Part shown: positions 1-64,000 of the stretch, piece after piece
How the letters are laid out: each line of letters opens with the position of its first letter
How positions within the stretch are numbered: the stretch's first letter is position 1
Source of the DNA: Halomonas sp.
GTDB lineage: Bacteria > Pseudomonadota > Gammaproteobacteria > Pseudomonadales > Halomonadaceae
Direction: 5' to 3'
Length of the DNA stretch: 64,000 bases
NCBI RefSeq assembly: GCF_017515565.1
Contig: NZ_JAFWFN010000010.1
Span: forward strand, 40,005-104,004
The notes under the pieces: model-generated
What the model saw: the letters and a program-made list of their open reading frames with translations, nothing else
Database searches by the model: none
What the model was told of the DNA's origin: nothing
Made by a program: the position numbers and the translations under genes

Positions 1-736
1 GAATCTTAATTTTAGCGTTGAGCCTGGGGAATTTGTCACTTTGGTGGGCGCCTCTGGCTGTGGCAAAACCACCTTTCTTAAAATGCTGCTGGGTACCGAA
101 GCCGTTTCTAAAGGCAGCTTAACGCTGGATGACAAGCCCATTCCCAATGAACCGGGCCCCGACCGCGGCGTGGTATTCCAGAAGTATTCGGTGTTTCCCC
201 ACCTCACGGTGTTAGGCAACGTAATGATCGCCGATGAGCTGAACAGCGCTAAACTGCTGGGCAAAAGCTTTGGTGCTGCCAAACGGCGCGCTATAGAAAA
301 GGCCCGCGCTCGCATTGATGAGGTGGGCCTTAGTCATGCGCTTAACAAATACCCCCACGAGCTTTCCGGCGGTATGCAGCAGCGCTTAGCCATTGCCCAA
401 GCGCTGATGATGCGGCCACGCATTTTACTGCTTGATGAGCCCTTCGGCGCCCTAGACCCCGGCATTCGTCAGGATATGCACGAATTAATCACCCGGCTAT
501 GGCAAGAGCAACAGCTAACCATCTTTATGATCACCCACGACCTTAAAGAAGCCTTTGAGCTGGGCACGCGACTGTGGGTATTCGATAAAACCCGCCACGA
601 CCCTCAGGAACCGGAAGCGTTCGGCGCAACAATCACCTACGACCTGCCTATTTCAAAAGACCGCCCCTCAAAAGACTTACAAGAAGCGCTTTACCAAGGC
701 GGCCTGCAAACCCACACCCAGGAGACGCTTTTATGA
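1..736 (+). CDS. ABC transporter ATP-binding protein of the guanidine/urea-carboxylase cluster (5' partial)
   Basis: The frame is open from base 2 to the window edge, so the N-terminus lies outside. The protein is the ATPase of a nitrate/taurine-type importer. Visible motifs are Walker A GASGCGKTT just after the edge, a Q-loop (VVFQKYSVFPH), the signature LSGGMQQRL and Walker B ILLLDEPFGALD, followed by the switch region MITHDLKEA. The last codons overlap the next gene (ATGA at 733-736), so it is co-transcribed with the deiminase genes. Transporters in this position are annotated as urea-carboxylase-related. With the guanidine riboswitch downstream, guanidine uptake is the likelier job (inference). 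Its permease and binding-protein partners should lie upstream, outside the window. Confidence 0.9.
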   Translation, partial: NLNFSVEPGEFVTLVGASGCGKTTFLKMLLGTEAVSKGSLTLDDKPIPNEPGPDRGVVFQKYSVFPHLTVLGNVMIADELNSAKLLGKSFGAAKRRAIEKARARIDEVGLSHALNKYPHELSGGMQQRLAIAQALMMRPRILLLDEPFGALDPGIRQDMHELITRLWQEQQLTIFMITHDLKEAFELGTRLWVFDKTRHDPQEPEAFGATITYDLPISKDRPSKDLQEALYQGGLQTHTQETLL

Positions 737-1464
737 CGTTGATGAAAAGCGAAGCGCAATACACCACTCACTTACCTGGTGGGCATCACTGGTCGCTGCG
801 CCTACGCCGGGGCACCACGCTCACCTTGATGGCTCAAGAAGCTGACAGCAACGTGGGGATGCTCTGCTACAACCCCGAAAACCTGCTGGAACGCTTAAAC
901 CTACCTGACACCTTAAAGTGTCAGCACACCTTTAAACTTACCCAGGGCCACTGCCTTTACTCGGATATGGGACGTATTTTTGCCTCCATCACTCATGATG
1001 ATCTGGGCTGGCACGACAGCGTTGGCGGCAATTTGATGCCCCAGCACCTGCTTAAAAAAGGCTGGCAGCCGGTCAGCTACCAGCAGGCTCACAACGACTG
1101 GACGCGCACCGGCTTCGATGCCTTTTTAGTAGAGCTTGCCAAGTACGGCCTGGGCCGCCGGGATATAGCCGCCAACCTGAATCTTTTCTCCCGGGTAGAG
1201 AGCGACGATGAGGGCCAACTGCGCTACGTGAGCAGCCATTGCCAACCGGGCAATAGCGTCACGCTGCGCTTTGAGATGGACACGCTGGTGCTGCTGCACA
1301 CCTGCCCCCACCCCCTCGACCCCAGCGCCGACTACCCCCGTCGTGGTGTCGACATCGCCCTCGGTACTGCAGAGCCGCCCAGCGAAGATGACCCTTGCTA
1401 CCGCTCGCGGCCCGAAAATGCCCGCGGCTTTGCCAACAATCGCCTTTACCACCTCGGCCTATAA
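733..1464 (+). CDS. Carboxyguanidine deiminase subunit (urea carboxylase-associated protein, DUF1989), larger subunit
   Basis: A 243-residue DUF1989-family protein of the kind long called 'urea carboxylase-associated protein 2'. In the guanidine pathway two such proteins (CgdA and CgdB) together deiminate carboxyguanidine to allophanate; that function is known for the family and inferred here. Internal segments such as SDMGRIFASITHDDLGWHDS and DIAANLNLFSRV match the pattern of its neighbour ([20 protein letters not shown]), so the two are paralogous partners. It starts at an ATG overlapping the ATPase stop (ATGA) and ends 15 nt before the next gene. I cannot tell which of the two is CgdA and which CgdB. 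Confidence 0.82.
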   Translation: MTLMKSEAQYTTHLPGGHHWSLRLRRGTTLTLMAQEADSNVGMLCYNPENLLERLNLPDTLKCQHTFKLTQGHCLYSDMGRIFASITHDDLGWHDSVGGNLMPQHLLKKGWQPVSYQQAHNDWTRTGFDAFLVELAKYGLGRRDIAANLNLFSRVESDDEGQLRYVSSHCQPGNSVTLRFEMDTLVLLHTCPHPLDPSADYPRRGVDIALGTAEPPSEDDPCYRSRPENARGFANNRLYHLGL

Positions 1465-1479
1465 GGGGGAACGAACATC

Positions 1480-2118
1480 ATGATTATTGAAAGCACCCTA
1501 CGCCCCGAAAACGCCATAAGCCGCACGACGGTTAACGCGGGCGATCACTACATTGGCACCGTCAAGCGCGGCCAAACCCTGCGTATTCTCGATTTAGAGG
1601 GTAATCAAGCCGCCGACACGCTGTTTTTCAGCGCCGACGATACCGCCGAGCGCTACAGCGCCATGGACACCGTGCGCGAACAAGGCGCGGTTTACCTCAC
1701 CGCAGGCACGCCGCTTATATCCAGCGAAGGCCGCACCATGCTGACGATTACCGCTGACACCTGCGGCCGCCACGATACCCTGGGCGGCGCTTGCGCCAGC
1801 GAAAGCAACACCGTGCGCTACGACCTGGAAAAACGCCACATGCACTCCTGCCGAGACAACTGGATGCAGGCAATTGCCAACTATCCAGAGTTTGGACTTA
1901 CCAAGCGCGATATCACCCACAACATCAACTTCTTTATGAACGTGCCGGTTACCGCCGACGGCGGGCTAACCTTTGCAGACGGTATTTCCGCACCAGGTAA
2001 ATACGTTGAGATGGTCGCCGAGATGGATGTGATCGTGCTGGTCTCCAACTGCCCCCAGCTCAACAACCCCTGCAACGGCTACAACCCAACGCCTATCGAG
2101 TTGTTGGTTTGGGAATAA
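1480..2118 (+). CDS. Carboxyguanidine deiminase subunit (urea carboxylase-associated protein, DUF1989), smaller subunit
   Basis: A 212-residue DUF1989 protein, the 'urea carboxylase-associated protein 1' type. It has the conserved [14 protein letters not shown] segment early, then [15 protein letters not shown] and [12 protein letters not shown], and a C-terminal [21 protein letters not shown] purine-rich AAGGGGGA stretch precedes the ATG at 1480. It is expected to pair with the upstream paralogue as the deiminase converting carboxyguanidine to allophanate. Its stop at 2116-2118 lies 10 nt before the first hairpin of the riboswitch, so the riboswitch sits inside the operon and would act on the distal genes. 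The family call is firm. The substrate is inferred from context. Confidence 0.83.
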
Positions 2119-2128
2119 GTGATTCGCC

Positions 2129-2173
2129 CTAGGGACGACCCTAGCAGGCCAAGCAACCCGCGGGACGACCCGC
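2129..2173 (+). promoter_or_regulatory. Guanidine-II (mini-ykkC) riboswitch, two ACGA-loop hairpins
   Basis: Two perfect hairpins stand in tandem. P1 is CTAGGG-ACGA-CCCTAG (2129-2144, 6 bp). P2 is GCGGG-ACGA-CCCGC (2160-2173, 5 bp). A 15-nt linker separates them. Paired small hairpins with identical ACGR loops are the definition of the mini-ykkC motif, which binds two guanidinium ions through loop-loop contact. P2 ends 20 nt before the ATG at 2194, which suits control of translation initiation. The weak ribosome site (AGG at 2184-2186) fits regulated initiation. The element lies inside an operon whose other genes match guanidine breakdown. Confidence 0.9.
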
Positions 2174-2193
2174 CTTTGTTTGCAGGCAGTGCC

Positions 2194-5100
2194 ATGTCCA
2201 TCAATAAAACGTTTAGCAAAGTACTGATTGCCAATCGCGGTGCCATCGCAGCGCGCATTTTACGCACCCTCAAAGCGTTAGGTGTAGGCAGCGTGGTGGT
2301 TTACGCCGACGCTGACCGGGACGCTCCCTACGTTCACCAGGCCGATGAGGCCTATTCCCTAGGCGAAGGCTCGGCAAGTGATACCTACCTTAATATCGAC
2401 AAGCTGATCGCGATTGCCAAACAAAGCGGTGCCCAAGCTGTGCACCCCGGCTACGGCTTTCTGTCAGAGAACACCCGCTTTATTGAAGCCTGCGATGCTG
2501 CGGGCCTTACCTTTCTGGGCCCCACCGCCGATCAGATTGAACAGTTTGGCCTAAAACACCAGGCCCGCGCCCTGGCCGAAAACGCCGGTGTGCCACTGGT
2601 GCCCGGTTCCAAACTTCTCGAAAGCGTTAAAGAAGCCCTCACCAGCGCCGAGCAGATTGGCTACCCGGTCATGCTCAAATCCACCGCCGGTGGTGGTGGT
2701 ATCGGTATGCAGGTGTGCCAAACTGCCGCCGAGCTAGAGCGTGCCTTTGATTCGGTGAAAGGCTTAGGTGAGCGCAACTTCGGCGACGGCGGCGTGTTTC
2801 TTGAAGCCTATATCGCTCGCGCCCGCCACTTGGAAGTACAGCTGTTTGGCGACGGCCAAGGCAGCGTGGTCGCCCTCGGTGAGCGCGACTGCTCCACTCA
2901 GCGCCGCCACCAAAAAGTGCTTGAAGAGTGCCCGGCCCCCAACCTGCCTGAATCCGGTCGCCAGGCGCTGCACGCCACGGCGGTTCAGCTGGGTAAAGCG
3001 GTCAACTACCGCAGCGCCGGAACCGTCGAGTTTATTTACGATGCCGAGCGGGAAGCGTTCTATTTTTTAGAGGTCAATACCCGCCTCCAGGTCGAGCACG
3101 GCGTCACCGAGATGGTATATGGCGTCGATATTGTTGAGTGGATGGTTCGCCTGGGTGCAGGCGAACTGCCCGCCCTTGAGACACTCACCAACGGCCTCAC
3201 TCCCCGCGGCCATGCCGTACAAGCGCGCCTCTACGCCGAAGATCCCGCCCACGACTTCCGCCCCAGCGCAGGCTTGCTGACGGAGGTCGATTTCCCCAAG
3301 GCTGACGGCCTACGCATCGACCATGCCATTGAAGCCGGGCTGGAAATATCAGCGCTGTTTGACCCTATGCTCGCCAAAGTGATTGTTCACGCCGACAGCC
3401 GTGGCGCGGCTATCGAACAGCTAGCAGATACCCTGGATAATGCTAGCGTTTATGGTATTACCACCAACCGCACTTGGCTTGCCCATGCGCTGCGCGCAGA
3501 GCGTTTTCGTGATGCCGACCTGGACACTCACTGGCTGACCACCCTGGAGTGGGCACCGCCCGCCATTGAGGTGATCGCCCCCGGCACAATGACGACAATT
3601 CAAGACTACCCCGGCCGCCAGGGCCACTGGGATGTGGGCGTGCCGCCGTCCGGGCCCTTTGATGACTGGTCGTTTCGTCTTGGCAATCGCTTACTGGATA
3701 ACCCCGCCGATGCCGCAGGGCTTGAAATCACCCTAACCGGCCCGACGCTGCGTTTTCACCGCGCCACGCAAATTGTACTGGCGGGTGCCGAGCTTCCTGC
3801 AACGCTGGATGGCGAAGTGGTGGCTTTTTGGCAGGTCATTGATATTCCTGCGGGCGCTACCCTTAGCCTGGGCAAGGCCGCTGCGGGTGCTCGCGCTTAT
3901 CTATTAGTGCGTGGCGGCATTGAGTGCCCGCACTATTTAGGCTCGCGCAGCACCTTCACCCTGGGACAGTTTGGCGGCCATGGCGGCCGTGCGCTTAGAA
4001 GCGGCGATATGCTCGATTTACCCGCGCTTGCCGCCACCTACCAAGCGCAGTTGGATGAGGCGTTAATACCTACCTTTGGTCATCAAGCCAGCGGCAAAAC
4101 CTGGCAAGTGGCCGTGCTTTACGGCCCCCACGGCGCGCCAGACTTTTTTACCAATGACGATATCGAGCGCTTTTTTGACCACAAATGGGAAGTCCACTAC
4201 AACTCCAGCCGCACCGGCGTTCGGCTGATTGGGCCGCGTCCCGAGTGGGCCCGGGCCGACGGCGGCGAGGCGGGACTGCACCCCTCCAACATTCACGATA
4301 ACGCCTATGCCTTCGGCACTATCGACTTTACCGGCGATATGCCGGTGATTCTTGGCCCCGACGGCCCTTCGCTAGGTGGTTTTGTCTGCCCGGCCACCGT
4401 GGTGCGCGCTGAGCGCTGGAAGCTTGGTCAACTCGCCGCGGGCGATAAAGTGCGCTTTGTGCCGGTCAGCCTTGCTACAGCCCGCAGCCTGGAAGAGCGC
4501 CAGCTCGCTCAGTTGGAGTCCCTGACCGCGAACCCTGTTGAAGATATTCAGCCAGAACGCGACACCCCAATCCTGCGCGATGTAGCCGCCGAACAGGCCG
4601 GTGAGCGCATCGTTTACCGCCGCGCCGGGGATGATTTCCTGCTGATTGAGTTTGGTGCGATGGAGCTGGATATCGCGCTGCGCTTCCGCGTTCACGCCTG
4701 GATGCTATGGTTACAGGAACACTCGCTGCCCGGCCTACGGGAACTAACCCCCGGCATTCGCTCGCTGCAGGTTCACTACGAACCGCTGGAGCTTAGCCTT
4801 GATGCTTTGCTAGCGCACCTTCACAAAGCTGAGCAGGCGCTGGTCGATGTGGAGTCGCTGGAAGTTGAGTCGCGAGTGGTGCATCTACCGCTCTCCTGGG
4901 ACGACCCCGCCTGCCACGAAGCGATCGATAAATACCAACGCAGCGTGCGTCCGGATGCGCCCTGGTGCCCGAGCAACCTCGACTTTATTCGCCGCATCAA
5001 CGCCCTGGCAAGCGAACAGCAAGTGCGCGATATCGTCTTTGATGCCCGCTACCTGGTCATGGGTCTGGGAGACGTTTATCTGGGCGCCCCAGTGGCCACA

Positions 5101-5808
5101 CCGCTAGATCCGCGCCAGCGCTTGGTCACCACCAAATACAACCCGGCCCGCACCTGGACCGCGGAAAACTCCGTGGGCATCGGCGGTGCCTATCTATGCG
5201 TTTACGGCATGGAAGGCCCCGGCGGCTATCAGTTTGTTGGTCGCACGCTGCAAATGTGGAACCGCTACCGCACCACCCAGCACTTCGAGAACCCTTGGCT
5301 GCTGCGCTTTTTTGATCAGCTGCGCTTTTATCAAGTCAGCCACGACGAGCTGGAGCAAATTCGCCGCGACTTTCCCCACGGTCGTTTCGAGCTGCCCACC
5401 GAAACAGCCCACTTTCGTCTGGCGGACTACCAAGCCGACATCGACAAAAACGCCGATGCCATCGAAACCTTCCGCACCAAGCGCGAAGCCGCCTTCCAGG
5501 CAGAGATGGCCGCTTGGCGAGCCAATGGCCAGTTCACCTTTGAGGATCAAGCACCTAATAGCGCGGAAATCGAAACCTTAGGCGACGATGAAATCGGTAT
5601 CGAAAGCCCGGTAACCGGCAGCCTTTGGAAACTGCTGGTCAAAGAAGGCGAGCATGTTAGCGCTGGTCAGCCGGTGGCGCTGGTCGAATCCATGAAAATG
5701 GAGGTAGATGTAACCGCTCACTGCGCGGGTCGCGTTGCCAGGCTTCCGATTAGCGAAGGGGCGTCAATGGGGCCTGGGCAGCCGCTGGTGGTGCTCACCA
5801 GTGAGTAA
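2194..5808 (+). CDS. Guanidine carboxylase (biotin-dependent, urea carboxylase family)
   Basis: A 1204-residue multidomain enzyme. In order it has a biotin carboxylase (start FSKVLIANRGAIAARI, ATP-grasp with STAGGGGIGM, EVNTRLQVEHGVTEM), KipA/AHS2-like and KipI/AHS1-like carboxyltransferase halves (MTTIQDYPGRQGHWDVG; LGDVYLGAPVATPLDPRQR), and a C-terminal biotinyl domain with the biotinylation motif ESMKME (Lys about 1168). An in-frame GTG at 2119 would place riboswitch hairpins in the coding region, so the ATG at 2194 is preferred. Homology alone says urea carboxylase. The guanidine-II riboswitch and the two deiminase genes argue for carboxylation of guanidine to carboxyguanidine. I could not map a residue that separates the two substrates. 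Confidence 0.9.
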   Translation: MSINKTFSKVLIANRGAIAARILRTLKALGVGSVVVYADADRDAPYVHQADEAYSLGEGSASDTYLNIDKLIAIAKQSGAQAVHPGYGFLSENTRFIEACDAAGLTFLGPTADQIEQFGLKHQARALAENAGVPLVPGSKLLESVKEALTSAEQIGYPVMLKSTAGGGGIGMQVCQTAAELERAFDSVKGLGERNFGDGGVFLEAYIARARHLEVQLFGDGQGSVVALGERDCSTQRRHQKVLEECPAPNLPESGRQALHATAVQLGKAVNYRSAGTVEFIYDAEREAFYFLEVNTRLQVEHGVTEMVYGVDIVEWMVRLGAGELPALETLTNGLTPRGHAVQARLYAEDPAHDFRPSAGLLTEVDFPKADGLRIDHAIEAGLEISALFDPMLAKVIVHADSRGAAIEQLADTLDNASVYGITTNRTWLAHALRAERFRDADLDTHWLTTLEWAPPAIEVIAPGTMTTIQDYPGRQGHWDVGVPPSGPFDDWSFRLGNRLLDNPADAAGLEITLTGPTLRFHRATQIVLAGAELPATLDGEVVAFWQVIDIPAGATLSLGKAAAGARAYLLVRGGIECPHYLGSRSTFTLGQFGGHGGRALRSGDMLDLPALAATYQAQLDEALIPTFGHQASGKTWQVAVLYGPHGAPDFFTNDDIERFFDHKWEVHYNSSRTGVRLIGPRPEWARADGGEAGLHPSNIHDNAYAFGTIDFTGDMPVILGPDGPSLGGFVCPATVVRAERWKLGQLAAGDKVRFVPVSLATARSLEERQLAQLESLTANPVEDIQPERDTPILRDVAAEQAGERIVYRRAGDDFLLIEFGAMELDIALRFRVHAWMLWLQEHSLPGLRELTPGIRSLQVHYEPLELSLDALLAHLHKAEQALVDVESLEVESRVVHLPLSWDDPACHEAIDKYQRSVRPDAPWCPSNLDFIRRINALASEQQVRDIVFDARYLVMGLGDVYLGAPVATPLDPRQRLVTTKYNPARTWTAENSVGIGGAYLCVYGMEGPGGYQFVGRTLQMWNRYRTTQHFENPWLLRFFDQLRFYQVSHDELEQIRRDFPHGRFELPTETAHFRLADYQADIDKNADAIETFRTKREAAFQAEMAAWRANGQFTFEDQAPNSAEIETLGDDEIGIESPVTGSLWKLLVKEGEHVSAGQPVALVESMKMEVDVTAHCAGRVARLPISEGASMGPGQPLVVLTSE

Positions 5809-5878
5809 AGAACCGATAAGCCAGCTCACAGCGTATTTTTCATCTTCGGTCACGGTCGATAACGATAGGAATTAAGTC

Positions 5879-7702
5879 ATGACACCACCTTTACCACTCG
5901 ACATCAAAAGCCTTCATACCGCCTACCAGCAGGGTGAACTCACCCCTGCAGCATTAATCGACCAGCTACTCGCACAAGCTGAAAGTCACGGTAAAGAGCC
6001 TGCTTGGATTACCCGCCTGAGTCGCGAGCAGTTGGCGAGCTATTTGAAACGTCTGGAAGGCGAGACGCCGGAAACCCTGCCGCTTTATGGTATTCCATTT
6101 GCGATGAAGGACAATATTGACCTCGCAGGGATACCCACCACCGCAGGCAGCCCGGCCTATGCTTACACGCCCACGGAAAATGCTTTTGTAGTGCAGCAGT
6201 TGATCGATGCGGGCGCGATTCCCATGGGTAAAACCAACCTGGATCAGTTCGCGACCGGGTTAGTAGGCGAGCGGGCACTGGAAGTGTATGGTACGCCTGC
6301 TAATGCTTTTGACCCGACGCTGGTGCCAGGCGGCTCCAGCAGCGGCTCTGCTGTGGTCACTGCGGCCGGCATGGTCAGCTTTGCGCTGGGCACCGATACC
6401 GCCGGCTCAGGCCGCGTGCCCGCCTGCTTTCACAACTTGTACGGGGTTAAACCCAGCCTGGGGCTGCTTAGCACCCGGGGCGTGGTTCCCGCCTGCGCCA
6501 CTTTGGATACCATCAGCCTATTTGCGCTTACCGCTGACGATGGTGCCAAAGTGCTAAATGTTACCGCTGCCTACGATGACCAATGTGCCTGGTCGCGCCA
6601 ACATGATTTTGCGGTACATGGCAAACGCTACAGCAAAGCACCCGCCGCGTTTCGATTTGGGGTGCCATTAGAATCCCAGTGGCAAACCGACGCGGCCTAT
6701 ACCCAAGGCATGCAACAAGCGATTGCGGAGCTGGAAGCCTTGGGGGGTGAAAAGGTCGAGCTGGACTGTTCGCCATTACTGGCGGCAGCGCGTTTACTTT
6801 ATGAAGGCCCCTGGGTGGCCGAACGCTACCATGTGATTCGTGAGCTGATGGAGAGCAACCCGGATGCGGTACACCCGGTGACTTTTCAAATCACCCAGGG
6901 TGGCGCAACGCCCTTGGCGGTAGACGCCTTCGATGCGCGCTATAAACTCGCCGAGTATAAGCGCCAGTCCGACGCACTAATCAGTCAGGTAGATGTGATG
7001 CTCACGCCTACCACGGTCACGCATCCGAGCAAGGCCGAGGTAGCGGCGGATCCTATTGGCGTTAACTCCCGCCTAGGCACCTGGACCAACTTTATGAACC
7101 TGCTCGACTACAGCGCCCTGGCCGTACCGGTGGGCTTTAGCGAGCGCGAACTGCCGGTGGGCGTTACGCTATTCGGACCAGTATTTGCAGACTTAACGCT
7201 GCTCTCCCTTGCCCGTGCCCTGGAAGCACGCCTGATGCTGCCGCTAGGCGCGACCGGCATTCCACACCCGCCGTTAGCGGAACTCCTCGCGCATGCACTG
7301 GATGGCAGCATGGAGCTGGTGGTATGCGGTGCGCACTTAAAAGGCCTGCCGCTAAACCACCAGTTAACTCAGCGGGGCGGTGTATTGGTGAGCACCACCC
7401 ACAGCGCCCCGCGTTATAAGCTATTTGCCCTGGCAGGCGGGCCGCCCAAACGCCCGGCAATGCTACGTGATGAGAACGGTCAAGCCATTGAGGTAGAAGT
7501 GTGGCGTCTGCCTATCGAGACCCTGGGTAGCTTCTTGGCGGGCATACCCGCCCCGCTTGGCTTAGGCCAGGTAGAGCTTGCCGACGGCAGCTGGAAGTGC
7601 GGTTTTATCTGCACCGCAGGGGCGCTGAACGAAGGCGGTGAAGCTGCGGACATTACTGAGTTTGGCGGCTGGAGGGGGTGGCTGGCGAACCAATCTGAGT
7701 GA
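5879..7702 (+). CDS. atzF: Allophanate hydrolase
   Basis: A 607-residue amidase-signature enzyme with a C-terminal extension typical of AtzF. It hydrolyses allophanate to ammonia and CO2, the last step of both urea-carboxylase and guanidine-carboxylase pathways. The Ser-Ser-Lys machinery is visible: Lys77 in FAMKDNIDL, the serine run GGSSSGSA at 151-158 and the nucleophile region TDTAGSGRVPA (Ser177). The C-terminal part (from about residue 480) is the separate AtzF C-terminal domain. The ATG at 5879 follows a TAGGA ribosome site. The gap from the carboxylase is 70 nt without an obvious terminator, so it belongs to the same operon. A terminator hairpin follows. Confidence 0.94.
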   Translation: MTPPLPLDIKSLHTAYQQGELTPAALIDQLLAQAESHGKEPAWITRLSREQLASYLKRLEGETPETLPLYGIPFAMKDNIDLAGIPTTAGSPAYAYTPTENAFVVQQLIDAGAIPMGKTNLDQFATGLVGERALEVYGTPANAFDPTLVPGGSSSGSAVVTAAGMVSFALGTDTAGSGRVPACFHNLYGVKPSLGLLSTRGVVPACATLDTISLFALTADDGAKVLNVTAAYDDQCAWSRQHDFAVHGKRYSKAPAAFRFGVPLESQWQTDAAYTQGMQQAIAELEALGGEKVELDCSPLLAAARLLYEGPWVAERYHVIRELMESNPDAVHPVTFQITQGGATPLAVDAFDARYKLAEYKRQSDALISQVDVMLTPTTVTHPSKAEVAADPIGVNSRLGTWTNFMNLLDYSALAVPVGFSERELPVGVTLFGPVFADLTLLSLARALEARLMLPLGATGIPHPPLAELLAHALDGSMELVVCGAHLKGLPLNHQLTQRGGVLVSTTHSAPRYKLFALAGGPPKRPAMLRDENGQAIEVEVWRLPIETLGSFLAGIPAPLGLGQVELADGSWKCGFICTAGALNEGGEAADITEFGGWRGWLANQSE

Positions 7703-7711
7703 TGTTAAGAG

Positions 7712-7747
7712 AGGCCCAGATGCATGAGAGACATTGCGGATGGGCCT
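7712..7747 (+). terminator. Intrinsic terminator of the guanidine operon
   Basis: AGGCCCA (7712-7718) pairs perfectly with TGGGCCT (7741-7747), followed by TTT and an A run. The 22-nt loop is long, but the position, 10 nt after the atzF stop, fits an operon end. Confidence 0.65.
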
Positions 7748-7797
7748 TTTAAAAAAAACAGATGGTTAGGCTGCGTTTGACGACGGAAATTTGATGC

Positions 7798-8184
7798 TTA
7801 TATTTTTCTAATCGGGCCTGGATATTGAGCCACCAGCTCATCCGCAGTAAGCAATAAAAACCCCTCAGCTTCTGCCTGGGCCACCAAAATTCGATCAAAG
7901 GGATCTTTGTGAATACTAGGTAAATGAGCAACGTTAAGTGTATGCAGTGAACTGATAGGGAGCTCTAAATAGCCATTATCCATCAACCCTCTTCGCAACA
8001 AGTGAGGATCCACGTGAAAATCATGGCGTTGCAGGCTGTTTTTGATCACCACCTCCCAGATGCTGGCAGCGCTAAAATAGAGTCTGTTGTTATCATCGTT
8101 AATCAAAGATAACGCTTCAGCAGATAACTTCTCTGGCTCTAACGCCGCCCAGAGCAAAATATGTGTGTCCAGAAGCAGATTCAC
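7798..8184 (-). CDS. VapC-type PIN-domain toxin
   Basis: A 128-residue PIN-domain ribonuclease, the toxin of a type II toxin-antitoxin pair. Acidic residues of the active site are visible: Asp6 in LLLDTHILLW, Glu in SIWEVVIK, Asp in DPFDRILVAQA and Asp in LLTADELV. I chose the GTG at 8184. A strong GGAGG lies at the right distance and sits inside the last codons of the antitoxin gene. A TTG 12 nt further upstream would leave no ribosome site. The toxin starts 1 nt after the antitoxin stop, so translation is likely coupled. PIN toxins usually cleave tRNA or rRNA; the target here is unknown. Confidence 0.88.
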   Translation of the reverse strand: MNLLLDTHILLWAALEPEKLSAEALSLINDDNNRLYFSAASIWEVVIKNSLQRHDFHVDPHLLRRGLMDNGYLELPISSLHTLNVAHLPSIHKDPFDRILVAQAEAEGFLLLTADELVAQYPGPIRKI

Positions 8185-8185
8185 G

Positions 8186-8425
8186 TCAGCCTCCAAACAT
8201 CTCGGCTATTTCTTTCTGCCCCATCCGATCAAAGTCATCAGGTACTTTAAACTGGCCTGCCAGGAAACCTAGTCGCTTCTGCTGACCAGGTGCAGGGCTG
8301 TCAATGGCCGTCACACGTGCCATCGGTTTACCTGCTTTGGCAATGATAAACCCCTCCCCCTCGGCAGCCCTTGCGACCAACTGCGACAAGCGCGTTTTAG
8401 CTTCATGAATATTGATAGCTTCCAT
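8186..8425 (-). CDS. Phd/YefM-family antitoxin partner of the PIN toxin
   Basis: A 79-residue protein beginning MEAINIHEAKTRLSQLVARA, typical of the Phd/YefM DNA-binding fold, followed by GEGFIIAKAGKPMARV. The C-terminal third (from about residue 50) is the usual flexible toxin-binding tail. A GGAGG ribosome site lies just before the ATG. Antitoxin first, toxin second, is the normal order, and the antitoxin is expected to neutralise the toxin and repress the shared promoter. This is a Phd-type antitoxin with a VapC-type toxin, a common hybrid pairing. Confidence 0.88.
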   Translation of the reverse strand: MEAINIHEAKTRLSQLVARAAEGEGFIIAKAGKPMARVTAIDSPAPGQQKRLGFLAGQFKVPDDFDRMGQKEIAEMFGG

Positions 8426-8445
8426 CTGCCCTCCTAAAACACAAC

Positions 8446-8489
8446 CTAGTTTACTGAGCTTAGTTTAGCCTAGATACACCTTTATTCAA
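8446..8489 (-). promoter_or_regulatory. Putative promoter/operator of the toxin-antitoxin pair
   Basis: Read on the minus strand, TTGAAT (8484-8489) and TAAACT (8462-8467) are separated by 16 nt and could be -35 and -10 boxes. The heptamer TAGTTTA occurs twice as a direct repeat on the plus strand (8447-8453 and 8461-8467), 14 nt apart and overlapping the -10. This would suit binding of the antitoxin. Both calls rest on pattern only. Confidence 0.35.
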
Positions 8490-8502
8490 CTTGCCTTCCT
8501 TT

Positions 8503-9642
8503 TTAACCAAACCCCTCAAATCCGCTTTTATTACGCTTCCCCAGCGACCGATTAGCGGCCTTAAAACACACCCGCATCAATGGCATCAGTAGCCATAGCA
8601 GCGGTATGAGCAGCCAGCGATAGAAAAAGCGGATAACGAACAACACCGGGAGTAGCACAATTAGCCAGATAAGAAATTGCCCGAGCCATGTGGGCCAGCC
8701 GAGCCATTGGGAAAGATTGGCACCCAGGGCACTGACTAGACTCGGATGACGAATGACCACATAGCCTGTGGTAGCCACCGCAGCCATCTTGGCCATACGC
8801 GGCAGCGTGGCGAACCGCCCTCCAGAGGCGACAATGCCTTGCCGCAGCCCTGCACGTACACCCTGGGCTTCAACGCTACCCACCCGGGCGGTGCGAGCAA
8901 CGCGCCCAGCCTTTAACACCTTAACGGTGCTGGCCATGACGAGTATGTCAACGCCGGCCCAGCCAAGCTCGCTTGCGCCTATTGCCTCACCGCGCCGCCA
9001 CTGGCTTTCTAAGTCGCGTAAACCACTGGTAAAGAAATCCCCCACACCCGACACTACCCGTTCGCCTTGCAGCCACTCCACGTTACCCTCGTCACCTACC
9101 ACAAACTGGTTGAGCAGCCCGTGGCCGTTAGCCTCAAGTAACGCAATACCCATCTGGCCACGTCGATAAGGCGTTAATTCTGCCATCGCTGCCTCAGTAT
9201 CATCCGCCTCAACCGATGACTCATCGCTCCACCAGCGGCTCACCTGCTGGTAGCGCTCGCCAACCCAGTGCTGGGCTCGCAGGGTAGCGATATCGTGATC
9301 ACGGAAGTAGCTGATGGGCAGTACCGCATCCGCGCCAAAGCGCACGAGTACAGCCTGAAACTGAGGAGAAAGCCCATAATCAATTAGGGCGCTGCGCGCT
9401 ATATCGCCGTGGCGTATAAGCGCCAGCGAAGCACTCATCCACAGCGCCTGATCGTTGGCGTAACTGAGAAACAGCGCATTGATCTCTGGTGATTCTTGTT
9501 CAAGCGTGGGCGCTAGCGCTGGAAGTGCTCGCTGCACTTCCAAGCGCACCAGACGGGAATCAAAAAGCTCATGAGAAGCCACGGCCGATAGCAGCCCTGC
9601 GATCAAAATCGCGGTTAACACGATAAGCTGCCAAGGCCGCAT
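8503..9642 (-). CDS. Membrane-anchored protein of unknown function
   Basis: A 379-residue protein I do not recognise. It has an N-terminal hydrophobic anchor (LIVLTAILIAGLLSAVAS), a soluble middle of about 240 residues (rich in helix-forming residues, no catalytic motif seen), and a C-terminal cluster of hydrophobic segments (WLGQFLIWLIVLLPVLFVI, then WLLIPLLWLLMPLMRV) followed by a basic tail. The ATG at 9642 has a GGTGG ribosome site; a GTG 15 nt upstream is the alternative. It starts 35 nt after the leuA stop on the same strand and is probably co-transcribed, though no link to leucine synthesis is apparent. Confidence 0.7.
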   Translation of the reverse strand: MRPWQLIVLTAILIAGLLSAVASHELFDSRLVRLEVQRALPALAPTLEQESPEINALFLSYANDQALWMSASLALIRHGDIARSALIDYGLSPQFQAVLVRFGADAVLPISYFRDHDIATLRAQHWVGERYQQVSRWWSDESSVEADDTEAAMAELTPYRRGQMGIALLEANGHGLLNQFVVGDEGNVEWLQGERVVSGVGDFFTSGLRDLESQWRRGEAIGASELGWAGVDILVMASTVKVLKAGRVARTARVGSVEAQGVRAGLRQGIVASGGRFATLPRMAKMAAVATTGYVVIRHPSLVSALGANLSQWLGWPTWLGQFLIWLIVLLPVLFVIRFFYRWLLIPLLWLLMPLMRVCFKAANRSLGKRNKSGFEGFG

Positions 9643-9677
9643 TATTAGCCACCCCACTTAACTGGCAATCGCTTTGA

Positions 9678-11384
9678 TCAACCCAATGTTTCCGCTGTCA
9701 CGTTTGCCGCTGCAGGCTGGGTGGAGTGGTGACGGTTAATAGCACTAAGGACGCCTTTCATGGAAGCGCTGGTGATGCTCTCATCTGTGCCCACGCCAAA
9801 CACTGCTTTGCCGTCGATACGCACTTCTACATAGGCAATGGCTTCGGCATCAGCGCCTTGGCCGCGGGAGTGCTCGTGGTAGTCGATAATCTCTACATCC
9901 TGCCCATTGGCCATCAGCGCTTTTATAAAGGCAGCGAGCGGTCCATTACCCTGCCCAGTTAACAGTTGGCGCTCACCCTCTTTCTCCACAACAGCCTCCA
10001 ACATTACTTTGGGGCTATCGGGTTCAGAAGAGAGACGATGGCTCACTAGATTAAAGGGCGTGCGCTGCTCTAAATACTCGTCAGCAAAGGCTTGATAGAT
10101 CATCTGAGAGGTGATCTCTTTACTCGTACGTTCGGCCACTTCTTGCACCACCTGGCTGAACTCGATAGAGAGACGACGTGGCAACTCTATGCCGTGCTCC
10201 TGCTCCAGCAGATAAGAAACGCCGCCTTTACCTGATTGGCTGTTAACGCGAATCACCGCTTCGTAGCTACGGCCCACATCCAGCGGATCAATAGGCAGGT
10301 AAGGCACGTCCCATACCGCATCAGGATTAGCGCGGCGATCCGCCATGCCTTTTTTGATCGCATCCTGGTGGGAGCCAGAGAAAGCGGTAAATACCAAATC
10401 GCCCACATACGGATGACGCGGGTGCACCGGCAGTTGGTTGCAGTACTCCACCTCACGCATGATCGGGGTAATATTGGAGAAATCGAGCTGGGGGTGAACG
10501 CCCTGGGTGTACATATTCATCGCCAAGGTGACGATATCCACGTTGCCGGTACGCTCGCCGTTACCAAACAGCGTCCCTTCCACACGGTCAGCGCCCGCCA
10601 TTAGCGTTAACTCTGCTGCCGCCACACCTGTACCACGATCATTATGGGGGTGAACGCTCACGATCAGCGTGTCGCGATTTTTCACATGGCGGCAAAACCA
10701 TTCAATTTGATCGGCGTAATTATTCGGCGTGGCCACCTCGACCGTCGCCGGTAGGTTAACAATCATCCGGTTATCAACACTCGGCGCATAGGTGTCCATC
10801 ACCGCTTCAACGATCTCTACCGCAAAATCCATCTCAGTAGTGGTAAACAGCTCGGGTGAGTATTGGAACGTCCAGTTCGTCTCAGGATGATCTGCCATCA
10901 AGTCACGAATTTGTGCCGTAGCATCCACCGCTATTTGCACGCACTCGTTTTTATCAACGTTAAAGACTACCCGGCGAAACATCGGATCAGTCGCGTTATA
11001 GACGTGAACAATCGCGTTTTTTGCGCCTTCTAAAGCCTCGAAAGTACGTTCAATCAGATGTGGGCGCGCCTGGGTCAGCACTTGGATCGTCACGTCGTCG
11101 GGAATCTTATCCTGCTCTATCAGCGAGCGCACAAAATCAAAGTCCGTTTGCGATGCCGAAGGAAAACCCACCTCAATCTGTTTAAAACCGACTTTGAGCA
11201 GCCTATCGAATAGGCGCTCCTTACGCTCTTGATCCATCGGATCAATCAGCGATTGATTGCCGTCACGCAAATCAACGCTGCACCAGATAGGCGCTGTTTC
11301 AATACGCTGGTTAGGCCACTGACGATCAGGCAGCTCTACGGCCACGAAGGGACGATATTTTTTTGAAGGCTCGGGCAGCATCAT
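9678..11384 (-). CDS. leuA: 2-isopropylmalate synthase
   Basis: A 568-residue enzyme condensing acetyl-CoA with 2-oxoisovalerate, the first committed step of leucine synthesis. The TIM-barrel part shows [11 protein letters not shown] near the start, the metal-binding HPHNDRGTG and [15 protein letters not shown]. The C-terminal part is the regulatory LeuA dimer domain that binds leucine. It is the long LeuA type found in pseudomonads and halomonads. The ATG at 11384 has GGAG 7 nt upstream; longer in-frame starts run back into the preceding channel gene. The channel gene ends 17 nt upstream, so the two may share a transcript. Confidence 0.95.
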
Positions 11385-11400
11385 GGCGGGGCTCCTAACG

Positions 11401-12246
11401 TCAGTCGGTTTTGGGTGTATCGGCACGCTGGGTAAGCGCGGCTTCCATACGGTTAAGCTGGCTGCGCAACTCTTTTACATCGGCACGCAATCCTTGCATT
11501 TCTGCAGCCTCCCCCTCGCCGCTTTCCAAGTCAATCAGCGCGCTCTCTTTTTGCATAACGTCCAGCACAATACCAATCATCATATTCAGGAAAATAAACG
11601 CATTGAGAAATATGAACGTCAGGAAGTAGATCCAGGCGTAGGGGTAGTATTCCATGGTGGGGTAAAGCACCGCGGTTGCCCAGCTCTCAAAGGTGGCTAC
11701 CTGGAACAGCGTCAGCATAGCGAGGGCAATATTTCCCCACAGTTGCTCATCCACGTCGTGGAAGATAAAACTGCCGATGGCGGCGTAAATATAAAAAATA
11801 ATAAACATCAGCAGCGCAACATAGCCCATGCGCGGAATCGACTTAACCAATGACACCAGCAATAGGCGAAGCTCTGGAATCATCGACACCAAGCGCAGCA
11901 CCCTGAAGATTCTTAACAGGCGCGCTAGCAGCACCATCTCCGAATCATCCATGGGTATGAGGCTGGCGGTCACAATCAGGAAATCAAAAATATTCCAGCC
12001 CTTTTTAAAGAAGCTGATTAAGTTTTTCTCTGCCGCCATACGGATCAGCAGCTCAACCAAAAAGAACACCGTGACCGCGACATCTAAGTACATAAGCCAC
12101 TGTTCAAACTGGCTCGCTTCATCATAGGTGCGCGCCCCTATCATCAGGGCCGACACGACGATAATGGCAATAACCACTGTTTCAAACAGCTTATTACTGC
12201 GCAGCTGTTCGAAGCGGGCTTGCCAAGTAGTAAAGGATTCACTCAT
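11401..12246 (-). CDS. Voltage-gated sodium channel (NaChBac/NavBac family)
   Basis: A 281-residue six-helix ion channel, one quarter of a homotetramer in the inner membrane. The S4 voltage sensor has arginines every third residue (Arg109, 112, 115, 118 in [13 protein letters not shown]). The selectivity filter TFESWA (185-190) is close to the TLESWA of NaChBac, indicating Na+ selectivity through Glu187. After S6 ([13 protein letters not shown]) comes an acidic neck and a C-terminal heptad-like stretch, the usual tetramer coiled coil. The ATG at 12246 is preferred to a GTG 33 nt upstream. It lies directly upstream of leuA on the same strand. It would suit a halophile, but its role here is unknown. 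Confidence 0.9.
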
Positions 12247-12406
12247 GGAGCAGGGGTTCTCTAGGGGTGTAATCGGCACACTTTATACCAAATAATTGGC
12301 CGTTCCACAGGTGTTGGTAGGTTTTGATTTCGGCGTATCCGCTAGTGGTCGATATCACTTTCCGGTAAGCTCCTCCCGATTTAACAGCCTGGTTTGAGGT
12401 GGATAT

Positions 12407-13234
12407 ATGTGGAGCCTGCTTAGGCTACCTGCCCTATCACTTACGGTGTTGGTGATAGCGGGTTGTTCAGACCCCAAAATAGACACAAGTTCAATGCCCG
12501 CTGCGGTAGTCTCTGTCGATAAAGTGCGCGAATCGCTGCCTGCCTATAAACGCAACGAGTTCGACCAAGCGCTGACCATCATCGCAATGTCGTCGTTTAG
12601 CGGGATCAATATCCTTAACCCCCACCGCATGAATGCCGCTGAAATTGCCGAAACCGCCAATGCTTACATGCACGGGTTAACGGGCGATGAAATTATTGAG
12701 CGCGCCGACAAAATGTTGCGTGAACGACGGGCAAGAGAGCGCGATCAAGCACTACGAATGCTTAACCGCCTGGAAGAAAAAGAAGCCAATGTCGAACAAG
12801 ACCGTCAGCAACTTACCCAGGTGAGTATTGATCAGGCCGACTACTATCTCAGCACTAGCCCCTACGGCGCCCCGGAGCCTGTGATTGAACTCGCAGTGGC
12901 GAACGCGACTGAGCAGACACTCTCGCAGCTGATGTTGCGAGGCGAGCTATCAAGCCCAGAGCACGACACACCCTGGGTCGACGAGACGTTTTTGTATGTT
13001 ATTTCTGGCGGGTTAGCGCCGGGAGAAACCGGCCAATGGAGCCTCGCCCCAAACCGATTCGGCCCTTGGGGCGACCCTCAAATTCCTCAGGACGCAAGGT
13101 TAACGATCACGCTTGAAGGGGTAAGGGATAGTGAAGGCAACCCCCTCTGGAGCTCGCCGCCCCTAACGGAATCCGAGGCGGAGAGACTAGACGCACTACG
13201 CAAAGACTTTGCGGGTATTCGCTTAGCTGATTAG
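12407..13234 (+). CDS. Lipoprotein of unknown function (DUF6694-like N-terminal part)
   Basis: A 275-residue protein with a lipoprotein signal (hydrophobic stretch then VIAGC, lipidated Cys20), so it is membrane-anchored outside the cytoplasm. Residues 25-105 resemble small DUF6694 lipoproteins, with the helical pattern MNAAEIAETANAYMHGLTGD. A charged helical stretch (LRERRARERDQALRMLNRL) follows, then a beta-rich C-terminal half that looks like an immunoglobulin-type domain. The ATG at 12407 is 6 nt after GAGGTGG. Its 3' end overlaps the convergent serB by 12 nt. No function is assigned. Confidence 0.75.
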   Translation: MWSLLRLPALSLTVLVIAGCSDPKIDTSSMPAAVVSVDKVRESLPAYKRNEFDQALTIIAMSSFSGINILNPHRMNAAEIAETANAYMHGLTGDEIIERADKMLRERRARERDQALRMLNRLEEKEANVEQDRQQLTQVSIDQADYYLSTSPYGAPEPVIELAVANATEQTLSQLMLRGELSSPEHDTPWVDETFLYVISGGLAPGETGQWSLAPNRFGPWGDPQIPQDARLTITLEGVRDSEGNPLWSSPPLTESEAERLDALRKDFAGIRLAD

Positions 13235-14149
13235 ATCGCTGGCGCGGTAGCCCATGAGATAAAGCACCCCATCAATGCCTAGGGTAGAAATTGCCTGACG
13301 CGCCTGGGCACGCACGACGGGCTTGGCACGAAAGGCAATTCCCATGCCCGCTTTGGCTAGCATTTTCAGGTCATTGGCGCCATCGCCCACGGCAATGGTT
13401 TGCGCAAGCGAAAAGCCTTCCCGCTGAGCGATCTGCTCTAGTAGCAGGGCTTTTCGCTCGGCGTCGACAATCGGCTCCAGCACTTCGCCGGTTACCTTAC
13501 CGTTTACGATCAACAATTCGTTGGCATGAATCTCATCAAAGCCCAACCTTTCCTGAAGGTGGCGGACAAAGTAAGTAAAGCCCCCGGATAGAATCGCCGT
13601 GCGGTAGCCAAAGTGCTTTAAGTTTTTCATTAGCCGCTCGACGCCCTCCATCAGCGGCAGCTCAGCAGCGATCCCGGCTAGTACTGACTCGTCTAGCCCT
13701 TCGAGCTTGCTCATACGCTCGCGGAAGCTGGCTTGAAAATCCAGCTCGCCACGCATGGCCCGTTCGGTCACCTCGGCGACTTCATCGCCCACGCCGTGGC
13801 GGCGCGCTAGCTCATCAATGACTTCGGCCTTAATCAGGGTAGAGTCCATATCGAAGCAGACTAACCGTGGTTTAGCCAGATCACGGTGATCCTCTTGGAT
13901 GACAATATCCACCCCCAGCGCTTCACCCAATGATAAGGCGGCTTTGCGCAATGCTTCCGTGTCTATCCGGTCACCGGAGAGGCGCTGCTCCACGCAGTCA
14001 TGCGCTTCTCCCGGCAGCGATGCATCCGCCAATTGCGTGGTGACCCCTGCCTGCAAACCAAACTGCTCGACCAACTTAGCCACTTGCCGCTGCGCGTCCG
14101 CGGTGATCCGCGGCGCTAGTACGGTTAAAAGAACATCACCGCGTGCCAT
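13223..14149 (-). CDS. serB: Phosphoserine phosphatase
   Basis: A 308-residue HAD-family phosphatase making L-serine from phosphoserine, the last step of serine synthesis. The nucleophile motif is CFDMDSTLIKAE (Asp100 and Asp102), motif II is AILSGGFTYF and the Mg-binding motif is AVGDGANDLKML. About 85 N-terminal residues form the ACT-like regulatory region found in long SerB proteins. It starts 3 nt after the parC stop with GGGGA as ribosome site, so it is the third gene of a parE-parC-serB operon. The 3' end overlaps the convergent lipoprotein gene. Confidence 0.95.
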   Translation of the reverse strand: MARGDVLLTVLAPRITADAQRQVAKLVEQFGLQAGVTTQLADASLPGEAHDCVEQRLSGDRIDTEALRKAALSLGEALGVDIVIQEDHRDLAKPRLVCFDMDSTLIKAEVIDELARRHGVGDEVAEVTERAMRGELDFQASFRERMSKLEGLDESVLAGIAAELPLMEGVERLMKNLKHFGYRTAILSGGFTYFVRHLQERLGFDEIHANELLIVNGKVTGEVLEPIVDAERKALLLEQIAQREGFSLAQTIAVGDGANDLKMLAKAGMGIAFRAKPVVRAQARQAISTLGIDGVLYLMGYRASDLIS

Positions 14150-14152
14150 CTA

Positions 14153-16405
14153 CTACTCCCCTGCTTCTAAACGGTCTACTTTTTGGAAACCCCGCGGCAG
14201 CTTGCTGCCTCGCCTACCCCGCTCGCCGCGATAATACGCGAGATCGTCGGCTTTCAGCGTCAACTTGCGCTTACCCGCATGGATAATCAGCTCTTTATCA
14301 TCCGCCACAACGGTAATATCGCGTACAAACTCCTCACGCCGTGCGGCACGGGGGCCAGGTATATCGAGCATTTTATTACCCTTGCCTTTAGACATCTCGG
14401 GCAATTGATCCAACGGGAACAGCAGCAACCGGCCTTCGTTAGAAACGGAGGCAACCCATAATTCGTTGCCAGCAGGCACTTCTATTGGTGCCATAACGCT
14501 GCACCCTTTGGGCAGGCTAAGCACCGCTTTACCGGCTTTGTTTTTGCCGGTTAGCGTATCGAGCCGCGCCACAAACCCATAGCCACCGTCGGTGGCAAGC
14601 ACAAAGCACTGCTCGGGCGGTGCGAACATCAGACCAGCCATTTTCGCTCCAGCCGCCACATTAGCACGACCCGTCACCGGCTCGCCCTGGCCCCGTGCGC
14701 TGGGCAGGTTATGCGCCGACAGCGTATAAGCACGCCCGGTGTCATCCAGCAGCACCAGTGGCTGGTTAGTTTTGCCACGGGCCGCCAGTTGGAAGCTATC
14801 CCCCGCTTTGTAGGAGAGCCCTTCGGGGTCGATATCGTGGCCTTTCGCTGCGCGAATCCAGCCCTTGTCCGAGAGCACGACGGTAATCGGGTCAGCACCC
14901 ATAAGTTCGACTTCAGAAAGTGCCTTGGACTCAGCACGCTCCACCAGCGGTGAGCGACGGTCGTCGCCGTGCTCTTTGCCCGCCGCGCGAATCTCTTTTT
15001 CAATTAACGTGGTGAGTTTGGCTTCGCTGCCCAGTAGGCCCTGTAGATACTTGCGCTCTTTTTCCAGTTCGTCCTGCTCGCCGCGGATTTTCATCTCTTC
15101 GAGTTTGGCAAGATGCCGCAGGCGCAACTCTAAAATAGCTTCAGCCTGACGCTCAGAGAGACTAAAAGCAGCCATCAGCGAGGCTTTCGGGTCGTCCTCC
15201 TCGCGAATAATGCGGATGACTTCGTCAAGATCTAGATAGGCAATCAGCAGGCCTTCCAGGATATGCAGCCGGTCTTCGACCTTGCCCAAGCGGTGCTCTA
15301 ATCGTCGACGCACCGTGCTCCGCCGGAACTGTAACCACTCGCCTAGCATTTCAGGCAGCGGCATTACCCGTGGGCGGCCGTCAAGCCCGATGACGTTCAT
15401 GTTCACCCGCACGTTCTTTTCCAGATCCGTGGTGGCAAACAGGTGCGCCATGAGCGACTCCACATCGACTCGGCTAGAGCGTGGCTCAATCACTAGGCGG
15501 GTAGGCTCTTCGTGGGTCGACTCATCGCGCAGATCGGCTACCATGGGCAGCTTTTTGGCCTGCATTTGCGCGGCAATCTGTTCAAGCACTTTGGCGCCGC
15601 TGACCTGGTAAGGCACAGCGGTAATCACAATATTCGCCTCTTCGCGCACATAGCGAGCACGCAGTTTGACGGAGCCTCGCCCGGATTCGTAGAGCTTTCT
15701 TAAGTCCGCAGGCGGGGTAATGATTTCTGCATCCGTTGGGAAATCCGGTGCAGGGACGAACTCCATTAAATCAGCGGTGGTGGCGTTGGGGTTGCGCAAC
15801 AGATGACAGGTCGCTTCGACAACTTCCGTCACGTTATGGGGCGGTATGTCCGTTGCCATACCCACGGCGATGCCGGTGCCGCCATTCAATAACACATGGG
15901 GTAATCGGGCCGGCAAGACGACGGGCTCTTGCATGGTGCCGTCGAAGTTTGGCGCCCACTCCACAGTGCCTTGGCCTAGTTCGCTAAGGAGTACTTCAGC
16001 AAACTTGGAAAGCTTGGCCTCGGTGTAGCGCATAGCGGCAAACGATTTGGGATCATCCGGGCTACCCCAGTTACCCTGGCCATCTACCAGCGGATAGCGG
16101 TAGCTAAACGACTGAGCCATAAGCACCATGGCTTCGTAACAGGCGCTGTCACCGTGGGGGTGAAATTTACCCAATACGTCACCGACGGTACGCGCCGATT
16201 TTTTGTACTTGGCATTGGCGTGCAGCGCTAGCTCGCGCATGGCATAAATAATTCGCCGCTGCACAGGCTTCATGCCATCGCCAATGTTGGGCAGGGCCCG
16301 GTCTAAAATGACGTACATCGAGTAGTCGAGGTACGCTTTTTCGGTGTAGTCGCGCAGAGAGAGTCGTTCGACGTCGCCCTCCGCTACTTGAATATCCATG
16401 GTCAT
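14153..16405 (-). CDS. parC: DNA topoisomerase IV subunit A
   Basis: A 750-residue type IIA topoisomerase subunit that cuts and rejoins DNA to unlink daughter chromosomes. The active-site tyrosine is Tyr127 in [14 protein letters not shown]. The quinolone-resistance region reads [13 protein letters not shown] with Ser87 and Glu91, the sensitive-type residues of E. coli ParC (Ser80 and Glu84), so no resistance change is seen there. The C-terminal beta-pinwheel part starts at about residue 490. It begins 6 nt after the parE stop with GAGGT as ribosome site and is followed after 3 nt by serB. Confidence 0.97.
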
Positions 16406-16411
16406 CGGGGG

Positions 16412-18385
<1,974 letters not shown>

Positions 18386-18480
18386 CTAAATGCGCGACTG
18401 ACAAAAGGGCACAGGATAGCGGAAAAGCAAAAAGCTGTATATCTAGCCATGCTTATTGCAGGCAACGTGATATAGGGTAT

Positions 18481-18496
18481 CCCCCTCGACGGGGGG
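18481..18496 (-). terminator. GC-rich hairpin after pgi
   Basis: CCCCC at 18481-18485 faces GGGGG at 18491-18495 with a 5-nt loop, 24 nt past the pgi stop. Read on the minus strand it is followed by ATACCC rather than a U run, so termination would be weak or factor-dependent. Confidence 0.35.
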
Positions 18497-18519
18497 AGCG
18501 GAGCGCCTTACTGGCTCGC

Positions 18520-20238
18520 TTACTCCTGCTCCGCTGCCCAAAACGCCTCAATTAGCCCGCGGCTAGAGGCATCCATGCGGGATAGATCACCTTCGCCATC
18601 GATGATCGCCTGGGTGTCAGTGGCAATTTGCTTGCCGAGCTCTACGCCCCATTGATCAAACGGATTGATATCCCATATCACCGCCTGCACAAATACTTTG
18701 TGCTCGTAAAGCGCAATCAGCGCACCCAGGGTCGCTGGCGTTAGCTTATCCAGCAACACTGTAGAAGAGGGCTGATTGCCCCGATAGCGTTTGTGCTCCG
18801 GGCGGGGGCCATCATCTTCCAAGGCATCATCCCCAAGCATAAGCACCCGGGACTGAGCAAAGCAGTTCGCCAGGGCCAACCGGTGTTGGGCTTTTAAATG
18901 GCGGCGGGTATCCGGGTCTTCCACCTCATCGTAGCGTTTCAGCGGGGCAATAAAATCGCACACCACCGGCTGAGTGCCTTGGTGAAGCAACTGATAAAAC
19001 GCGTGCTGCGCGTTGGGGCCAAGCTGCCCCCACAGTACCGGGCATGTCGAGTAGTTCACCGCCTTGCCCTGACTGGTGACTGACTTGCCGTTGGACTCCA
19101 TTTCCAGCTGTTCAAGATAGGCAGCAAAGTACTCTAGCCGCCCATCATACGGCAGAATCGAATGGGCGCGAATATCCAGAAAGTTTACGTTCCAAATACC
19201 TGCCAAGCCCAACAGCACCGGCAGATTGTCTTCCATCGGCGCATGGCGAAAATGGGTATCCATTGCATGGGCGCCTGCCAGCAGTTCGCGGAAGTTCTCC
19301 ATGCCGACCACCAGCGCAATGGGCAGGCCAATGGTGCCCCATAGCGAGTAGCGTCCTCCCACCCACTCCCAGAACATCAGCTGGTGATCTGACGCAATCC
19401 CCCACTCGCTCATTTTATCGGGGCTAGCGGAAACTCCAATGAAGTGTTGGCGAATGACCAGTTCAGCGCTAACGGGGTTAGCGTGGGTGCGGGTTTGCAG
19501 GCTGCCATCAAGCACATCGCCATGATTGGAAAGCCGCCCTAGCAACCAATCTCGGGCAGTGTTGGCATTGGAAAGCGTGTCGATGGTGGTGAACGACTTA
19601 GACGAGAGCACAAAAATAGTCGTTTCTGGATTAAAGCGACTTAAATAATCCGCCAGTTGGGAGCCATCCATGGTGGAGGCAAAATGCACCTCTACCGGGT
19701 GGATATCCTTCGGGCGATAATCTGTCAGGGCATGGGTGACCATTAGCGGCCCTAAATCCGAGCCACCCACCCCCAGGTTCACCACATGACGGATCGGCTT
19801 ACCAGTAGCACCGCGCCACTGACCCGCGTGGAGCCGTTGCACTAAGCGCTCCATCTGGGCAAGGCTTTCGTGCACGTCGCTGACCACGTTATGGCCTTCC
19901 ACATTGAGCACGGCATCGGCAGGTAGCCGAAGAGCAGTGTGGAGCGCCGGACGGTTTTCGCTTACGTTGACCCGCTTGCCGCTCAACAGGGCATCTATTG
20001 CCCCTGGCACGCCTGCTTCATGGGCTAGCGCCAACAGGTGCTCTAGGGTGTCGTCGTCCCAACGCTGTTTGGAAAGATCCAGGGTAAGCCCCGCCACTTG
20101 ACGCGTAAAGTTGGTCCAGCGGCTGGCATCGTCGCCAAATAGATTTTTCAAATGAACACGTTGCAGTGACTGAGCATGCTGCGTGAGCGTTTGCCAAGCG
20201 GGTAGCGTATCTGGGGTTGCGCGTGTTGCTGATGCCAT
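18520..20238 (-). CDS. pgi: Glucose-6-phosphate isomerase
   Basis: A 572-residue enzyme interconverting glucose-6-phosphate and fructose-6-phosphate in glycolysis and gluconeogenesis. Family motifs are present: GVGGSDLGPLMV (phosphate binding), FVLSSKSFTTIDTL, the signature around DIRAHSILPYDGRLEYF and the active-site WGQLGPNAQHAFYQLLHQGT. It is slightly longer than the E. coli enzyme. It stands alone, divergent from cmoA (114 nt apart), with parE downstream on the same strand. The ATG at 20238 is preceded by AGGAGAGGG. Confidence 0.96.
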   Translation of the reverse strand: MASATRATPDTLPAWQTLTQHAQSLQRVHLKNLFGDDASRWTNFTRQVAGLTLDLSKQRWDDDTLEHLLALAHEAGVPGAIDALLSGKRVNVSENRPALHTALRLPADAVLNVEGHNVVSDVHESLAQMERLVQRLHAGQWRGATGKPIRHVVNLGVGGSDLGPLMVTHALTDYRPKDIHPVEVHFASTMDGSQLADYLSRFNPETTIFVLSSKSFTTIDTLSNANTARDWLLGRLSNHGDVLDGSLQTRTHANPVSAELVIRQHFIGVSASPDKMSEWGIASDHQLMFWEWVGGRYSLWGTIGLPIALVVGMENFRELLAGAHAMDTHFRHAPMEDNLPVLLGLAGIWNVNFLDIRAHSILPYDGRLEYFAAYLEQLEMESNGKSVTSQGKAVNYSTCPVLWGQLGPNAQHAFYQLLHQGTQPVVCDFIAPLKRYDEVEDPDTRRHLKAQHRLALANCFAQSRVLMLGDDALEDDGPRPEHKRYRGNQPSSTVLLDKLTPATLGALIALYEHKVFVQAVIWDINPFDQWGVELGKQIATDTQAIIDGEGDLSRMDASSRGLIEAFWAAEQE

Positions 20239-20352
20239 GTGCCCTCTCCTGTGGCGTCATTCCATGTGGCAGGAATCTGTGATGGGCAGGTCTGTTCTGG
20301 TTAACCAAGGCCGCGTAAACTACGCAGCCTCATTAACAAACCTGGCTAGCCC

Positions 20353-21096
20353 ATGAGTGATGCATCTTACCGCGACGCTATCTTTTCAACACCCCTTGAT
20401 AAGGTGGCAAGGTTCTCCTTCGACGAACAGGTGGTCGCGTGCTTCCCTGATATGATTCGCCGTTCGGTGCCCGGCTATGGGCAAATCCTTGGCATGTTAA
20501 GCTTAATTGCCCAGCGCCACCTGCGCCATGGCGCCCATGTCTATGACCTCGGCTGCTCATTGGGGGCGTCGGGGTTGGCGCTGGCGGGCGCGCTGCCTGC
20601 CGATGCGTTTCGTTACACCGGGGTAGACCTTTCACCTGCCATGGCCGCTAGGGCCAAGCAAACGTTTCAAGAAGAGTGCCCTGATCACGCCATGCAGGTG
20701 GAAGAAGCCGACATACGCACGCTTGAGTATGCGCCTTCCGGCATGATCATTCTCAACTTTACGCTGCAGTTTCTCCCCCCCGCCGACCGCGATGCACTGT
20801 TAAAACGGCTTTACGATGCCCTTGAGCCCGGCGGCGTGCTGATTTTGTCGGAAAAAACCATCGATGCCGACGAGCGGGATAACGCCTGGCGGGTTGAGCG
20901 CTACCACGACTTCAAACGCGCCAACGGCTACAGCGATATGGAAATCAGCCAAAAACGCACCGCGCTGGAAAACGTACTGATCCCTGACACCTTAGATGCC
21001 CTGCATGGCCGCTTAGCCCAGGCGGGCTTTCCCCGCTCAATGACCTGGTTCCAGTACCTGAACTTCACCTCGCTAATTGCCTTTAAGGAGGGGTGA
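20353..21096 (+). CDS. cmoA: Carboxy-S-adenosylmethionine synthase
   Basis: A 247-residue SAM-binding protein that makes carboxy-SAM from SAM and prephenate, the carboxymethyl donor for the wobble uridine 5-oxyacetic acid of some tRNAs. The SAM-binding loop is VYDLGCSLGASG; family segments DEQVVACFPDMIRRSVPGY and NFTLQFLPPADRD are present. The product feeds CmoB, encoded 1 nt after its stop with a strong AAGGAGG ribosome site lying inside the end of cmoA. The two are translationally close and surely co-transcribed. Confidence 0.95.
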   Translation: MSDASYRDAIFSTPLDKVARFSFDEQVVACFPDMIRRSVPGYGQILGMLSLIAQRHLRHGAHVYDLGCSLGASGLALAGALPADAFRYTGVDLSPAMAARAKQTFQEECPDHAMQVEEADIRTLEYAPSGMIILNFTLQFLPPADRDALLKRLYDALEPGGVLILSEKTIDADERDNAWRVERYHDFKRANGYSDMEISQKRTALENVLIPDTLDALHGRLAQAGFPRSMTWFQYLNFTSLIAFKEG

Positions 21097-21097
21097 C

Positions 21098-22121
21098 GTG
21101 CCGCTACTGCCCGACGACCATCGCGTGCTCTATCAAGCATTTTTAGACCAAGCAACACAAGATGCTACGTTAACCCCGTGGCTAGCCAAGCTGCCCGAGC
21201 AGCTCGCCAATGGGCTAGATCACCAGCGCCACGGTGACCTTTCGGCCTGGGAAAAAGCCGTCGCTAAACTGCCCACTCTGCCAGCCGAGCGCCACGTCGA
21301 TCTAACCAGCGATACGCTGACGGTCGACGTGGCCCTGACTGATAGCCAGCAGCGACAGTGCTTTAACCTACTGCGCAAGCTCGCCCCCTGGCGTAAAGGC
21401 CCCTTTCGGCTTGGTGGTATTGATATCGACACCGAGTGGCGATCAGACTGGAAGTGGCAACGCGTCGCCCCACACCTCGCCCCCTTAGTACCGCAAGGTA
21501 CTGGATGTGGGCGGCGGCAGCGGCTACCACGCGTGGCGCATGGCCGGTGAGGGAGCGGCATTTGTGCTGGTCATTGATCCTTCACCGCGCTTTTATTGGC
21601 AGTTTCAGGCCGTGCGCCACTTCGTTGGCGATGCCGATGGCGGGCGCACCCAATTTCTGCCGGTGGGCATAGAAGACGTACCGGAAAAGCTGGGCTTTTT
21701 TGATACGGTATTTTCCATGGGTGTGCTCTACCACCGCCCCTCGCCCCTTGAGCACTTACAACAGCTGAAAGATGCGCTCGCCCCCGGCGGCGAACTGGTG
21801 CTAGAGACGCTGGTGGTGGAAGGCGATGAACAAACGGTGTTTGTGCCCGGAGAGCGCTACGCCGCAATGCCCAATGTCTATTTTCTACCCTCTTCACCAG
21901 CACTATGCCACTGGCTAGGCCGTTGCGGCTTTACCAACGTGCGGGTGGTCGATGAAGCGGTGACAACCCTCGACGAACAGCGTTCAACGGCGTGGATGAC
22001 CTACCAGTCACTGGCAGACTTCCTCGACCCCAACGACCGTACGCGCACCATTGAAGGCTATCCCGCCCCACGGCGAGCGGTGATTTTGGCGAATAGGCCG
22101 GGGCTACCCGCTGAAACATAA
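21098..22121 (+). pseudogene. cmoB: tRNA U34 carboxymethyltransferase, apparent frameshift near 21490
   Basis: The gene starts at a GTG (21098) with AAGGAGG 6 nt upstream and matches CmoB through DTEWRSDWKWQRVAPHLAPL. It then leaves frame: after Leu at 21485-21487 the homologous continuation [17 protein letters not shown] is read one base later, from 21492. Downstream matches continue to the stop ([31 protein letters not shown]). A net +1 (or -2) change between 21485 and 21497 would explain it. Restored, the protein would be about 340 residues, normal for CmoB. It is either a real mutation that removes tRNA carboxymethylation or a sequencing error. No slippery site is evident. Confidence 0.88.
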
Positions 22122-22122
22122 C

Positions 22123-22797
22123 CTAGCGCCTCAAAATCACCAGCCAGCGCCCTAGGTTCATCACGCTGGCAAGCGATGCAGCAACGTAGGTAAATGCACA
22201 AGCGGTGAGTACGTGGCGGGCGCCGGGCATATCGTAGGGGGGGACGTACTCTTTGAGCAGAGGCAGTGCGCGGTTAAAACTGGCATCAAACTCCACAGGT
22301 AGCGTCACCAGATGAACGAGCGCGGCGGTGCCAAAACTGATCACGGCCATGGCGATGACCACGGCCAACCCACCTGGCAGCCGGGTAAGTACAAACAGAA
22401 AGGGTGCCGCCATCATCAAAATAGCCCCTAACTTTTCAGCCTTTTGGGCCACATGCACTAAACGGCTGCGTGCCAACAGTGGCGTGTAGCCTTCATGATG
22501 CTGGATGGCATGCCCCACTTCATGAGCAGCCACGGTGACGGCGGTAAGCGAGCGGCCATCGTAATTATCAGGGGAAAGGCGCATGCAGCGAGTTTCCGGG
22601 TCGTAGTGGTCGCCATACTCAGCGCGCTCAACTTTGACGCCTTCTACCCCTAAACGGCGTAATAGGTGGTCGGCTAGCTCCGCCCCGGTGCCAGGATAAT
22701 CGTCACGACCGCGGGTGTGGCGCTTGAGCACCCACTTCGCCCACAGGTTGGGCAGCACAAAAACCGCTAGCGCCAGCGCAATTAATACTATAAACAT
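22123..22797 (-). CDS. Zinc-dependent membrane metalloprotease, YugP type
   Basis: A 224-residue membrane protein of the putative neutral zinc metallopeptidase family (B. subtilis YugP type). The catalytic motif is AAHEVGHAIQHHEGY (HExxH). An N-terminal membrane segment (FIVLIALALAVFVLPNLWA) and two or three further hydrophobic stretches flank it. The ATG at 22797 places that hydrophobic stretch at the N-terminus as in the family; the longer in-frame reading adds 38 unrelated residues. It is convergent with cmoB, 1 nt between stops. The substrate is unknown. Confidence 0.88.
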   Translation of the reverse strand: MFIVLIALALAVFVLPNLWAKWVLKRHTRGRDDYPGTGAELADHLLRRLGVEGVKVERAEYGDHYDPETRCMRLSPDNYDGRSLTAVTVAAHEVGHAIQHHEGYTPLLARSRLVHVAQKAEKLGAILMMAAPFLFVLTRLPGGLAVVIAMAVISFGTAALVHLVTLPVEFDASFNRALPLLKEYVPPYDMPGARHVLTACAFTYVAASLASVMNLGRWLVILRR

Positions 22798-22932
22798 AGA
22801 AGCACCGAGCCTAAAAACGCCGCGAACATGATATTCACCACTGATGAAAGGTCTAACTAAATGACCCGTTAATAGGCATTTAGTTTTATCACGTTCGCTG
22901 CAGCAGTGCATATGGCAGAGCTGGTTTGTCGT

Positions 22933-24051
22933 TCAATCCGGGTCGTTTCGGTGTGCTTCGACATCCCGCTGCACTGCCTGCAGCCCCCTGGCAGAAATAT
23001 CGCCTTGGGCGTAGGCGTGCTCGGCAATCAAAACACTGTCTGCCGCGAGCACCAATTCACACTCGGTATCAACCAACTCATCCCGCAAACGTTGAATAGC
23101 CTCTTCACGTTTAGGGTCTTTATCGACCCGTCGAATATAGATCGCTTTAATCCGCCCTGGGTAGGCCTTGACGACCTCGGTATAGACCTCAGGGTCGTGC
23201 TGGCCGCTGTCGCCAATTAAGATACACGGCATATCGCTATAGAGCGTCAACATACGATCGATAAGATCGCGCTTGTGGGCTTCCGCCCGCCGCGGCCATG
23301 GCTTGCGTAACGATATTCCCCACTCGCGCAGAAAGAGAATAGGGCCAACAGGGATGCGGTTAAGCTGGAAGAAGGTTTCCAGCATTTCATAAATAGCCCA
23401 AGGCCCTCTGGAAACATACAGAATAGGCCGCTCGGCCTTTTCGCTTTTACCGCGATACAGCGCTTGATAAAGTGCGGCAACGCCAGGAAACGCCGTGCGT
23501 CGGTGGGGTTTACGCACAAATAAGCGGTAAAGCATTTTGAGCTTTTCTGCCACACCAGTGAACATAACCGTATCGTCGATATCGCTAATGACGAGCAGGT
23601 CAGCCTCAGGCGGTGGCACGTAAACCTCCACGCTGGTGCGAATGGGCGCCTGTCCCTTGGCATGCACCAATATATCCGCGCGGTGCCAGGAAACATCCAC
23701 CGGCAGGGTGGAACTGATAGGCAAATGCGCGTCAAAATAGCCGTCGCGATCGGTTGTCATGCATAGCTGATTGTCGCCCACACGGATCTCAATCTGAGCA
23801 TCAGGTAAACCACGCCGAAAGATACGCCGGGCCACATCTGCTGTGTCCCGCAGCATTCCTCGGCGAGGTATCGCACGACCCAGGGCCGCCTGACGAAATA
23901 CCCGACCCATGACAAAGATCTCTTGCTGAGAACCGTAACCACGATAAGGATGCACAACCATCCCACCACGGCCACTGTCCCGCTTCATGGGCTTTGCAAT
24001 AACGTGAGTAAGCCTTTTGGCAAAGCTTACCCATGGGCGATACCACGCCAT
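22933..24051 (-). CDS. App1-type phosphatase (DUF2183, phosphatidate phosphatase catalytic domain)
   Basis: A 372-residue HAD-like enzyme related to the catalytic domain of yeast App1, a phosphatidate phosphatase. The motif LLVISDIDDTVMFTGVAEKL gives the paired aspartates; ILIGDSGQHDPEVY is the later HAD motif. About 150 N-terminal residues form a beta-rich part, GYGSQQEIFVMGRVF followed by a carboxypeptidase-regulatory-like segment. The ATG at 24051 overlaps the stop of a small upstream ORF (TAATG), suggesting coupled translation; a GTG at 24078 is possible but has no ribosome site. The substrate in bacteria is not established; a phospholipid is a guess. Confidence 0.85.
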   Translation of the reverse strand: MAWYRPWVSFAKRLTHVIAKPMKRDSGRGGMVVHPYRGYGSQQEIFVMGRVFRQAALGRAIPRRGMLRDTADVARRIFRRGLPDAQIEIRVGDNQLCMTTDRDGYFDAHLPISSTLPVDVSWHRADILVHAKGQAPIRTSVEVYVPPPEADLLVISDIDDTVMFTGVAEKLKMLYRLFVRKPHRRTAFPGVAALYQALYRGKSEKAERPILYVSRGPWAIYEMLETFFQLNRIPVGPILFLREWGISLRKPWPRRAEAHKRDLIDRMLTLYSDMPCILIGDSGQHDPEVYTEVVKAYPGRIKAIYIRRVDKDPKREEAIQRLRDELVDTECELVLAADSVLIAEHAYAQGDISARGLQAVQRDVEAHRNDPD

Positions 24052-24158
24052 TAAGCGTACATACCGAGGTAGCTGCACGGCGAGTAGTTACCGGATAGCG
24101 GAGAAACGCTTTTGGCTAACTTAGCCCTACGTTTAGCGCGTATTAAGTGGTTCATCAT
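24051..24158 (-). CDS. Small ORF (35 codons), stop overlaps the App1-type gene start
   Basis: Reads MMNHLIRAKRRAKLAKSVSP and ends NYSPCSYLGMYA. A near-ideal ribosome site AAGGAGA lies 5 nt before the double ATG (24158 and 24155), and the stop TAA shares its last A with the ATG of the next gene (TAATG). It is too short for most gene finders. The basic N-terminal half could bind nucleic acid or membrane, but no function is recognised. It may be a leader whose translation delivers ribosomes to the phosphatase gene. Confidence 0.5.
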   Translation of the reverse strand: MMNHLIRAKRRAKLAKSVSPLSGNYSPCSYLGMYA

Positions 24159-24399
24159 GCTCTCCTTTTCCTGATGAGATAGAGGTCTACAGCTCTTAAC
24201 CAGTGTGGCGCATCCCGTACCATCGTCAAGCGCCACAAGCCTAGCGAGCTGGTAACAACGCGCTTAAAACGTTGTACAGCACATTGTCAAAAACACTTAC
24301 AATACCATGCTCTACGTTTAATACCGTGAGTGCATATACTCCAGGCCACCGTGCATTACAGCAGTTTTAGGTACACTATGCGCTTTAATAGACACAATA
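24159..24399. other. Intergenic region between the App1-type gene and the tup operon
   Basis: An A/T-rich divergent spacer that should carry promoters in both directions. TTGTACAGC and TTGTCAAAAAC stretches around 24270-24300 resemble parts of -35 elements, but spacing to a good -10 is wrong in each case I tried. No operator, small RNA or hairpin stands out. Confidence 0.4.
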
Positions 24400-24411
24400 A
24401 TGCAGGACGTT

Positions 24412-25116
24412 ATGCCATCAGGTGACAACCCTTTTTACACGGCGCTTACGCTGATTCTGGGAATGGATCAGGGGCTATTTTCGGTTGTACTTTTATCGCT
24501 TAAGGTATCGCTGTTTGCGGTGATTATCGCAAGCTTACTGGCGCTACCGCTAGGCGCGGCGCTGGCATTATGGCGCTTTCCTGGCCGCAATGCGCTGATT
24601 GTACTGCTCAATGCGTTAATGGGTTTGCCCCCTGTTGTGGCAGGGCTGTGCGTTTACCTACTACTCTCCCGCGCGGGGCCACTGGGCCAGTTCGGGCTGC
24701 TATTTACGCCTACGGCGATGGTGATTGCTCAAGTTATCCTGGTATTCCCGATTATCGCTGCGCTGACCCGCCAGCAGGTTGAAGCTCTGCACGGTGAGTA
24801 CGCTGAACAGCTAAGCTCCTTGGGGCTTAGTCAACTGCGCATGATGCCGACACTTCTCTGGGATGCGCGCTTTGGTCTGTTAACCGTGATACTGGCAGGC
24901 TTTGGCCGCGCTAGCGCAGAAGTGGGTGCGGTAATGATTGTGGGGGGCAATATTGATGGCGTTACCCGCGTGATGACCACAAGCATTGTGCTGGAAACCA
25001 ATAAAGGCAATCTGGCGCTGGCGTTAGGATTAGGTATTGTGCTGCTGACCTTGGTAACGCTGATTAATGCCCTGGCACACTGGGTCAGCGAAACAGCGAA
25101 AAGGCGGCTAGGATGA
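24412..25116 (+). CDS. tupB: Tungstate ABC transporter permease
   Basis: A 234-residue inner-membrane permease with about five or six hydrophobic helices and the binding-protein-dependent transport loop around EVGAVMIVGGNIDGVTRVM. It resembles the single small permease of tungstate (TupB) and related oxyanion importers, rather than the larger ModB or PstC. The ATG at 24412 has AGGA just upstream; an ATG at 24400 is the alternative. It overlaps tupC by 4 nt (ATGA at 25113-25116). The substrate is set by the TupA-like binding protein two genes downstream. Confidence 0.9.
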   Translation: MPSGDNPFYTALTLILGMDQGLFSVVLLSLKVSLFAVIIASLLALPLGAALALWRFPGRNALIVLLNALMGLPPVVAGLCVYLLLSRAGPLGQFGLLFTPTAMVIAQVILVFPIIAALTRQQVEALHGEYAEQLSSLGLSQLRMMPTLLWDARFGLLTVILAGFGRASAEVGAVMIVGGNIDGVTRVMTTSIVLETNKGNLALALGLGIVLLTLVTLINALAHWVSETAKRRLG

Positions 25117-25850
25117 ACGCACCACTTTCGCCTTACCTGCGGGCCGTGGCGTCTAACGTACCGGCGCTACGCCTTGAGCAGGCTAGTTTTGAACACCGTG
25201 GTCACCGGCTGCTCTCCCCCACGACGCTGTTGTTTTCCGGCTGCCAGCGCACGTTGATTATGGGCCCTAACGGCGCAGGCAAAAGCCTATTAATGCGTCT
25301 GGCTCACGGCCTTTTACGCCCTAGCAGCGGCCAAATCAGCTGGGAAGGCAAGCCGCCGGTACAGGCAATGGTATTTCAGCGCCCGGTGCTGCTGCGCCGC
25401 ACAGCGCTGGATAACCTGACCTACGCCTTGGCTGTGCGCCGAGTGCCGCGCCACCAACGCAAAACCCTCGCCCTGCAAGCGCTAGAAAAATTCGGTCTGA
25501 CCTCGCTTGCCAAGCGCCCCGCCCGGGTACTTTCCGGCGGCGAACAGCAGCGGCTTACCTTGGCCCGCGCTTGGCTGCTCAATCCAGCGGTACTGTTTTT
25601 AGATGAGCCCACCTCCGCACTAGACCCCGCCGCTATAAAAGCGGTTGAAGACGCAGTGAATGAATTTCATCAGAACGGCACCCGTATCATCATGACGACC
25701 CACGACCTGCACCAGGCACGTCGTTTAGCCGATGATGTGCTGTTTATGCATAACGGACACGTGCTAGAGCATACGCCTGCCCAGCAGTTTTTTAATGCGC
25801 CTGCCTCACCCCAGGCAGGCGCGTTTATTCGCGGCGAGCTTGTTTGGTGA
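25113..25850 (+). CDS. tupC: Tungstate ABC transporter ATP-binding protein
   Basis: A 245-residue ABC ATPase. Walker A is MGPNGAGKS, the signature is LSGGEQQRL, Walker B is AVLFLDEPTSALD and the H-loop is MTTHDLHQARRL. It powers the permease encoded just upstream, whose stop overlaps its start. About 15 extra residues precede the usual start of the nucleotide-binding domain, so a later start is possible. The gene order permease, ATPase, binding protein is unusual but coherent as one operon. Confidence 0.9.
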   Translation: MNAPLSPYLRAVASNVPALRLEQASFEHRGHRLLSPTTLLFSGCQRTLIMGPNGAGKSLLMRLAHGLLRPSSGQISWEGKPPVQAMVFQRPVLLRRTALDNLTYALAVRRVPRHQRKTLALQALEKFGLTSLAKRPARVLSGGEQQRLTLARAWLLNPAVLFLDEPTSALDPAAIKAVEDAVNEFHQNGTRIIMTTHDLHQARRLADDVLFMHNGHVLEHTPAQQFFNAPASPQAGAFIRGELVW

Positions 25851-25893
25851 CCCTGCCCATATCATCATGCACGCTTAAGCAAGGAGCCACCCC

Positions 25894-26700
25894 ATGCAAA
25901 CAACCACAACGGTCATCGCTAGCTTGTTAGGGCTCTCGTGGAGCGCATCGCTACTTGCCGCAGATGACTTCATCACCCTCGCCTCTACTACCTCCACCGA
26001 AAACTCTGGCCTGTTTAGCGCGATTATTCCGGTGTTTACCGAACAGACAGGCATTGAAGTGCGTGTGGTCGCGGTAGGCACTGGCCAAGCGTTTGAAATT
26101 GCCCGGCGAGGCGATGCCGACACCCTGCTGGTACATGACACGGCTGGGGAAGAGCAGTTTATCGCCGCTGGTTATGCCAGCGAGCGCCTGGATGTCATGT
26201 ATAACGACTTTGTGATTGTGGGGCCAAACGACGACCCAGCAGGGATTACGGCAAGCGAGCGCGTCGCCGATGCGTTAGCACGAATCGCAGAAAACACCTC
26301 GCCGTTTGCCTCACGGGGCGATGACAGCGGCACGAACCGTACTGAGCAGCGCCTGTGGGAAGACGCAGGCGTGGCCCCACAGGGTAAATGGTACCGTGAA
26401 CTGGGTAGCGGCATGGGGCCCACCTTAAATACCGCAGCAGGCATGAACGCCTACACGTTCACTGATCGTGCGACCTGGGTGGCCTTTCAGAATCCACAAG
26501 ACTTAGCGCTGCTGTTTGAAGGGGACGATGCGCTGTTTAACCAGTACGGCAGCCTTCTGCTTTCTGAAGAGCACTACCCCCACTTAAAACATGATTTAGC
26601 GGCTCAGTGGCACCAGTGGCTGGTATCTGAAGCCGGACAGCAAGCCATTGCCGACTTCACCGTTAACGACCAACAGCTGTTTTTCCCGAACGCTGAGTAA
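25894..26700 (+). CDS. tupA: Tungstate-binding periplasmic protein
   Basis: A 268-residue secreted binding protein with a signal peptide (TVIASLLGLSWSASLLAAD). The mature start ITLASTTSTENSGLFSAIIP carries the TTS motif of TupA oxyanion binding. RRGDADTLLVHDTAGEEQF and VMYNDFVIVGPNDDPAGI are TupA hallmarks. TupA binds tungstate tightly, supplying tungsten enzymes such as some formate dehydrogenases. AAGGAG lies before the ATG at 25894. It is the last gene of the operon and is followed by a strong terminator. Confidence 0.93.
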   Translation: MQTTTTVIASLLGLSWSASLLAADDFITLASTTSTENSGLFSAIIPVFTEQTGIEVRVVAVGTGQAFEIARRGDADTLLVHDTAGEEQFIAAGYASERLDVMYNDFVIVGPNDDPAGITASERVADALARIAENTSPFASRGDDSGTNRTEQRLWEDAGVAPQGKWYRELGSGMGPTLNTAAGMNAYTFTDRATWVAFQNPQDLALLFEGDDALFNQYGSLLLSEEHYPHLKHDLAAQWHQWLVSEAGQQAIADFTVNDQQLFFPNAE

Positions 26701-26716
26701 CCCCTGCCAGTACGCA

Positions 26717-26751
26717 AAAGCCGCCTTGATCGCAGTGATCAAGGCGGCTTT
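26717..26751. terminator. Bidirectional intrinsic terminator between tupA and cysN
   Basis: A perfect 15-bp stem: AAAGCCGCCTTGATC (26717-26731) pairs with GATCAAGGCGGCTTT (26737-26751) around a 5-nt loop. A runs on the left and T runs on the right serve both convergent genes. Confidence 0.93.
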
Positions 26752-26785
26752 TTATCGCTGCTTTTTATTGCTTTAAGGCAACCCG

Positions 26786-28234
26786 CTAACGAAGTAGATC
26801 GCGGATATCCTTCGTTTCCCAATGGGGAAAGTGCTTGCGCACCAGCGCGTTTAAATCACGCTCGAAAGCGACCCAATCAGTGGCAGTCGCTTGCTCACGG
26901 GCATTTGCCGCACCACGAATCATGCCTGCGCCAACGGTGACGTTACTCAGCCGGTCAATGATAATGAAGCTACCCGTACCGGGGCTGGTGCGGTAGTTAT
27001 CGACCGGAATTGCAGCGGTAAGCTCGACCTCGCAGCGGGCAATGGCGTTTAAGCCCAGCGCATCGGTGGTGTGCTTTTCCAGCGTATTGACATCGATCTG
27101 GTACTCAATTGCGCTTACCTGCCCCGAAAGATCACGGGTGGCTAGCTTAAAGTCATAAAGCTTGCCGGGGGTGAGCGTCTCTTCATGCATCCAGACAATA
27201 TCGGCGTTAAACGCATTGGAAAGCGGCAGTTCAGCGTCTGCACTGACAATCCAATCACCACGGGAAATATCAATTTCATCCTCTAGGGTGACGGTGATCG
27301 CCTGGCCTGGGTAGGCAGCCTCTAGGTCACCATCAAAGGTAACCACACGGGCTACCCGGGATGTTTTACCCGATGGCAGTACCTTCACTGGCTGCCCAGG
27401 GCGCACAACGCCCGCCGCCAAGGTGCCGCAATAACCGCGAAAATCCAGGTTCGGGCGGTTCACGTACTGCACTGGCAGCCGTAGATCCGTGAGATTTTGG
27501 TCGCGGCTAACTTCAACGCTTTCCAGCAGCTCGATGAGCGTTTTGCCTTCGTAGCGTTCATCAGTACTAGCATCAAAATACCAAGACGTTTGTTCGCTTT
27601 GTTTTACCACGTTGTCGCCGTTAAGTGCCGACATCGGCACAAAGCGGATGTCCGGCGCGCTTAAGTTAGTAGCGAATTCGCGGTACTCGGCAACGATTTC
27701 ATTAAAGCGCGCCTCAGAAAAGCCCACCAAATCCATCTTATTGACCGCAATCACCAGGTGCTGAATGCCCAATAAATCGGCAATAAAGCTATGGCGACGG
27801 GTCTGGGTCTGCACGCCGTAACGGGCATCAATCAGAATAATCGCCAAGCTTGCAGTAGAGGCGCCCGTGGCCATGTTGCGGGTGTACTGCTCGTGCCCTG
27901 GGGTATCGGCAATAATGAACTTGCGCTTATCTGTCGAGAAAAAACGGTAGGCAACATCAATGGTAATGCCCTGCTCCCGCTCAGACTGCAGGCCATCTAC
28001 CAACAGCGCCAAATCAACCGTATCCCCAGTGGTGCCGCTGGTTTTAGACGCTTGAGTGATCGCCGCCAGTTGGTCTTCAAAGATCATTTTCGAATCGTGG
28101 AGTAATCGGCCAATCAACGTGGACTTGCCATCATCAACGCTGCCACAGGTAATAAAACGCAGCAGGTCTTTGTTTTCGTGCTCGTGCAGGTACTGCTCGA
28201 TATTATCAGCGATTAAATTGGACTGGTGAGCCAT
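26786..28234 (-). CDS. cysN: Sulfate adenylyltransferase subunit 1 (GTPase)
   Basis: A 482-residue translation-factor-like GTPase that drives ATP sulfurylase in sulfate assimilation. The P-loop is GSVDDGKST (about residues 31-39), the G3 motif is [17 protein letters not shown] and the G4 motif is [10 protein letters not shown]. No C-terminal APS kinase (CysC) domain is fused: the protein ends after the beta barrels with [15 protein letters not shown]. The ATG at 28234 has AAGGAG upstream and lies 13 nt after the cysD stop; the longer in-frame reading runs into cysD. Confidence 0.96.
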
Positions 28235-28247
28235 TGAACCTACTCCT

Positions 28248-29207
28248 TTAAAAATAGCCTTCGCGCTTTTTCTTCTCCATCGAGCCCACTTGATCACGAT
28301 CAATGGCCCGGCCGCTGCGCTCGCTGGTTTTGGTCAACAGCATCTCTTGAATAATTTCCGGCAAGGTAGCTGCTTCAGACTCCACTGCACCGGTCAGCGG
28401 GTAGCAGCCCAATGTCCTAAACCGAACAAACTTCTCTTCAGGCACTTCATCTGGCGCGAGGGGTAAGCGGTCATCATCAACCATCACCTGCATACCGTCA
28501 CGCTCTACCACCGGGCGCTTGGCGGCGTAGTAGAGCGGAACAATCGGAATCGACTCAAGGTAGATGTACTGCCAGATATCCAGCTCGGTCCAGTTAGAGA
28601 GCGGGAACACGCGGATAGACTCGCCTTTATTGACCTTGGCGTTGTACACATTCCACAGCTCCGGGCGCTGATTTTTCGGATCCCAGCGGTGGTATTTATC
28701 GCGGAAGGAGTAGACGCGCTCTTTAGCGCGGGACGCCTCTTCATCACGGCGTGCGCCGCCGAAAGCCGCATCAAAGCCATACTTGTCCAGGGCCTGTTTC
28801 AGCGCCTGGGTCTTCATAATGTCGGTGTACTTGGCACTACCGTGGTCGAAGGGGTTGATATTGGCCGCCCGCCCCTCTTCGTTAGTGTGCACAATCAGTT
28901 CCATGCCCGCTTCTTCTGCCATGCGGTTACGGAACTCGATCATCTCCCGAAATTTCCAGGTGGTATCGATATGCATTAGCGGAAACGGCGGTGTGCCGGG
29001 GTAGAACGCTTTGCGAGCCAGATGGAGCATGACCGAGGAGTCTTTACCGATGGAGTACATCATGACCGGATTGCTAAACTCAGCGGCCACCTCCCGGATA
29101 ATGTGAATCGATTCAGCTTCTAGCTGCTTTAAATGGGTCAAACGCGCGGCATCAGGTGCGCCGGGCACCTCTTGCCGAGCCGTCGACGGCGCAGAAAACT
29201 GGTTCAT
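28248..29207 (-). CDS. cysD: Sulfate adenylyltransferase subunit 2
   Basis: A 319-residue PP-loop ATP sulfurylase subunit that adenylates sulfate to APS together with CysN. The PP-loop is [39 protein letters not shown] and the C-terminal [21 protein letters not shown] are characteristic of CysD. GGGAG lies before the ATG. It forms a two-gene operon with cysN, probably under sulfur-starvation control as in other proteobacteria (inference). Confidence 0.96.
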
Positions 29208-29503
29208 TACCTACTCCCTCACAAAACGAAGCTTGCATGTGCAAACACTGTTTGCCGTCACACTGGGTATTACCCAGGGGTGGCTAATGATGAGTAGGGT
29301 AACGCTGGGTCGATAATAACCCAAAAGAATTAATAACTATCTTTTTATATCTTTATCGACTATCAACATGTATCCGGGCAGTTTTTACTAAGGTCACCGT
29401 CGCCAATACAGACATCGCTATTGAGAAGTAGCGACTCGGAAACAACTATTCTGAAGAAGTCATTTGGGGATATTCGAAAGAATTTATTCGGGGATAGCGA
29501 TAA
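29208..29503. other. Intergenic region upstream of cysD
   Basis: An A/T-rich stretch (about 29310-29375 is the richest part) that should hold the cysDN promoter and the cpdA terminator. CGCTA and TAGCG (29415-29432) can form a weak 5-bp hairpin. I see no convincing CysB site, -10/-35 pair or strong terminator. Confidence 0.4.
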
Positions 29504-30238
29504 CTACACAGCCACGCGCTCAATCCAGGTCTGCCACTCGGCGCCGTGAAGGTCGATGACGCGATAGCCAGGCCGCGAGGCTTCATCAATCGCGAAGCTT
29601 TCAGCACTTGGCATAAACTGGTCCGCCATGGCTGGACAGCCATACACGCCGATTTCCGCCCCCGCCACGCTATGCTTCTGTGCATAGGCCTGATGAGCAT
29701 GACCAAATAGCACGATCTTCACCTGGGGATAGGCACTTAGCACTTGCCAAAAGGCATCGCGGTCTTGCAAACCGATGGCATCCATCCACGCTGCCCCCAC
29801 CGCTACCGGCGGGTGGTGCATAGCAATTAGCGTCGGCCGGTCGTCAACTTCAAGCTGTGCAGCAAGGGTAGAGAGCTGCTCGCTGCCTAGCCTACCGTAA
29901 GGCTGCCCCTCAACCCGAGTATTCAACAGTAGTAAGCGCCACTGCTCTAAATCCACCTCTTCAAGCAGCGGATGCTCCGCCAGCATCAGCTCTGGCTGAT
30001 CGTGATTGCCAGGAATCCAGAACCATGGGCAAGGCAGCGTAGCCAGTGCCTGGCAGGCCAGCGTATACGAGACAGAGGTTTCATCCTGGCTGACATCACC
30101 GGTGAACACTACGATGTCGGGCCGCTCGGCGATGACGCACTCAAGCACCTGCTGAAATTGTCGCCAAGGCACACCGGCTCTAGAGCGTGCTTCTTTATCG
30201 GCATGCAAGTGAGCATCGGTAATTTGTACCAACCGCAT
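29504..30238 (-). CDS. cpdA: 3',5'-cyclic-AMP phosphodiesterase
   Basis: A 244-residue calcineurin-type metallophosphoesterase of the Icc/CpdA family, which lowers cAMP. Metal-binding motifs are in order QITDAHLH, FTGDVSQDE, PGNHDQPE, MHHPPVAVG and FGHAHQAYA. It starts inside the stop codon of the upstream DUF1249 gene (TAATG at 30236-30240). The order nudF-yqiB-cpdA is the same as in E. coli, which supports the assignment. Confidence 0.93.
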   Translation of the reverse strand: MRLVQITDAHLHADKEARSRAGVPWRQFQQVLECVIAERPDIVVFTGDVSQDETSVSYTLACQALATLPCPWFWIPGNHDQPELMLAEHPLLEEVDLEQWRLLLLNTRVEGQPYGRLGSEQLSTLAAQLEVDDRPTLIAMHHPPVAVGAAWMDAIGLQDRDAFWQVLSAYPQVKIVLFGHAHQAYAQKHSVAGAEIGVYGCPAMADQFMPSAESFAIDEASRPGYRVIDLHGAEWQTWIERVAV

Positions 30239-30684
30239 TAAGGTGTCTCCGGGACATCATAGGCATGGCCATGGGCCAAACCGTGGGCTAACCACTCGCC
30301 CAAAAAGCGATTGAGCTGCAGCTTTTCATCGGGTTGATGCATTCTGGCATTGGGGTAACGGTAGCGGCCGCTGAAGTGACGCTCGCGCTGAAAGTCCGTC
30401 ACCTCCGCCATTCGCACATCATGGTAAAGATGGACGCGCATCCGCGGCCCTTCAATCACTGCATCAAGAGGGCCGCTTTGGGACACCTCTATCATGGTGG
30501 TATAGGGGGCCTGCTGCACAATGGTCAGATGTAGATCGCCAAAGTGCTGGTCGTCGCCGTGCAGCGCAATATCGCGTTGCTGGCCACACTCCATATCCCC
30601 CACTAGACGAATCAAGCGCAGGTAATTAGCGCTACACTCACCCTGCAGAGATTTTAAATCGGTGACATAGGCAGCTCTGGCCAT
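30238..30684 (-). CDS. yqiB: DUF1249 (YqiB family) protein
   Basis: A 148-residue cytoplasmic protein of the YqiB/DUF1249 family, function unknown. YATDLK-type start (MARAAYVTDLKSLQGECSAN), then RLHL-type central strands and MRVHLYHDVRMAEVTDFQRE typical of the family. The ATG at 30684 has AAGGAG 5 nt upstream; a GTG 6 nt earlier would sit on the ribosome site. It is the middle gene of the conserved nudF-yqiB-cpdA operon and its stop overlaps the cpdA start. Confidence 0.88.
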   Translation of the reverse strand: MARAAYVTDLKSLQGECSANYLRLIRLVGDMECGQQRDIALHGDDQHFGDLHLTIVQQAPYTTMIEVSQSGPLDAVIEGPRMRVHLYHDVRMAEVTDFQRERHFSGRYRYPNARMHQPDEKLQLNRFLGEWLAHGLAHGHAYDVPETP

Positions 30685-30697
30685 GTTCACTCCTTAA

Positions 30698-31369
30698 TCA
30701 GGTTCGCTTGGCATCTGTGTTTGGCAGTACAGCGCGATGAGAGGCCGCGCGCAGCGAGGCTCGCTGCCCCGCTAACCAGTAAAGCGCAATCAAACACATG
30801 GCGTTGTCGAGCCTTCCTTGCTCCAGGAGTTCCCATACAGTGGGGTAATTGACCACGTGAACGCGAATATCTTCGTGCTCTTCATCTAAACCATGAATAC
30901 CGCCAAGTCCTTGGCTATCAATCAGCCCGCAAAAGAGCGTAACCCGCTCGTTACAGGCGCCGGGGCTTGGGTAGTAAGTGTGTAGCTTAGTGATCTGGCC
31001 AACGTGGCATCCCGCTTCTTCCAGCGCTTCACGGCGGGCAACGTCTTCAAGCGGTTCATCCTTATCCGCAAGCCCGGCCACCAGTTCTAATTTCCAAGGA
31101 GAGAGCGGGTCGTCAATGGCCCCTGCGCGAAACTGCTCGATCAGCACCAGGGCATCTTTAGCAGGGTCATACAACAGAACGCCTACCGCATCATGGCGAT
31201 TATGCACTTCACGGCGCATGGTACCGCTCCAGCCCCCTTCAAACAGACGATGGCGCAGCTCCAACGCTTCCAGACGGAAGAAACCTTGATAGAGAGTGTC
31301 GCGCTTAAAAAGCTCAACGTCACTGTGGCCAAGTTGAGGCGGTGCTGAGGGGGTCGAACTATTCACCAT
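30698..31369 (-). CDS. nudF: ADP-ribose diphosphatase (Nudix hydrolase)
   Basis: A 223-residue Nudix enzyme that splits ADP-ribose to AMP and ribose-5-phosphate. The complete Nudix box runs from Gly in LVAGLADKDEPLED through VARREALEEAGC. Substrate-side residues after the box (KLHTYYPSPGACNERVTLF) resemble NudF, including the late acidic cluster. GGGAG precedes the ATG at 31369. It is the first gene of the nudF-yqiB-cpdA operon, with 13 nt to yqiB. Confidence 0.94.
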   Translation of the reverse strand: MVNSSTPSAPPQLGHSDVELFKRDTLYQGFFRLEALELRHRLFEGGWSGTMRREVHNRHDAVGVLLYDPAKDALVLIEQFRAGAIDDPLSPWKLELVAGLADKDEPLEDVARREALEEAGCHVGQITKLHTYYPSPGACNERVTLFCGLIDSQGLGGIHGLDEEHEDIRVHVVNYPTVWELLEQGRLDNAMCLIALYWLAGQRASLRAASHRAVLPNTDAKRT

Positions 31370-31488
31370 GAAGCACTCCCGATGATAACAATCGACCTAT
31401 TATCAATGCTCGCCACCGGGAATGCCAATGCAGCTAAAACTGTCTTGAGAAATTGTTCTGAGAAACTGTCTTAAAAAGACCTCTAGAA

Positions 31489-32133
31489 CTACAGCGTTTG
31501 CAGGAGTGTCTGTGCATCTTCGCGCAGCGCTTCATCCGACGCTTTGCGGCTATCACGAGCGGTACCGTTGACAGCGCGTTCAGCGTGCTCGCGGGCGGCT
31601 TGAGTATTGCCCTCTTCTTTTAAGAACGCCGCATAGTAGTAGTTAACGTCAATACCGTTAGGGCGGATCTCCAACGCTCGCTGAAACATACGTTCAGCGG
31701 TATTACTATTGCCGAATCCGAGCGGGCGGCCCGGCGCGCGATCATAAAGGGCGCCAAGGGTCACATACGCCGAACCATTGCCGCCCTGCGGGTCGATCTC
31801 AATTGCCCGCTCTAACACGTCACGGGCATCACCAGCGGTGCCTAACGCGCCTAGACCGCTACGCTCACGGGCATAGGAAGCCAGCACAATACCCTGCCAA
31901 ATCAGCACTTCAGCTTCATTGGGGTGTTGGCTCGCAATGTTTTCGGCTTCGCTTGCCAGCGCCCTCAGTGTACTTTCGCGCTGATTCGCTGGCATATCAG
32001 TCACGGTGTTTTCCCAACGATTTTTCAGTGAGAACAGTTCACCGTCATAAGCTGAAGCAGTTAGCGGCGCCAAGGCCAGGGTACTGCCTAGGGCAGCGGC
32101 GATCAGTAAACGAGAAATAGGGAGTGTACGCAT
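31489..32133 (-). CDS. Secreted TPR-repeat protein
   Basis: A 214-residue protein with a cleavable signal peptide (LLIAAALGSTLALAPLTASA then YDGEL) and three or so tetratricopeptide-like helices (AEVLIWQGIVLASYARER, SAYVTLGALYDRAPGRPLGF, IDVNYYYAAFLKEEGNTQAA). It is probably periplasmic and protein-binding. It resembles uncharacterised TPR proteins of gammaproteobacteria; no specific function is recognised. GGAG precedes the ATG. It is a single gene, separated from nudF by 119 nt. Confidence 0.8.
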   Translation of the reverse strand: MRTLPISRLLIAAALGSTLALAPLTASAYDGELFSLKNRWENTVTDMPANQRESTLRALASEAENIASQHPNEAEVLIWQGIVLASYARERSGLGALGTAGDARDVLERAIEIDPQGGNGSAYVTLGALYDRAPGRPLGFGNSNTAERMFQRALEIRPNGIDVNYYYAAFLKEEGNTQAAREHAERAVNGTARDSRKASDEALREDAQTLLQTL

Positions 32134-32305
32134 TAAAAGCTCCTAGATTATTTTTATACAGTGGATGACTGGAATAGCTTCCCCTCACAATGTAACGAAC
32201 GTTTGAATGATTCGCCAGTAGATCATCCGCTATGTGATAGTGAGCGCCCTTAGCGTAAGCTAGTCATTTTGTTCAAGGCGAAGAAAACCGATGAAAGGCC
32301 GCAAT

Positions 32306-32827
32306 ATGACGCGCTGGCGCGACCCAGCTAAAGATCCGCGCCAAGCGCCCAAAAGCAATTTAATTACCGCTGAAGGCGCTGCCCGCCTGCGCAGCATCTT
32401 GGATCATCTATCCAGGGTAAAACGACCAGAGATATCGGCCAAGGTAGGCGAGGCCGCCGCCCAGGGCGACCGTAGCGAGAACGCGGATTACACTTACAAC
32501 AAAAAAGAGTTAAATCGCGTTATTGCGCGCATTAGCTACTTAACCAATCGCTTGGATGAGCTGCAGGTCGTTGATAGGTTACCGGCCAACACCGATAAGG
32601 TGTTTTTTGGTGCCTTTGTAGATTTGGAAGATGAGGAAGGCGAAGCGCTCTCCATTCGGATTGTTGGCCACGATGAAATCGATACTAAAAAACGCTGGAT
32701 CAGTATCGATGCCCCCATGGCCAAAGCGCTGCTAGGCAAAGAAGTAGGCGACGACGTAACGGTGCTGACGCCCAACGGCGAAACGCTCTACACCATTACC
32801 GCCATTCGCTACACTGGCAAAGCGTAA
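32306..32827 (+). CDS. greB: Transcription elongation factor GreB
   Basis: A 173-residue Gre factor that enters the RNA polymerase secondary channel and triggers cleavage of backtracked RNA. The N-terminal coiled coil carries AAQGDRSENADYTYNKKELN, whose acidic loop supplies catalytic residues; the C-terminal FKBP-like part has DKVFFGAFVDLEDEEGE. About 15 extra N-terminal residues (MTRWRDPAKDPRQAPKSN) precede the usual start, as in related bacteria. The ATG at 32306 has AAAGG 7 nt upstream; an ATG at 32291 is the alternative. Confidence 0.93.
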   Translation: MTRWRDPAKDPRQAPKSNLITAEGAARLRSILDHLSRVKRPEISAKVGEAAAQGDRSENADYTYNKKELNRVIARISYLTNRLDELQVVDRLPANTDKVFFGAFVDLEDEEGEALSIRIVGHDEIDTKKRWISIDAPMAKALLGKEVGDDVTVLTPNGETLYTITAIRYTGKA

Positions 32828-32834
32828 TTTGCGT

Positions 32835-33878
32835 TCAGCGCCGCTGTTTAGACGCCTGAACGCTGGTTTTACTACTGTCTTCCGGCTGGGCACGGTAAAC
32901 CCGAAAGCGTCGATTATCCGCCAGCGTTTCGAAGCTGCCAAAAGTGCGCTCAAGCGGGCCGGGATAAGGTAAAAACGCATTGGCCACTAACACCAGTTGC
33001 CCCTTACCGGTTAAATGATTCGGCGCCTCTTCTATCAACCGAGCGCTGGGGCCATAACTAATCTCGCGCTCCTGGTGAAACGGCGGGTTACTCACAATCA
33101 GGTCAAAACGCTGCCCTTCAAGCGCCGAGTAAACATCACTTTCCAGCACCTGACCACTCAGTTGGTTAGCCGCTAGCGTTCGGCGGCAGGCTTCTACTGC
33201 AAAGGCGCTTACATCCACGGCGGTGACCTCATGACCACGGGCCGCCAGCCACGCACTCATAATGCCATCGCCACAGCCCATATCCAGCACCTTTAATGCC
33301 TTTGGGGGCAGTGACTCCAGGGCTGTTTCTAAGGCTTGCAGCAGTAGCAGGGTTCCTTCATCCACTTTGCCATGACCAAACACACCAGGATGGCTCATCA
33401 GCGTCAGCGACAGTGCTTCAAAGCGTTGCCAGGCGCTGTCAGGATTTTCAATAGCCACGGTCTGGGTAGCAAACAAAGAGCAACGCCGAGCGTTATCCAG
33501 CTTGTCGCAGCGCATCCCCAGACCGCTCAGTATTTTTGGCACGCGCTTGATACCGCCCTGGTGTTCACCCACCACGTCAACCGGTGTATTTGCAGGCAGT
33601 ACGCGGCACAGCCACTCAAGCCACCAAACCCCCAACTGGTGGGCTTTTGGCCAGAACAGCACCACTTGCCCTGTCTGCTGAACAAAAGGTACATCAAACG
33701 GGCTGGCGGCGGCTTTATCGCGGCCTTCCCACTGCTCACGCAGCGCTACATCCCCGCTCACCATCGCTTTGGAGTGGTCGATCAGCCAAGGGTCTGCCGG
33801 GGGGGCCATCGGCCAAAGCTGGGCTGCCTGCCCATAATAACGTTCAAGGAGTTGGCAAGCGGGCAGTTGAGCACTCAT
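32835..33878 (-). CDS. rsmC: 16S rRNA m2G1207 methyltransferase
   Basis: A 347-residue SAM-dependent methyltransferase of the RsmC/RlmG type, with a duplicated domain layout: a degenerate N-terminal half and a catalytic C-terminal half. The SAM loop is VLDMGCGDGIMSAWLA, the acidic loop is VTAVDVSAFAVEA and the catalytic motif is VSNPPFHQ. FGHGKVDEGTLLLLQ before the SAM loop is typical. Its start overlaps the end of the upstream cmoM-like gene by 4 nt. It is convergent with greB, 7 nt between stops. Confidence 0.92.
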   Translation of the reverse strand: MSAQLPACQLLERYYGQAAQLWPMAPPADPWLIDHSKAMVSGDVALREQWEGRDKAAASPFDVPFVQQTGQVVLFWPKAHQLGVWWLEWLCRVLPANTPVDVVGEHQGGIKRVPKILSGLGMRCDKLDNARRCSLFATQTVAIENPDSAWQRFEALSLTLMSHPGVFGHGKVDEGTLLLLQALETALESLPPKALKVLDMGCGDGIMSAWLAARGHEVTAVDVSAFAVEACRRTLAANQLSGQVLESDVYSALEGQRFDLIVSNPPFHQEREISYGPSARLIEEAPNHLTGKGQLVLVANAFLPYPGPLERTFGSFETLADNRRFRVYRAQPEDSSKTSVQASKQRR

Positions 33879-34708
33879 TGGTCAGCCTCGGGTTTGGTAA
33901 AGGTATAAAGTAAATAGCGGCCTAGCCGCCAGTGAGGGTCTTGGCGGCAGTACTGCTTTTCTAGCGCCAGCAGCGTCACTTGCTCGCTCTCTTTGGCAGG
34001 AGGTTGGCGCAGGTAGTCCTGAAAGATACGTATCCCTGCGACGCCGTCCATGATTAAGCCGTTCTCAGCCCCCCACTGGCATATTTCGTCGTGGGTGACG
34101 GGGGAAATAGGCGTTAAACGCTGCCGCTTGCCCTTGCCTTCAAGCTGGTCACTAAGCGCTTTTTGCAGGTTGCCCTTCACCACGTTAGAAAAACGCAGCG
34201 CATCGCGGTTAAACACCATCAGGCTTAATTGCCCGCCAGGGGCTAAGAGGCTAGCAAGGGTTTGCATGGCCTGCTGGGGCTCCCCCAACCATTCAAGCAC
34301 CGCATGGCAGGTAATCAGCGGCCATGGCCCTGGGGCTTGCTGGGGCAAGGCCTGAAGCGGCGCCGCCAAGTAGTCAAGCTGCTTGGGCAGCATGGCACCT
34401 GCGGCAATGCGCTCAGCATGCCAACCGTTGGCATGCGCCAGCATATCTTGGGAAGGCTCTGCCATGGTCACCGCGTGCCCACGCTCGGCAAACCACGCTG
34501 AAAGCTGCCCCAAGCCACCGCCTACATCAAGCACAGGCTGCCCCTCTAGCGTTAGCATCTCGGGCAGCAAATAATCCAGCATGGCCAAGCGCAGCTCGCC
34601 CCGAGGTGCTTGATAAAGCGAACGTGAGAACTTATCGACCAAGCCGTCGAAGTAGCGATCTCCCGCCTGGGTTAACTCATAGCGTGTTGATGGTTCAATG
34701 GGGTGCAT
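33875..34708 (-). CDS. cmoM: tRNA 5-carboxymethoxyuridine methyltransferase (CmoM/SmtA family)
   Basis: A SAM-dependent methyltransferase of about 277 residues. The early segment GDRYFDGLVDKFSRSLY is the CmoM hallmark, followed by the SAM loop PVLDVGGGLGQLSAWFA and ITCHAVLEWLGEPQQA. CmoM methylates carboxymethoxyuridine made by CmoA and CmoB on tRNA, both also in this window. The start is uncertain: the ATG at 34708 has no clear ribosome site, and longer readings overlap the amidase end at 34753. It overlaps rsmC by 4 nt. Confidence 0.85.
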   Translation of the reverse strand: MHPIEPSTRYELTQAGDRYFDGLVDKFSRSLYQAPRGELRLAMLDYLLPEMLTLEGQPVLDVGGGLGQLSAWFAERGHAVTMAEPSQDMLAHANGWHAERIAAGAMLPKQLDYLAAPLQALPQQAPGPWPLITCHAVLEWLGEPQQAMQTLASLLAPGGQLSLMVFNRDALRFSNVVKGNLQKALSDQLEGKGKRQRLTPISPVTHDEICQWGAENGLIMDGVAGIRIFQDYLRQPPAKESEQVTLLALEKQYCRQDPHWRLGRYLLYTFTKPEADQ

Positions 34709-34752
34709 GCAGGGCGCCAAGCGTTGTTTCAAAGCCGCGTAGTTTACCCTGC

Positions 34753-36261
34753 TTAAACGCCAAACGCTTGCGGGCAAATACGGCACCGCCAATCGTCATG
34801 TTGCTCCATAGCGGCCGCTAGCTGAAACAGCTGTTTATCCTCCCCAAGACGCCCCACCACTTGCACACCAACGGGCAAGCCATTAGCCGCCACATGAAAA
34901 GGCACAGACATAGCCGGCTGACCGGTAAGGTTGGCCAGCTGCGTAAACGGGGTGCGGCTAAGCGCATCCACCGCCAAGCGTTTTAACATGCCCGCTTTTA
35001 GTGCCAATGAAGGCACACCGGGTATGGCTAACAGCGACATTAACCGCTCACGGGAGGCAGTCGGATATAGCTCACCAATTTTAGGGGCGGTATCTGCGGC
35101 CACCGGCATCACCAGCGCATCAAAGCGCTGGTGAAAGTGACTCATCTGCTCCGCAGCCACATGCCAGTAACGCTTAGCAAGCTCATAATCTTTTGCAGAA
35201 AGTTTTGCGCCCAGCCTACCGACAGCTCGGGTGGAGGGCTCAATGGCTAGCCGATGCACCGGCACTCCAGTTTGCTGGCTCACCCAATGTAGGTCTGCGG
35301 CTAAGTGGCCTAAATAGAGCGTCAAGTAGCTATCCGCCAAGGCATCGCCATCGACCTGCGGGTCGCACCACTCTACCTCATGCCCCATGGCGGCCAACGC
35401 ATGGGCAGCTTTCTCGACAGCGGTTGTCACCTCCGCACTTACCTGTGTGCCGAGCCCGCGACTCAAAAAACCACCCCGTGACACAGCGATACGTAGCGGT
35501 TTGCTGGAGGACGATAACGCAGCCACATAGCCCGTTTCACGGGGGATGGGGTACGGCCCAGAGGGCGCCATTCCATTAATATGCTCTAACAGCGCCGCGC
35601 TATCCCGCACGCTACGCGTCAGCGCATGCTCGACCACCGCCCCTTGCCACACCTCACCGTGGGCAGGCGCGAGTGGCACCCGGCCACGGGAAGGTTTAAA
35701 ACCAAACAGACCACAGTAACTGGCGGGAATACGGATTGAGCCACCTCCGTCCCCCGCTAGCGCAATGGGTACCATGCCACTGGCTACCGCCGCGGCGGAA
35801 CCACCACTTGAACCACCAGGGGAATACCCTTCTCGCCAAGGGTTTTGCGGATGCGGAAACGCCTTCGGCTCCGTTATTCCCATCAGCCCCAGCTCGGGGG
35901 TCGCTGTCTGCCCCATGACCACTAAGCCAGCATCCCTTACCCGCTTGATAAGCAGCGAGTCTTCCTTAGGGCGCCAGTTGGATAGCGCGGCGCTGCCAAA
36001 GGCGAGCGGCTCCCCTTCAAGGGCCATCAACAGGTCTTTGCTTAACGTGGGCACGCCTGCAAAAGGGGACTTCTCAGTAACGTTCAACAGCTCCTGGCTG
36101 GCTCGCTCAAAACACGCTCTCACCACCCCATGCAGCGTAGGATTTAGCGTTTCAATCGCACTCATCGCCGCTTCGAACACCTCTTTTGAGCTAACCTCAC
36201 CACCACGAATCAGCTCAGCGAGGCCGGTGGCATCGTACTGTTGATACTCATGAACGTGCAT
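34753..36261 (-). CDS. Amidase (amidase signature family)
   Basis: A 502-residue enzyme with the Ser-cisSer-Lys triad: Lys75 in PTLSKDLL, the serines in GYSPGGSSGGSAAAVASG (151-152) and nucleophile Ser175 in AGDGGGSIRIPASYCG. It hydrolyses an amide bond of unknown substrate; the family ranges from aryl and peptide amides to nylon oligomers. No transporter or pathway gene next door helps. It differs from atzF at the left end of the window in lacking the C-terminal AtzF domain. It is read away from hutC, 186 nt upstream. Confidence 0.88.
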   Translation of the reverse strand: MHVHEYQQYDATGLAELIRGGEVSSKEVFEAAMSAIETLNPTLHGVVRACFERASQELLNVTEKSPFAGVPTLSKDLLMALEGEPLAFGSAALSNWRPKEDSLLIKRVRDAGLVVMGQTATPELGLMGITEPKAFPHPQNPWREGYSPGGSSGGSAAAVASGMVPIALAGDGGGSIRIPASYCGLFGFKPSRGRVPLAPAHGEVWQGAVVEHALTRSVRDSAALLEHINGMAPSGPYPIPRETGYVAALSSSSKPLRIAVSRGGFLSRGLGTQVSAEVTTAVEKAAHALAAMGHEVEWCDPQVDGDALADSYLTLYLGHLAADLHWVSQQTGVPVHRLAIEPSTRAVGRLGAKLSAKDYELAKRYWHVAAEQMSHFHQRFDALVMPVAADTAPKIGELYPTASRERLMSLLAIPGVPSLALKAGMLKRLAVDALSRTPFTQLANLTGQPAMSVPFHVAANGLPVGVQVVGRLGEDKQLFQLAAAMEQHDDWRCRICPQAFGV

Positions 36262-36447
36262 CGTATTCGCTCGTTGTTATTGAGACATTCATTCAAGACT
36301 AGCAAGGATAACAAGCGGTTGTTAGACGCCAGTCTTACTATCTCCTCGCTGAGATAACGCCCCAGTAAGTGTCGAGTTGATGCCCTTAGCTATCGCACAA
36401 GGTACACTGGATATGGTTAGACATTAGATTCATTTGAAAGGCACTTC

Positions 36448-37164
36448 ATGACCAACGCTCCCCCACTTTATCTGCAAATACAGCAGCACCTGCTAGAGAA
36501 AATCCAGGGCGGTGCCTGGCCTGCGCACCACCAGATCCCACCCGAAGAGCAGCTTGCCCGAGATTTTGGGGTAAGCCGAATGACCGCCAATAAAGCGATT
36601 CGTGATCTCGTCCAAAAAGGCTACCTAACGCGCCAGCCTGGGCTGGGCACTTTTGTAACAGATCGCAAAGCAGAGTCATCTCTGGTTGAGGTGTACAACA
36701 TTGCCGATGAAGTACGCTCCCGAGGGCATCATTACAGCAGCATCGTGTTGCTCTGCGAAGCCATTAAAGCTGATGACGAAATCGCTTTGCGCCTGGGCGT
36801 GCGTCTTGGCAGTCGCGTGTTTCAAACACTGTTGGTGCACTTGGAAAACGACACGCCCATTCAGCTTGAAAACCGCTATGTTAACCCCCGCTGGGTACCC
36901 AATTATTTAAAGAGTGATTTTTCGGTACATACACCCAACGAAATATTGGTAGCGGCCTGCCCAATCACTGACGTAGAGCACATCGTTGAAGCCGTGCTCG
37001 TTGATCAGCAAACCGCCGAATGGCTCGCTATCGATACCTCAACCCCCTGCCTGAGCATGATCCGGCGAACGTGGTCCGGTGAGCAGCTCATCAGCTATGC
37101 CCGCTTACTGCACCCAGGCAACCGTTATAAGCTGCGTTCTTCGGTGCATCGCCAATCCTCATAA
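36448..37164 (+). CDS. hutC: Histidine utilisation repressor, GntR family
   Basis: A 238-residue GntR/HutC-type repressor. The N-terminal winged helix has HQIPPEEQLARDFGVSRMTA and KGYLTRQPGLGTFV; the C-terminal UTRA domain binds urocanate, the inducer in characterised HutC proteins. FQTLLVHLENDTPIQLENRY and SYARLLHPGNRYKL are family segments. It is transcribed toward the hut structural genes but separated from them by 306 nt carrying two operator-like palindromes. Confidence 0.94.
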   Translation: MTNAPPLYLQIQQHLLEKIQGGAWPAHHQIPPEEQLARDFGVSRMTANKAIRDLVQKGYLTRQPGLGTFVTDRKAESSLVEVYNIADEVRSRGHHYSSIVLLCEAIKADDEIALRLGVRLGSRVFQTLLVHLENDTPIQLENRYVNPRWVPNYLKSDFSVHTPNEILVAACPITDVEHIVEAVLVDQQTAEWLAIDTSTPCLSMIRRTWSGEQLISYARLLHPGNRYKLRSSVHRQSS

Positions 37165-37201
37165 AACCCCCGGTGCAGGTATTGACGACTTGCGCCACGC
37201 A

Positions 37202-37217
37202 AAATGTATATACATTT
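37202..37217. promoter_or_regulatory. HutC-type operator 1 (perfect palindrome)
   Basis: AAATGTATATACATTT is a perfect 16-bp palindrome, 38 nt after the hutC stop. Its core TGTATATACA matches the known HutC recognition pattern and recurs at 37422-37431, 217 bp downstream. Confidence 0.7.
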
Positions 37218-37248
37218 AGAAAACGACCGATACTCCCGCCTCCTACAA

Positions 37249-37265
37249 AGACTAGACATTAGTCT
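37249..37265. promoter_or_regulatory. Inverted repeat in the hutC-hutI spacer
   Basis: AGACTA-GACAT-TAGTCT is a 6-bp inverted repeat with a 5-nt centre. Its internal TAGACATTAG (37253-37262) is repeated exactly 21 nt before the hutC start (36418-36427). The rest of the 306-nt hutC-hutI spacer is A/T-rich, with long A runs around 37320-37345. A second regulator is possible but not identified. Confidence 0.4.
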
Positions 37266-37410
37266 AATTCTTTATGTGCTAAAATTTAACCCCAAGCCAC
37301 ATAAATATATTAAACAATTGATTTTATTTAAAAATAATAAAAACTCCTGATCTTTCGCTTGACCGCTCTCCATTTTCTTATTTTTAGGTACCTTGACGAA
37401 TCCACTTCAA

Positions 37411-37438
37411 TTGACCTTAATTGTATATACATTATGTT
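37411..37438 (+). promoter_or_regulatory. hutI promoter with embedded HutC operator 2
   Basis: TTGACC (37411-37416) and TATGTT (37433-37438), 16 nt apart, form a plausible sigma-70 promoter. The HutC-type core TGTATATACA (37422-37431) lies between the boxes, where a bound repressor would exclude RNA polymerase. The ATG of hutI follows 33 nt after the -10. Confidence 0.65.
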
Positions 37439-37470
37439 TTTGAAATAAGATTTCTTGAGAGGAGCTCCCT

Positions 37471-38685
37471 ATGGCGAATGCAACGGATCGTCGTCTCTGG
37501 CGCGATATCAGCGTCTTCGATGGCTTGCGGACACTGCCCGACCGCATGGCCGTTATCACCGAGGGAGCGCACATCATCTCCTTGTCGCCCATGGCTGAGT
37601 TCAACGAGCAACTCGCCAATAACTGTACAGAAATGGGCAGCGGCGGCGTGATGACCCCAGGCTTGGTGGATTGCCACACTCACCTCGTATTTGGTGGTTC
37701 TCGGGCTGAAGAGTTTGAAGCGCGGCTTGAAGGGGCAAGCTATGAGGAGATCGCGAAACGCGGCGGCGGTATTCTCAGCACCGTTCGCGCCACGCGCGAA
37801 GCTAGCGAAGATGAGCTGTTAAGGCTGGCTAAACCGCGTCTTGAAGCACTGATGGCCGACGGCGTTACCACCGTAGAGATTAAGTCTGGCTACGGCCTCA
37901 CCGTCGAAGACGAACTCAAGATGCTGCGCGTCGCGCGCCGTCTCGGCGATATGCTGCCCGTAAAAATAGTCACTACGCTGCTGGGTGCTCATGCCCTTCC
38001 CCCAGAATACAAAAATGACAGCGACGGCTATATCGATCTGGTCTGCCAGGAAATGATCCCCGCAGCGGTGGCCGAAGGGCTGGCAGATGCGGTTGATGTG
38101 TTCTGCGAAAAGATCGCCTTCTCTGTGGAACAGTGCGAGCGAGTGTTTGAAGCCGCCAAGGCCCATGGCCTACCCATTAAGGCCCACGCCGAGCAGCTCT
38201 CTAACCTGGGTGGAACGGCCATGGCTGCCCGCCACGGTGCGCTGTCTGCTGACCACATTGAATATCTGGACGACACTGGCATCGCCGCCATGGTGGAGGC
38301 AGGTAGCGTGGCGGTCATACTGCCCGGCGCTTTCCATACCTTACGTGAAACGCAACAACCACCTGTCGCCGCCCTGCGCAAAGCAGGCGTGCCGATGGCG
38401 GTGGCTACCGACGCCAACCCCGGCAGCTCGCCCCTGTTTATGCCGACGCTAATGCTCAATCTGGCTTGTACGCTTTTCCGCCTGACACCTCAAGAAGCGT
38501 TGTCGGGTATGACGGCTCATGGGGCAACCGCGCTAGGGTTGGCGGGCAAAGGGCTCATCCACGAAGGTGCTGAAGCCGACGTCTGTGTATGGGATATCGA
38601 TGCGCCCGCTGAGCTCGCTTACGCCGTGCAGCCTGGGCGCCTTCGTCAGCGTTTATTCCAGGGAGCACTTACCCATGGCCAATAA
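37471..38685 (+). CDS. hutI: Imidazolonepropionase
   Basis: A 404-residue amidohydrolase that opens imidazolone propionate to formiminoglutamate, the third step of histidine breakdown. Metal-binding and substrate motifs are visible: [59 protein letters not shown] and [18 protein letters not shown] lies 8 nt before the ATG. Its 3' end overlaps hutG by 11 nt, so expression is coupled. The first structural gene after the HutC-controlled promoter. Confidence 0.96.
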
Positions 38686-39634
38686 CACTGCCGCTACAGC
38701 GCTCGACATGTCGCTCTGGACGGGCCGAACAGATAATGAGCCCAACAGTGAGCGTTGGCATCAAAAGATCCAGCCACTCAGCCAAACAGCAGCGCCGGGC
38801 TGTGCGTTATTGGGTTTTGAATGCGATGCCGGTGTTGCCAGAAACCAGGGCCGCACCGGTGCCGCGCAAGGCCCTTCAGCACTGCGTAAAGCACTAGCAC
38901 CGCTGGCCTGGCACCGCACTGGCCCAGCCTACGATGCGGGCAATGTGCGCTGCGAAGGCGATGCCTTAGAAAGCGCCCAACAGGACCTCGCCGATCACGT
39001 ATCGGCGCTGCTTAAGGCCGAGCATTTCCCCATTGTGCTGGGTGGCGGCCATGAGGTGGCCTACGGCAGCTGGCTGGGGCTTGCCCAGCATCTCGCTGAC
39101 AAGGGTGAGAAGGCACCGCGCATCGGCATTATCAATTTTGATGCCCACTTCGATTTACGCGACCCCTCCCACGTGCGTTCTTCGGGCACCCCCTTTACGC
39201 AAATTGCCGATCAATGCACCCAACGCGGCTGGCCATTTCGCTACGCCTGCTTAGGCGTAAGCCGCGCTGCCAACACCCGCGCCCTGTTTAACCGTGCCGC
39301 ACAGCTCGGCGTCATGGTTCGTGAAGACCGGGACTTTCAAGCAGCACAACTTGAGCGCATTCAACGCGACCTAGCGCGCTTGATGGTGCGCTGTGACCAT
39401 CTCTATCTGACCATCGACCTGGATGTGTTGCCCGCTGGGGAAGCTCCTGGGGTCAGCGCCCCTGCCGCTCGGGGCGTCTCGCTTGCATTGATTGAACCGC
39501 TGATTGAAGCCATCCGCGATAGCGGCAAGCTTCGCCTAACCGATCTCGCCGAGCTAAATCCTGCTCACGATATCGATAGCCGTACTGCCCGCGCGGCAGC
39601 CCGGCTTGTCTTTCAGTTGGCGCTCGACACCTAG
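38675..39634 (+). CDS. hutG: Formimidoylglutamase
   Basis: A 319-residue arginase-family enzyme that removes formamide from formiminoglutamate, giving glutamate. Mn-binding motifs are [25 protein letters not shown] and [19 protein letters not shown]. The ATG at 38675 lies within hutI with GGGAG upstream and keeps the usual length; the longer in-frame reading is hutI sequence. With HutG rather than the HutF-plus-deformylase route, the pathway releases formamide. Confidence 0.93.
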
Positions 39635-39727
39635 CGCCCTGAATCAATGACTCAATTAATAACCAATCCATCACTAGCCAATCACTAATCAACTAACAAC
39701 AAACCGCCACACCAGAGGAGTCTCGCC
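39635..39727. other. G-poor spacer between hutG and hutU
   Basis: A 93-nt spacer. The stretch 39650-39710 has only two G and repeats CAATC/CTAATC-like words. It would give an unstructured mRNA leader ahead of the GAGGAG ribosome site of hutU. Confidence 0.5.
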
Positions 39728-41408
39728 ATGTTAGCGAACGATAAACGTCACGACGCATCACGTAAGATTGCTGCCCCCCACCGGTAGCCAACTCAGCTGC
39801 AAAAGCTGGCTGACCGAAGCCCCAATGCGCATGCTGATGAACAACCTTCACCCTGATGTGGCTGAGCGCCCCGAGGATCTGGTGGTGTATGGCGGCATTG
39901 GCCGCGCCGCGCGTGACTGGGAGTGCTACGACAAAATTATTGAGACGCTCCAGCGCCTGGAAGACACACAAACCTTGCTGGTGCAATCCGGCAAACCGGT
40001 AGGCGTATTTGAAACCCATAAAGACGCCCCGCGGGTGCTCATTGCCAACTCCAACCTGGTACCCGCCTGGGCCAACTGGGAACACTTCAACGAGTTGGAC
40101 CGCAAGGGCCTGATGATGTATGGCCAGATGACCGCAGGCTCATGGATTTACATCGGCTCTCAAGGCATTGTCCAAGGCACCTACGAAACCTTTGTTGAAG
40201 CGGGCCGCCAGCACTTCGATGGCAACCTGACAGGCCGCTGGGTTCTCACCGCAGGTCTTGGCGGCATGGGGGGCGCTCAACCGCTCGCCGCTACCCTGGC
40301 CGGCGCCTGCTCGCTGAATATCGAGTGCCAGCAAACCAGCATCGACTTCCGCCTGCGCACGCGCTACCTAGACGAGCAAGCAGACGATATCGACGATGCG
40401 TTAGCGCGTATCGAACGCTACACCACCGAAGGCAAAGCCGTCTCGATTGGCCTGTGTGCGAACGCGGCAGATGTACTGCCTGAACTGGTGAAGCGCGGCG
40501 TAAGGCCCGATATGGTGACCGACCAAACCAGTGCCCACGACCCGCTACATGGCTACCTGCCAGCAGGCTGGACCTGGGAAGAGTACGTCGCCCGTGGTAA
40601 ATCCGAGCCACAAGCGACCGTAAAAGCGGCCAAGCAGTCGATGGCAGTGCATGTTCAAGCCATGCTCGACTTCCAGAAAATGGGCGTACCGACGTTTGAT
40701 TATGGCAACAATATTCGTCAGATGGCTCAAGAAGAAGGCGTGGCTAATGCCTTCGACTTCCCCGGCTTTGTACCGGCCTATATCCGCCCCTTATTCTGCC
40801 AGGGAATTGGCCCCTTCCGCTGGGTCGCGCTATCAGGCGACCCGGAAGATATTTACAAAACCGACCAGAAAGTCAAAGAGCTGATCCCCGACGACCCGCA
40901 CCTGCACAACTGGCTGGATATGGCCCGGGAGCGCATCAGCTTCCAAGGCCTTCCGGCACGCATCTGCTGGGTTGGCCTGAAAGACCGCGCCCGCCTTGGC
41001 CAAGCCTTCAACGAAATGGTCAAAAACGGTGAGCTTAAAGCACCCGTGGTTATCGGCCGTGACCACCTGGATTCCGGCTCCGTGGCGAGCCCGAACCGCG
41101 AGACCGAGTCGATGATGGATGGCTCCGATGCCGTCTCTGACTGGCCGCTGCTGAATGCCCTGCTTAACACTGCCGGTGGTGCAACTTGGGTATCGCTACA
41201 CCACGGTGGCGGTGTCGGCATGGGCTACTCCCAGCACTCTGGGGTGGTTATTGTCGCCGACGGCACCGATGATGCCCACGCACGACTTGGCCGCGTGCTG
41301 CGTAACGACCCGGGCACTGGCGTTATGCGCCACGCCGACGCTGGCTACGACATTGCTAAAGAATCTGCTCGTGAAAACGGCCTCGATTTGCCGATGCTGA
41401 ACAGCTAG
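39728..41408 (+). CDS. hutU: Urocanate hydratase, apparent frameshift at a C6 tract near the start
   Basis: Urocanase converts urocanate to imidazolone propionate. The natural start is the ATG at 39728 with GAGGAG upstream, reading [17 protein letters not shown], but that frame stops at 39786. The family sequence ([22 protein letters not shown]) continues in another frame. One C too many in the run of six at 39774-39779 explains it: five would restore the frame. From there the gene is intact to 41408, about 559 residues in total, with [20 protein letters not shown] and [16 protein letters not shown]. Either a sequencing error or a real, possibly reversible, slip-strand mutation. Re-initiation inside the second frame would give a truncated protein. 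Confidence 0.92.
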
Positions 41409-41414
41409 ATGCTT

Positions 41415-41450
41415 AACAACGAAATATTCAACAACGAAATATTCAACAAC
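41415..41450 (+). repeat. 15-nt tandem repeat before hutH
   Basis: AACAACGAAATATTC occurs twice in a row (41415-41429 and 41430-41444) and a third, partial copy AACAAC follows (41445-41450). The block fills the hutU-hutH spacer and ends just before the AAGGAGG ribosome site of hutH. Confidence 0.9.
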
Positions 41451-41467
41451 TATAAGGAGGACTAATA

Positions 41468-43003
41468 ATGTCCCATCTTGATATTCAGCCCGGCAAAATG
41501 ACACTGGCGCAGGCGCGCCAGGTCTTTCAATCCCCTGTCAACGTTAGCCTGCCGAGCAGTGCTAACGAAGCGATTCAAAAGAGCGTGGATTGCGTCAACC
41601 GTGTGGTCGATGAAAACCGCACGGTCTACGGCATTAACACCGGGTTTGGGCTGCTTGCTCAAACACGTATCGCGAATGAAGACCTAGAAGCGCTGCAGCG
41701 CTCGTTAGTGCTTTCCCACGCCACCGGCGTGGGCGCTGCGATGGATGACAGTCTGGTACGTCTCATCATGGTGCTTAAGGTTAACAGCTTGGCGCGGGGC
41801 TTTTCCGGCATTCGCCGGGAAGTCCTCGATGCGCTGATCGCCCTGATCAACGCCGAGGTGTATCCACATATTCCGCTCAAAGGCTCGGTGGGTGCCTCCG
41901 GTGATCTTGCGCCGCTGGCCCATATGAGTGTGGTACTGATTGGGGAAGGCAAAGCGCGCCACACAGGCGAGTGGCTCTCCGCTGAGAAAGCGTTAAAAGT
42001 CGCCGGTCTTAGCCCCATTGCGCTGGCTCCCAAAGAGGGCTTGGCACTGCTCAACGGCACCCAGGTATCAACCGCTTACGCGCTACGCGGCCTGTTCGAT
42101 GCCGAAGACCTGTATGCCGCCGCCACGGTCTGCGGCTCTCTGACGGTGGAGGCCACGTTAGGTTCGCGCTCGCCGTTCGATGCGCGCATTCATGAAGTGC
42201 GTGGCCAACGCGGCCAAATCGACGCAGCGGCGGCTTATCGGCATCTGCTCGGCGAAACCAGCGACATCGGCGATTCCCATGCCAACTGCGATAGAGTGCA
42301 GGATCCTTACTCCCTGCGCTGTCAGCCGCAGGTAATGGGGGCAGCACTGACTCAAATTCGCCATGTTGCCGACATACTGGCGGTTGAAGTCAACGCGGTA
42401 TCCGACAACCCATTGGTGTTTGAAGATACCGACGACATCCTCTCCGGTGGTAACTTCCACGCCGAGCCAGTGGCCATGGCCGCTGATAACTTAGCCTTGG
42501 CAATTGCCGAAATCGGTGCGCTGGCGGAACGACGCATCTCCTTGATGATGGACAAGCACATGTCCCAACTGCCGCCCTTCCTGGTCGAAAAAGGTGGCGT
42601 CAACTCCGGGTTTATGATTGCCCAAGTCACGGCAGCCGCTCTTGCAAGTGAAAACAAAGCCCTAGCGCATCCGCATAGCGTGGACAGCCTGCCTACCTCA
42701 GCCAACCAGGAAGATCACGTTTCCATGGCACCGGCGGCGGGTAAGCGGTTATGGGAAATGGCCGATAACGTGCGTGGCATTCTCGCGATCGAATGGCTAA
42801 GTGCTTGCCAAGGGCTCGATATGCGCCACGGTTTAAACACCACCGAGCCACTGGAACAAGCCAAACAGTTGCTGCGTAAGCATGTTACCCATTACGACCA
42901 GGATCGCTTCTTTGCCCCAGATATTGAAGCAGCCAGCGACCTGTTAGCCGCCAGAACACTAAGCCACCTGCTTCGCCCTGGCACCCTACCAAGCCAGCAC
43001 TAA
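41468..43003 (+). CDS. hutH: Histidine ammonia-lyase
   Basis: A 511-residue lyase that deaminates histidine to urocanate, the first step of the pathway. The tripeptide that cyclises to the MIO cofactor is Ala143-Ser144-Gly145 in [16 protein letters not shown]. Other conserved parts are [11 protein letters not shown] near residue 55 and [17 protein letters not shown] strong AAGGAGG lies 8 nt before the ATG. The gene follows hutU after 59 nt filled by a tandem repeat and precedes a transporter. Its product urocanate would be the inducer that releases HutC. Confidence 0.96.
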
Positions 43004-43015
43004 GCGGCTTTTTCT

Positions 43016-43040
43016 GCCCCGCAGCAACAGGCTGCGGGGC
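43016..43040 (+). terminator. Hairpin after hutH
   Basis: GCCCCGCAG (43016-43024) pairs perfectly with CTGCGGGGC (43032-43040) around 7 nt. No U run follows (TTCACCGC), so it may only attenuate expression of the transporter gene 38 nt on, or protect the upstream mRNA. Confidence 0.55.
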
Positions 43041-43077
43041 TTCACCGCATTCAATTCCAACGACAAGAGTAGCTTCC

Positions 43078-44424
43078 ATGAATGCTATCGTTTTGGCCAT
43101 TTTAGTGATGGTCAGCCTCAGCTTGGCTCGCGTTTCCGTTGTCTTTGCTTTAATCGTCGCAACATTGGTCGGCGGGCTTTATGCGGGCATGCCCGTCAAT
43201 GCCATCCTTGATTCCTTTAACGATGGCCTCGGTAACGGTGCCACCGTGGCCCTGGCCTACGCCGTACTGGGTGCCTTCGCCGTCGCACTCTCACGTTCGG
43301 GTATCACCGAGGTGATGGCAAACCGCGCCATTGCGCGTTTTCAGGTTGATAATTCTGGCAGCAGTCGCCGTATGGTGACCTACACCTTACTAGCCGCCTT
43401 GCTAGCCGCGGCGGTCAGTTCTCAGAACCTTATTCCGGTGCACATTGCCTTCATCCCGGTACTGGTCCCGCCACTACTCAAGCTGATGAATCACCTTGAG
43501 CTTGACCGCCGTCTGGTGGCCTGCGTGATTACCTTCGGCATTACCGCCCCCTATATGCTACTGCCGGTAGGGTTTGGCGCTATCTTTCTGAACGACATCC
43601 TGCTGACCAATCTAAATGAAAGCGGTGCCGAATTTGGGCTGGAAGTCACCCGAGGTATGGTACCCATGGCGATGGTGATTCCCATTGGCGGCATGGCATT
43701 GGGCCTTGCCGTTGCAGTGCTGTTTAGCTACCGCAAAGGCCGTAACTACCAGGATCGCGACCTCGCCAAAGGCGATGAAACCCCAGCCGAAGCGGCCCAG
43801 CATTTGAAGGGTTGGCAAAAAGCCGTACTGGCAATAGCGCTGGTGGGAACCGTAGCCGTTCAGCTCTACACCGGATCGATGGTGCTAGGCGGCATCTTTG
43901 GCTTTGCTCTGCTTTCACTCAGCGGTGTCTTCCGCTGGCATGAACAGGACGGCATATTCACCGAAGGTATGCGCATGATGGCCCTGGTCGGGTTCATTAT
44001 GATTACCGCAGCTGGCTTCGCCAGTGTGATGCAGGCCAGCGGTGAGGTTGAAGCACTGGTAAGCAGCTCTACAGAAATAATCGGTGATAACAAAGGATTG
44101 GCAGCACTGATCATGCTGCTCGTGGGTCTCTTTATCACAATGGGTATCGGTTCCTCCTTCTCGACGATCCCCATCATTGCATCACTGTACGTACCGCTTG
44201 CGCTGAATTTTGGTTTTTCGCCTCTGGCCACCGTGGCACTAGTAGGTACCGCGGCCGCCCTGGGCGATGCAGGTTCTCCTGCGTCCGATTCGACGCTTGG
44301 CCCCACCGCAGGTCTCAATGCTGATGGCCAGCACGACCATATCTGGGACAGCGTTGTACCAACCTTCCTGCACTACAACATCCCGCTGATTGCCTTTGGG
44401 TGGGTAGCCGCCATGATGCTTTGA
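43078..44424 (+). CDS. YuiF-type Na+/H+ antiporter family transporter, probable histidine carrier
   Basis: A 448-residue inner-membrane protein with 11 or 12 hydrophobic helices, of the Na+/H+ antiporter family to which B. subtilis YuiF belongs. Polar transport motifs include GNGATVALAYAVLGAFAVAL and GDAGSPASDSTLGPTAGLN near the C-terminus. Members beside hut genes are predicted to import histidine rather than exchange sodium. Position at the end of the hut operon supports that inference. A hairpin lies between it and hutH and another follows. Confidence 0.85.
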   Translation: MNAIVLAILVMVSLSLARVSVVFALIVATLVGGLYAGMPVNAILDSFNDGLGNGATVALAYAVLGAFAVALSRSGITEVMANRAIARFQVDNSGSSRRMVTYTLLAALLAAAVSSQNLIPVHIAFIPVLVPPLLKLMNHLELDRRLVACVITFGITAPYMLLPVGFGAIFLNDILLTNLNESGAEFGLEVTRGMVPMAMVIPIGGMALGLAVAVLFSYRKGRNYQDRDLAKGDETPAEAAQHLKGWQKAVLAIALVGTVAVQLYTGSMVLGGIFGFALLSLSGVFRWHEQDGIFTEGMRMMALVGFIMITAAGFASVMQASGEVEALVSSSTEIIGDNKGLAALIMLLVGLFITMGIGSSFSTIPIIASLYVPLALNFGFSPLATVALVGTAAALGDAGSPASDSTLGPTAGLNADGQHDHIWDSVVPTFLHYNIPLIAFGWVAAMML

Positions 44425-44470
44425 CGCGCGGCCCTGATTTTTACAGCAATGGCCTTTCCCCAGCACCAAA

Positions 44471-44496
44471 CCACCCCGCTCATGCGAGCGGGGTGG
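44471..44496. terminator. Terminator hairpin between the hut transporter and the racemase
   Basis: CCACCCCGCTC (44471-44481) pairs perfectly with GAGCGGGGTGG (44486-44496) around a 4-nt loop, an 11-bp stem between convergent genes. T tracts are short on both sides. Confidence 0.75.
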
Positions 44497-44541
44497 ATTC
44501 GTAATAAAAACGCTAGTAGGCAACTGTCTTGCTTAGCAAAA

Positions 44542-45795
44542 TCACTCGTTATCGCTATCTATATTGCTATCGCTTGGGCGCAACACCTTGGGGTTTGAGT
44601 TTCCCCATACCGTGTAAAGATCGGCTAGTAGCGCGTCATTTAGTTCCTCAAGCTCTTCAATGGTAATACGCTCTTCGCCCTGGAGGCCGTAAAGCACCAC
44701 TTCATCACCCGGCGCTACACCGTCTAAATCGGTCACGTCCACCATGGTCGTATTCATTGACACCTTCCCAAATATTGGCACCCGCTCTCCGTTAATCAGC
44801 ACGAATGCGGCATCCGTGAACACACGCCGATAACCATCGGAGTAGCCGACGGGCAAGTTCGCCAGAAGACTGTCGCGCTCTAACACCCGTACATGGTCGT
44901 AGCCCACACCACTGCCCTGAGCATAATCATTTACCGACGCAACACGCGTGCGGAAAGACATCACAGGCTTGAACTGTTCATAATGGGGCAAATCACCGTA
45001 TAACAGGCCGCCAGGACGCACCATATCAAGGCGTGCTTCAGGCACTTCCATGGTGGCAAACGAGTTAGCGGCATGAAGAATTAACCCATCACGGTCCAGG
45101 TTGGCCGTCTCGATTAACCAATCACTCTGCTCATGAAAAACCTCTAGCCCCTGGCGAACAAAGTCCTCATCTTCAAAGGCAAAGTGAGTCATGATGCCCA
45201 CCAGCTCCAGCGACGCTAACTCTTGAAGCTCTAAGGCCTCCTGGCGCCCTGCTTCGCTTTCAAGTGCCATGCCATTACGCCCCATGCCCCCAGCATTCAG
45301 GCCTAAATGGTAGCGCAGCGTAACACCCGCTTCAGTCGCATCCTCAGCCGCCTGCCGTGCAGCAGTTATGTCACCGAATAGCTCTTCCATATCGTAATCA
45401 AATGCACCACGTATCTCGGCAGGTGTTGCACTGCGTACCCGCATTAAACGCCCCTCGAAACCACTGGCCCGAACCACACGCGCCTCTTCATTGCTCGCCA
45501 CACCAATACAAGGAATGCCTAACGCAATTACAGAAGGCATTAAGTTAGCAATGCCATGGCCATAAGCATCCGCTTTCATGATAGCGCAGAGCTCAGCTTC
45601 TCCCCCCAGTAACTCCTGAACACCCCGAACGTTACCGTCGAAAGCGGATTGAGAAATCTCTACCCAGGCATTGGCACTAATGTGCTCCGGGCTATCAACA
45701 AGCAGAGCCTGGTCACTCAGCAGCGGAGCTGCATAGCTTGTGCCAGTAACAGCAGCCGTGATGGCAACGGCTAATAAGGTTAGTGGATATTTCAT
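44542..45795 (-). CDS. bsr: Periplasmic broad-specificity amino-acid racemase (alanine racemase fold)
   Basis: A 417-residue PLP enzyme. Lys74 in AIMKADAYGHG binds PLP, the same residue number as in Vibrio BsrV. The N-terminus is a signal peptide (LTLLAVAITAAVTGTSYAAP), which cytoplasmic Alr lacks, so it acts in the periplasm, as Bsr enzymes do. Bsr makes several D-amino acids that modify peptidoglycan and signal between cells. The C-terminal barrel has GVGYDHVRVLERDSLLANLP and VSMNTTMVDVTDLDGVAPGD. It ends with a polar tail. It is a single gene, convergent with the hut operon. Confidence 0.9.
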   Translation of the reverse strand: MKYPLTLLAVAITAAVTGTSYAAPLLSDQALLVDSPEHISANAWVEISQSAFDGNVRGVQELLGGEAELCAIMKADAYGHGIANLMPSVIALGIPCIGVASNEEARVVRASGFEGRLMRVRSATPAEIRGAFDYDMEELFGDITAARQAAEDATEAGVTLRYHLGLNAGGMGRNGMALESEAGRQEALELQELASLELVGIMTHFAFEDEDFVRQGLEVFHEQSDWLIETANLDRDGLILHAANSFATMEVPEARLDMVRPGGLLYGDLPHYEQFKPVMSFRTRVASVNDYAQGSGVGYDHVRVLERDSLLANLPVGYSDGYRRVFTDAAFVLINGERVPIFGKVSMNTTMVDVTDLDGVAPGDEVVLYGLQGEERITIEELEELNDALLADLYTVWGNSNPKVLRPSDSNIDSDNE

Positions 45796-46120
45796 GATCG
45801 AATCCTTGATTAGTTTTCATTGTTAAGAACCCACTAATCACATTAACTCGTCTTAACAATTACTCACGAGAGCATATGCCGCGTTTAATAAAAAAAGCAG
45901 TGCTTCAACATAATAGTCTTCTCGAAAAATCTATCAGCGCGCTAGCAAGCGCGAATTGAAAGCAATTTGCTGACATCGATAATAATAGCTACGCTGCCGT
46001 AAGGATTTGTACAAAAAGCAGTGTTGGAAAATAGTTTTCGTATAAATTCTAGCCAGCCAGGGTGCACAAGCATTCTCTATGGTGATTATTAATCTACAAC
46101 TTCATAAGGAGAGTGGCGCT
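45796..46120. other. Intergenic region between the racemase and the pyridoxamine-oxidase-like gene
   Basis: A 325-nt A/T-rich divergent spacer. GCGCGC/GCGCG words around 45938-45956 could form a small hairpin. A/T-rich stretches near 46030-46050 may hold the promoter of the + strand gene. The AAGGAG at 46105-46110 is the ribosome site of that gene. Nothing else is recognisable. Confidence 0.4.
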
Positions 46121-46609
46121 ATGTCCAGCCCGGAACATAAGCAGAAGATCTGGAAGATGATCAAGGATATTAAAGTAGGCATGTTGGTGACCCTTGATAA
46201 CGAGGTGCCCCGTGCCCGCCCAATGCACTTAGTGCAGGATGAATATGACGGTACGCTATGGTTCTTCACACGCCGCAGTGCCGAAAAGGTATTTGAAGCA
46301 AAAAGCGATCAAGACGTATGCCTCAGCTTTTCCGACCAAGAAGAGGGTGTCTATGTGTCGCTTTCAGGCAAAGCGAGCCTGACCGATAACCGCGAGCTGA
46401 TCGACAAATATTGGAATTCCTTTATTGGGGCTTGGTTCCCTGAAGGTAAGGACGATCCCGATGTCGCCCTGTTGGAAATCAAGGTGCAAATGGGCGAGCA
46501 CTGGAAGGCAAAAGAGAGCAAAGCATTCCAGCTTTACGAGATCACCAAGGCTAACCTCAAAAAGGATGCGACCCCCAACCTCGGTGAAAATGAAAAATTC
46601 GGCGGTTAA
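46121..46609 (+). CDS. Pyridoxamine 5'-phosphate oxidase-like protein (general stress protein 26 type)
   Basis: A 162-residue split-barrel flavin-binding-type protein resembling general stress protein 26. VGMLVTLDNEVPRARPMHLV and LWFFTRRSAEKVFEAKSD are the family core, followed by VCLSFSDQEEGVYVSLSGKA. Such proteins bind FMN, FAD or F420, but their reactions are mostly unknown. The ATG at 46121 has AAGGAG 10 nt upstream; a longer in-frame reading lacks a ribosome site. A single gene with its own terminator. Confidence 0.88.
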   Translation: MSSPEHKQKIWKMIKDIKVGMLVTLDNEVPRARPMHLVQDEYDGTLWFFTRRSAEKVFEAKSDQDVCLSFSDQEEGVYVSLSGKASLTDNRELIDKYWNSFIGAWFPEGKDDPDVALLEIKVQMGEHWKAKESKAFQLYEITKANLKKDATPNLGENEKFGG

Positions 46610-46618
46610 CCTGACCCC

Positions 46619-46644
46619 AAAGCGCCCTTTTCATCGGGCGCTTT
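46619..46644 (+). terminator. Intrinsic terminator
   Basis: AAAGCGCCC (46619-46627) pairs perfectly with GGGCGCTTT (46636-46644), 8-nt loop, followed by another T. It lies between convergent genes and may serve both. Confidence 0.85.
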
Positions 46645-46691
46645 TCAGTTTGATAGCACTGATTGTTGGCTGCTTCCCATAAAGCCCTTTC

Positions 46692-47168
46692 CTAAAACTC
46701 GCCGTAATGAACGGCTGAAATCGCATTCTTGGGCGAGCCATCCACAAGCTTGGTGCTGTAGGTTAGATACACAAAGGTGTGCGTTTCAGCGTCGTGCATA
46801 CGGACTACGCGCATACTTTTGAAAAGCGCTGAACGGCGCTGATTAAACACCACTTCTTGCTCTTCTACGTCCTCAGGGTCAAAGGCAATCTCCCCTGTTT
46901 GCCGACACGCCACGCTCGCCTCACTCGCTTCTTCCGCAAGGCCAACCGCGCCAGAAATTCCGCCTACCTGAGAGTAGGAGAGATAGCAGGAGATACCCTG
47001 CACTTTCGGGTCATCGAAACGCTCTACTTCAATCGTACTGTTCGGGCCGAGTAGCCTGAACTCAGTTCGCACACTGCCAATGTGGGCGTCCTGCGCCAGC
47101 AGTGAGACGGGCAGCAATAGCCAAGACATAACGAGCGACATAATGGCAACAGGTTTTAAAAAACGCAT
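46692..47168 (-). CDS. creA: CreA family protein
   Basis: A 158-residue secreted protein with a signal peptide (MRFLKPVAIMSLVMSWLLLP to LLAQDA) and the CreA pattern: IGSVRTEFRLLGPNSTIEVE, DDPKVQGISCYLSYSQVGGI and VFLTYSTKL-type end (FVYLTYSTKLVDGSPKNAIS). The family is widespread and of unknown function. The ATG at 47168 has AAGGA upstream and puts the signal peptide at the N-terminus; a longer reading adds 21 residues without support. Convergent with the preceding gene. Confidence 0.9.
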   Translation of the reverse strand: MRFLKPVAIMSLVMSWLLLPVSLLAQDAHIGSVRTEFRLLGPNSTIEVERFDDPKVQGISCYLSYSQVGGISGAVGLAEEASEASVACRQTGEIAFDPEDVEEQEVVFNQRRSALFKSMRVVRMHDAETHTFVYLTYSTKLVDGSPKNAISAVHYGEF

Positions 47169-47366
47169 AACAATGTCCTTAGCAATTGCAGCAGAGTAGC
47201 GGCAGGCCAAAAGCATACCTGATACAGACAATTTCAGGGCGCTCCAATAAGGCTGAAAGATCGCTCTTGTCGCTTAGGGTTTTTCTAATGTCGCTTACTG
47301 TCAACTTAGGCGAAGAGCTTGTTGCCACAATAGGGCCAACCTCTTAGCCCTAGAAAGGAGCAGCAA

Positions 47367-48287
47367 GTGAATAGAAACGTGATTTTAACCTGTGCAGTCA
47401 CCGGCGCCGGCGATACGACGGCGAAAAGCCAACACGTGCCCATCACGCCGAAGCAAATAGCTGATGACTGCATTGCAGCCGCAAAAGCTGGGGCTAGCAT
47501 AGCGCACATCCATGTGCGCGACCCCGAAACCGGCGGTATCAGCCACTCCCTAGATCACTTCCGCGAAGTAATGGAGCGCGTACGCGAAGCGGACGTGGAT
47601 ATCGTCATGAACATCACCGCTGGCGGCGGCGGCGATTGGATCCCCGACGCCAATGACCCCACCCGCGGCGGTCCCGGCACTGACATTCAAACACCCGCCC
47701 AGCGCCACGAACCGGTAGGCGAACTATTGCCCGAGCTCTGCACCCTAGACTGCGGCAGCCTCAACTTTGGCGATATGGTCTACGTTAACCCCGCCGATTG
47801 GCTGCGCGAGCACGCCCGCTTAGTCCAAGCAGCTGGCGTCAAGCCGGAGCTTGAGTGTTTTGACCTAGGCCACGTGTGGTTTGCCCGCCAGTTGCAGCAG
47901 GAAGGGTTGATCGAGGGCGATCCCCTCTATCAGCTCTGCCTGGGCATTCCCTGGGGCGCTGAAGCTGACCCCGAAACCATGCTAGCCATGCGCAATAAGC
48001 TGCCAGAAAACGCCCAGTGGGCAGCCTTCGGCATCGGTCGTCATCAAATGCCCATGGCAGCCCAAGCAGTGCTGTTAGGGGGCCATGCCCGCGTCGGCTT
48101 AGAAGATAACCTCTACCTGAAAAAAGGCACACTCGCCACCAACGCCCAGCTGGTAGAACACGCCTCGACCCTTATTGAGAACCTGGGCGCCCGCGTCATG
48201 ACACCCGCTGAAACGCGTGCACACCTCAAACTACGTAACCCGCAAACCGGTGGTATTGAAGGTCAAGCTAACGGAGGTCAATCATGA
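47367..48287 (+). CDS. cdhC: 3-dehydrocarnitine cleavage enzyme (BKACE, DUF849)
   Basis: A 306-residue beta-keto acid cleavage enzyme. It condenses 3-dehydrocarnitine with acetyl-CoA and cleaves to betainyl-CoA and acetoacetate, the second step of carnitine breakdown. The Zn-binding motif is AHIHVRDPETGG; NITAGGGGDWIPD and CSLD-type GSLNFGDMVYVNP segments follow. The start is GTG with AAAGGAG 6 nt upstream. It overlaps cdhA by 4 nt (ATGA). The specific role rests on the adjacent carnitine dehydrogenase and thioesterase, the same order as in Pseudomonas. Confidence 0.92.
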   Translation: MNRNVILTCAVTGAGDTTAKSQHVPITPKQIADDCIAAAKAGASIAHIHVRDPETGGISHSLDHFREVMERVREADVDIVMNITAGGGGDWIPDANDPTRGGPGTDIQTPAQRHEPVGELLPELCTLDCGSLNFGDMVYVNPADWLREHARLVQAAGVKPELECFDLGHVWFARQLQQEGLIEGDPLYQLCLGIPWGAEADPETMLAMRNKLPENAQWAAFGIGRHQMPMAAQAVLLGGHARVGLEDNLYLKKGTLATNAQLVEHASTLIENLGARVMTPAETRAHLKLRNPQTGGIEGQANGGQS

Positions 48288-49240
48288 GCCAACAGCTCAC
48301 GGTTATCGGCACAGGCGTTATCGGCAACGGCTGGATCGCACGGGCACTTGCAAACGGCTGGGATGTCGTGGCTTTCGATCCAGACCCCGACGCACCAGAG
48401 CGTACCCGCGCTTTCGTTGACAATGCCTGGGCATCGTTGGAGAAACAGGGTCTTGCTAAAGGCGCCAGCCCAACGCGGCTGCGCTTTGTGGAAAGCTTAA
48501 AAGCGGCGGTGAAAGGCGCTGACCTGATCCAAGAGAACGTGCCAGAGCGTTTAGATCTCAAGCGTAAGATTCTGGCTGAGTTGGATGCGGCTAGCGCGCC
48601 AGACGTGCTGATCGGTTCCTCTACATCCGGTTTTAAACCCAGCGACTTGCAGCAGGCCTGCACGCGGGCACCAGGCCGCGTAATTGTCGCCCATCCGTTT
48701 AATCCGGTTTATCTGCTGCCGCTTGTGGAACTGGTGGGCGGTGAAGCGACCGCACCTGACCAACTAGAACGCGCTCGCACGCTTTACCAAGCACTTGCCA
48801 TGCGCCCACTGGTGGTGCGCCGAGAGATTGAGGGGCATATTGCCGATCGCCTGATGGAAGCCCTATGGCGGGAAGCGCTGCACCTCGTCAATGACGGCGT
48901 GGCGACCACCGAAGAGATCGATGCAGCGGTAGTCTACGGCTGTGGCTTGCGCTGGTCCCTGATGGGCACCTTCCTCACGTTTCATTTGGCAGGCGGCGAA
49001 CCAGGCATGCGCCATATGCTGGAGCAATTCGGTCCAGCGCTAAAACTACCTTGGACAAAACTGGAAGCCCCTGAACTCACGAACGAACTGATTGACCGTG
49101 TGGTAGAAGGCTGCGAGCACCAGGCCGCAGGGCGCTCGGTGGCCGAGCTTGACCGCCGCCGTGATGACTTCCTGGTGGAGCTACTGGGCTTAGTAGAAAA
49201 ATACTGGCCCGAAGCCGAAGGCTTGAAAGGACGTATCTGA
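48284..49240 (+). CDS. cdhA: L-carnitine dehydrogenase
   Basis: A 318-residue NAD-dependent enzyme of the 3-hydroxyacyl-CoA dehydrogenase family that oxidises L-carnitine to 3-dehydrocarnitine. The Rossmann motif is VIGTGVIGNGWIARALANGW (GxGxxG), then VVAFDPDPDA. Catalytic-region residues include IVAHPFNPVYLLPLVELVGG (His) and EIEGHIADRLMEALWREAL. In some bacteria the thioesterase is fused to the C-terminus; here it is separate. The stop and the next ATG overlap by one base (TGATG). Confidence 0.94.
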   Translation: MSQQLTVIGTGVIGNGWIARALANGWDVVAFDPDPDAPERTRAFVDNAWASLEKQGLAKGASPTRLRFVESLKAAVKGADLIQENVPERLDLKRKILAELDAASAPDVLIGSSTSGFKPSDLQQACTRAPGRVIVAHPFNPVYLLPLVELVGGEATAPDQLERARTLYQALAMRPLVVRREIEGHIADRLMEALWREALHLVNDGVATTEEIDAAVVYGCGLRWSLMGTFLTFHLAGGEPGMRHMLEQFGPALKLPWTKLEAPELTNELIDRVVEGCEHQAAGRSVAELDRRRDDFLVELLGLVEKYWPEAEGLKGRI

Positions 49241-49695
49241 TGGTGATTTTAGAGAGCCGCGTCGCCTCAGGCTGGGTCGACTATAACGGCCACATGAACG
49301 ATGCTGAATATGCCCGAGTATTCTCGCTGGCGGTAGAGGCGTTAATGGAACATATCGGCCTGGATTCCCAAGGCCGCGCGCGCCACAGCTACACCCTCTA
49401 CACCCTTGAGACCCATCTTTGCTATCGCCGCGAGGCCCACGAGGGTCAGCCACTCAGCGTAGAGCTGACGCTACTGGATCGCGACACTAAACGGCTGCAT
49501 GTTTTCTTCAAGCTGCATGACGAGGAAGGCAACCTGATAGCGACCAGCGAGCAGATGCTCATGGGCATCGACAGCGATACCGGCCGCCCTGCCCCTTTCC
49601 CCCCATCCGTTGAGCAAGCCATTGATGCGCTGCCCCTAGCGGCGCCCTCGGCTTGGCCCTCACAGGCTAGCCGAACCATCGCTATACGGCGATAA
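49240..49695 (+). CDS. cdhB: Betainyl-CoA thioesterase
   Basis: A 151-residue hot-dog-fold 4HBT thioesterase. The catalytic segment VDYNGHMNDAEYARVFSLA has the Asp and GHxN pattern of the family. It releases glycine betaine from betainyl-CoA, the third step of the carnitine pathway. It is translationally coupled to cdhA (one shared base). A hairpin follows 19 nt after the stop, before the transporter gene. Glycine betaine is both an osmoprotectant and a carbon source, relevant to a halophile. Confidence 0.92.
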   Translation: MVILESRVASGWVDYNGHMNDAEYARVFSLAVEALMEHIGLDSQGRARHSYTLYTLETHLCYRREAHEGQPLSVELTLLDRDTKRLHVFFKLHDEEGNLIATSEQMLMGIDSDTGRPAPFPPSVEQAIDALPLAAPSAWPSQASRTIAIRR

Positions 49696-49713
49696 CAACA
49701 CGAAAAACAATAA

Positions 49714-49739
49714 GAACCGTCCGCCAATACGGGCGGTTC
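49714..49739 (+). terminator. Hairpin between cdhB and the BCCT gene
   Basis: GAACCGTCC (49714-49722) pairs with GGGCGGTTC (49731-49739) with one G-U pair and an 8-nt loop. There is no U run after it (ATCGGG), so it may moderate rather than end transcription. Confidence 0.5.
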
Positions 49740-49863
49740 ATCGGGAATGCCGGCCCGACGCCCGGCCCAGGAGGACAAGAATATCGCTACGCCAACTCCC
49801 CCTCATCGACCCACGCCGCCGTCGCATAACAACTCACCAAAGGCCGAGCTGAGCACTGACTAC

Positions 49864-51465
49864 ATGGTGACTGAGCTGGCGCAAGGCGGCTTCTTTCAAG
49901 GCATGCACAAGGGCATGACGCTAACCGCAAGCGGTCTGGTGCTGCTCTTTGTACTTTTCACCGGGCTAGGCTCAGATACCGCTGGCAGCGTATTTGGTGC
50001 AACACGCGCCTGGATTGAGAGTACCTTCAGCGGTTACTACCTCGTCACTGTGATGCTGCTAATGGCGGTATGCGTTTTTATTGTCTTCAGTCGCTATGGC
50101 AGCATACGGCTTGGCCTCGACGACAGCCGCCCCGAGTTCAGCAACTTTGCTTGGTTTGCGATGCTCCTCTCCGCGGGTATCGGTATTGGCATACTGTTTT
50201 TTGGTGTCGCGGAACCCGTCTTCTATCTCGACGATACCGGCGCCTTTGGCTATCCCAACAACCCCCATGCGGATATGGCCGGGGCCACCGCCATCGGCCA
50301 CGAACGCGCTATCGATGCGTTACGTGTCACCCTCTTTCATTGGGGGCTTCACGGCTGGGCCATCTATGTCATTGTGGGTATGTCGCTGGCTTATTTTGCC
50401 TATCGCAAAGGGTTGCCGCTCGCACTGCGCTCGGCGCTTTACCCCTTTATAGGTGAACGCATTTTTGGCCCTATTGGTCATCTCTTCGATATCCTCGGTG
50501 TCCTGGGCTGCGTATTTGGTGTGGCGACATCACTGGGCCTTGGGGTTAGCCAAATGGCCGTCGGTTTAGAACGGCTGGCGGGTGTTGACCCTGGGTTAAA
50601 TACCCAGCTGATGCTTATCGCTGGCATTTCAGTTATCTCAATACTTTCCGCAGTATCCGGGGTACGTGGCGGTATTCGTCTTATTTCAGAGTTGAATATT
50701 TGGGTATCCCTGATTGTCGTCGGCATTTTCCTCATTGCAGGTCCCACGCTGTGGCTCATCATGACGTTCGGCGAGACCATGCTCGACTACGCCATCAACT
50801 TCATTCCCATGGGACTTTGGTACGCCGATGAGGAAGGAACCGCCGCTTGGCTACAGTGCTGGACAATCTTCTACTGGGGCTGGTGGCTCGCCTGGGCGCC
50901 CTTTGTGGGCCTTTTCATTGCCCGCATTTCCAAGGGCCGTACGTTGCGCGAGTTTGTACTGGGCGTTCTGCTAGTGCCTACCTTGATCATCTTTGTTTGG
51001 TTGATCATCTTCGGAGGCAACGCCATGCATCAAGAGCTCTATGCCACGGGCGGACCGGGTAGCGCTGGTATTATCGAACTTGTTAACGCCTGGAATCTAC
51101 CTTCAGCACTGTTTGCAACAGCTGATGGCATTGTGGGCAGCGGCGCCTTTGGCTGGATACTCTCCGCCATGATGGTGTTCCTACTAATGAGCTGGTTTGT
51201 CACCTCTTCAGACTCAGGCACGTTGGTACTGACCACCATTTTGTCGCTGGGCGACAGTGAGCCGCCCAAGCGCTTTCGAGTGTTCTGGGGCGTGGTGATT
51301 GGCTTAGTGGCGGCGGTACTGCTGGTCGCCGGTGGTCTTACGGCGCTGCAGACGGCACTTATTGCAGCAGCCCTACCGCTGAGTGTGGTGGTGCTGGTAA
51401 TGACGGCCGGCGTGCTGCTCTCGCTGTTCCGAGAGTCGCTTAATACTCGGCGTAGAAAGCACTGA
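49864..51465 (+). CDS. BCCT family transporter (carnitine/betaine/choline)
   Basis: A BCCT carrier of at least 533 residues with 12 hydrophobic helices. Family marks are GIGILFFGVAEPVFYLDD, FHWGLHGWAIYVIVG, the WYADEEGTAAWLQCWTIFYWGWWLAWAPFVG aromatic region (quoted in part by its ends: WYADEEGTA and WWLAWAPFVG) and WFVTSSDSGTLV. Start uncertain: the best ribosome site AGGAGG (49769-49774) has only an ATC at the ideal place (49783) in this frame. The ATG at 49864 has a weak site. Context in the carnitine operon suggests carnitine uptake. Confidence 0.88.
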   Translation: MVTELAQGGFFQGMHKGMTLTASGLVLLFVLFTGLGSDTAGSVFGATRAWIESTFSGYYLVTVMLLMAVCVFIVFSRYGSIRLGLDDSRPEFSNFAWFAMLLSAGIGIGILFFGVAEPVFYLDDTGAFGYPNNPHADMAGATAIGHERAIDALRVTLFHWGLHGWAIYVIVGMSLAYFAYRKGLPLALRSALYPFIGERIFGPIGHLFDILGVLGCVFGVATSLGLGVSQMAVGLERLAGVDPGLNTQLMLIAGISVISILSAVSGVRGGIRLISELNIWVSLIVVGIFLIAGPTLWLIMTFGETMLDYAINFIPMGLWYADEEGTAAWLQCWTIFYWGWWLAWAPFVGLFIARISKGRTLREFVLGVLLVPTLIIFVWLIIFGGNAMHQELYATGGPGSAGIIELVNAWNLPSALFATADGIVGSGAFGWILSAMMVFLLMSWFVTSSDSGTLVLTTILSLGDSEPPKRFRVFWGVVIGLVAAVLLVAGGLTALQTALIAAALPLSVVVLVMTAGVLLSLFRESLNTRRRKH

Positions 51466-51481
51466 GCTAAGACGGACGATG

Positions 51482-51512
51482 ACACTAGGCGTCTCTCGTT
51501 GACGTCTAGTGT
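51482..51512 (+). terminator. 12-bp hairpin between the BCCT gene and the hydrolase gene
   Basis: ACACTAGGCGTC (51482-51493) pairs fully with GACGTCTAGTGT (51501-51512), one G-U pair, 7-nt loop. No U run follows, so it could be an attenuator or an mRNA-stabilising stem. Confidence 0.5.
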
Positions 51513-51539
51513 TCAATGAGCCAAGAGCCGTTACAGTGA

Positions 51540-52373
51540 ATGACGGATAAACCCATGGATATTAACGCGTTTATCGCCCGCTTCGATGCGGGCTTGGCAG
51601 GTATCGACAATGGCTCTCCTGCCGTGGCGCGCCAACGCTACGATCAGTTATGCCAGACGTTTGCGTCGCCTAACCCGGCAGGCATGCGCATCGTTGATGC
51701 GTCGTGGGAAAGCATTACTCTCCGTCACTTTATCCCCGCCTCTGCTCAGCCGGGCCAAGTGCTGTACCTTCACGGCGGGGGATTTACCTTGGGGTCTATC
51801 AACAGCCATCACGGCATTGCGGCCAGTTTAGCAGACCAGCTAAAGCGCCACGTTATCAGCATCAACTATCGCTTAGCGCCTGAGGCAAGCTATCACGATA
51901 TGCTAAAAGACTGCTTCAACATCGCAAGCGCTATACCGCCTATCGCAGTGGTGGGTGACAGCGCGGGCGGTCGCTTGGCGATAGATCTAGCGCCTTTACT
52001 GCGGCACGCCGTGCCCCTAGGGCTTATTTACCCGCCGGTTGGCCAACTCAACCCGCAAACGCTGGGGGCCGATGCGCCATTGCTTAGCCGAAACGATGTA
52101 TTATCACTTGTGCCTTACTGCCCTTGGCTTGCCACCCAAGCTGATACCTTCCCACCCGAAACGTCGATAGAAGTGCTTGCAGTTGAGCACGACCCGTTGA
52201 CCGCGCCGCTTGAAAAAGCCATTGCTACTTGGCGGAGCGACGGCATGCAGGTAGGGTATCGCTGTGCAACGAACATGGTCCATGCTGCATTACATGCGCA
52301 TGCCGACCTGCCAGAAATGCAAAACGCCTGGCAAGATTTTTGCCAGGCGCTTAACAAACGATTAGAGCATTAA
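51540..52373 (+). CDS. Alpha/beta hydrolase of the hormone-sensitive-lipase type (HocS-like)
   Basis: A 277-residue esterase. The oxyanion motif is YLHGGGFTLGS and the nucleophile elbow is VVGDSAGGRLAID. The later acid and histidine are probably in LAVEHDPLTAPLEK and ATNMVHAALHAH. In Pseudomonas the gene after cdhCAB is hocS, which hydrolyses short-chain O-acylcarnitines to carnitine. The position here suggests the same role (inference from context; hydrolases of this family are diverse). ATG at 51540, with GTG 3 nt upstream as alternative. Convergent with the binding-protein gene, 7 nt apart. Confidence 0.82.
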   Translation: MTDKPMDINAFIARFDAGLAGIDNGSPAVARQRYDQLCQTFASPNPAGMRIVDASWESITLRHFIPASAQPGQVLYLHGGGFTLGSINSHHGIAASLADQLKRHVISINYRLAPEASYHDMLKDCFNIASAIPPIAVVGDSAGGRLAIDLAPLLRHAVPLGLIYPPVGQLNPQTLGADAPLLSRNDVLSLVPYCPWLATQADTFPPETSIEVLAVEHDPLTAPLEKAIATWRSDGMQVGYRCATNMVHAALHAHADLPEMQNAWQDFCQALNKRLEH

Positions 52374-52380
52374 CGCTCAG

Positions 52381-53328
52381 TTACTGGTAACTGGCGCGCA
52401 CCGCCTCTATTGCCGGCTGACCATTTTTCGCCATGACCCCCTCCAGCCAAGTCTCTACAGTGCTTAAATTGGCACTGATCCACTCAGAGGCCACCTCATC
52501 CGCAGGGAGATCTTCGTAGCTATAGCTATGCACCCAAGCATTTTGATCTTCGATATCCACTACATATTGAGAAAGGAAACGGTGCAACTGAGGGTCTTCT
52601 GTCGCCATATTAGCCGGTACAATCGTCCATACGGTGCTCTCAATTTGGGCAATACCGGCGTCTTCGGCATCGTCTAAATAGGCCATATCAAAGCTGACGT
52701 TCATCCAGTGGGGCTCCCACCCTACAAAGGTGACCCACTCGCCGTTGGCCATTTTCTGTTCTGCCTGTGCCAGCATGGCCGCCGTGGAGCTCTCTCTGAG
52801 CGACCAGTCGCCTAACCCAGCAATATCATTATCAATGGCCGCGAGGATAGCCGTGTTAATCCCGGTGCCCGCCTCGATGCCCTGAATCTCGCCGTCGAAA
52901 CGGTCACGGTGGGCGTCCAGGTCGGCCACCGACGTCACGCCTGCGTCATACACGTATTGCGGTACCACTAAGCCAGAGTTTGCCCCCTGAATATTGGAAA
53001 CCAGTTTCTCCACTTTATTATCGGCCACCAACGGCTCTACCATATCCGTCTGCACCGGGTACCAGCCGCCTAAATATACATCCACATCATTGCGCGTTAA
53101 GCCGGCCAAAATAACGCTAACCGCTAAGTCACGCTGGCGGGTTTGGTAACCCATCGCTTCCATGAGCTGTGCCGCCACCTCCGACTTCACGGTAACCCCA
53201 GGCCAAGGCGGCACACCAAACCGCACCTCATCAAGGCCAGCCGATGCAGGGGCGGAGACAGCCAACGCCGTGAAACCTGCCAAGCTGAGTGCGCCAATAC
53301 TTTTCACACCAATGAATGTACGCTGCAT
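52381..53328 (-). CDS. caiX: CaiX-like carnitine/betaine substrate-binding protein
   Basis: A 315-residue periplasmic OpuAC-type binding protein with a signal peptide (SIGALSLAGFTALAVSAPASA). Tryptophans and acidic residues typical of quaternary-ammonium cages are present in VPPWPGVTV, YLGGWYPVQTD and FVGWEPHWMN. No permease or ATPase lies beside it. In Pseudomonas the carnitine-binding CaiX is likewise an orphan that uses a shared choline/betaine transporter core, and it too adjoins cdhR and cdhCAB. It could instead bind glycine betaine. Confidence 0.84.
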   Translation of the reverse strand: MQRTFIGVKSIGALSLAGFTALAVSAPASAGLDEVRFGVPPWPGVTVKSEVAAQLMEAMGYQTRQRDLAVSVILAGLTRNDVDVYLGGWYPVQTDMVEPLVADNKVEKLVSNIQGANSGLVVPQYVYDAGVTSVADLDAHRDRFDGEIQGIEAGTGINTAILAAIDNDIAGLGDWSLRESSTAAMLAQAEQKMANGEWVTFVGWEPHWMNVSFDMAYLDDAEDAGIAQIESTVWTIVPANMATEDPQLHRFLSQYVVDIEDQNAWVHSYSYEDLPADEVASEWISANLSTVETWLEGVMAKNGQPAIEAVRASYQ

Positions 53329-53437
53329 TATTATGTCCTCTTTTGGCGATATACCTCATCAAGTCTGCCAACTAAACAACAATTCAAACGACATTGAGCG
53401 ACATAAAACACTCACAAAGCGACAAATTACCGCTTAG

Positions 53438-54385
53438 CTACTGACGTGACTGGCGTCGTGCTTCTACCGGTGAACAGCCAAAATGCGCGCGATACGCACG
53501 TGCAAAGCTGGAGCTTGATGCAAAGCCACACGCAATACCTACCTCTAACACGTCCATATCGGTTTCCATTAGCAGGCGCTGCGCCCGCGACAAACGAAGT
53601 GACAAATACCACTGACGCGGCGTTCGATGAAGGTGCTCCTCAAATAACCGCTGCAGATGGCGCGTAGAAACTCCTGTTCGCTTAGCTACCTTTATCAGAG
53701 GTAACGGCGCTTCCAGGTGACGCTCCATCAAGGCAACAGCTTCAATTAAACGCCGGTTATGCGTGCCTAATCGGCGCGCCAGCGACATGCGCTGCTGGTC
53801 GTGTCGGTTTCTAAGGCGTTCATGGATCAGCTGCTCTGAAACATCAACCGCGAGCTTGGCACCATGGCGATGCTTGATCACTTCTAGCGCCATATCCATA
53901 GCGGCCGCACCACCAGCGCAGGAAAAGCGGCGATCACCCAGCTCAAACAGCTCATCCGATGTGTCGACCAGTGGAAAGCGCTCGCGGAAGGCGGGCAAGC
54001 TTTCCCAGTGCATCGTTACCCGTTCACCTTTCAGCAGCTCAGCGGCAGCGAGTAGAAAACAGCCGGTATCAATGCCGCCCAGCACACAGCCAGCCTGGTC
54101 TAAACGGTGCAGCCAGCTTACCAATGGCCGCGTTAGATGCGCATCTGGCTCAAAGCCACTGCAGACAGCCAGCGATGGTAAATCAAGGCATTCTCCGATC
54201 GGCTGATCCACCATCAGCGTCATGCCATTGCTAGCACTGACCGGCTCCCCATCCAAGCTGTACAGTGTCCAATCAAACAGCGGGCGCCCGCTCAGACGGT
54301 TCGCAATTCGTAAAGGTTCAACGGCGGAAAAAAATGCCATCATTGAGAAACGGGGCAATAAAACAAACCCTATTCGCTCGGGCAT
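53438..54385 (-). CDS. cdhR: CdhR-like GATase1/AraC family transcription activator
   Basis: A 315-residue GlxA-type regulator. The N-terminal DJ-1/PfpI-like domain has GFVLLPRFSMMAFFSAVEPL and GCVLGGIDTGCFLLAAAELL. The C-terminal AraC domain has two helix-turn-helix motifs: LPLIKVAKRTGVSTRHLQRL and LEVGIACGFASSSSFARAYR. CdhR activates the carnitine genes in Pseudomonas. The ATG at 54385 is preferred to a TTG 24 nt upstream. It lies behind the binding-protein gene on the same strand. Identification as CdhR is from context. Confidence 0.85.
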   Translation of the reverse strand: MPERIGFVLLPRFSMMAFFSAVEPLRIANRLSGRPLFDWTLYSLDGEPVSASNGMTLMVDQPIGECLDLPSLAVCSGFEPDAHLTRPLVSWLHRLDQAGCVLGGIDTGCFLLAAAELLKGERVTMHWESLPAFRERFPLVDTSDELFELGDRRFSCAGGAAAMDMALEVIKHRHGAKLAVDVSEQLIHERLRNRHDQQRMSLARRLGTHNRRLIEAVALMERHLEAPLPLIKVAKRTGVSTRHLQRLFEEHLHRTPRQWYLSLRLSRAQRLLMETDMDVLEVGIACGFASSSSFARAYRAHFGCSPVEARRQSRQ

Positions 54386-54578
54386 AAGGCCGTGGTAATG
54401 CAAACGCAAGTGGCTAACTCCTTATTAGGCTTATCTTGTTTAATCACAACCATGACCGCTCACAGTCCCAGTCACAAACTATACAAAAACAAGACAAGAT
54501 AAAATATGCGTACAGGTTCAGCCAATTCTTTTGGGGCTTTGCTATAGTAACGGCTAGAGTCCCTTGAGGAGAGGCACC

Positions 54579-55244
54579 ATGCTAGCCCTGCAACACATCA
54601 GCAAAACATTCAGCACGCCGCAGGGCGATATTCATGTGCTCAATCAGGTCGATCTGACGCTTCAGCAAGGAAGTAGTGTGGCGCTGATGGGCGAATCGGG
54701 CAGCGGTAAATCGACCCTTCTTCACCTTGCCGCCGGGTTAGATACACCGGACCAAGGCAGTGTCACTATCAACGGGCAAACGCTTTCTGGCCTGAATGAG
54801 ACCGCACGCTCCGCACTGCGCCGCCAACAACTGGGGCTTATCTTTCAACAGTTTCATCTGGTGCCCAGCTTAAACGTTGCCGACAACCTTCGGCTACAAG
54901 CGCGTCTCGCGGGCCGAGAGAACCCCGAATGGAGCCGCCACTTGCTAGAACGATTGGGGCTTGCTGGACGAGAATCAAACTACCCAGAGCAACTCTCCGG
55001 TGGCCAGCAGCAACGCCTTGCAATTGGTCGCGCGTTGGCTGTTCGTCCAGCGTTGCTATTAGCCGACGAACCTACGGGCAACCTGGACGAGCAAACGGCA
55101 GATATTGTACTCAACCTGCTGCTAGCACTCGTTAAAGAGACGCAGTGCGCACTACTGATGGTGACCCATAGCGCGCGCGTCGCCGCACCGCTCGACCGCA
55201 CCTACCGGCTTCACCTCGGCCAACTGCAGGAAATGAGCGCATGA
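54579..55244 (+). CDS. ABC transporter ATP-binding protein (LolD/MacB type)
   Basis: A 221-residue ABC ATPase of the LolD/MacB group. Walker A is MGESGSGKSTLLHL, the signature is QLSGGQQQRLAIGRAL, Walker B is ALLLADEPTGNLD and the H-loop is LLMVTHSARVA. It serves the large permease encoded next, which it overlaps by 4 nt. GAGGAGAGG precedes the ATG at 54579. With the AttH-like lipoprotein it forms a three-gene unit common in marine gammaproteobacteria; the substrate is unknown. Confidence 0.9.
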   Translation: MLALQHISKTFSTPQGDIHVLNQVDLTLQQGSSVALMGESGSGKSTLLHLAAGLDTPDQGSVTINGQTLSGLNETARSALRRQQLGLIFQQFHLVPSLNVADNLRLQARLAGRENPEWSRHLLERLGLAGRESNYPEQLSGGQQQRLAIGRALAVRPALLLADEPTGNLDEQTADIVLNLLLALVKETQCALLMVTHSARVAAPLDRTYRLHLGQLQEMSA

Positions 55245-57721
55245 TAGGACGCGTGCTTATTACGCTACTGAGCCACTACAAGCGCCACCCTGCACAGCTT
55301 CTAATGCTGCTGGTGGGGCTTTGGGTGGCCAGTGCCCTATGGAGCAGCGTTCAAGCGATTAACGCCACAGCGAAAGAGAGCTATGCCCGTGCCAATGCGC
55401 TCTTCAGCGCTGAGACCGACCAGCTTGACCGACGTGATGGTAACCCGCTCACCATTGATGACTATTTAACGCTACGTCGAGCAGGCCTCCCCGTTTCGCC
55501 GCTGCTAGAGGCCTCCTTCACGCATAATGGCACCCGCTTTACCGTACTGGGCATCGACCCTTTCACACTGCCCTCCTCGGGTGCAGGCGGTGAAACCTTA
55601 AACGATTTCATCACCCCGCCTTGGCAAACACAGCTAGCACCAGACACCTTGCCAGCCTTTGGGCTCAGCCGTGAGGAGGCCACTGGCGCAACGCCTACTG
55701 TTGGTGGGCAAACGCTACCGCCCCTTACGCTGCGGAACGACTTACCGCCTGATACGCTCATCATGGATATTGCTGCGGCTTCCAACCTGTTTGGTGAGCA
55801 GGCGACGCTTAGCCTAGTAACCGCCCCAGCAGCGCTTGACCAACCGCCCGATGGCTACCGGATAACCCGTGCAGCCAATCTCGCGTCGCCCGAGCAGCTT
55901 ACCGATAGTTTTCATCTTAATTTAACGGCCTTAGCGCTACTCTCTCTGGTGGTTGGGCTATTTATTGTTCAAGCCGCTTTGGGGTTGGCCATGGAACAAC
56001 GCCTAGCCACGCTGCGCACGCTGCGTGCACTCGGCGTGCCAGCCACCACCTTAACGCTCGCCATACTTATGGAGCTGCTCGTCTTTGGGGTACTCGGCGC
56101 TTCTCTTGGCCTTATCAGCGGACTTTGGCTCGCCGGGAAACTCCTACCAGATGTTGCGAGCACTATTTCCTCGCTCTACCGGACGGATGTTCAGCAGTCG
56201 TTATCACTCCCCTGGCACTACTGGCTCGGAAGCGTCGCGATTACCCTCGGCGGCCTACTCCTCGCCGGCAGCGGAACGCTGTGGCGCGCTGCACGATTAA
56301 ACGTCTTGGCGCTCGGACAATCCTTCGCATGGCGCAGCGGCTACCAGCGCCAGCTCACGCGTATGCTAAAAGCAGGCGGTTTAGCGGCGCTGCTCACCCT
56401 TGGGCTGGCACTCTGGCTGAGCAGGCTGCCCGCAGGAAGCGGGCTCGTGGTGAGCTTTAGCCTAGTGGCAGCGCTACTGCTGACCTGCGCCCTTTGTTTA
56501 CCGCCGCTACTCTATGGTGTGCTTCACACCCTGCAAAAAGTATTCCGCCGCTTTGCGTTAATGCAGTGGGCCGTGGCCGATATGCAGCTACAGCTACCCC
56601 GCTTGTCGCTTGCCATGGTGGCGCTGTTGATTGCACTGGCGACTAACCTGGGGGTGAGTAGCATGGTAGGCGGTTTCAGGCTGACGTTTTTAGAGTGGCT
56701 AGACCAGCGCCTAAGTGCGCCGCTCTATATCAATGCCGTGCCCTCGACGTTAGCCCCACTGAACGAGTGGTTGCTGACGCAGGAGAGCGTGCTAGAAACG
56801 TTACCCACGGCAAGAGGCAGTACTGATTTACTGGCCACGCCCTCATCCACAAATACTGAATTAACCTCCCAAGGCACTGTTACGCTGTTTGGTGTTAGCG
56901 CCTCGCCCTTATTAACCGCTAACTGGCCGCTACTGGACACCCACGGCGATGCCGCGTCCGCTTGGCAAGCGCTAGGTGGCGACAGCGTATTTATCAACGA
57001 ACAGATGGCGATAGCGCGCGCCCTGATACCGGGCGACATCGTGACACTCGATACCCGACAAGGCGCTGACAATTTTAAGGTCGCCGCCATTTACCCTGAC
57101 TACGGCAACCCCCAGCAGCAGATACTGCTAACGGTAGAAGCGTTAACGCAGCGCTTTGACGGGGAGCTAGCCTCAATTGGTGTTGCCCTAAACGAGAACG
57201 CCGATGAACGCCAGTTTCGCCAGACCCTGATGAATGAATTCAACCTCTCTTCTGAGGCGCTAGTGAACCAGCAAGAAGTTAAGCAGATCGCCACACAAAT
57301 TTTTGAGCGTACCTTTAGCATCACCCGCGCCCTTAATGGGTTAACGCTCGGCGTGGCCGCCCTAGCGCTGCTCGCGACGCTGCTGGCCCAGGCGCATCAA
57401 CGGCAGCGCCAGTTGGCAGCCCTCTGGGCGCTGGGCGTTCCCCGCGCCACGCTGGTGAAGCTGCCTTTAATTCAGCTCGGTGGGCTTGCGCTCTTAACAG
57501 CTCTTATCGCGTTACCGCTCGGCATCGCCATTACCTGGTTATTAGTGGCGGTGATCAACGTCGCCGCCTTCGGGTGGCGGCTCCCACTGCAGCTATTCCC
57601 GCTGGATATCGTCACAATGCTACTAACGGCAATTGGCGTTGCTCTACTTGCCGCTGCCCTGCCCTGCGTACAGCTCTGGCGCACGTCGCCCCGCGCCCTA
57701 CTCAATGAGGGCGATACATGA
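55241..57721 (+). CDS. ABC transporter permease, duplicated FtsX/MacB-like
   Basis: An 826-residue membrane protein with an N-terminal helix (LLMLLVGLWVASALW), a large extracytoplasmic domain (about 50-240), three helices around 230-340, a central hydrophobic pair (about 375-430), a second MacB-like periplasmic domain (about 470-680) and three final helices from about 695. This is the two-module FtsX layout. Such mechanotransmitter permeases move lipoproteins or amphiphilic compounds, not nutrients. It overlaps genes on both sides by 4 nt. Confidence 0.9.
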   Translation: MIGRVLITLLSHYKRHPAQLLMLLVGLWVASALWSSVQAINATAKESYARANALFSAETDQLDRRDGNPLTIDDYLTLRRAGLPVSPLLEASFTHNGTRFTVLGIDPFTLPSSGAGGETLNDFITPPWQTQLAPDTLPAFGLSREEATGATPTVGGQTLPPLTLRNDLPPDTLIMDIAAASNLFGEQATLSLVTAPAALDQPPDGYRITRAANLASPEQLTDSFHLNLTALALLSLVVGLFIVQAALGLAMEQRLATLRTLRALGVPATTLTLAILMELLVFGVLGASLGLISGLWLAGKLLPDVASTISSLYRTDVQQSLSLPWHYWLGSVAITLGGLLLAGSGTLWRAARLNVLALGQSFAWRSGYQRQLTRMLKAGGLAALLTLGLALWLSRLPAGSGLVVSFSLVAALLLTCALCLPPLLYGVLHTLQKVFRRFALMQWAVADMQLQLPRLSLAMVALLIALATNLGVSSMVGGFRLTFLEWLDQRLSAPLYINAVPSTLAPLNEWLLTQESVLETLPTARGSTDLLATPSSTNTELTSQGTVTLFGVSASPLLTANWPLLDTHGDAASAWQALGGDSVFINEQMAIARALIPGDIVTLDTRQGADNFKVAAIYPDYGNPQQQILLTVEALTQRFDGELASIGVALNENADERQFRQTLMNEFNLSSEALVNQQEVKQIATQIFERTFSITRALNGLTLGVAALALLATLLAQAHQRQRQLAALWALGVPRATLVKLPLIQLGGLALLTALIALPLGIAITWLLVAVINVAAFGWRLPLQLFPLDIVTMLLTAIGVALLAAALPCVQLWRTSPRALLNEGDT

Positions 57722-58869
57722 ACAGGCACTGGTTAAGAATACTTGCATTAAGCGCCATGGGGTTTATGAGTCTTAGTGGCTGTAGCGAAGGCGGCACTGA
57801 AAGCTCGCCGCCTGCTCAGGAGGGCTTTGCTGGGCTTGGCGCACAGGCAGAGGGGTTTGCCCACGCTGACGCTTCTACGCCGCTGATATTTCCTGACGAT
57901 CACGGCCCCCACCCTGATTATCGTATTGAGTGGTGGTACCTAACCGCCAATCTTGAAGATGAGACGGGCGAACCACTAGGGCTGCAGTGGACGCTCTTTC
58001 GCCAAGCGTTAATGCCGCCCCAGGAACGCCCCGCCCCAACCCCTTGGGCAAGCGACCAAGTATGGATGGCACATATGGGCATCTCACAACAAGACACCCA
58101 TCTCGCCGCGGAACGCTTTGCACGCAGCCATAGCGCCCAACCCGAAGGGCAAGCCGGCGTGATCGCCGTCCCTTTTCAAGCGTGGATTGACGACTGGACG
58201 CTGCAAAGCCCCTCAGATGATAACTTTGAACGCTTCACCCTAACCGCCTACAGCGGTGAAGGCGACGAACGCTTTGGCTATGAGCTTACTCTACAGGCAG
58301 AAGGCCCCCTGGTATGGCACGGCGAAAACGGATTTAACGCCAAGACAGTGGAAGGCCAAGGCTCTCACTACTACAGCCAGCCATTTTTAACGATTGCAGG
58401 CAGCGTAACGCTGCACGGAGAACCCCGCGAGGTACAGGGCAAGGGCTGGTTGGATCGAGAGTGGAGCAGCCAACTGCTTACCCCCGAACAGACCGGTTGG
58501 GACTGGTTTTCGCTGCATTTACACGACGGCCGCAAGCTAATGGCCTACCGGCTAAGAGGCGGAGGTGAAAACGGTGGCGACTACCTGTTCGCTCACTTAT
58601 TTGATGCCGAAGGCAATACCCAGCAAATAGGCACCGATATCCTGACACTCACGCCCCTTTCCAGCGCACGCGTGGCTGAGCGAGATATCCCCACTCGTTG
58701 GCAACTAACACTCCCCAACGCTGAGATTGATGTAACCATTGAGGCGCGCCACCCCAACCGCTGGATGCCCACCAGCGTCCCCTACTGGGAAGGCGACGTG
58801 ATAGTACGCAACACCCCGACCCAAGAAGAGACCGGCGTTGGCTACCTTGAGATGACGGGCTATGAGTAG
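57718..58869 (+). CDS. AttH-like/CrtC-domain lipoprotein (lipocalin-like)
   Basis: A 383-residue lipoprotein: signal helix then LSGC, Cys22 lipidated. The body is the AttH/CrtC fold (FPDDHGPHPDYRIEWWYLTA, then GKGWLDREWSSQLLTPEQTG and DWFSLHLHDGRKLMAYRLR). Relatives include carotenoid hydratase CrtC and AttH, but the residues needed for hydratase activity cannot be judged here. In AttEFGH-type loci it is encoded beside the same ABC transporter. It may bind a hydrophobic ligand for the exporter (inference). Confidence 0.87.
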   Translation: MNRHWLRILALSAMGFMSLSGCSEGGTESSPPAQEGFAGLGAQAEGFAHADASTPLIFPDDHGPHPDYRIEWWYLTANLEDETGEPLGLQWTLFRQALMPPQERPAPTPWASDQVWMAHMGISQQDTHLAAERFARSHSAQPEGQAGVIAVPFQAWIDDWTLQSPSDDNFERFTLTAYSGEGDERFGYELTLQAEGPLVWHGENGFNAKTVEGQGSHYYSQPFLTIAGSVTLHGEPREVQGKGWLDREWSSQLLTPEQTGWDWFSLHLHDGRKLMAYRLRGGGENGGDYLFAHLFDAEGNTQQIGTDILTLTPLSSARVAERDIPTRWQLTLPNAEIDVTIEARHPNRWMPTSVPYWEGDVIVRNTPTQEETGVGYLEMTGYE

Positions 58870-59198
58870 TTTGGTTGACTCAGATTGACTGATATTTGCT
58901 TGGCCAAGCAAGGAGAGTCGATTGATCTATGCAGATTTGTAAGCATGTTTTGGAATGTCTTATAGAACTACAGCACTAGTAGTTTAGGACTGCATTAATA
59001 ACCGGCACCACTATCTTTATTAAAGTCTGCGTTACCCATGAGTTTGAAGGGTTAGATACACAGTGGCATAGGCCAAAACAGGGAAGCTCACAACTTAAAG
59101 CCATAGACACAGCAAGTAATATATCAAGAGTATGGGATGTTTCCTGATCAGAGGCTATAGTAGCTTCAGATGATCAAGTTATATGCAGAGGGTGTTAA
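58870..59198. other. Intergenic region with a 16-bp palindrome
   Basis: A 329-nt A/T-rich spacer ahead of the signalling gene. TTGCTTGGCCAAGCAA (58896-58911) is a perfect 16-bp palindrome without a loop, 27 nt after the upstream stop, so an operator or a recognition site is more likely than a terminator. TATAGT at about 59156 resembles a -10 box but has no good -35. AGAGGGTG before 59199 is the ribosome site. Confidence 0.5.
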
Positions 59199-61646
59199 AT
59201 GAGAAATTCAAACAATCAAAAAATGGAACGGCTACTCTCTGCTTACAGAGAGCATCTAATGCTCTACAAAACTGAGCTTGAAGCAATTTGGCAGGCTGCC
59301 CATAGAGACGCTAAACGGGTTGGAGATATTATGGGCATTGCTCATAAGCTGAATGGCTCTGGGAAGGCCTACGGCTTTGTTGAGCTATCACAGTTGGCCC
59401 GTGAGCTAGAGCAAGCCTGCGAGGCTGCTAAGAACCTGACGCAAAAAGAGCTTATATCAGGTTTATCAAGCCCACTGCATGCTTTACTAAATGCGCTTGA
59501 GCGTTACTCAGTCGCAAAAAATGGAAGTACTTCCCCCAATAACAAACCGGCTAATGCATTTCAGGAAAACGAAATTTCTGATGCGGTCGATATATTATTG
59601 GTAGATGACGATCCTGATTTTTCGAAGAGTTTGAGCGAAGTACTATGCCAGTATGGATACCGGGTTCATTGCCAGGATGATATAAGTCAACTAGATCAAG
59701 CAATTTCAGATTATGAACCTGTAGCTTTAATTGTAGATATGGATTTTTCCGGCAAACGCTTCGCTGGTGCCAACCAAGTAAGTATCTGGCGCCAAAAAAA
59801 CGGCGCCCCCTTGCCTGTATTTTTCGTATCTGGGTACGACTCTTTTGACCTGCGCCTAGCATCTGTTAGAGCCGGAGGGACTCACTACCTCAGAAAGCCC
59901 TTGGATATACCTAAACTTGTTTCGTTGCTCAACTCGGAATTAAATCTTGCCCCAAGCGAGCCTTATCGAGTGATGTTAGTAGATGACGACTATGACTTAC
60001 TCAGCCTATACGGGGCATTTTTAACTAACGCGGGATATAACGTCACAAGCGCCACCAGTGCCCAGGATGCACTAAGGCTATTAGAACAAAGCCATCCCGA
60101 ATTGATATTAATAGACGTATACATGCCAGGCTGTAGTGGCATTGAGTTAGGGAAAATCATCCGTCAGCATGAAGAGTTTGCCACAATCCCGTTATTATTT
60201 ATGTCAGCAGCAGCGGATACTGACATGCAGTTAGCCTGTGCTAGATTAGCTAACGATGAATTCATCAATAAACCAATCGAACTATGGCGTTTATTGATGG
60301 TTGTCAAATCTAGAGTAAAAAAGGGGCGATACATGCGCTCCCACCTAGGCACATTAACAATTGCAGAAACACATATTGCCCATGACTCACTGACAGCTTT
60401 ACCTATGCTTGCCAGGATGCGGCATGATATTGAAGCAGCGCTGCAACACCAAGTGCCAGACAGCATAATGGCTGTTGTGAAAATTGATATTCGTGACTTT
60501 CATACTATTAACAACCTCCATGGCCATTACTTTGGCGATGAAATCTTACAGCGGCTTGCCTGGGAGCTAACTCAGCATATAAACCAGAGTGACACGCTGT
60601 ATCGAGAAAGCGGTGATGAGTTTTTGCTTCTAACCAAAGGACATGCAAGTCAAGAATCGGCAGAGCAATATATTAGCGGCCTAATAAAGACAATTGAGAA
60701 CGCTCAAATAGCCTCAAACCATGGCATTATGGTACTTTCAGCAGACGCAGGGGTCGCATTTGCTACAAAAGATATTAGCAATGCAGGAGAGTTACTCGAT
60801 AATGCCGACACAGCTGTCTTTAAAGCTAAAAGATCAACAACTGCAGAGGTCTGTTACTTTGACAACGCTCTAAAGGTTGTTCAAAAAAAGCGTTTTCTTT
60901 TGGAGCATGCTATCAAAAAAGGACTTGCCAACAACCAGTTTGTCGCAGCTTATCAACCTATCTACACGGTTAATGAAGATAAGCTTGTCGGCTTTGAGGC
61001 CTTGGCCCGTTGGCAACACCCCAAGAAGGGACTCCTTGGTCCAGGAGAGTTTATTCCATTGATGGAGGAGCGCGGGCTGATACCCCACCTCACCCACCAG
61101 ATGCTGACACAGTCACTTTCACAGCTTGCATGCTGGCATCGTAGGTACCCCTATTTATTTCTGTCGCTTAACTTGTCTGCTAAAGATATCCAGAAACCCA
61201 TATTTTTAAAGCATTTAGCCTCCTTATTAGCTCATTACCAACTAACCCCAGAACGTATTGTGCTAGAAATCACAGAATCCCTACTACTTTTTGACTGGCA
61301 GCAGGCTCGGCAATTACTTCGCCAACTAAGTGATTTAGGCGTTCGACTGGCATTAGATGATTTTGGCACCGGATACAGCTCACTGAGTTACTTACAGCGG
61401 ATTGATGCCGCCAAGTTAAAAATAGATAGAAGCTTTATACACCAGTGGTCTCAGACCGGCGACGCGAGATTACTACAAACCATGGTGCAGTTAGGAAAAA
61501 CGATGAACATGTCGGTGATCGCAGAAGGTGTCGAAAAAAATGAAGAGCTATTATTTTTACGCCAGCTAGGCTGTGATCAGTACCAAGGATTTCTAGCCGC
61601 TAAACCCATGATGGCAGAGGAAATAAAGCGAACTCACTGGGATTAA
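59199..61646 (+). CDS. HPt-REC-REC-GGDEF-EAL cyclic-di-GMP signalling protein
   Basis: An 815-residue cytoplasmic response regulator. An HPt-like domain (His in MGIAHKLNGSGKAYG, about residue 48) is followed by two receiver domains (IVDMDFSGK and ILIDVYMPGCSG phospho-acceptors; lysines in LRKPLD and INKPIE). The GGDEF domain has the variant SGDEF and no RxxD inhibitory site (NQSD at that place). The EAL domain looks active: FEALARWQHP, LNLSAKDIQ, LEITESLL, DDFGTGYSSLS, AEGVEK. Cyclic-di-GMP phosphodiesterase activity is likely; synthesis is uncertain. Codons are richer in A/T than upstream genes. Convergent with a hybrid kinase, its probable partner. Confidence 0.92.
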   Translation: MRNSNNQKMERLLSAYREHLMLYKTELEAIWQAAHRDAKRVGDIMGIAHKLNGSGKAYGFVELSQLARELEQACEAAKNLTQKELISGLSSPLHALLNALERYSVAKNGSTSPNNKPANAFQENEISDAVDILLVDDDPDFSKSLSEVLCQYGYRVHCQDDISQLDQAISDYEPVALIVDMDFSGKRFAGANQVSIWRQKNGAPLPVFFVSGYDSFDLRLASVRAGGTHYLRKPLDIPKLVSLLNSELNLAPSEPYRVMLVDDDYDLLSLYGAFLTNAGYNVTSATSAQDALRLLEQSHPELILIDVYMPGCSGIELGKIIRQHEEFATIPLLFMSAAADTDMQLACARLANDEFINKPIELWRLLMVVKSRVKKGRYMRSHLGTLTIAETHIAHDSLTALPMLARMRHDIEAALQHQVPDSIMAVVKIDIRDFHTINNLHGHYFGDEILQRLAWELTQHINQSDTLYRESGDEFLLLTKGHASQESAEQYISGLIKTIENAQIASNHGIMVLSADAGVAFATKDISNAGELLDNADTAVFKAKRSTTAEVCYFDNALKVVQKKRFLLEHAIKKGLANNQFVAAYQPIYTVNEDKLVGFEALARWQHPKKGLLGPGEFIPLMEERGLIPHLTHQMLTQSLSQLACWHRRYPYLFLSLNLSAKDIQKPIFLKHLASLLAHYQLTPERIVLEITESLLLFDWQQARQLLRQLSDLGVRLALDDFGTGYSSLSYLQRIDAAKLKIDRSFIHQWSQTGDARLLQTMVQLGKTMNMSVIAEGVEKNEELLFLRQLGCDQYQGFLAAKPMMAEEIKRTHWD

Positions 61647-61702
61647 CATCCAGCTTATCGAACAATAATTTAGTTAGATCGCTTAACTACACAGTATTTA
61701 GC

Positions 61703-61737
61703 AGCGGCCTAGCGCGTACCCCTAGCGAAAGGCCGCT
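61703..61737. terminator. Hairpin between the convergent signalling genes
   Basis: AGCGGCCT (61703-61710) pairs perfectly with AGGCCGCT (61730-61737), 19-nt loop, TCATTATAA after it. A shared terminator is likely though the U tract is poor. Confidence 0.6.
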
Positions 61738-61746
61738 TCATTATAA

Positions 61747-64000
61747 CTACCGAAGAAGATTTATTGGTGTCACTTTCGACAGTCGCGATGACTGAATACG
61801 TGCATTGATGCCATCTATTAGTGTCTCTGTTGATAGCCGAGATTTCAACAAGACAGCTTCAACCTGATCATGTTGTTGGTGGGACATATCGGCTCCAGAT
61901 AAAATGACCACTTTTGCTTCAGGTTGGCAAGCGCGAATGTCAGGAACCAGCTCCCAACCTGACCCATCAGGCAATCCTATATCAAGCAATACAACGTCAA
62001 ACAGCTGCTGCTTTAGGCGTAAGCGAGCATTTTCCAAAGTATGCGCTGCTTCAAACGTAAAAGATTCACCAGCCATTGCAGAGACCACTTCATGTAAGTC
62101 GGGGTCATCTTCAACATGGAGTACCCGGAGTTGATGCTCACGGTTAGCTAATAACTGTCGCTGAACCATCCCAATTAATCTATTTTGGTCGATAGGTTTC
62201 GCTAGCCAATCAATGTTTGTAGCATCGCCATTAATCGCTAAGCGCCCCTGCTCGACCTTCGCCGAAACCACGACTATCGGTAGGTCAGCAGTACTGGGCT
62301 GTTCGCGCAGTATACGGATAATATCGAGCCCACTGGTATCTGGTAGCATCAAATCCAAGCTAACAAGGTCATAATGCGTTTTTTGTAGGCGGTTCAGCGC
62401 CTCGTTACCACTAAAGGCATTATCGACTTGATATCCAGCTTTGTTAAGCATAATGCTTAGCAGGTTGGCAACATCTTTATCATCTTCAACAACCAGAATA
62501 CGCGGCGCTTCAGCGTTGTTAGCCGTTTGCCCATGTTGTATGGCGTTTTCCACTACCATTTGAGTTAATGGTAACTCAAAGAAAAAGCGCGAACCTTTAC
62601 CCTCGGCAGACTCAAAATCAATTCGCCCACCCATATGCTCTACCAGTTCTCGCGTAATGGCCAACCCAAGGCCAGTCCCCTCTTTGGCGCGGGTATCTGA
62701 AGAATCCGCTTGAGCAAATCGCTGGAATACTTTTTTGCGAAATGAATCTGCAACGCCAGGGCCATTATCAATAACACTCACGACTACCTTGCGATCTAAA
62801 GCTTCAACAACGACTGTTACTTTTCCACCGTTCGGTGAAAACTTAATAGCGTTAGATAGTAAATTGGCCAGTACTTGCATCAACCGCTGATGATCAACAT
62901 TAACAAGCACATCCGGCGGATTATCAGCTAATATCAGCGACACGCCCCTGTCACTACCGTAATCACGATTAGACTCTAGGGCTTGTTCAACCAGAGGTAC
63001 CAGTGCCTGCACTTGCATATCGAAATGCAACTTACCTGCAGCGATTTTTTCGATGTCTAGTAAATCATTAATCAAGTGGGCTAAACGCTTGCTGTTACGA
63101 TGGGCTGTCGTTAGTAGTTTTTGAGCTTTGTCTGGCAACTCACCAAAGGCTCCGCCCACCATTAATCCTAGAGCTCCAGAAATAGAGGTTAACGGTGTAC
63201 GAAGCTCATGGCTAACGGTAGAAATAAACTCATTTTTAATCTTATCCGAGTGTTTACGTTCAGTAACATCTTCCGCAATACCCAGATAACCGCTAATTTC
63301 ACCCGCACAATCACGCATGGGGGTAACCACCAGAGATACAGGCACATGATGGCCATCCTTATGAACGTAAGTCCACTCGCGTGTCTCTGAGCCATCTTGC
63401 TCAGCTTTTTCTACAAACACTCTAAAGCCTTCAACAGTCCGGCCTTGCTCGGTGCTGAGCTGTGCCGAGCGCAGTTCTAACTCATCCCTTAGGTGCAATA
63501 TTGCCGGTGTCTGTTTACCCAGTACGTCTACTCTACTGTAACCCAGCATATTCTCAGCGCCTTTGTTAAAGGCGGTAATAACGCCTGCTGTATTGGTCGC
63601 AATAATGGCGACTTCAGTCGCAGCTTCAAGAATGTTAGATAAAAAACGCTCAGCGTTACGAATAGCAGTGTCTGCGGCTTTTCGCTCATTGGCTAAGCGG
63701 TTCATCGCGCGCGCGAGCGAGCGTGCTTCTGGCCCCCCTTGTTCACGGAAGTCACTATCAAAACATGCATTATCAGCCATTTGATCAATACGTCGTGTGA
63801 TTCGCTCTATTGGATGCGTTAGGCTTCGCGCAACCCAGGCCCCTGCTAAAGCGACGAGCACCATGGCAAACAGTACAATGAGTAGGAACTGTCTAAAGGA
63901 TGCTTTTGCGGGTGCGATGGCTGCATCATAGGGTATTGCTCTCAGTACTATCCAACCGAGAGAATCCAATTGCTGACTGGCAGTAAGATATCGCTGTTGC
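61747..64000 (-). CDS. Hybrid sensor histidine kinase, HAMP-PAS-HisKA-HATPase-REC-REC (5' partial)
   Basis: The frame is open to the window edge, so the N-terminal sensor lies outside. Seen here in order: end of an extracytoplasmic sensor, a membrane helix (FLLIVLFAMVLVALAGAWVA), HAMP (LTHPIERITRRIDQMA), a PAS domain (ITAFNKGAENMLGYSR), HisKA with the phospho-accepting His in FISTVSHELRTPLTSISGAL, an ATPase domain (DNGPGVADSFRKKVFQRFAQ and GTGLGLAITRELVEHMGG), and two receiver domains (SLDLMLPDTSGLD and LLDIGLPDGSGWE). It could phosphorylate the HPt of the convergent GGDEF-EAL protein, forming a relay (inference). A/T-rich like that gene. Confidence 0.92.
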   Translation of the reverse strand, partial: QQRYLTASQQLDSLGWIVLRAIPYDAAIAPAKASFRQFLLIVLFAMVLVALAGAWVARSLTHPIERITRRIDQMADNACFDSDFREQGGPEARSLARAMNRLANERKAADTAIRNAERFLSNILEAATEVAIIATNTAGVITAFNKGAENMLGYSRVDVLGKQTPAILHLRDELELRSAQLSTEQGRTVEGFRVFVEKAEQDGSETREWTYVHKDGHHVPVSLVVTPMRDCAGEISGYLGIAEDVTERKHSDKIKNEFISTVSHELRTPLTSISGALGLMVGGAFGELPDKAQKLLTTAHRNSKRLAHLINDLLDIEKIAAGKLHFDMQVQALVPLVEQALESNRDYGSDRGVSLILADNPPDVLVNVDHQRLMQVLANLLSNAIKFSPNGGKVTVVVEALDRKVVVSVIDNGPGVADSFRKKVFQRFAQADSSDTRAKEGTGLGLAITRELVEHMGGRIDFESAEGKGSRFFFELPLTQMVVENAIQHGQTANNAEAPRILVVEDDKDVANLLSIMLNKAGYQVDNAFSGNEALNRLQKTHYDLVSLDLMLPDTSGLDIIRILREQPSTADLPIVVVSAKVEQGRLAINGDATNIDWLAKPIDQNRLIGMVQRQLLANREHQLRVLHVEDDPDLHEVVSAMAGESFTFEAAHTLENARLRLKQQLFDVVLLDIGLPDGSGWELVPDIRACQPEAKVVILSGADMSHQQHDQVEAVLLKSRLSTETLIDGINARIQSSRLSKVTPINLLR

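Follow-up and report, generated by a model that had tools for sequence, protein, structure and literature searches.

Why should a guanidine-responsive riboswitch lie inside an operon, between a deiminase gene and the carboxylase gene? The question is raised by a 64,000-nucleotide stretch of Halomonas sp. DNA (herein referred to as the window; 64 kb), in which the initial annotation, working from the letters of the sequence, had recognized two perfect hairpins with identical ACGA loops directly before a carboxylase start and had called them a Guanidine-II (Gd-II) riboswitch. Our analysis indicates that this element is very probably a translational ON switch for the guanidine carboxylase gene gca, lying in the gca leader of a guanidine-assimilation operon and operating behind a Guanidine-I (Gd-I) riboswitch. 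The features on which the argument draws are the following (coordinates are those of the window, except for the last, which lies in L002, the stretch upstream of it).

1–736, + strand: ABC transporter ATPase, 3′ part, with the 5′ end upstream of the window (family model)
733–1464, + strand: UAAP1, DUF1989, by position cgdA of the published operon (TIGR03425, 296.6 bits, cut-off 205.95; PF09347)
1480–2118, + strand: UAAP2, DUF1989, by position cgdB of the published operon (TIGR03424, 334 bits, cut-off 284.7; PF09347)
2127–2173, + strand: Guanidine-II riboswitch aptamer, mini-ykkC (RF01068, 43 bits)
2129–2144, + strand: P1 hairpin, CTAGGG-ACGA-CCCTAG, 6 bp, 0 mismatches (sequence, hairpin scan)
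2145–2159, + strand: linker, 15 nt (sequence)
2160–2173, + strand: P2 hairpin, GCGGG-ACGA-CCCGC, 5 bp, 0 mismatches (sequence, hairpin scan)
2184–2186, + strand: AGG, weak Shine-Dalgarno sequence of gca, 7 nt before ATG 2194 (sequence; best anti-Shine-Dalgarno duplex −3.1 kcal/mol)
2194–5808, + strand: gca, guanidine carboxylase, urea carboxylase family (TIGR02712, 1800 bits, cut-off 1303.85)
5879–7702, + strand: atzF, allophanate hydrolase (TIGR02713, 729.7 bits, cut-off 511.05)
L002:7764–7886: Guanidine-I riboswitch (RF00442), ~4.2 kb upstream of Gd-II and outside the window (cmscan, 81.3 bits, gathering 63)

The identity of the element is secure. The covariance-model search that the initial annotation had proposed as a check returned the Rfam Guanidine-II family (RF01068) at 2127–2173 on the + strand with 43.0 bits, above the gathering score of 32 (cmscan, Rfam 15; E 3.2e-5 for 64 kb, both strands and 4227 families), spanning the full model (positions 1–48), and no other Rfam family rose above its cut-off within the window. 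Across the genome (3.76 Mb in 86 contigs, 97.6% complete), with 150 of 208 first-look candidates scored, no Guanidine-II match at E ≤ 0.001 emerged besides the window element (E 4.5e-7). When both strands of the window were scanned simply for pairs of hairpins with ACGR loops, stems of 4 bp or more and a spacing of 3–45 nt, a single site likewise came up, 2129–2173; the extent first assigned to the element thus holds for the hairpins, which are free of mismatches as described, whereas the family model begins at 2127. The Guanidine-II consensus consists of two stem-loops with ACGR tetraloops. Linkers in the class range from 7 to 40 nt (PMC7544219), and the window element, with a 15-nt linker and two ACGA loops, agrees with both. 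It shares with the mini-ykkC class the paired ACGR-loop hairpins, the variable linker and the start codon close downstream, and we saw no material difference between them; the gene context is also that of the class, directly 5′ of the carboxylase in a UAAP1-UAAP2-carboxylase-allophanate hydrolase operon. The window element is a true Guanidine-II riboswitch, to which we ascribe guanidinium binding by analogy with the internal element of Vreelandella boliviensis.

The annotated position is equally well founded, as the Gd-II gap is bounded by the UAAP2/cgdB stop codon at 2116–2118 and the gca ATG at 2194. A GTG at 2119 does open the carboxylase frame 5′ of Gd-II, and the frame runs from there through the riboswitch; we set translation from this codon aside, since the leader varies in length and sequence among relatives, and the conserved coding match starts at ~2212, past ATG 2194. 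Upstream of the window, L002 encodes an NMT1-like binding protein, a permease and the full ATPase (family models), all 3′ of the only Gd-I found in the genome, so that the operon reads Gd-I, binding protein, permease, ATPase, UAAP1, UAAP2, Gd-II, carboxylase, allophanate hydrolase. Spacing and strand suggest that these genes form one transcript. TIGR02712 matches carboxylase copies both with and without riboswitches, and guanidine rather than urea is the presumed gca substrate, given the presence of two riboswitches and of paired deiminase genes. Because Gd-I precedes the whole operon, the transporter and deiminase genes lie behind one guanidine switch and gca behind two; the early inference that guanidine control falls only on the carboxylase side, with deiminase and transporter levels set separately, was therefore incomplete, Gd-I lying outside the window. 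Farther along the window, on the − strand, a PIN-domain protein (PF01850, 48.6 bits) has a start overlapping the end of a 79-residue open reading frame at 8186–8425, the two together (7798–8425) presumably forming a VapBC-type toxin-antitoxin pair, and positions 11401–12279 (−) encode a 292-residue Ion_trans family channel protein (PF00520, 147.8 bits).

How the aptamer would act on gca is a matter of its leader. We gathered two sets of leaders (45 and 66), of which 106 could be parsed and 84 were distinct, and took the most upstream in-frame ATG as the start codon. The distance from the end of P2 to that codon is 9–24 nt in 83 of the 84 distinct leaders, a spacing consistent with control of ribosome access. 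In the window, CAAGCAA (2150–2156) of the linker can pair with TTGTTTG (2176–2182), possibly extending P2 up to the Shine-Dalgarno sequence (fold); among the 23 leaders of the window's type (window included) this pairing is full in 10, reaches 6 bp in 2 and is absent or otherwise in 11. In 19 of these 23 leaders the tract C[TC]TTGTTTGCAGGCA (window 2174–2188) is exact, although their P1 and linker vary greatly; it might perhaps be a U-rich stretch that recruits ribosomes. Pairing was then compared between own and permuted partners in 47 clusters, with 8 leaders having fewer than 12 nt after P2 set aside. The linker paired with its own leader no better than with permuted ones (3203 of 5000 permutations as good), and together with the full pairing in only 10 of 23 leaders this led us to reject the linker as a general anti-Shine-Dalgarno element; within the subclade, CAAGCAA may play such a role. 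The P2 3′ strand likewise gave no signal (2774 of 5000), and the signals of the P1 5′ strand (532 of 5000) and of the three pieces taken together (536 of 5000) were weak; the P1 3′ strand showed a weak excess (104 of 5000), but, this being one of five tests, we do not claim it as a leader partner. Modelled accessibility of the Shine-Dalgarno sequence in the window was unchanged (0.58 vs 0.58) with the hairpins imposed and the linker freed, the kissing-loop state being outside the model; over the 47 clusters its mean went from 0.49 to 0.66, with a rise above 0.2 in only 17. Folding tests on the window and the 47 clusters thus did not demonstrate an expression platform. The ligand-bound loop-loop state lies beyond these folding models, and the translational mode accordingly takes its support from the published class, described as a translational ON switch (PMC12186494), and from the position of the aptamer.

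The best-surviving alternative is that Gd-II acts mainly on transcript fate, through decay or Rho-dependent termination in the cgdB–gca gap, rather than directly on ribosome binding, and so sets the mRNA level of gca and atzF. In its favour, P2 followed by CTTTGTTTGC scored as terminator-like, and relatives whose linkers are otherwise unlike retain this T-rich tract. The V. boliviensis study also points out that, in genes under riboswitches, translational control may be coupled to mRNA level (PMC12508155). The terminator-like match is, however, at chance level (1 found, 0.6 expected in shuffles), for which reason we rejected an intrinsic terminator at P2, and the window's type covers only 23 of 45 leaders. 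In addition, P2 belongs to the ligand-bound form, so that such a terminator would switch expression off, against the ON behaviour reported for the class (PMC12186494). We therefore consider control through transcript fate unlikely and retain the translational switch as the preferred reading. No internal promoter was found in 1850–2350 by a sigma-70 pattern. Around Gd-I (L002:7500–8000), simple patterns, with terminator loops limited to 3–8, gave neither a promoter nor a terminator-like site before the first gene, and the transcriptional mode of Gd-I is therefore taken from print.

A second alternative treats the aptamer as a relic from a time when gca and atzF were a unit of their own with it at the front, so that today it would contribute little beyond the control by Gd-I. 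This view can be set against the family, which we sampled as 250 genomes drawn evenly from a larger group (Rfam run with stricter filters). Guanidine-II occurs in 81 of these genomes (85 matches) and Guanidine-I in 47, and the carboxylase is above cut-off in 54, as 58 full-length gene copies. Gd-I lies 4.1–4.8 kb upstream of the carboxylase in 46 of the 58 copies; in 45 of these 46, Rfam places a Gd-II ending 15–52 nt before the conserved coding match, and in the remaining one (G026), unlisted by the Rfam search, the two hairpins are plain by eye. For the 12 remaining copies, the upstream region contains neither a Gd-II within 1 kb nor a Gd-I within 15 kb; these are probably true urea carboxylases. 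Conversely, 46 of the 47 Gd-I matches precede a carboxylase above cut-off (the exception, G006, is at a contig start), and 40 of the 85 Gd-II matches are not in front of one. The combination of Gd-I with an internal Gd-II is hence the standard layout for carboxylase operons in the family. Such constancy (46 of 46 Gd-I carboxylase operons, with loops that read ACGA or ACGG and P1 stems that change), together with ligand binding by the V. boliviensis internal element (PMC12508155), argues against a relic, in whose favour stand some operons lacking an internal Gd-II (five Marinobacter loci and L147, L166 and L168); we judge it highly improbable.

These exceptions come from a set of named loci, the best 80 of at least 584 relatives chosen by UAAP2 protein, in which near kin consequently dominate. 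In 66 of these best 80, Gd-II (scanned for as hairpins closed by G-C pairs, with ACGR loops and stems of 4 bp or more) separates the deiminase gene from the carboxylase. A simple motif scan found Gd-I in 77 of the 80 and gave none in L137, L146 and L159; cmscan shows it in L146 and likewise gave none in L137. Where Gd-I is 3–4.6 kb upstream, 62 of 66 loci among the best 80 have the internal Gd-II; where it is ~1.5 kb upstream, only 2 of 11 do, or 2 of the 9 with a carboxylase motif. L145 and L167 gave no such motif within 1.5 kb. Kinship confounds this comparison, as five of the 11 short-spacing loci are Marinobacter. Another two of the 11 are Azospirillum, in which Gd-II-like hairpins stand before the deiminase genes instead. 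In the Marinobacter loci (L155, L161, L169, L170 and L172; Gd-I ~1.5 kb upstream) the simple scan gave no internal Gd-II, as did cmscan for L155, and only 5–26 nt separate the UAAP2 stop from the conserved carboxylase motif; in L147, L166 and L168 cmscan gave Gd-I but no Gd-II. A class-wide sample is less uniform and counts against the main reading: 31 genomes yielded 32 carboxylase matches, with both switches at only 10, Gd-II only at 7, Gd-I only at 8 and neither at 7 (3 of the 32 are below cut-off, contig ends hide some elements, and of 38 Gd-I rows the 23 of possible relevance were used).

Three loci outside this pattern deserve a separate description. The Azospirillum sp. TSO35-2 locus (L150:4486–4747) has a single leader before a UAAP1-like start, with Guanidine-I at 4486–4606 (88.3 bits) and, 73 nt past it, a pair of ACGR-loop hairpins with perfect 7-bp stems, joined by 32 nt (4680–4747, simple scan); this resembles two guanidine switches in mixed tandem, and cmscan scores the hairpins as Guanidine-II at only 25.2 bits (cut-off 32), with a different first stem. 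The order is alike by simple scan in Azospirillum sp. B506 (L162), where cmscan confirmed Guanidine-I and gave no Guanidine-II above cut-off. In Roseospira navarrensis (L111), a Guanidine-II of 33 bits (4663–4716) precedes a UAAP1-like start, not the carboxylase, with Guanidine-I ahead at 1502–1615.

Sequence change within the aptamer was counted over 28 of 31 distinct aptamers, the other three having been excluded for carrying more than two eligible ACGR sites. P1 shows variation, affecting both strands of the stem, at pairs 3 to 6 counted from the loop, where pairing is standard in 27, 28, 23 and 22 of the 28. The constancy of the ACGR loops and G-C closing pairs in this count is by construction, as the filter demanded both, and P2 is nearly invariant and so provides no covariation evidence; its loop is ACGG in 5 of the 28. 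That two perfect hairpins arose by chance in a GC-rich intergenic gap can practically be dismissed: P2 is short (5 bp) and GC-rich and the fold energy of the element is unremarkable (z −1.9; 9 of 200 shuffles equally good), but the covariance score is well above cut-off, the match is unique in the genome and its place is conserved in relatives.

We hypothesize that the operon would work as a two-switch system. This logic and the modes of the two switches are inferred, whereas the aptamer, its place, the Gd-I partner and their joint conservation are observed directly. With guanidine present, Gd-I at the operon front presumably lets transcription through; the ligand (guanidine and, judging by V. 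boliviensis, probably methylguanidine too) would bind both ACGA loops of the internal Gd-II, the loops would pair together, and gca translation would open, such that the carboxylase would be made in quantity only if both sensors agree. The initial annotation also counted the allophanate hydrolase among the tuned genes, but a translational switch at gca could reach atzF, 70 nt past the gca end, only via polarity, coupling or mRNA stability. More speculatively, and with the spacing counts above in mind (62 of 66 against 2 of 11), long operons that begin with transporter genes may need the internal Gd-II as an additional gate working on its own. It would prevent leaky transcription from yielding the costly carboxylase and would also answer methylguanidine, which Gd-I ignores, even where, as in this genome, no MgdH-like protein was found; we regard this as a tentative suggestion, more doubtful than not. 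In V. boliviensis on ammonium, the carboxylase and allophanate hydrolase were among the three operon proteins to remain detected, at about a thousandth of the level (PMC12508155); proteins of genes with both switches are thus still detected, and these data offer no argument for an extra-tight gate. The element offers a clear instance of two unrelated RNA folds that each read the same ligand on a single transcript, and the family survey, which documents both the constancy of the Gd-I/Gd-II pairing and the layouts without it, is a guide to strain choice.

The closest published system is the operon of V. boliviensis LC1, where Gd-I occupies the 5′ leader and Gd-II, as an internal element, separates cgdB from gca. 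In-line probing gave apparent KD values for guanidine of 44 uM (Gd-I) and 93 uM (internal Gd-II) and for methylguanidine of 83 uM (internal Gd-II), and operon proteins were highly upregulated with either compound (PMC12508155). That operon and the window operon share the Gd-I leader, the ABC transporter genes, cgdA/B, Gd-II before gca, and atzF; they differ in that V. boliviensis carries mgdH and mgdL between gca and atzF, where the window has a 70-nt gap. The window genome also has no relative (E ≤ 0.001) of a V. sedimenti 2OG-Fe(II) dioxygenase taken from the mgdH position (the L095 query, termed MgdH-like from gene position and Pfam 2OG-FeII_Oxy), while G187 (77%) and G198 (apparently the query's own genome) match it. 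The internal Gd-II is therefore independent of mgdH, being kept in a genome where, at that threshold, the MgdH-type enzyme of methylguanidine demethylation was not found. In Raoultella terrigena, Erwinia rhapontici and Klebsiella michiganensis, Gd-I goes with importer and deaminase genes and Gd-II with the carboxylase and allophanate hydrolase genes immediately downstream (PMC12186494); the riboswitches are split as in the window, in a different taxon. An internal site had at first appeared to depart from the usual riboswitch at the front of an operon. Internal it is, yet this placement is usual among near relatives, and the two-riboswitch layout with an internal Gd-II is already known, having been published for V. 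boliviensis and for enterobacteria.
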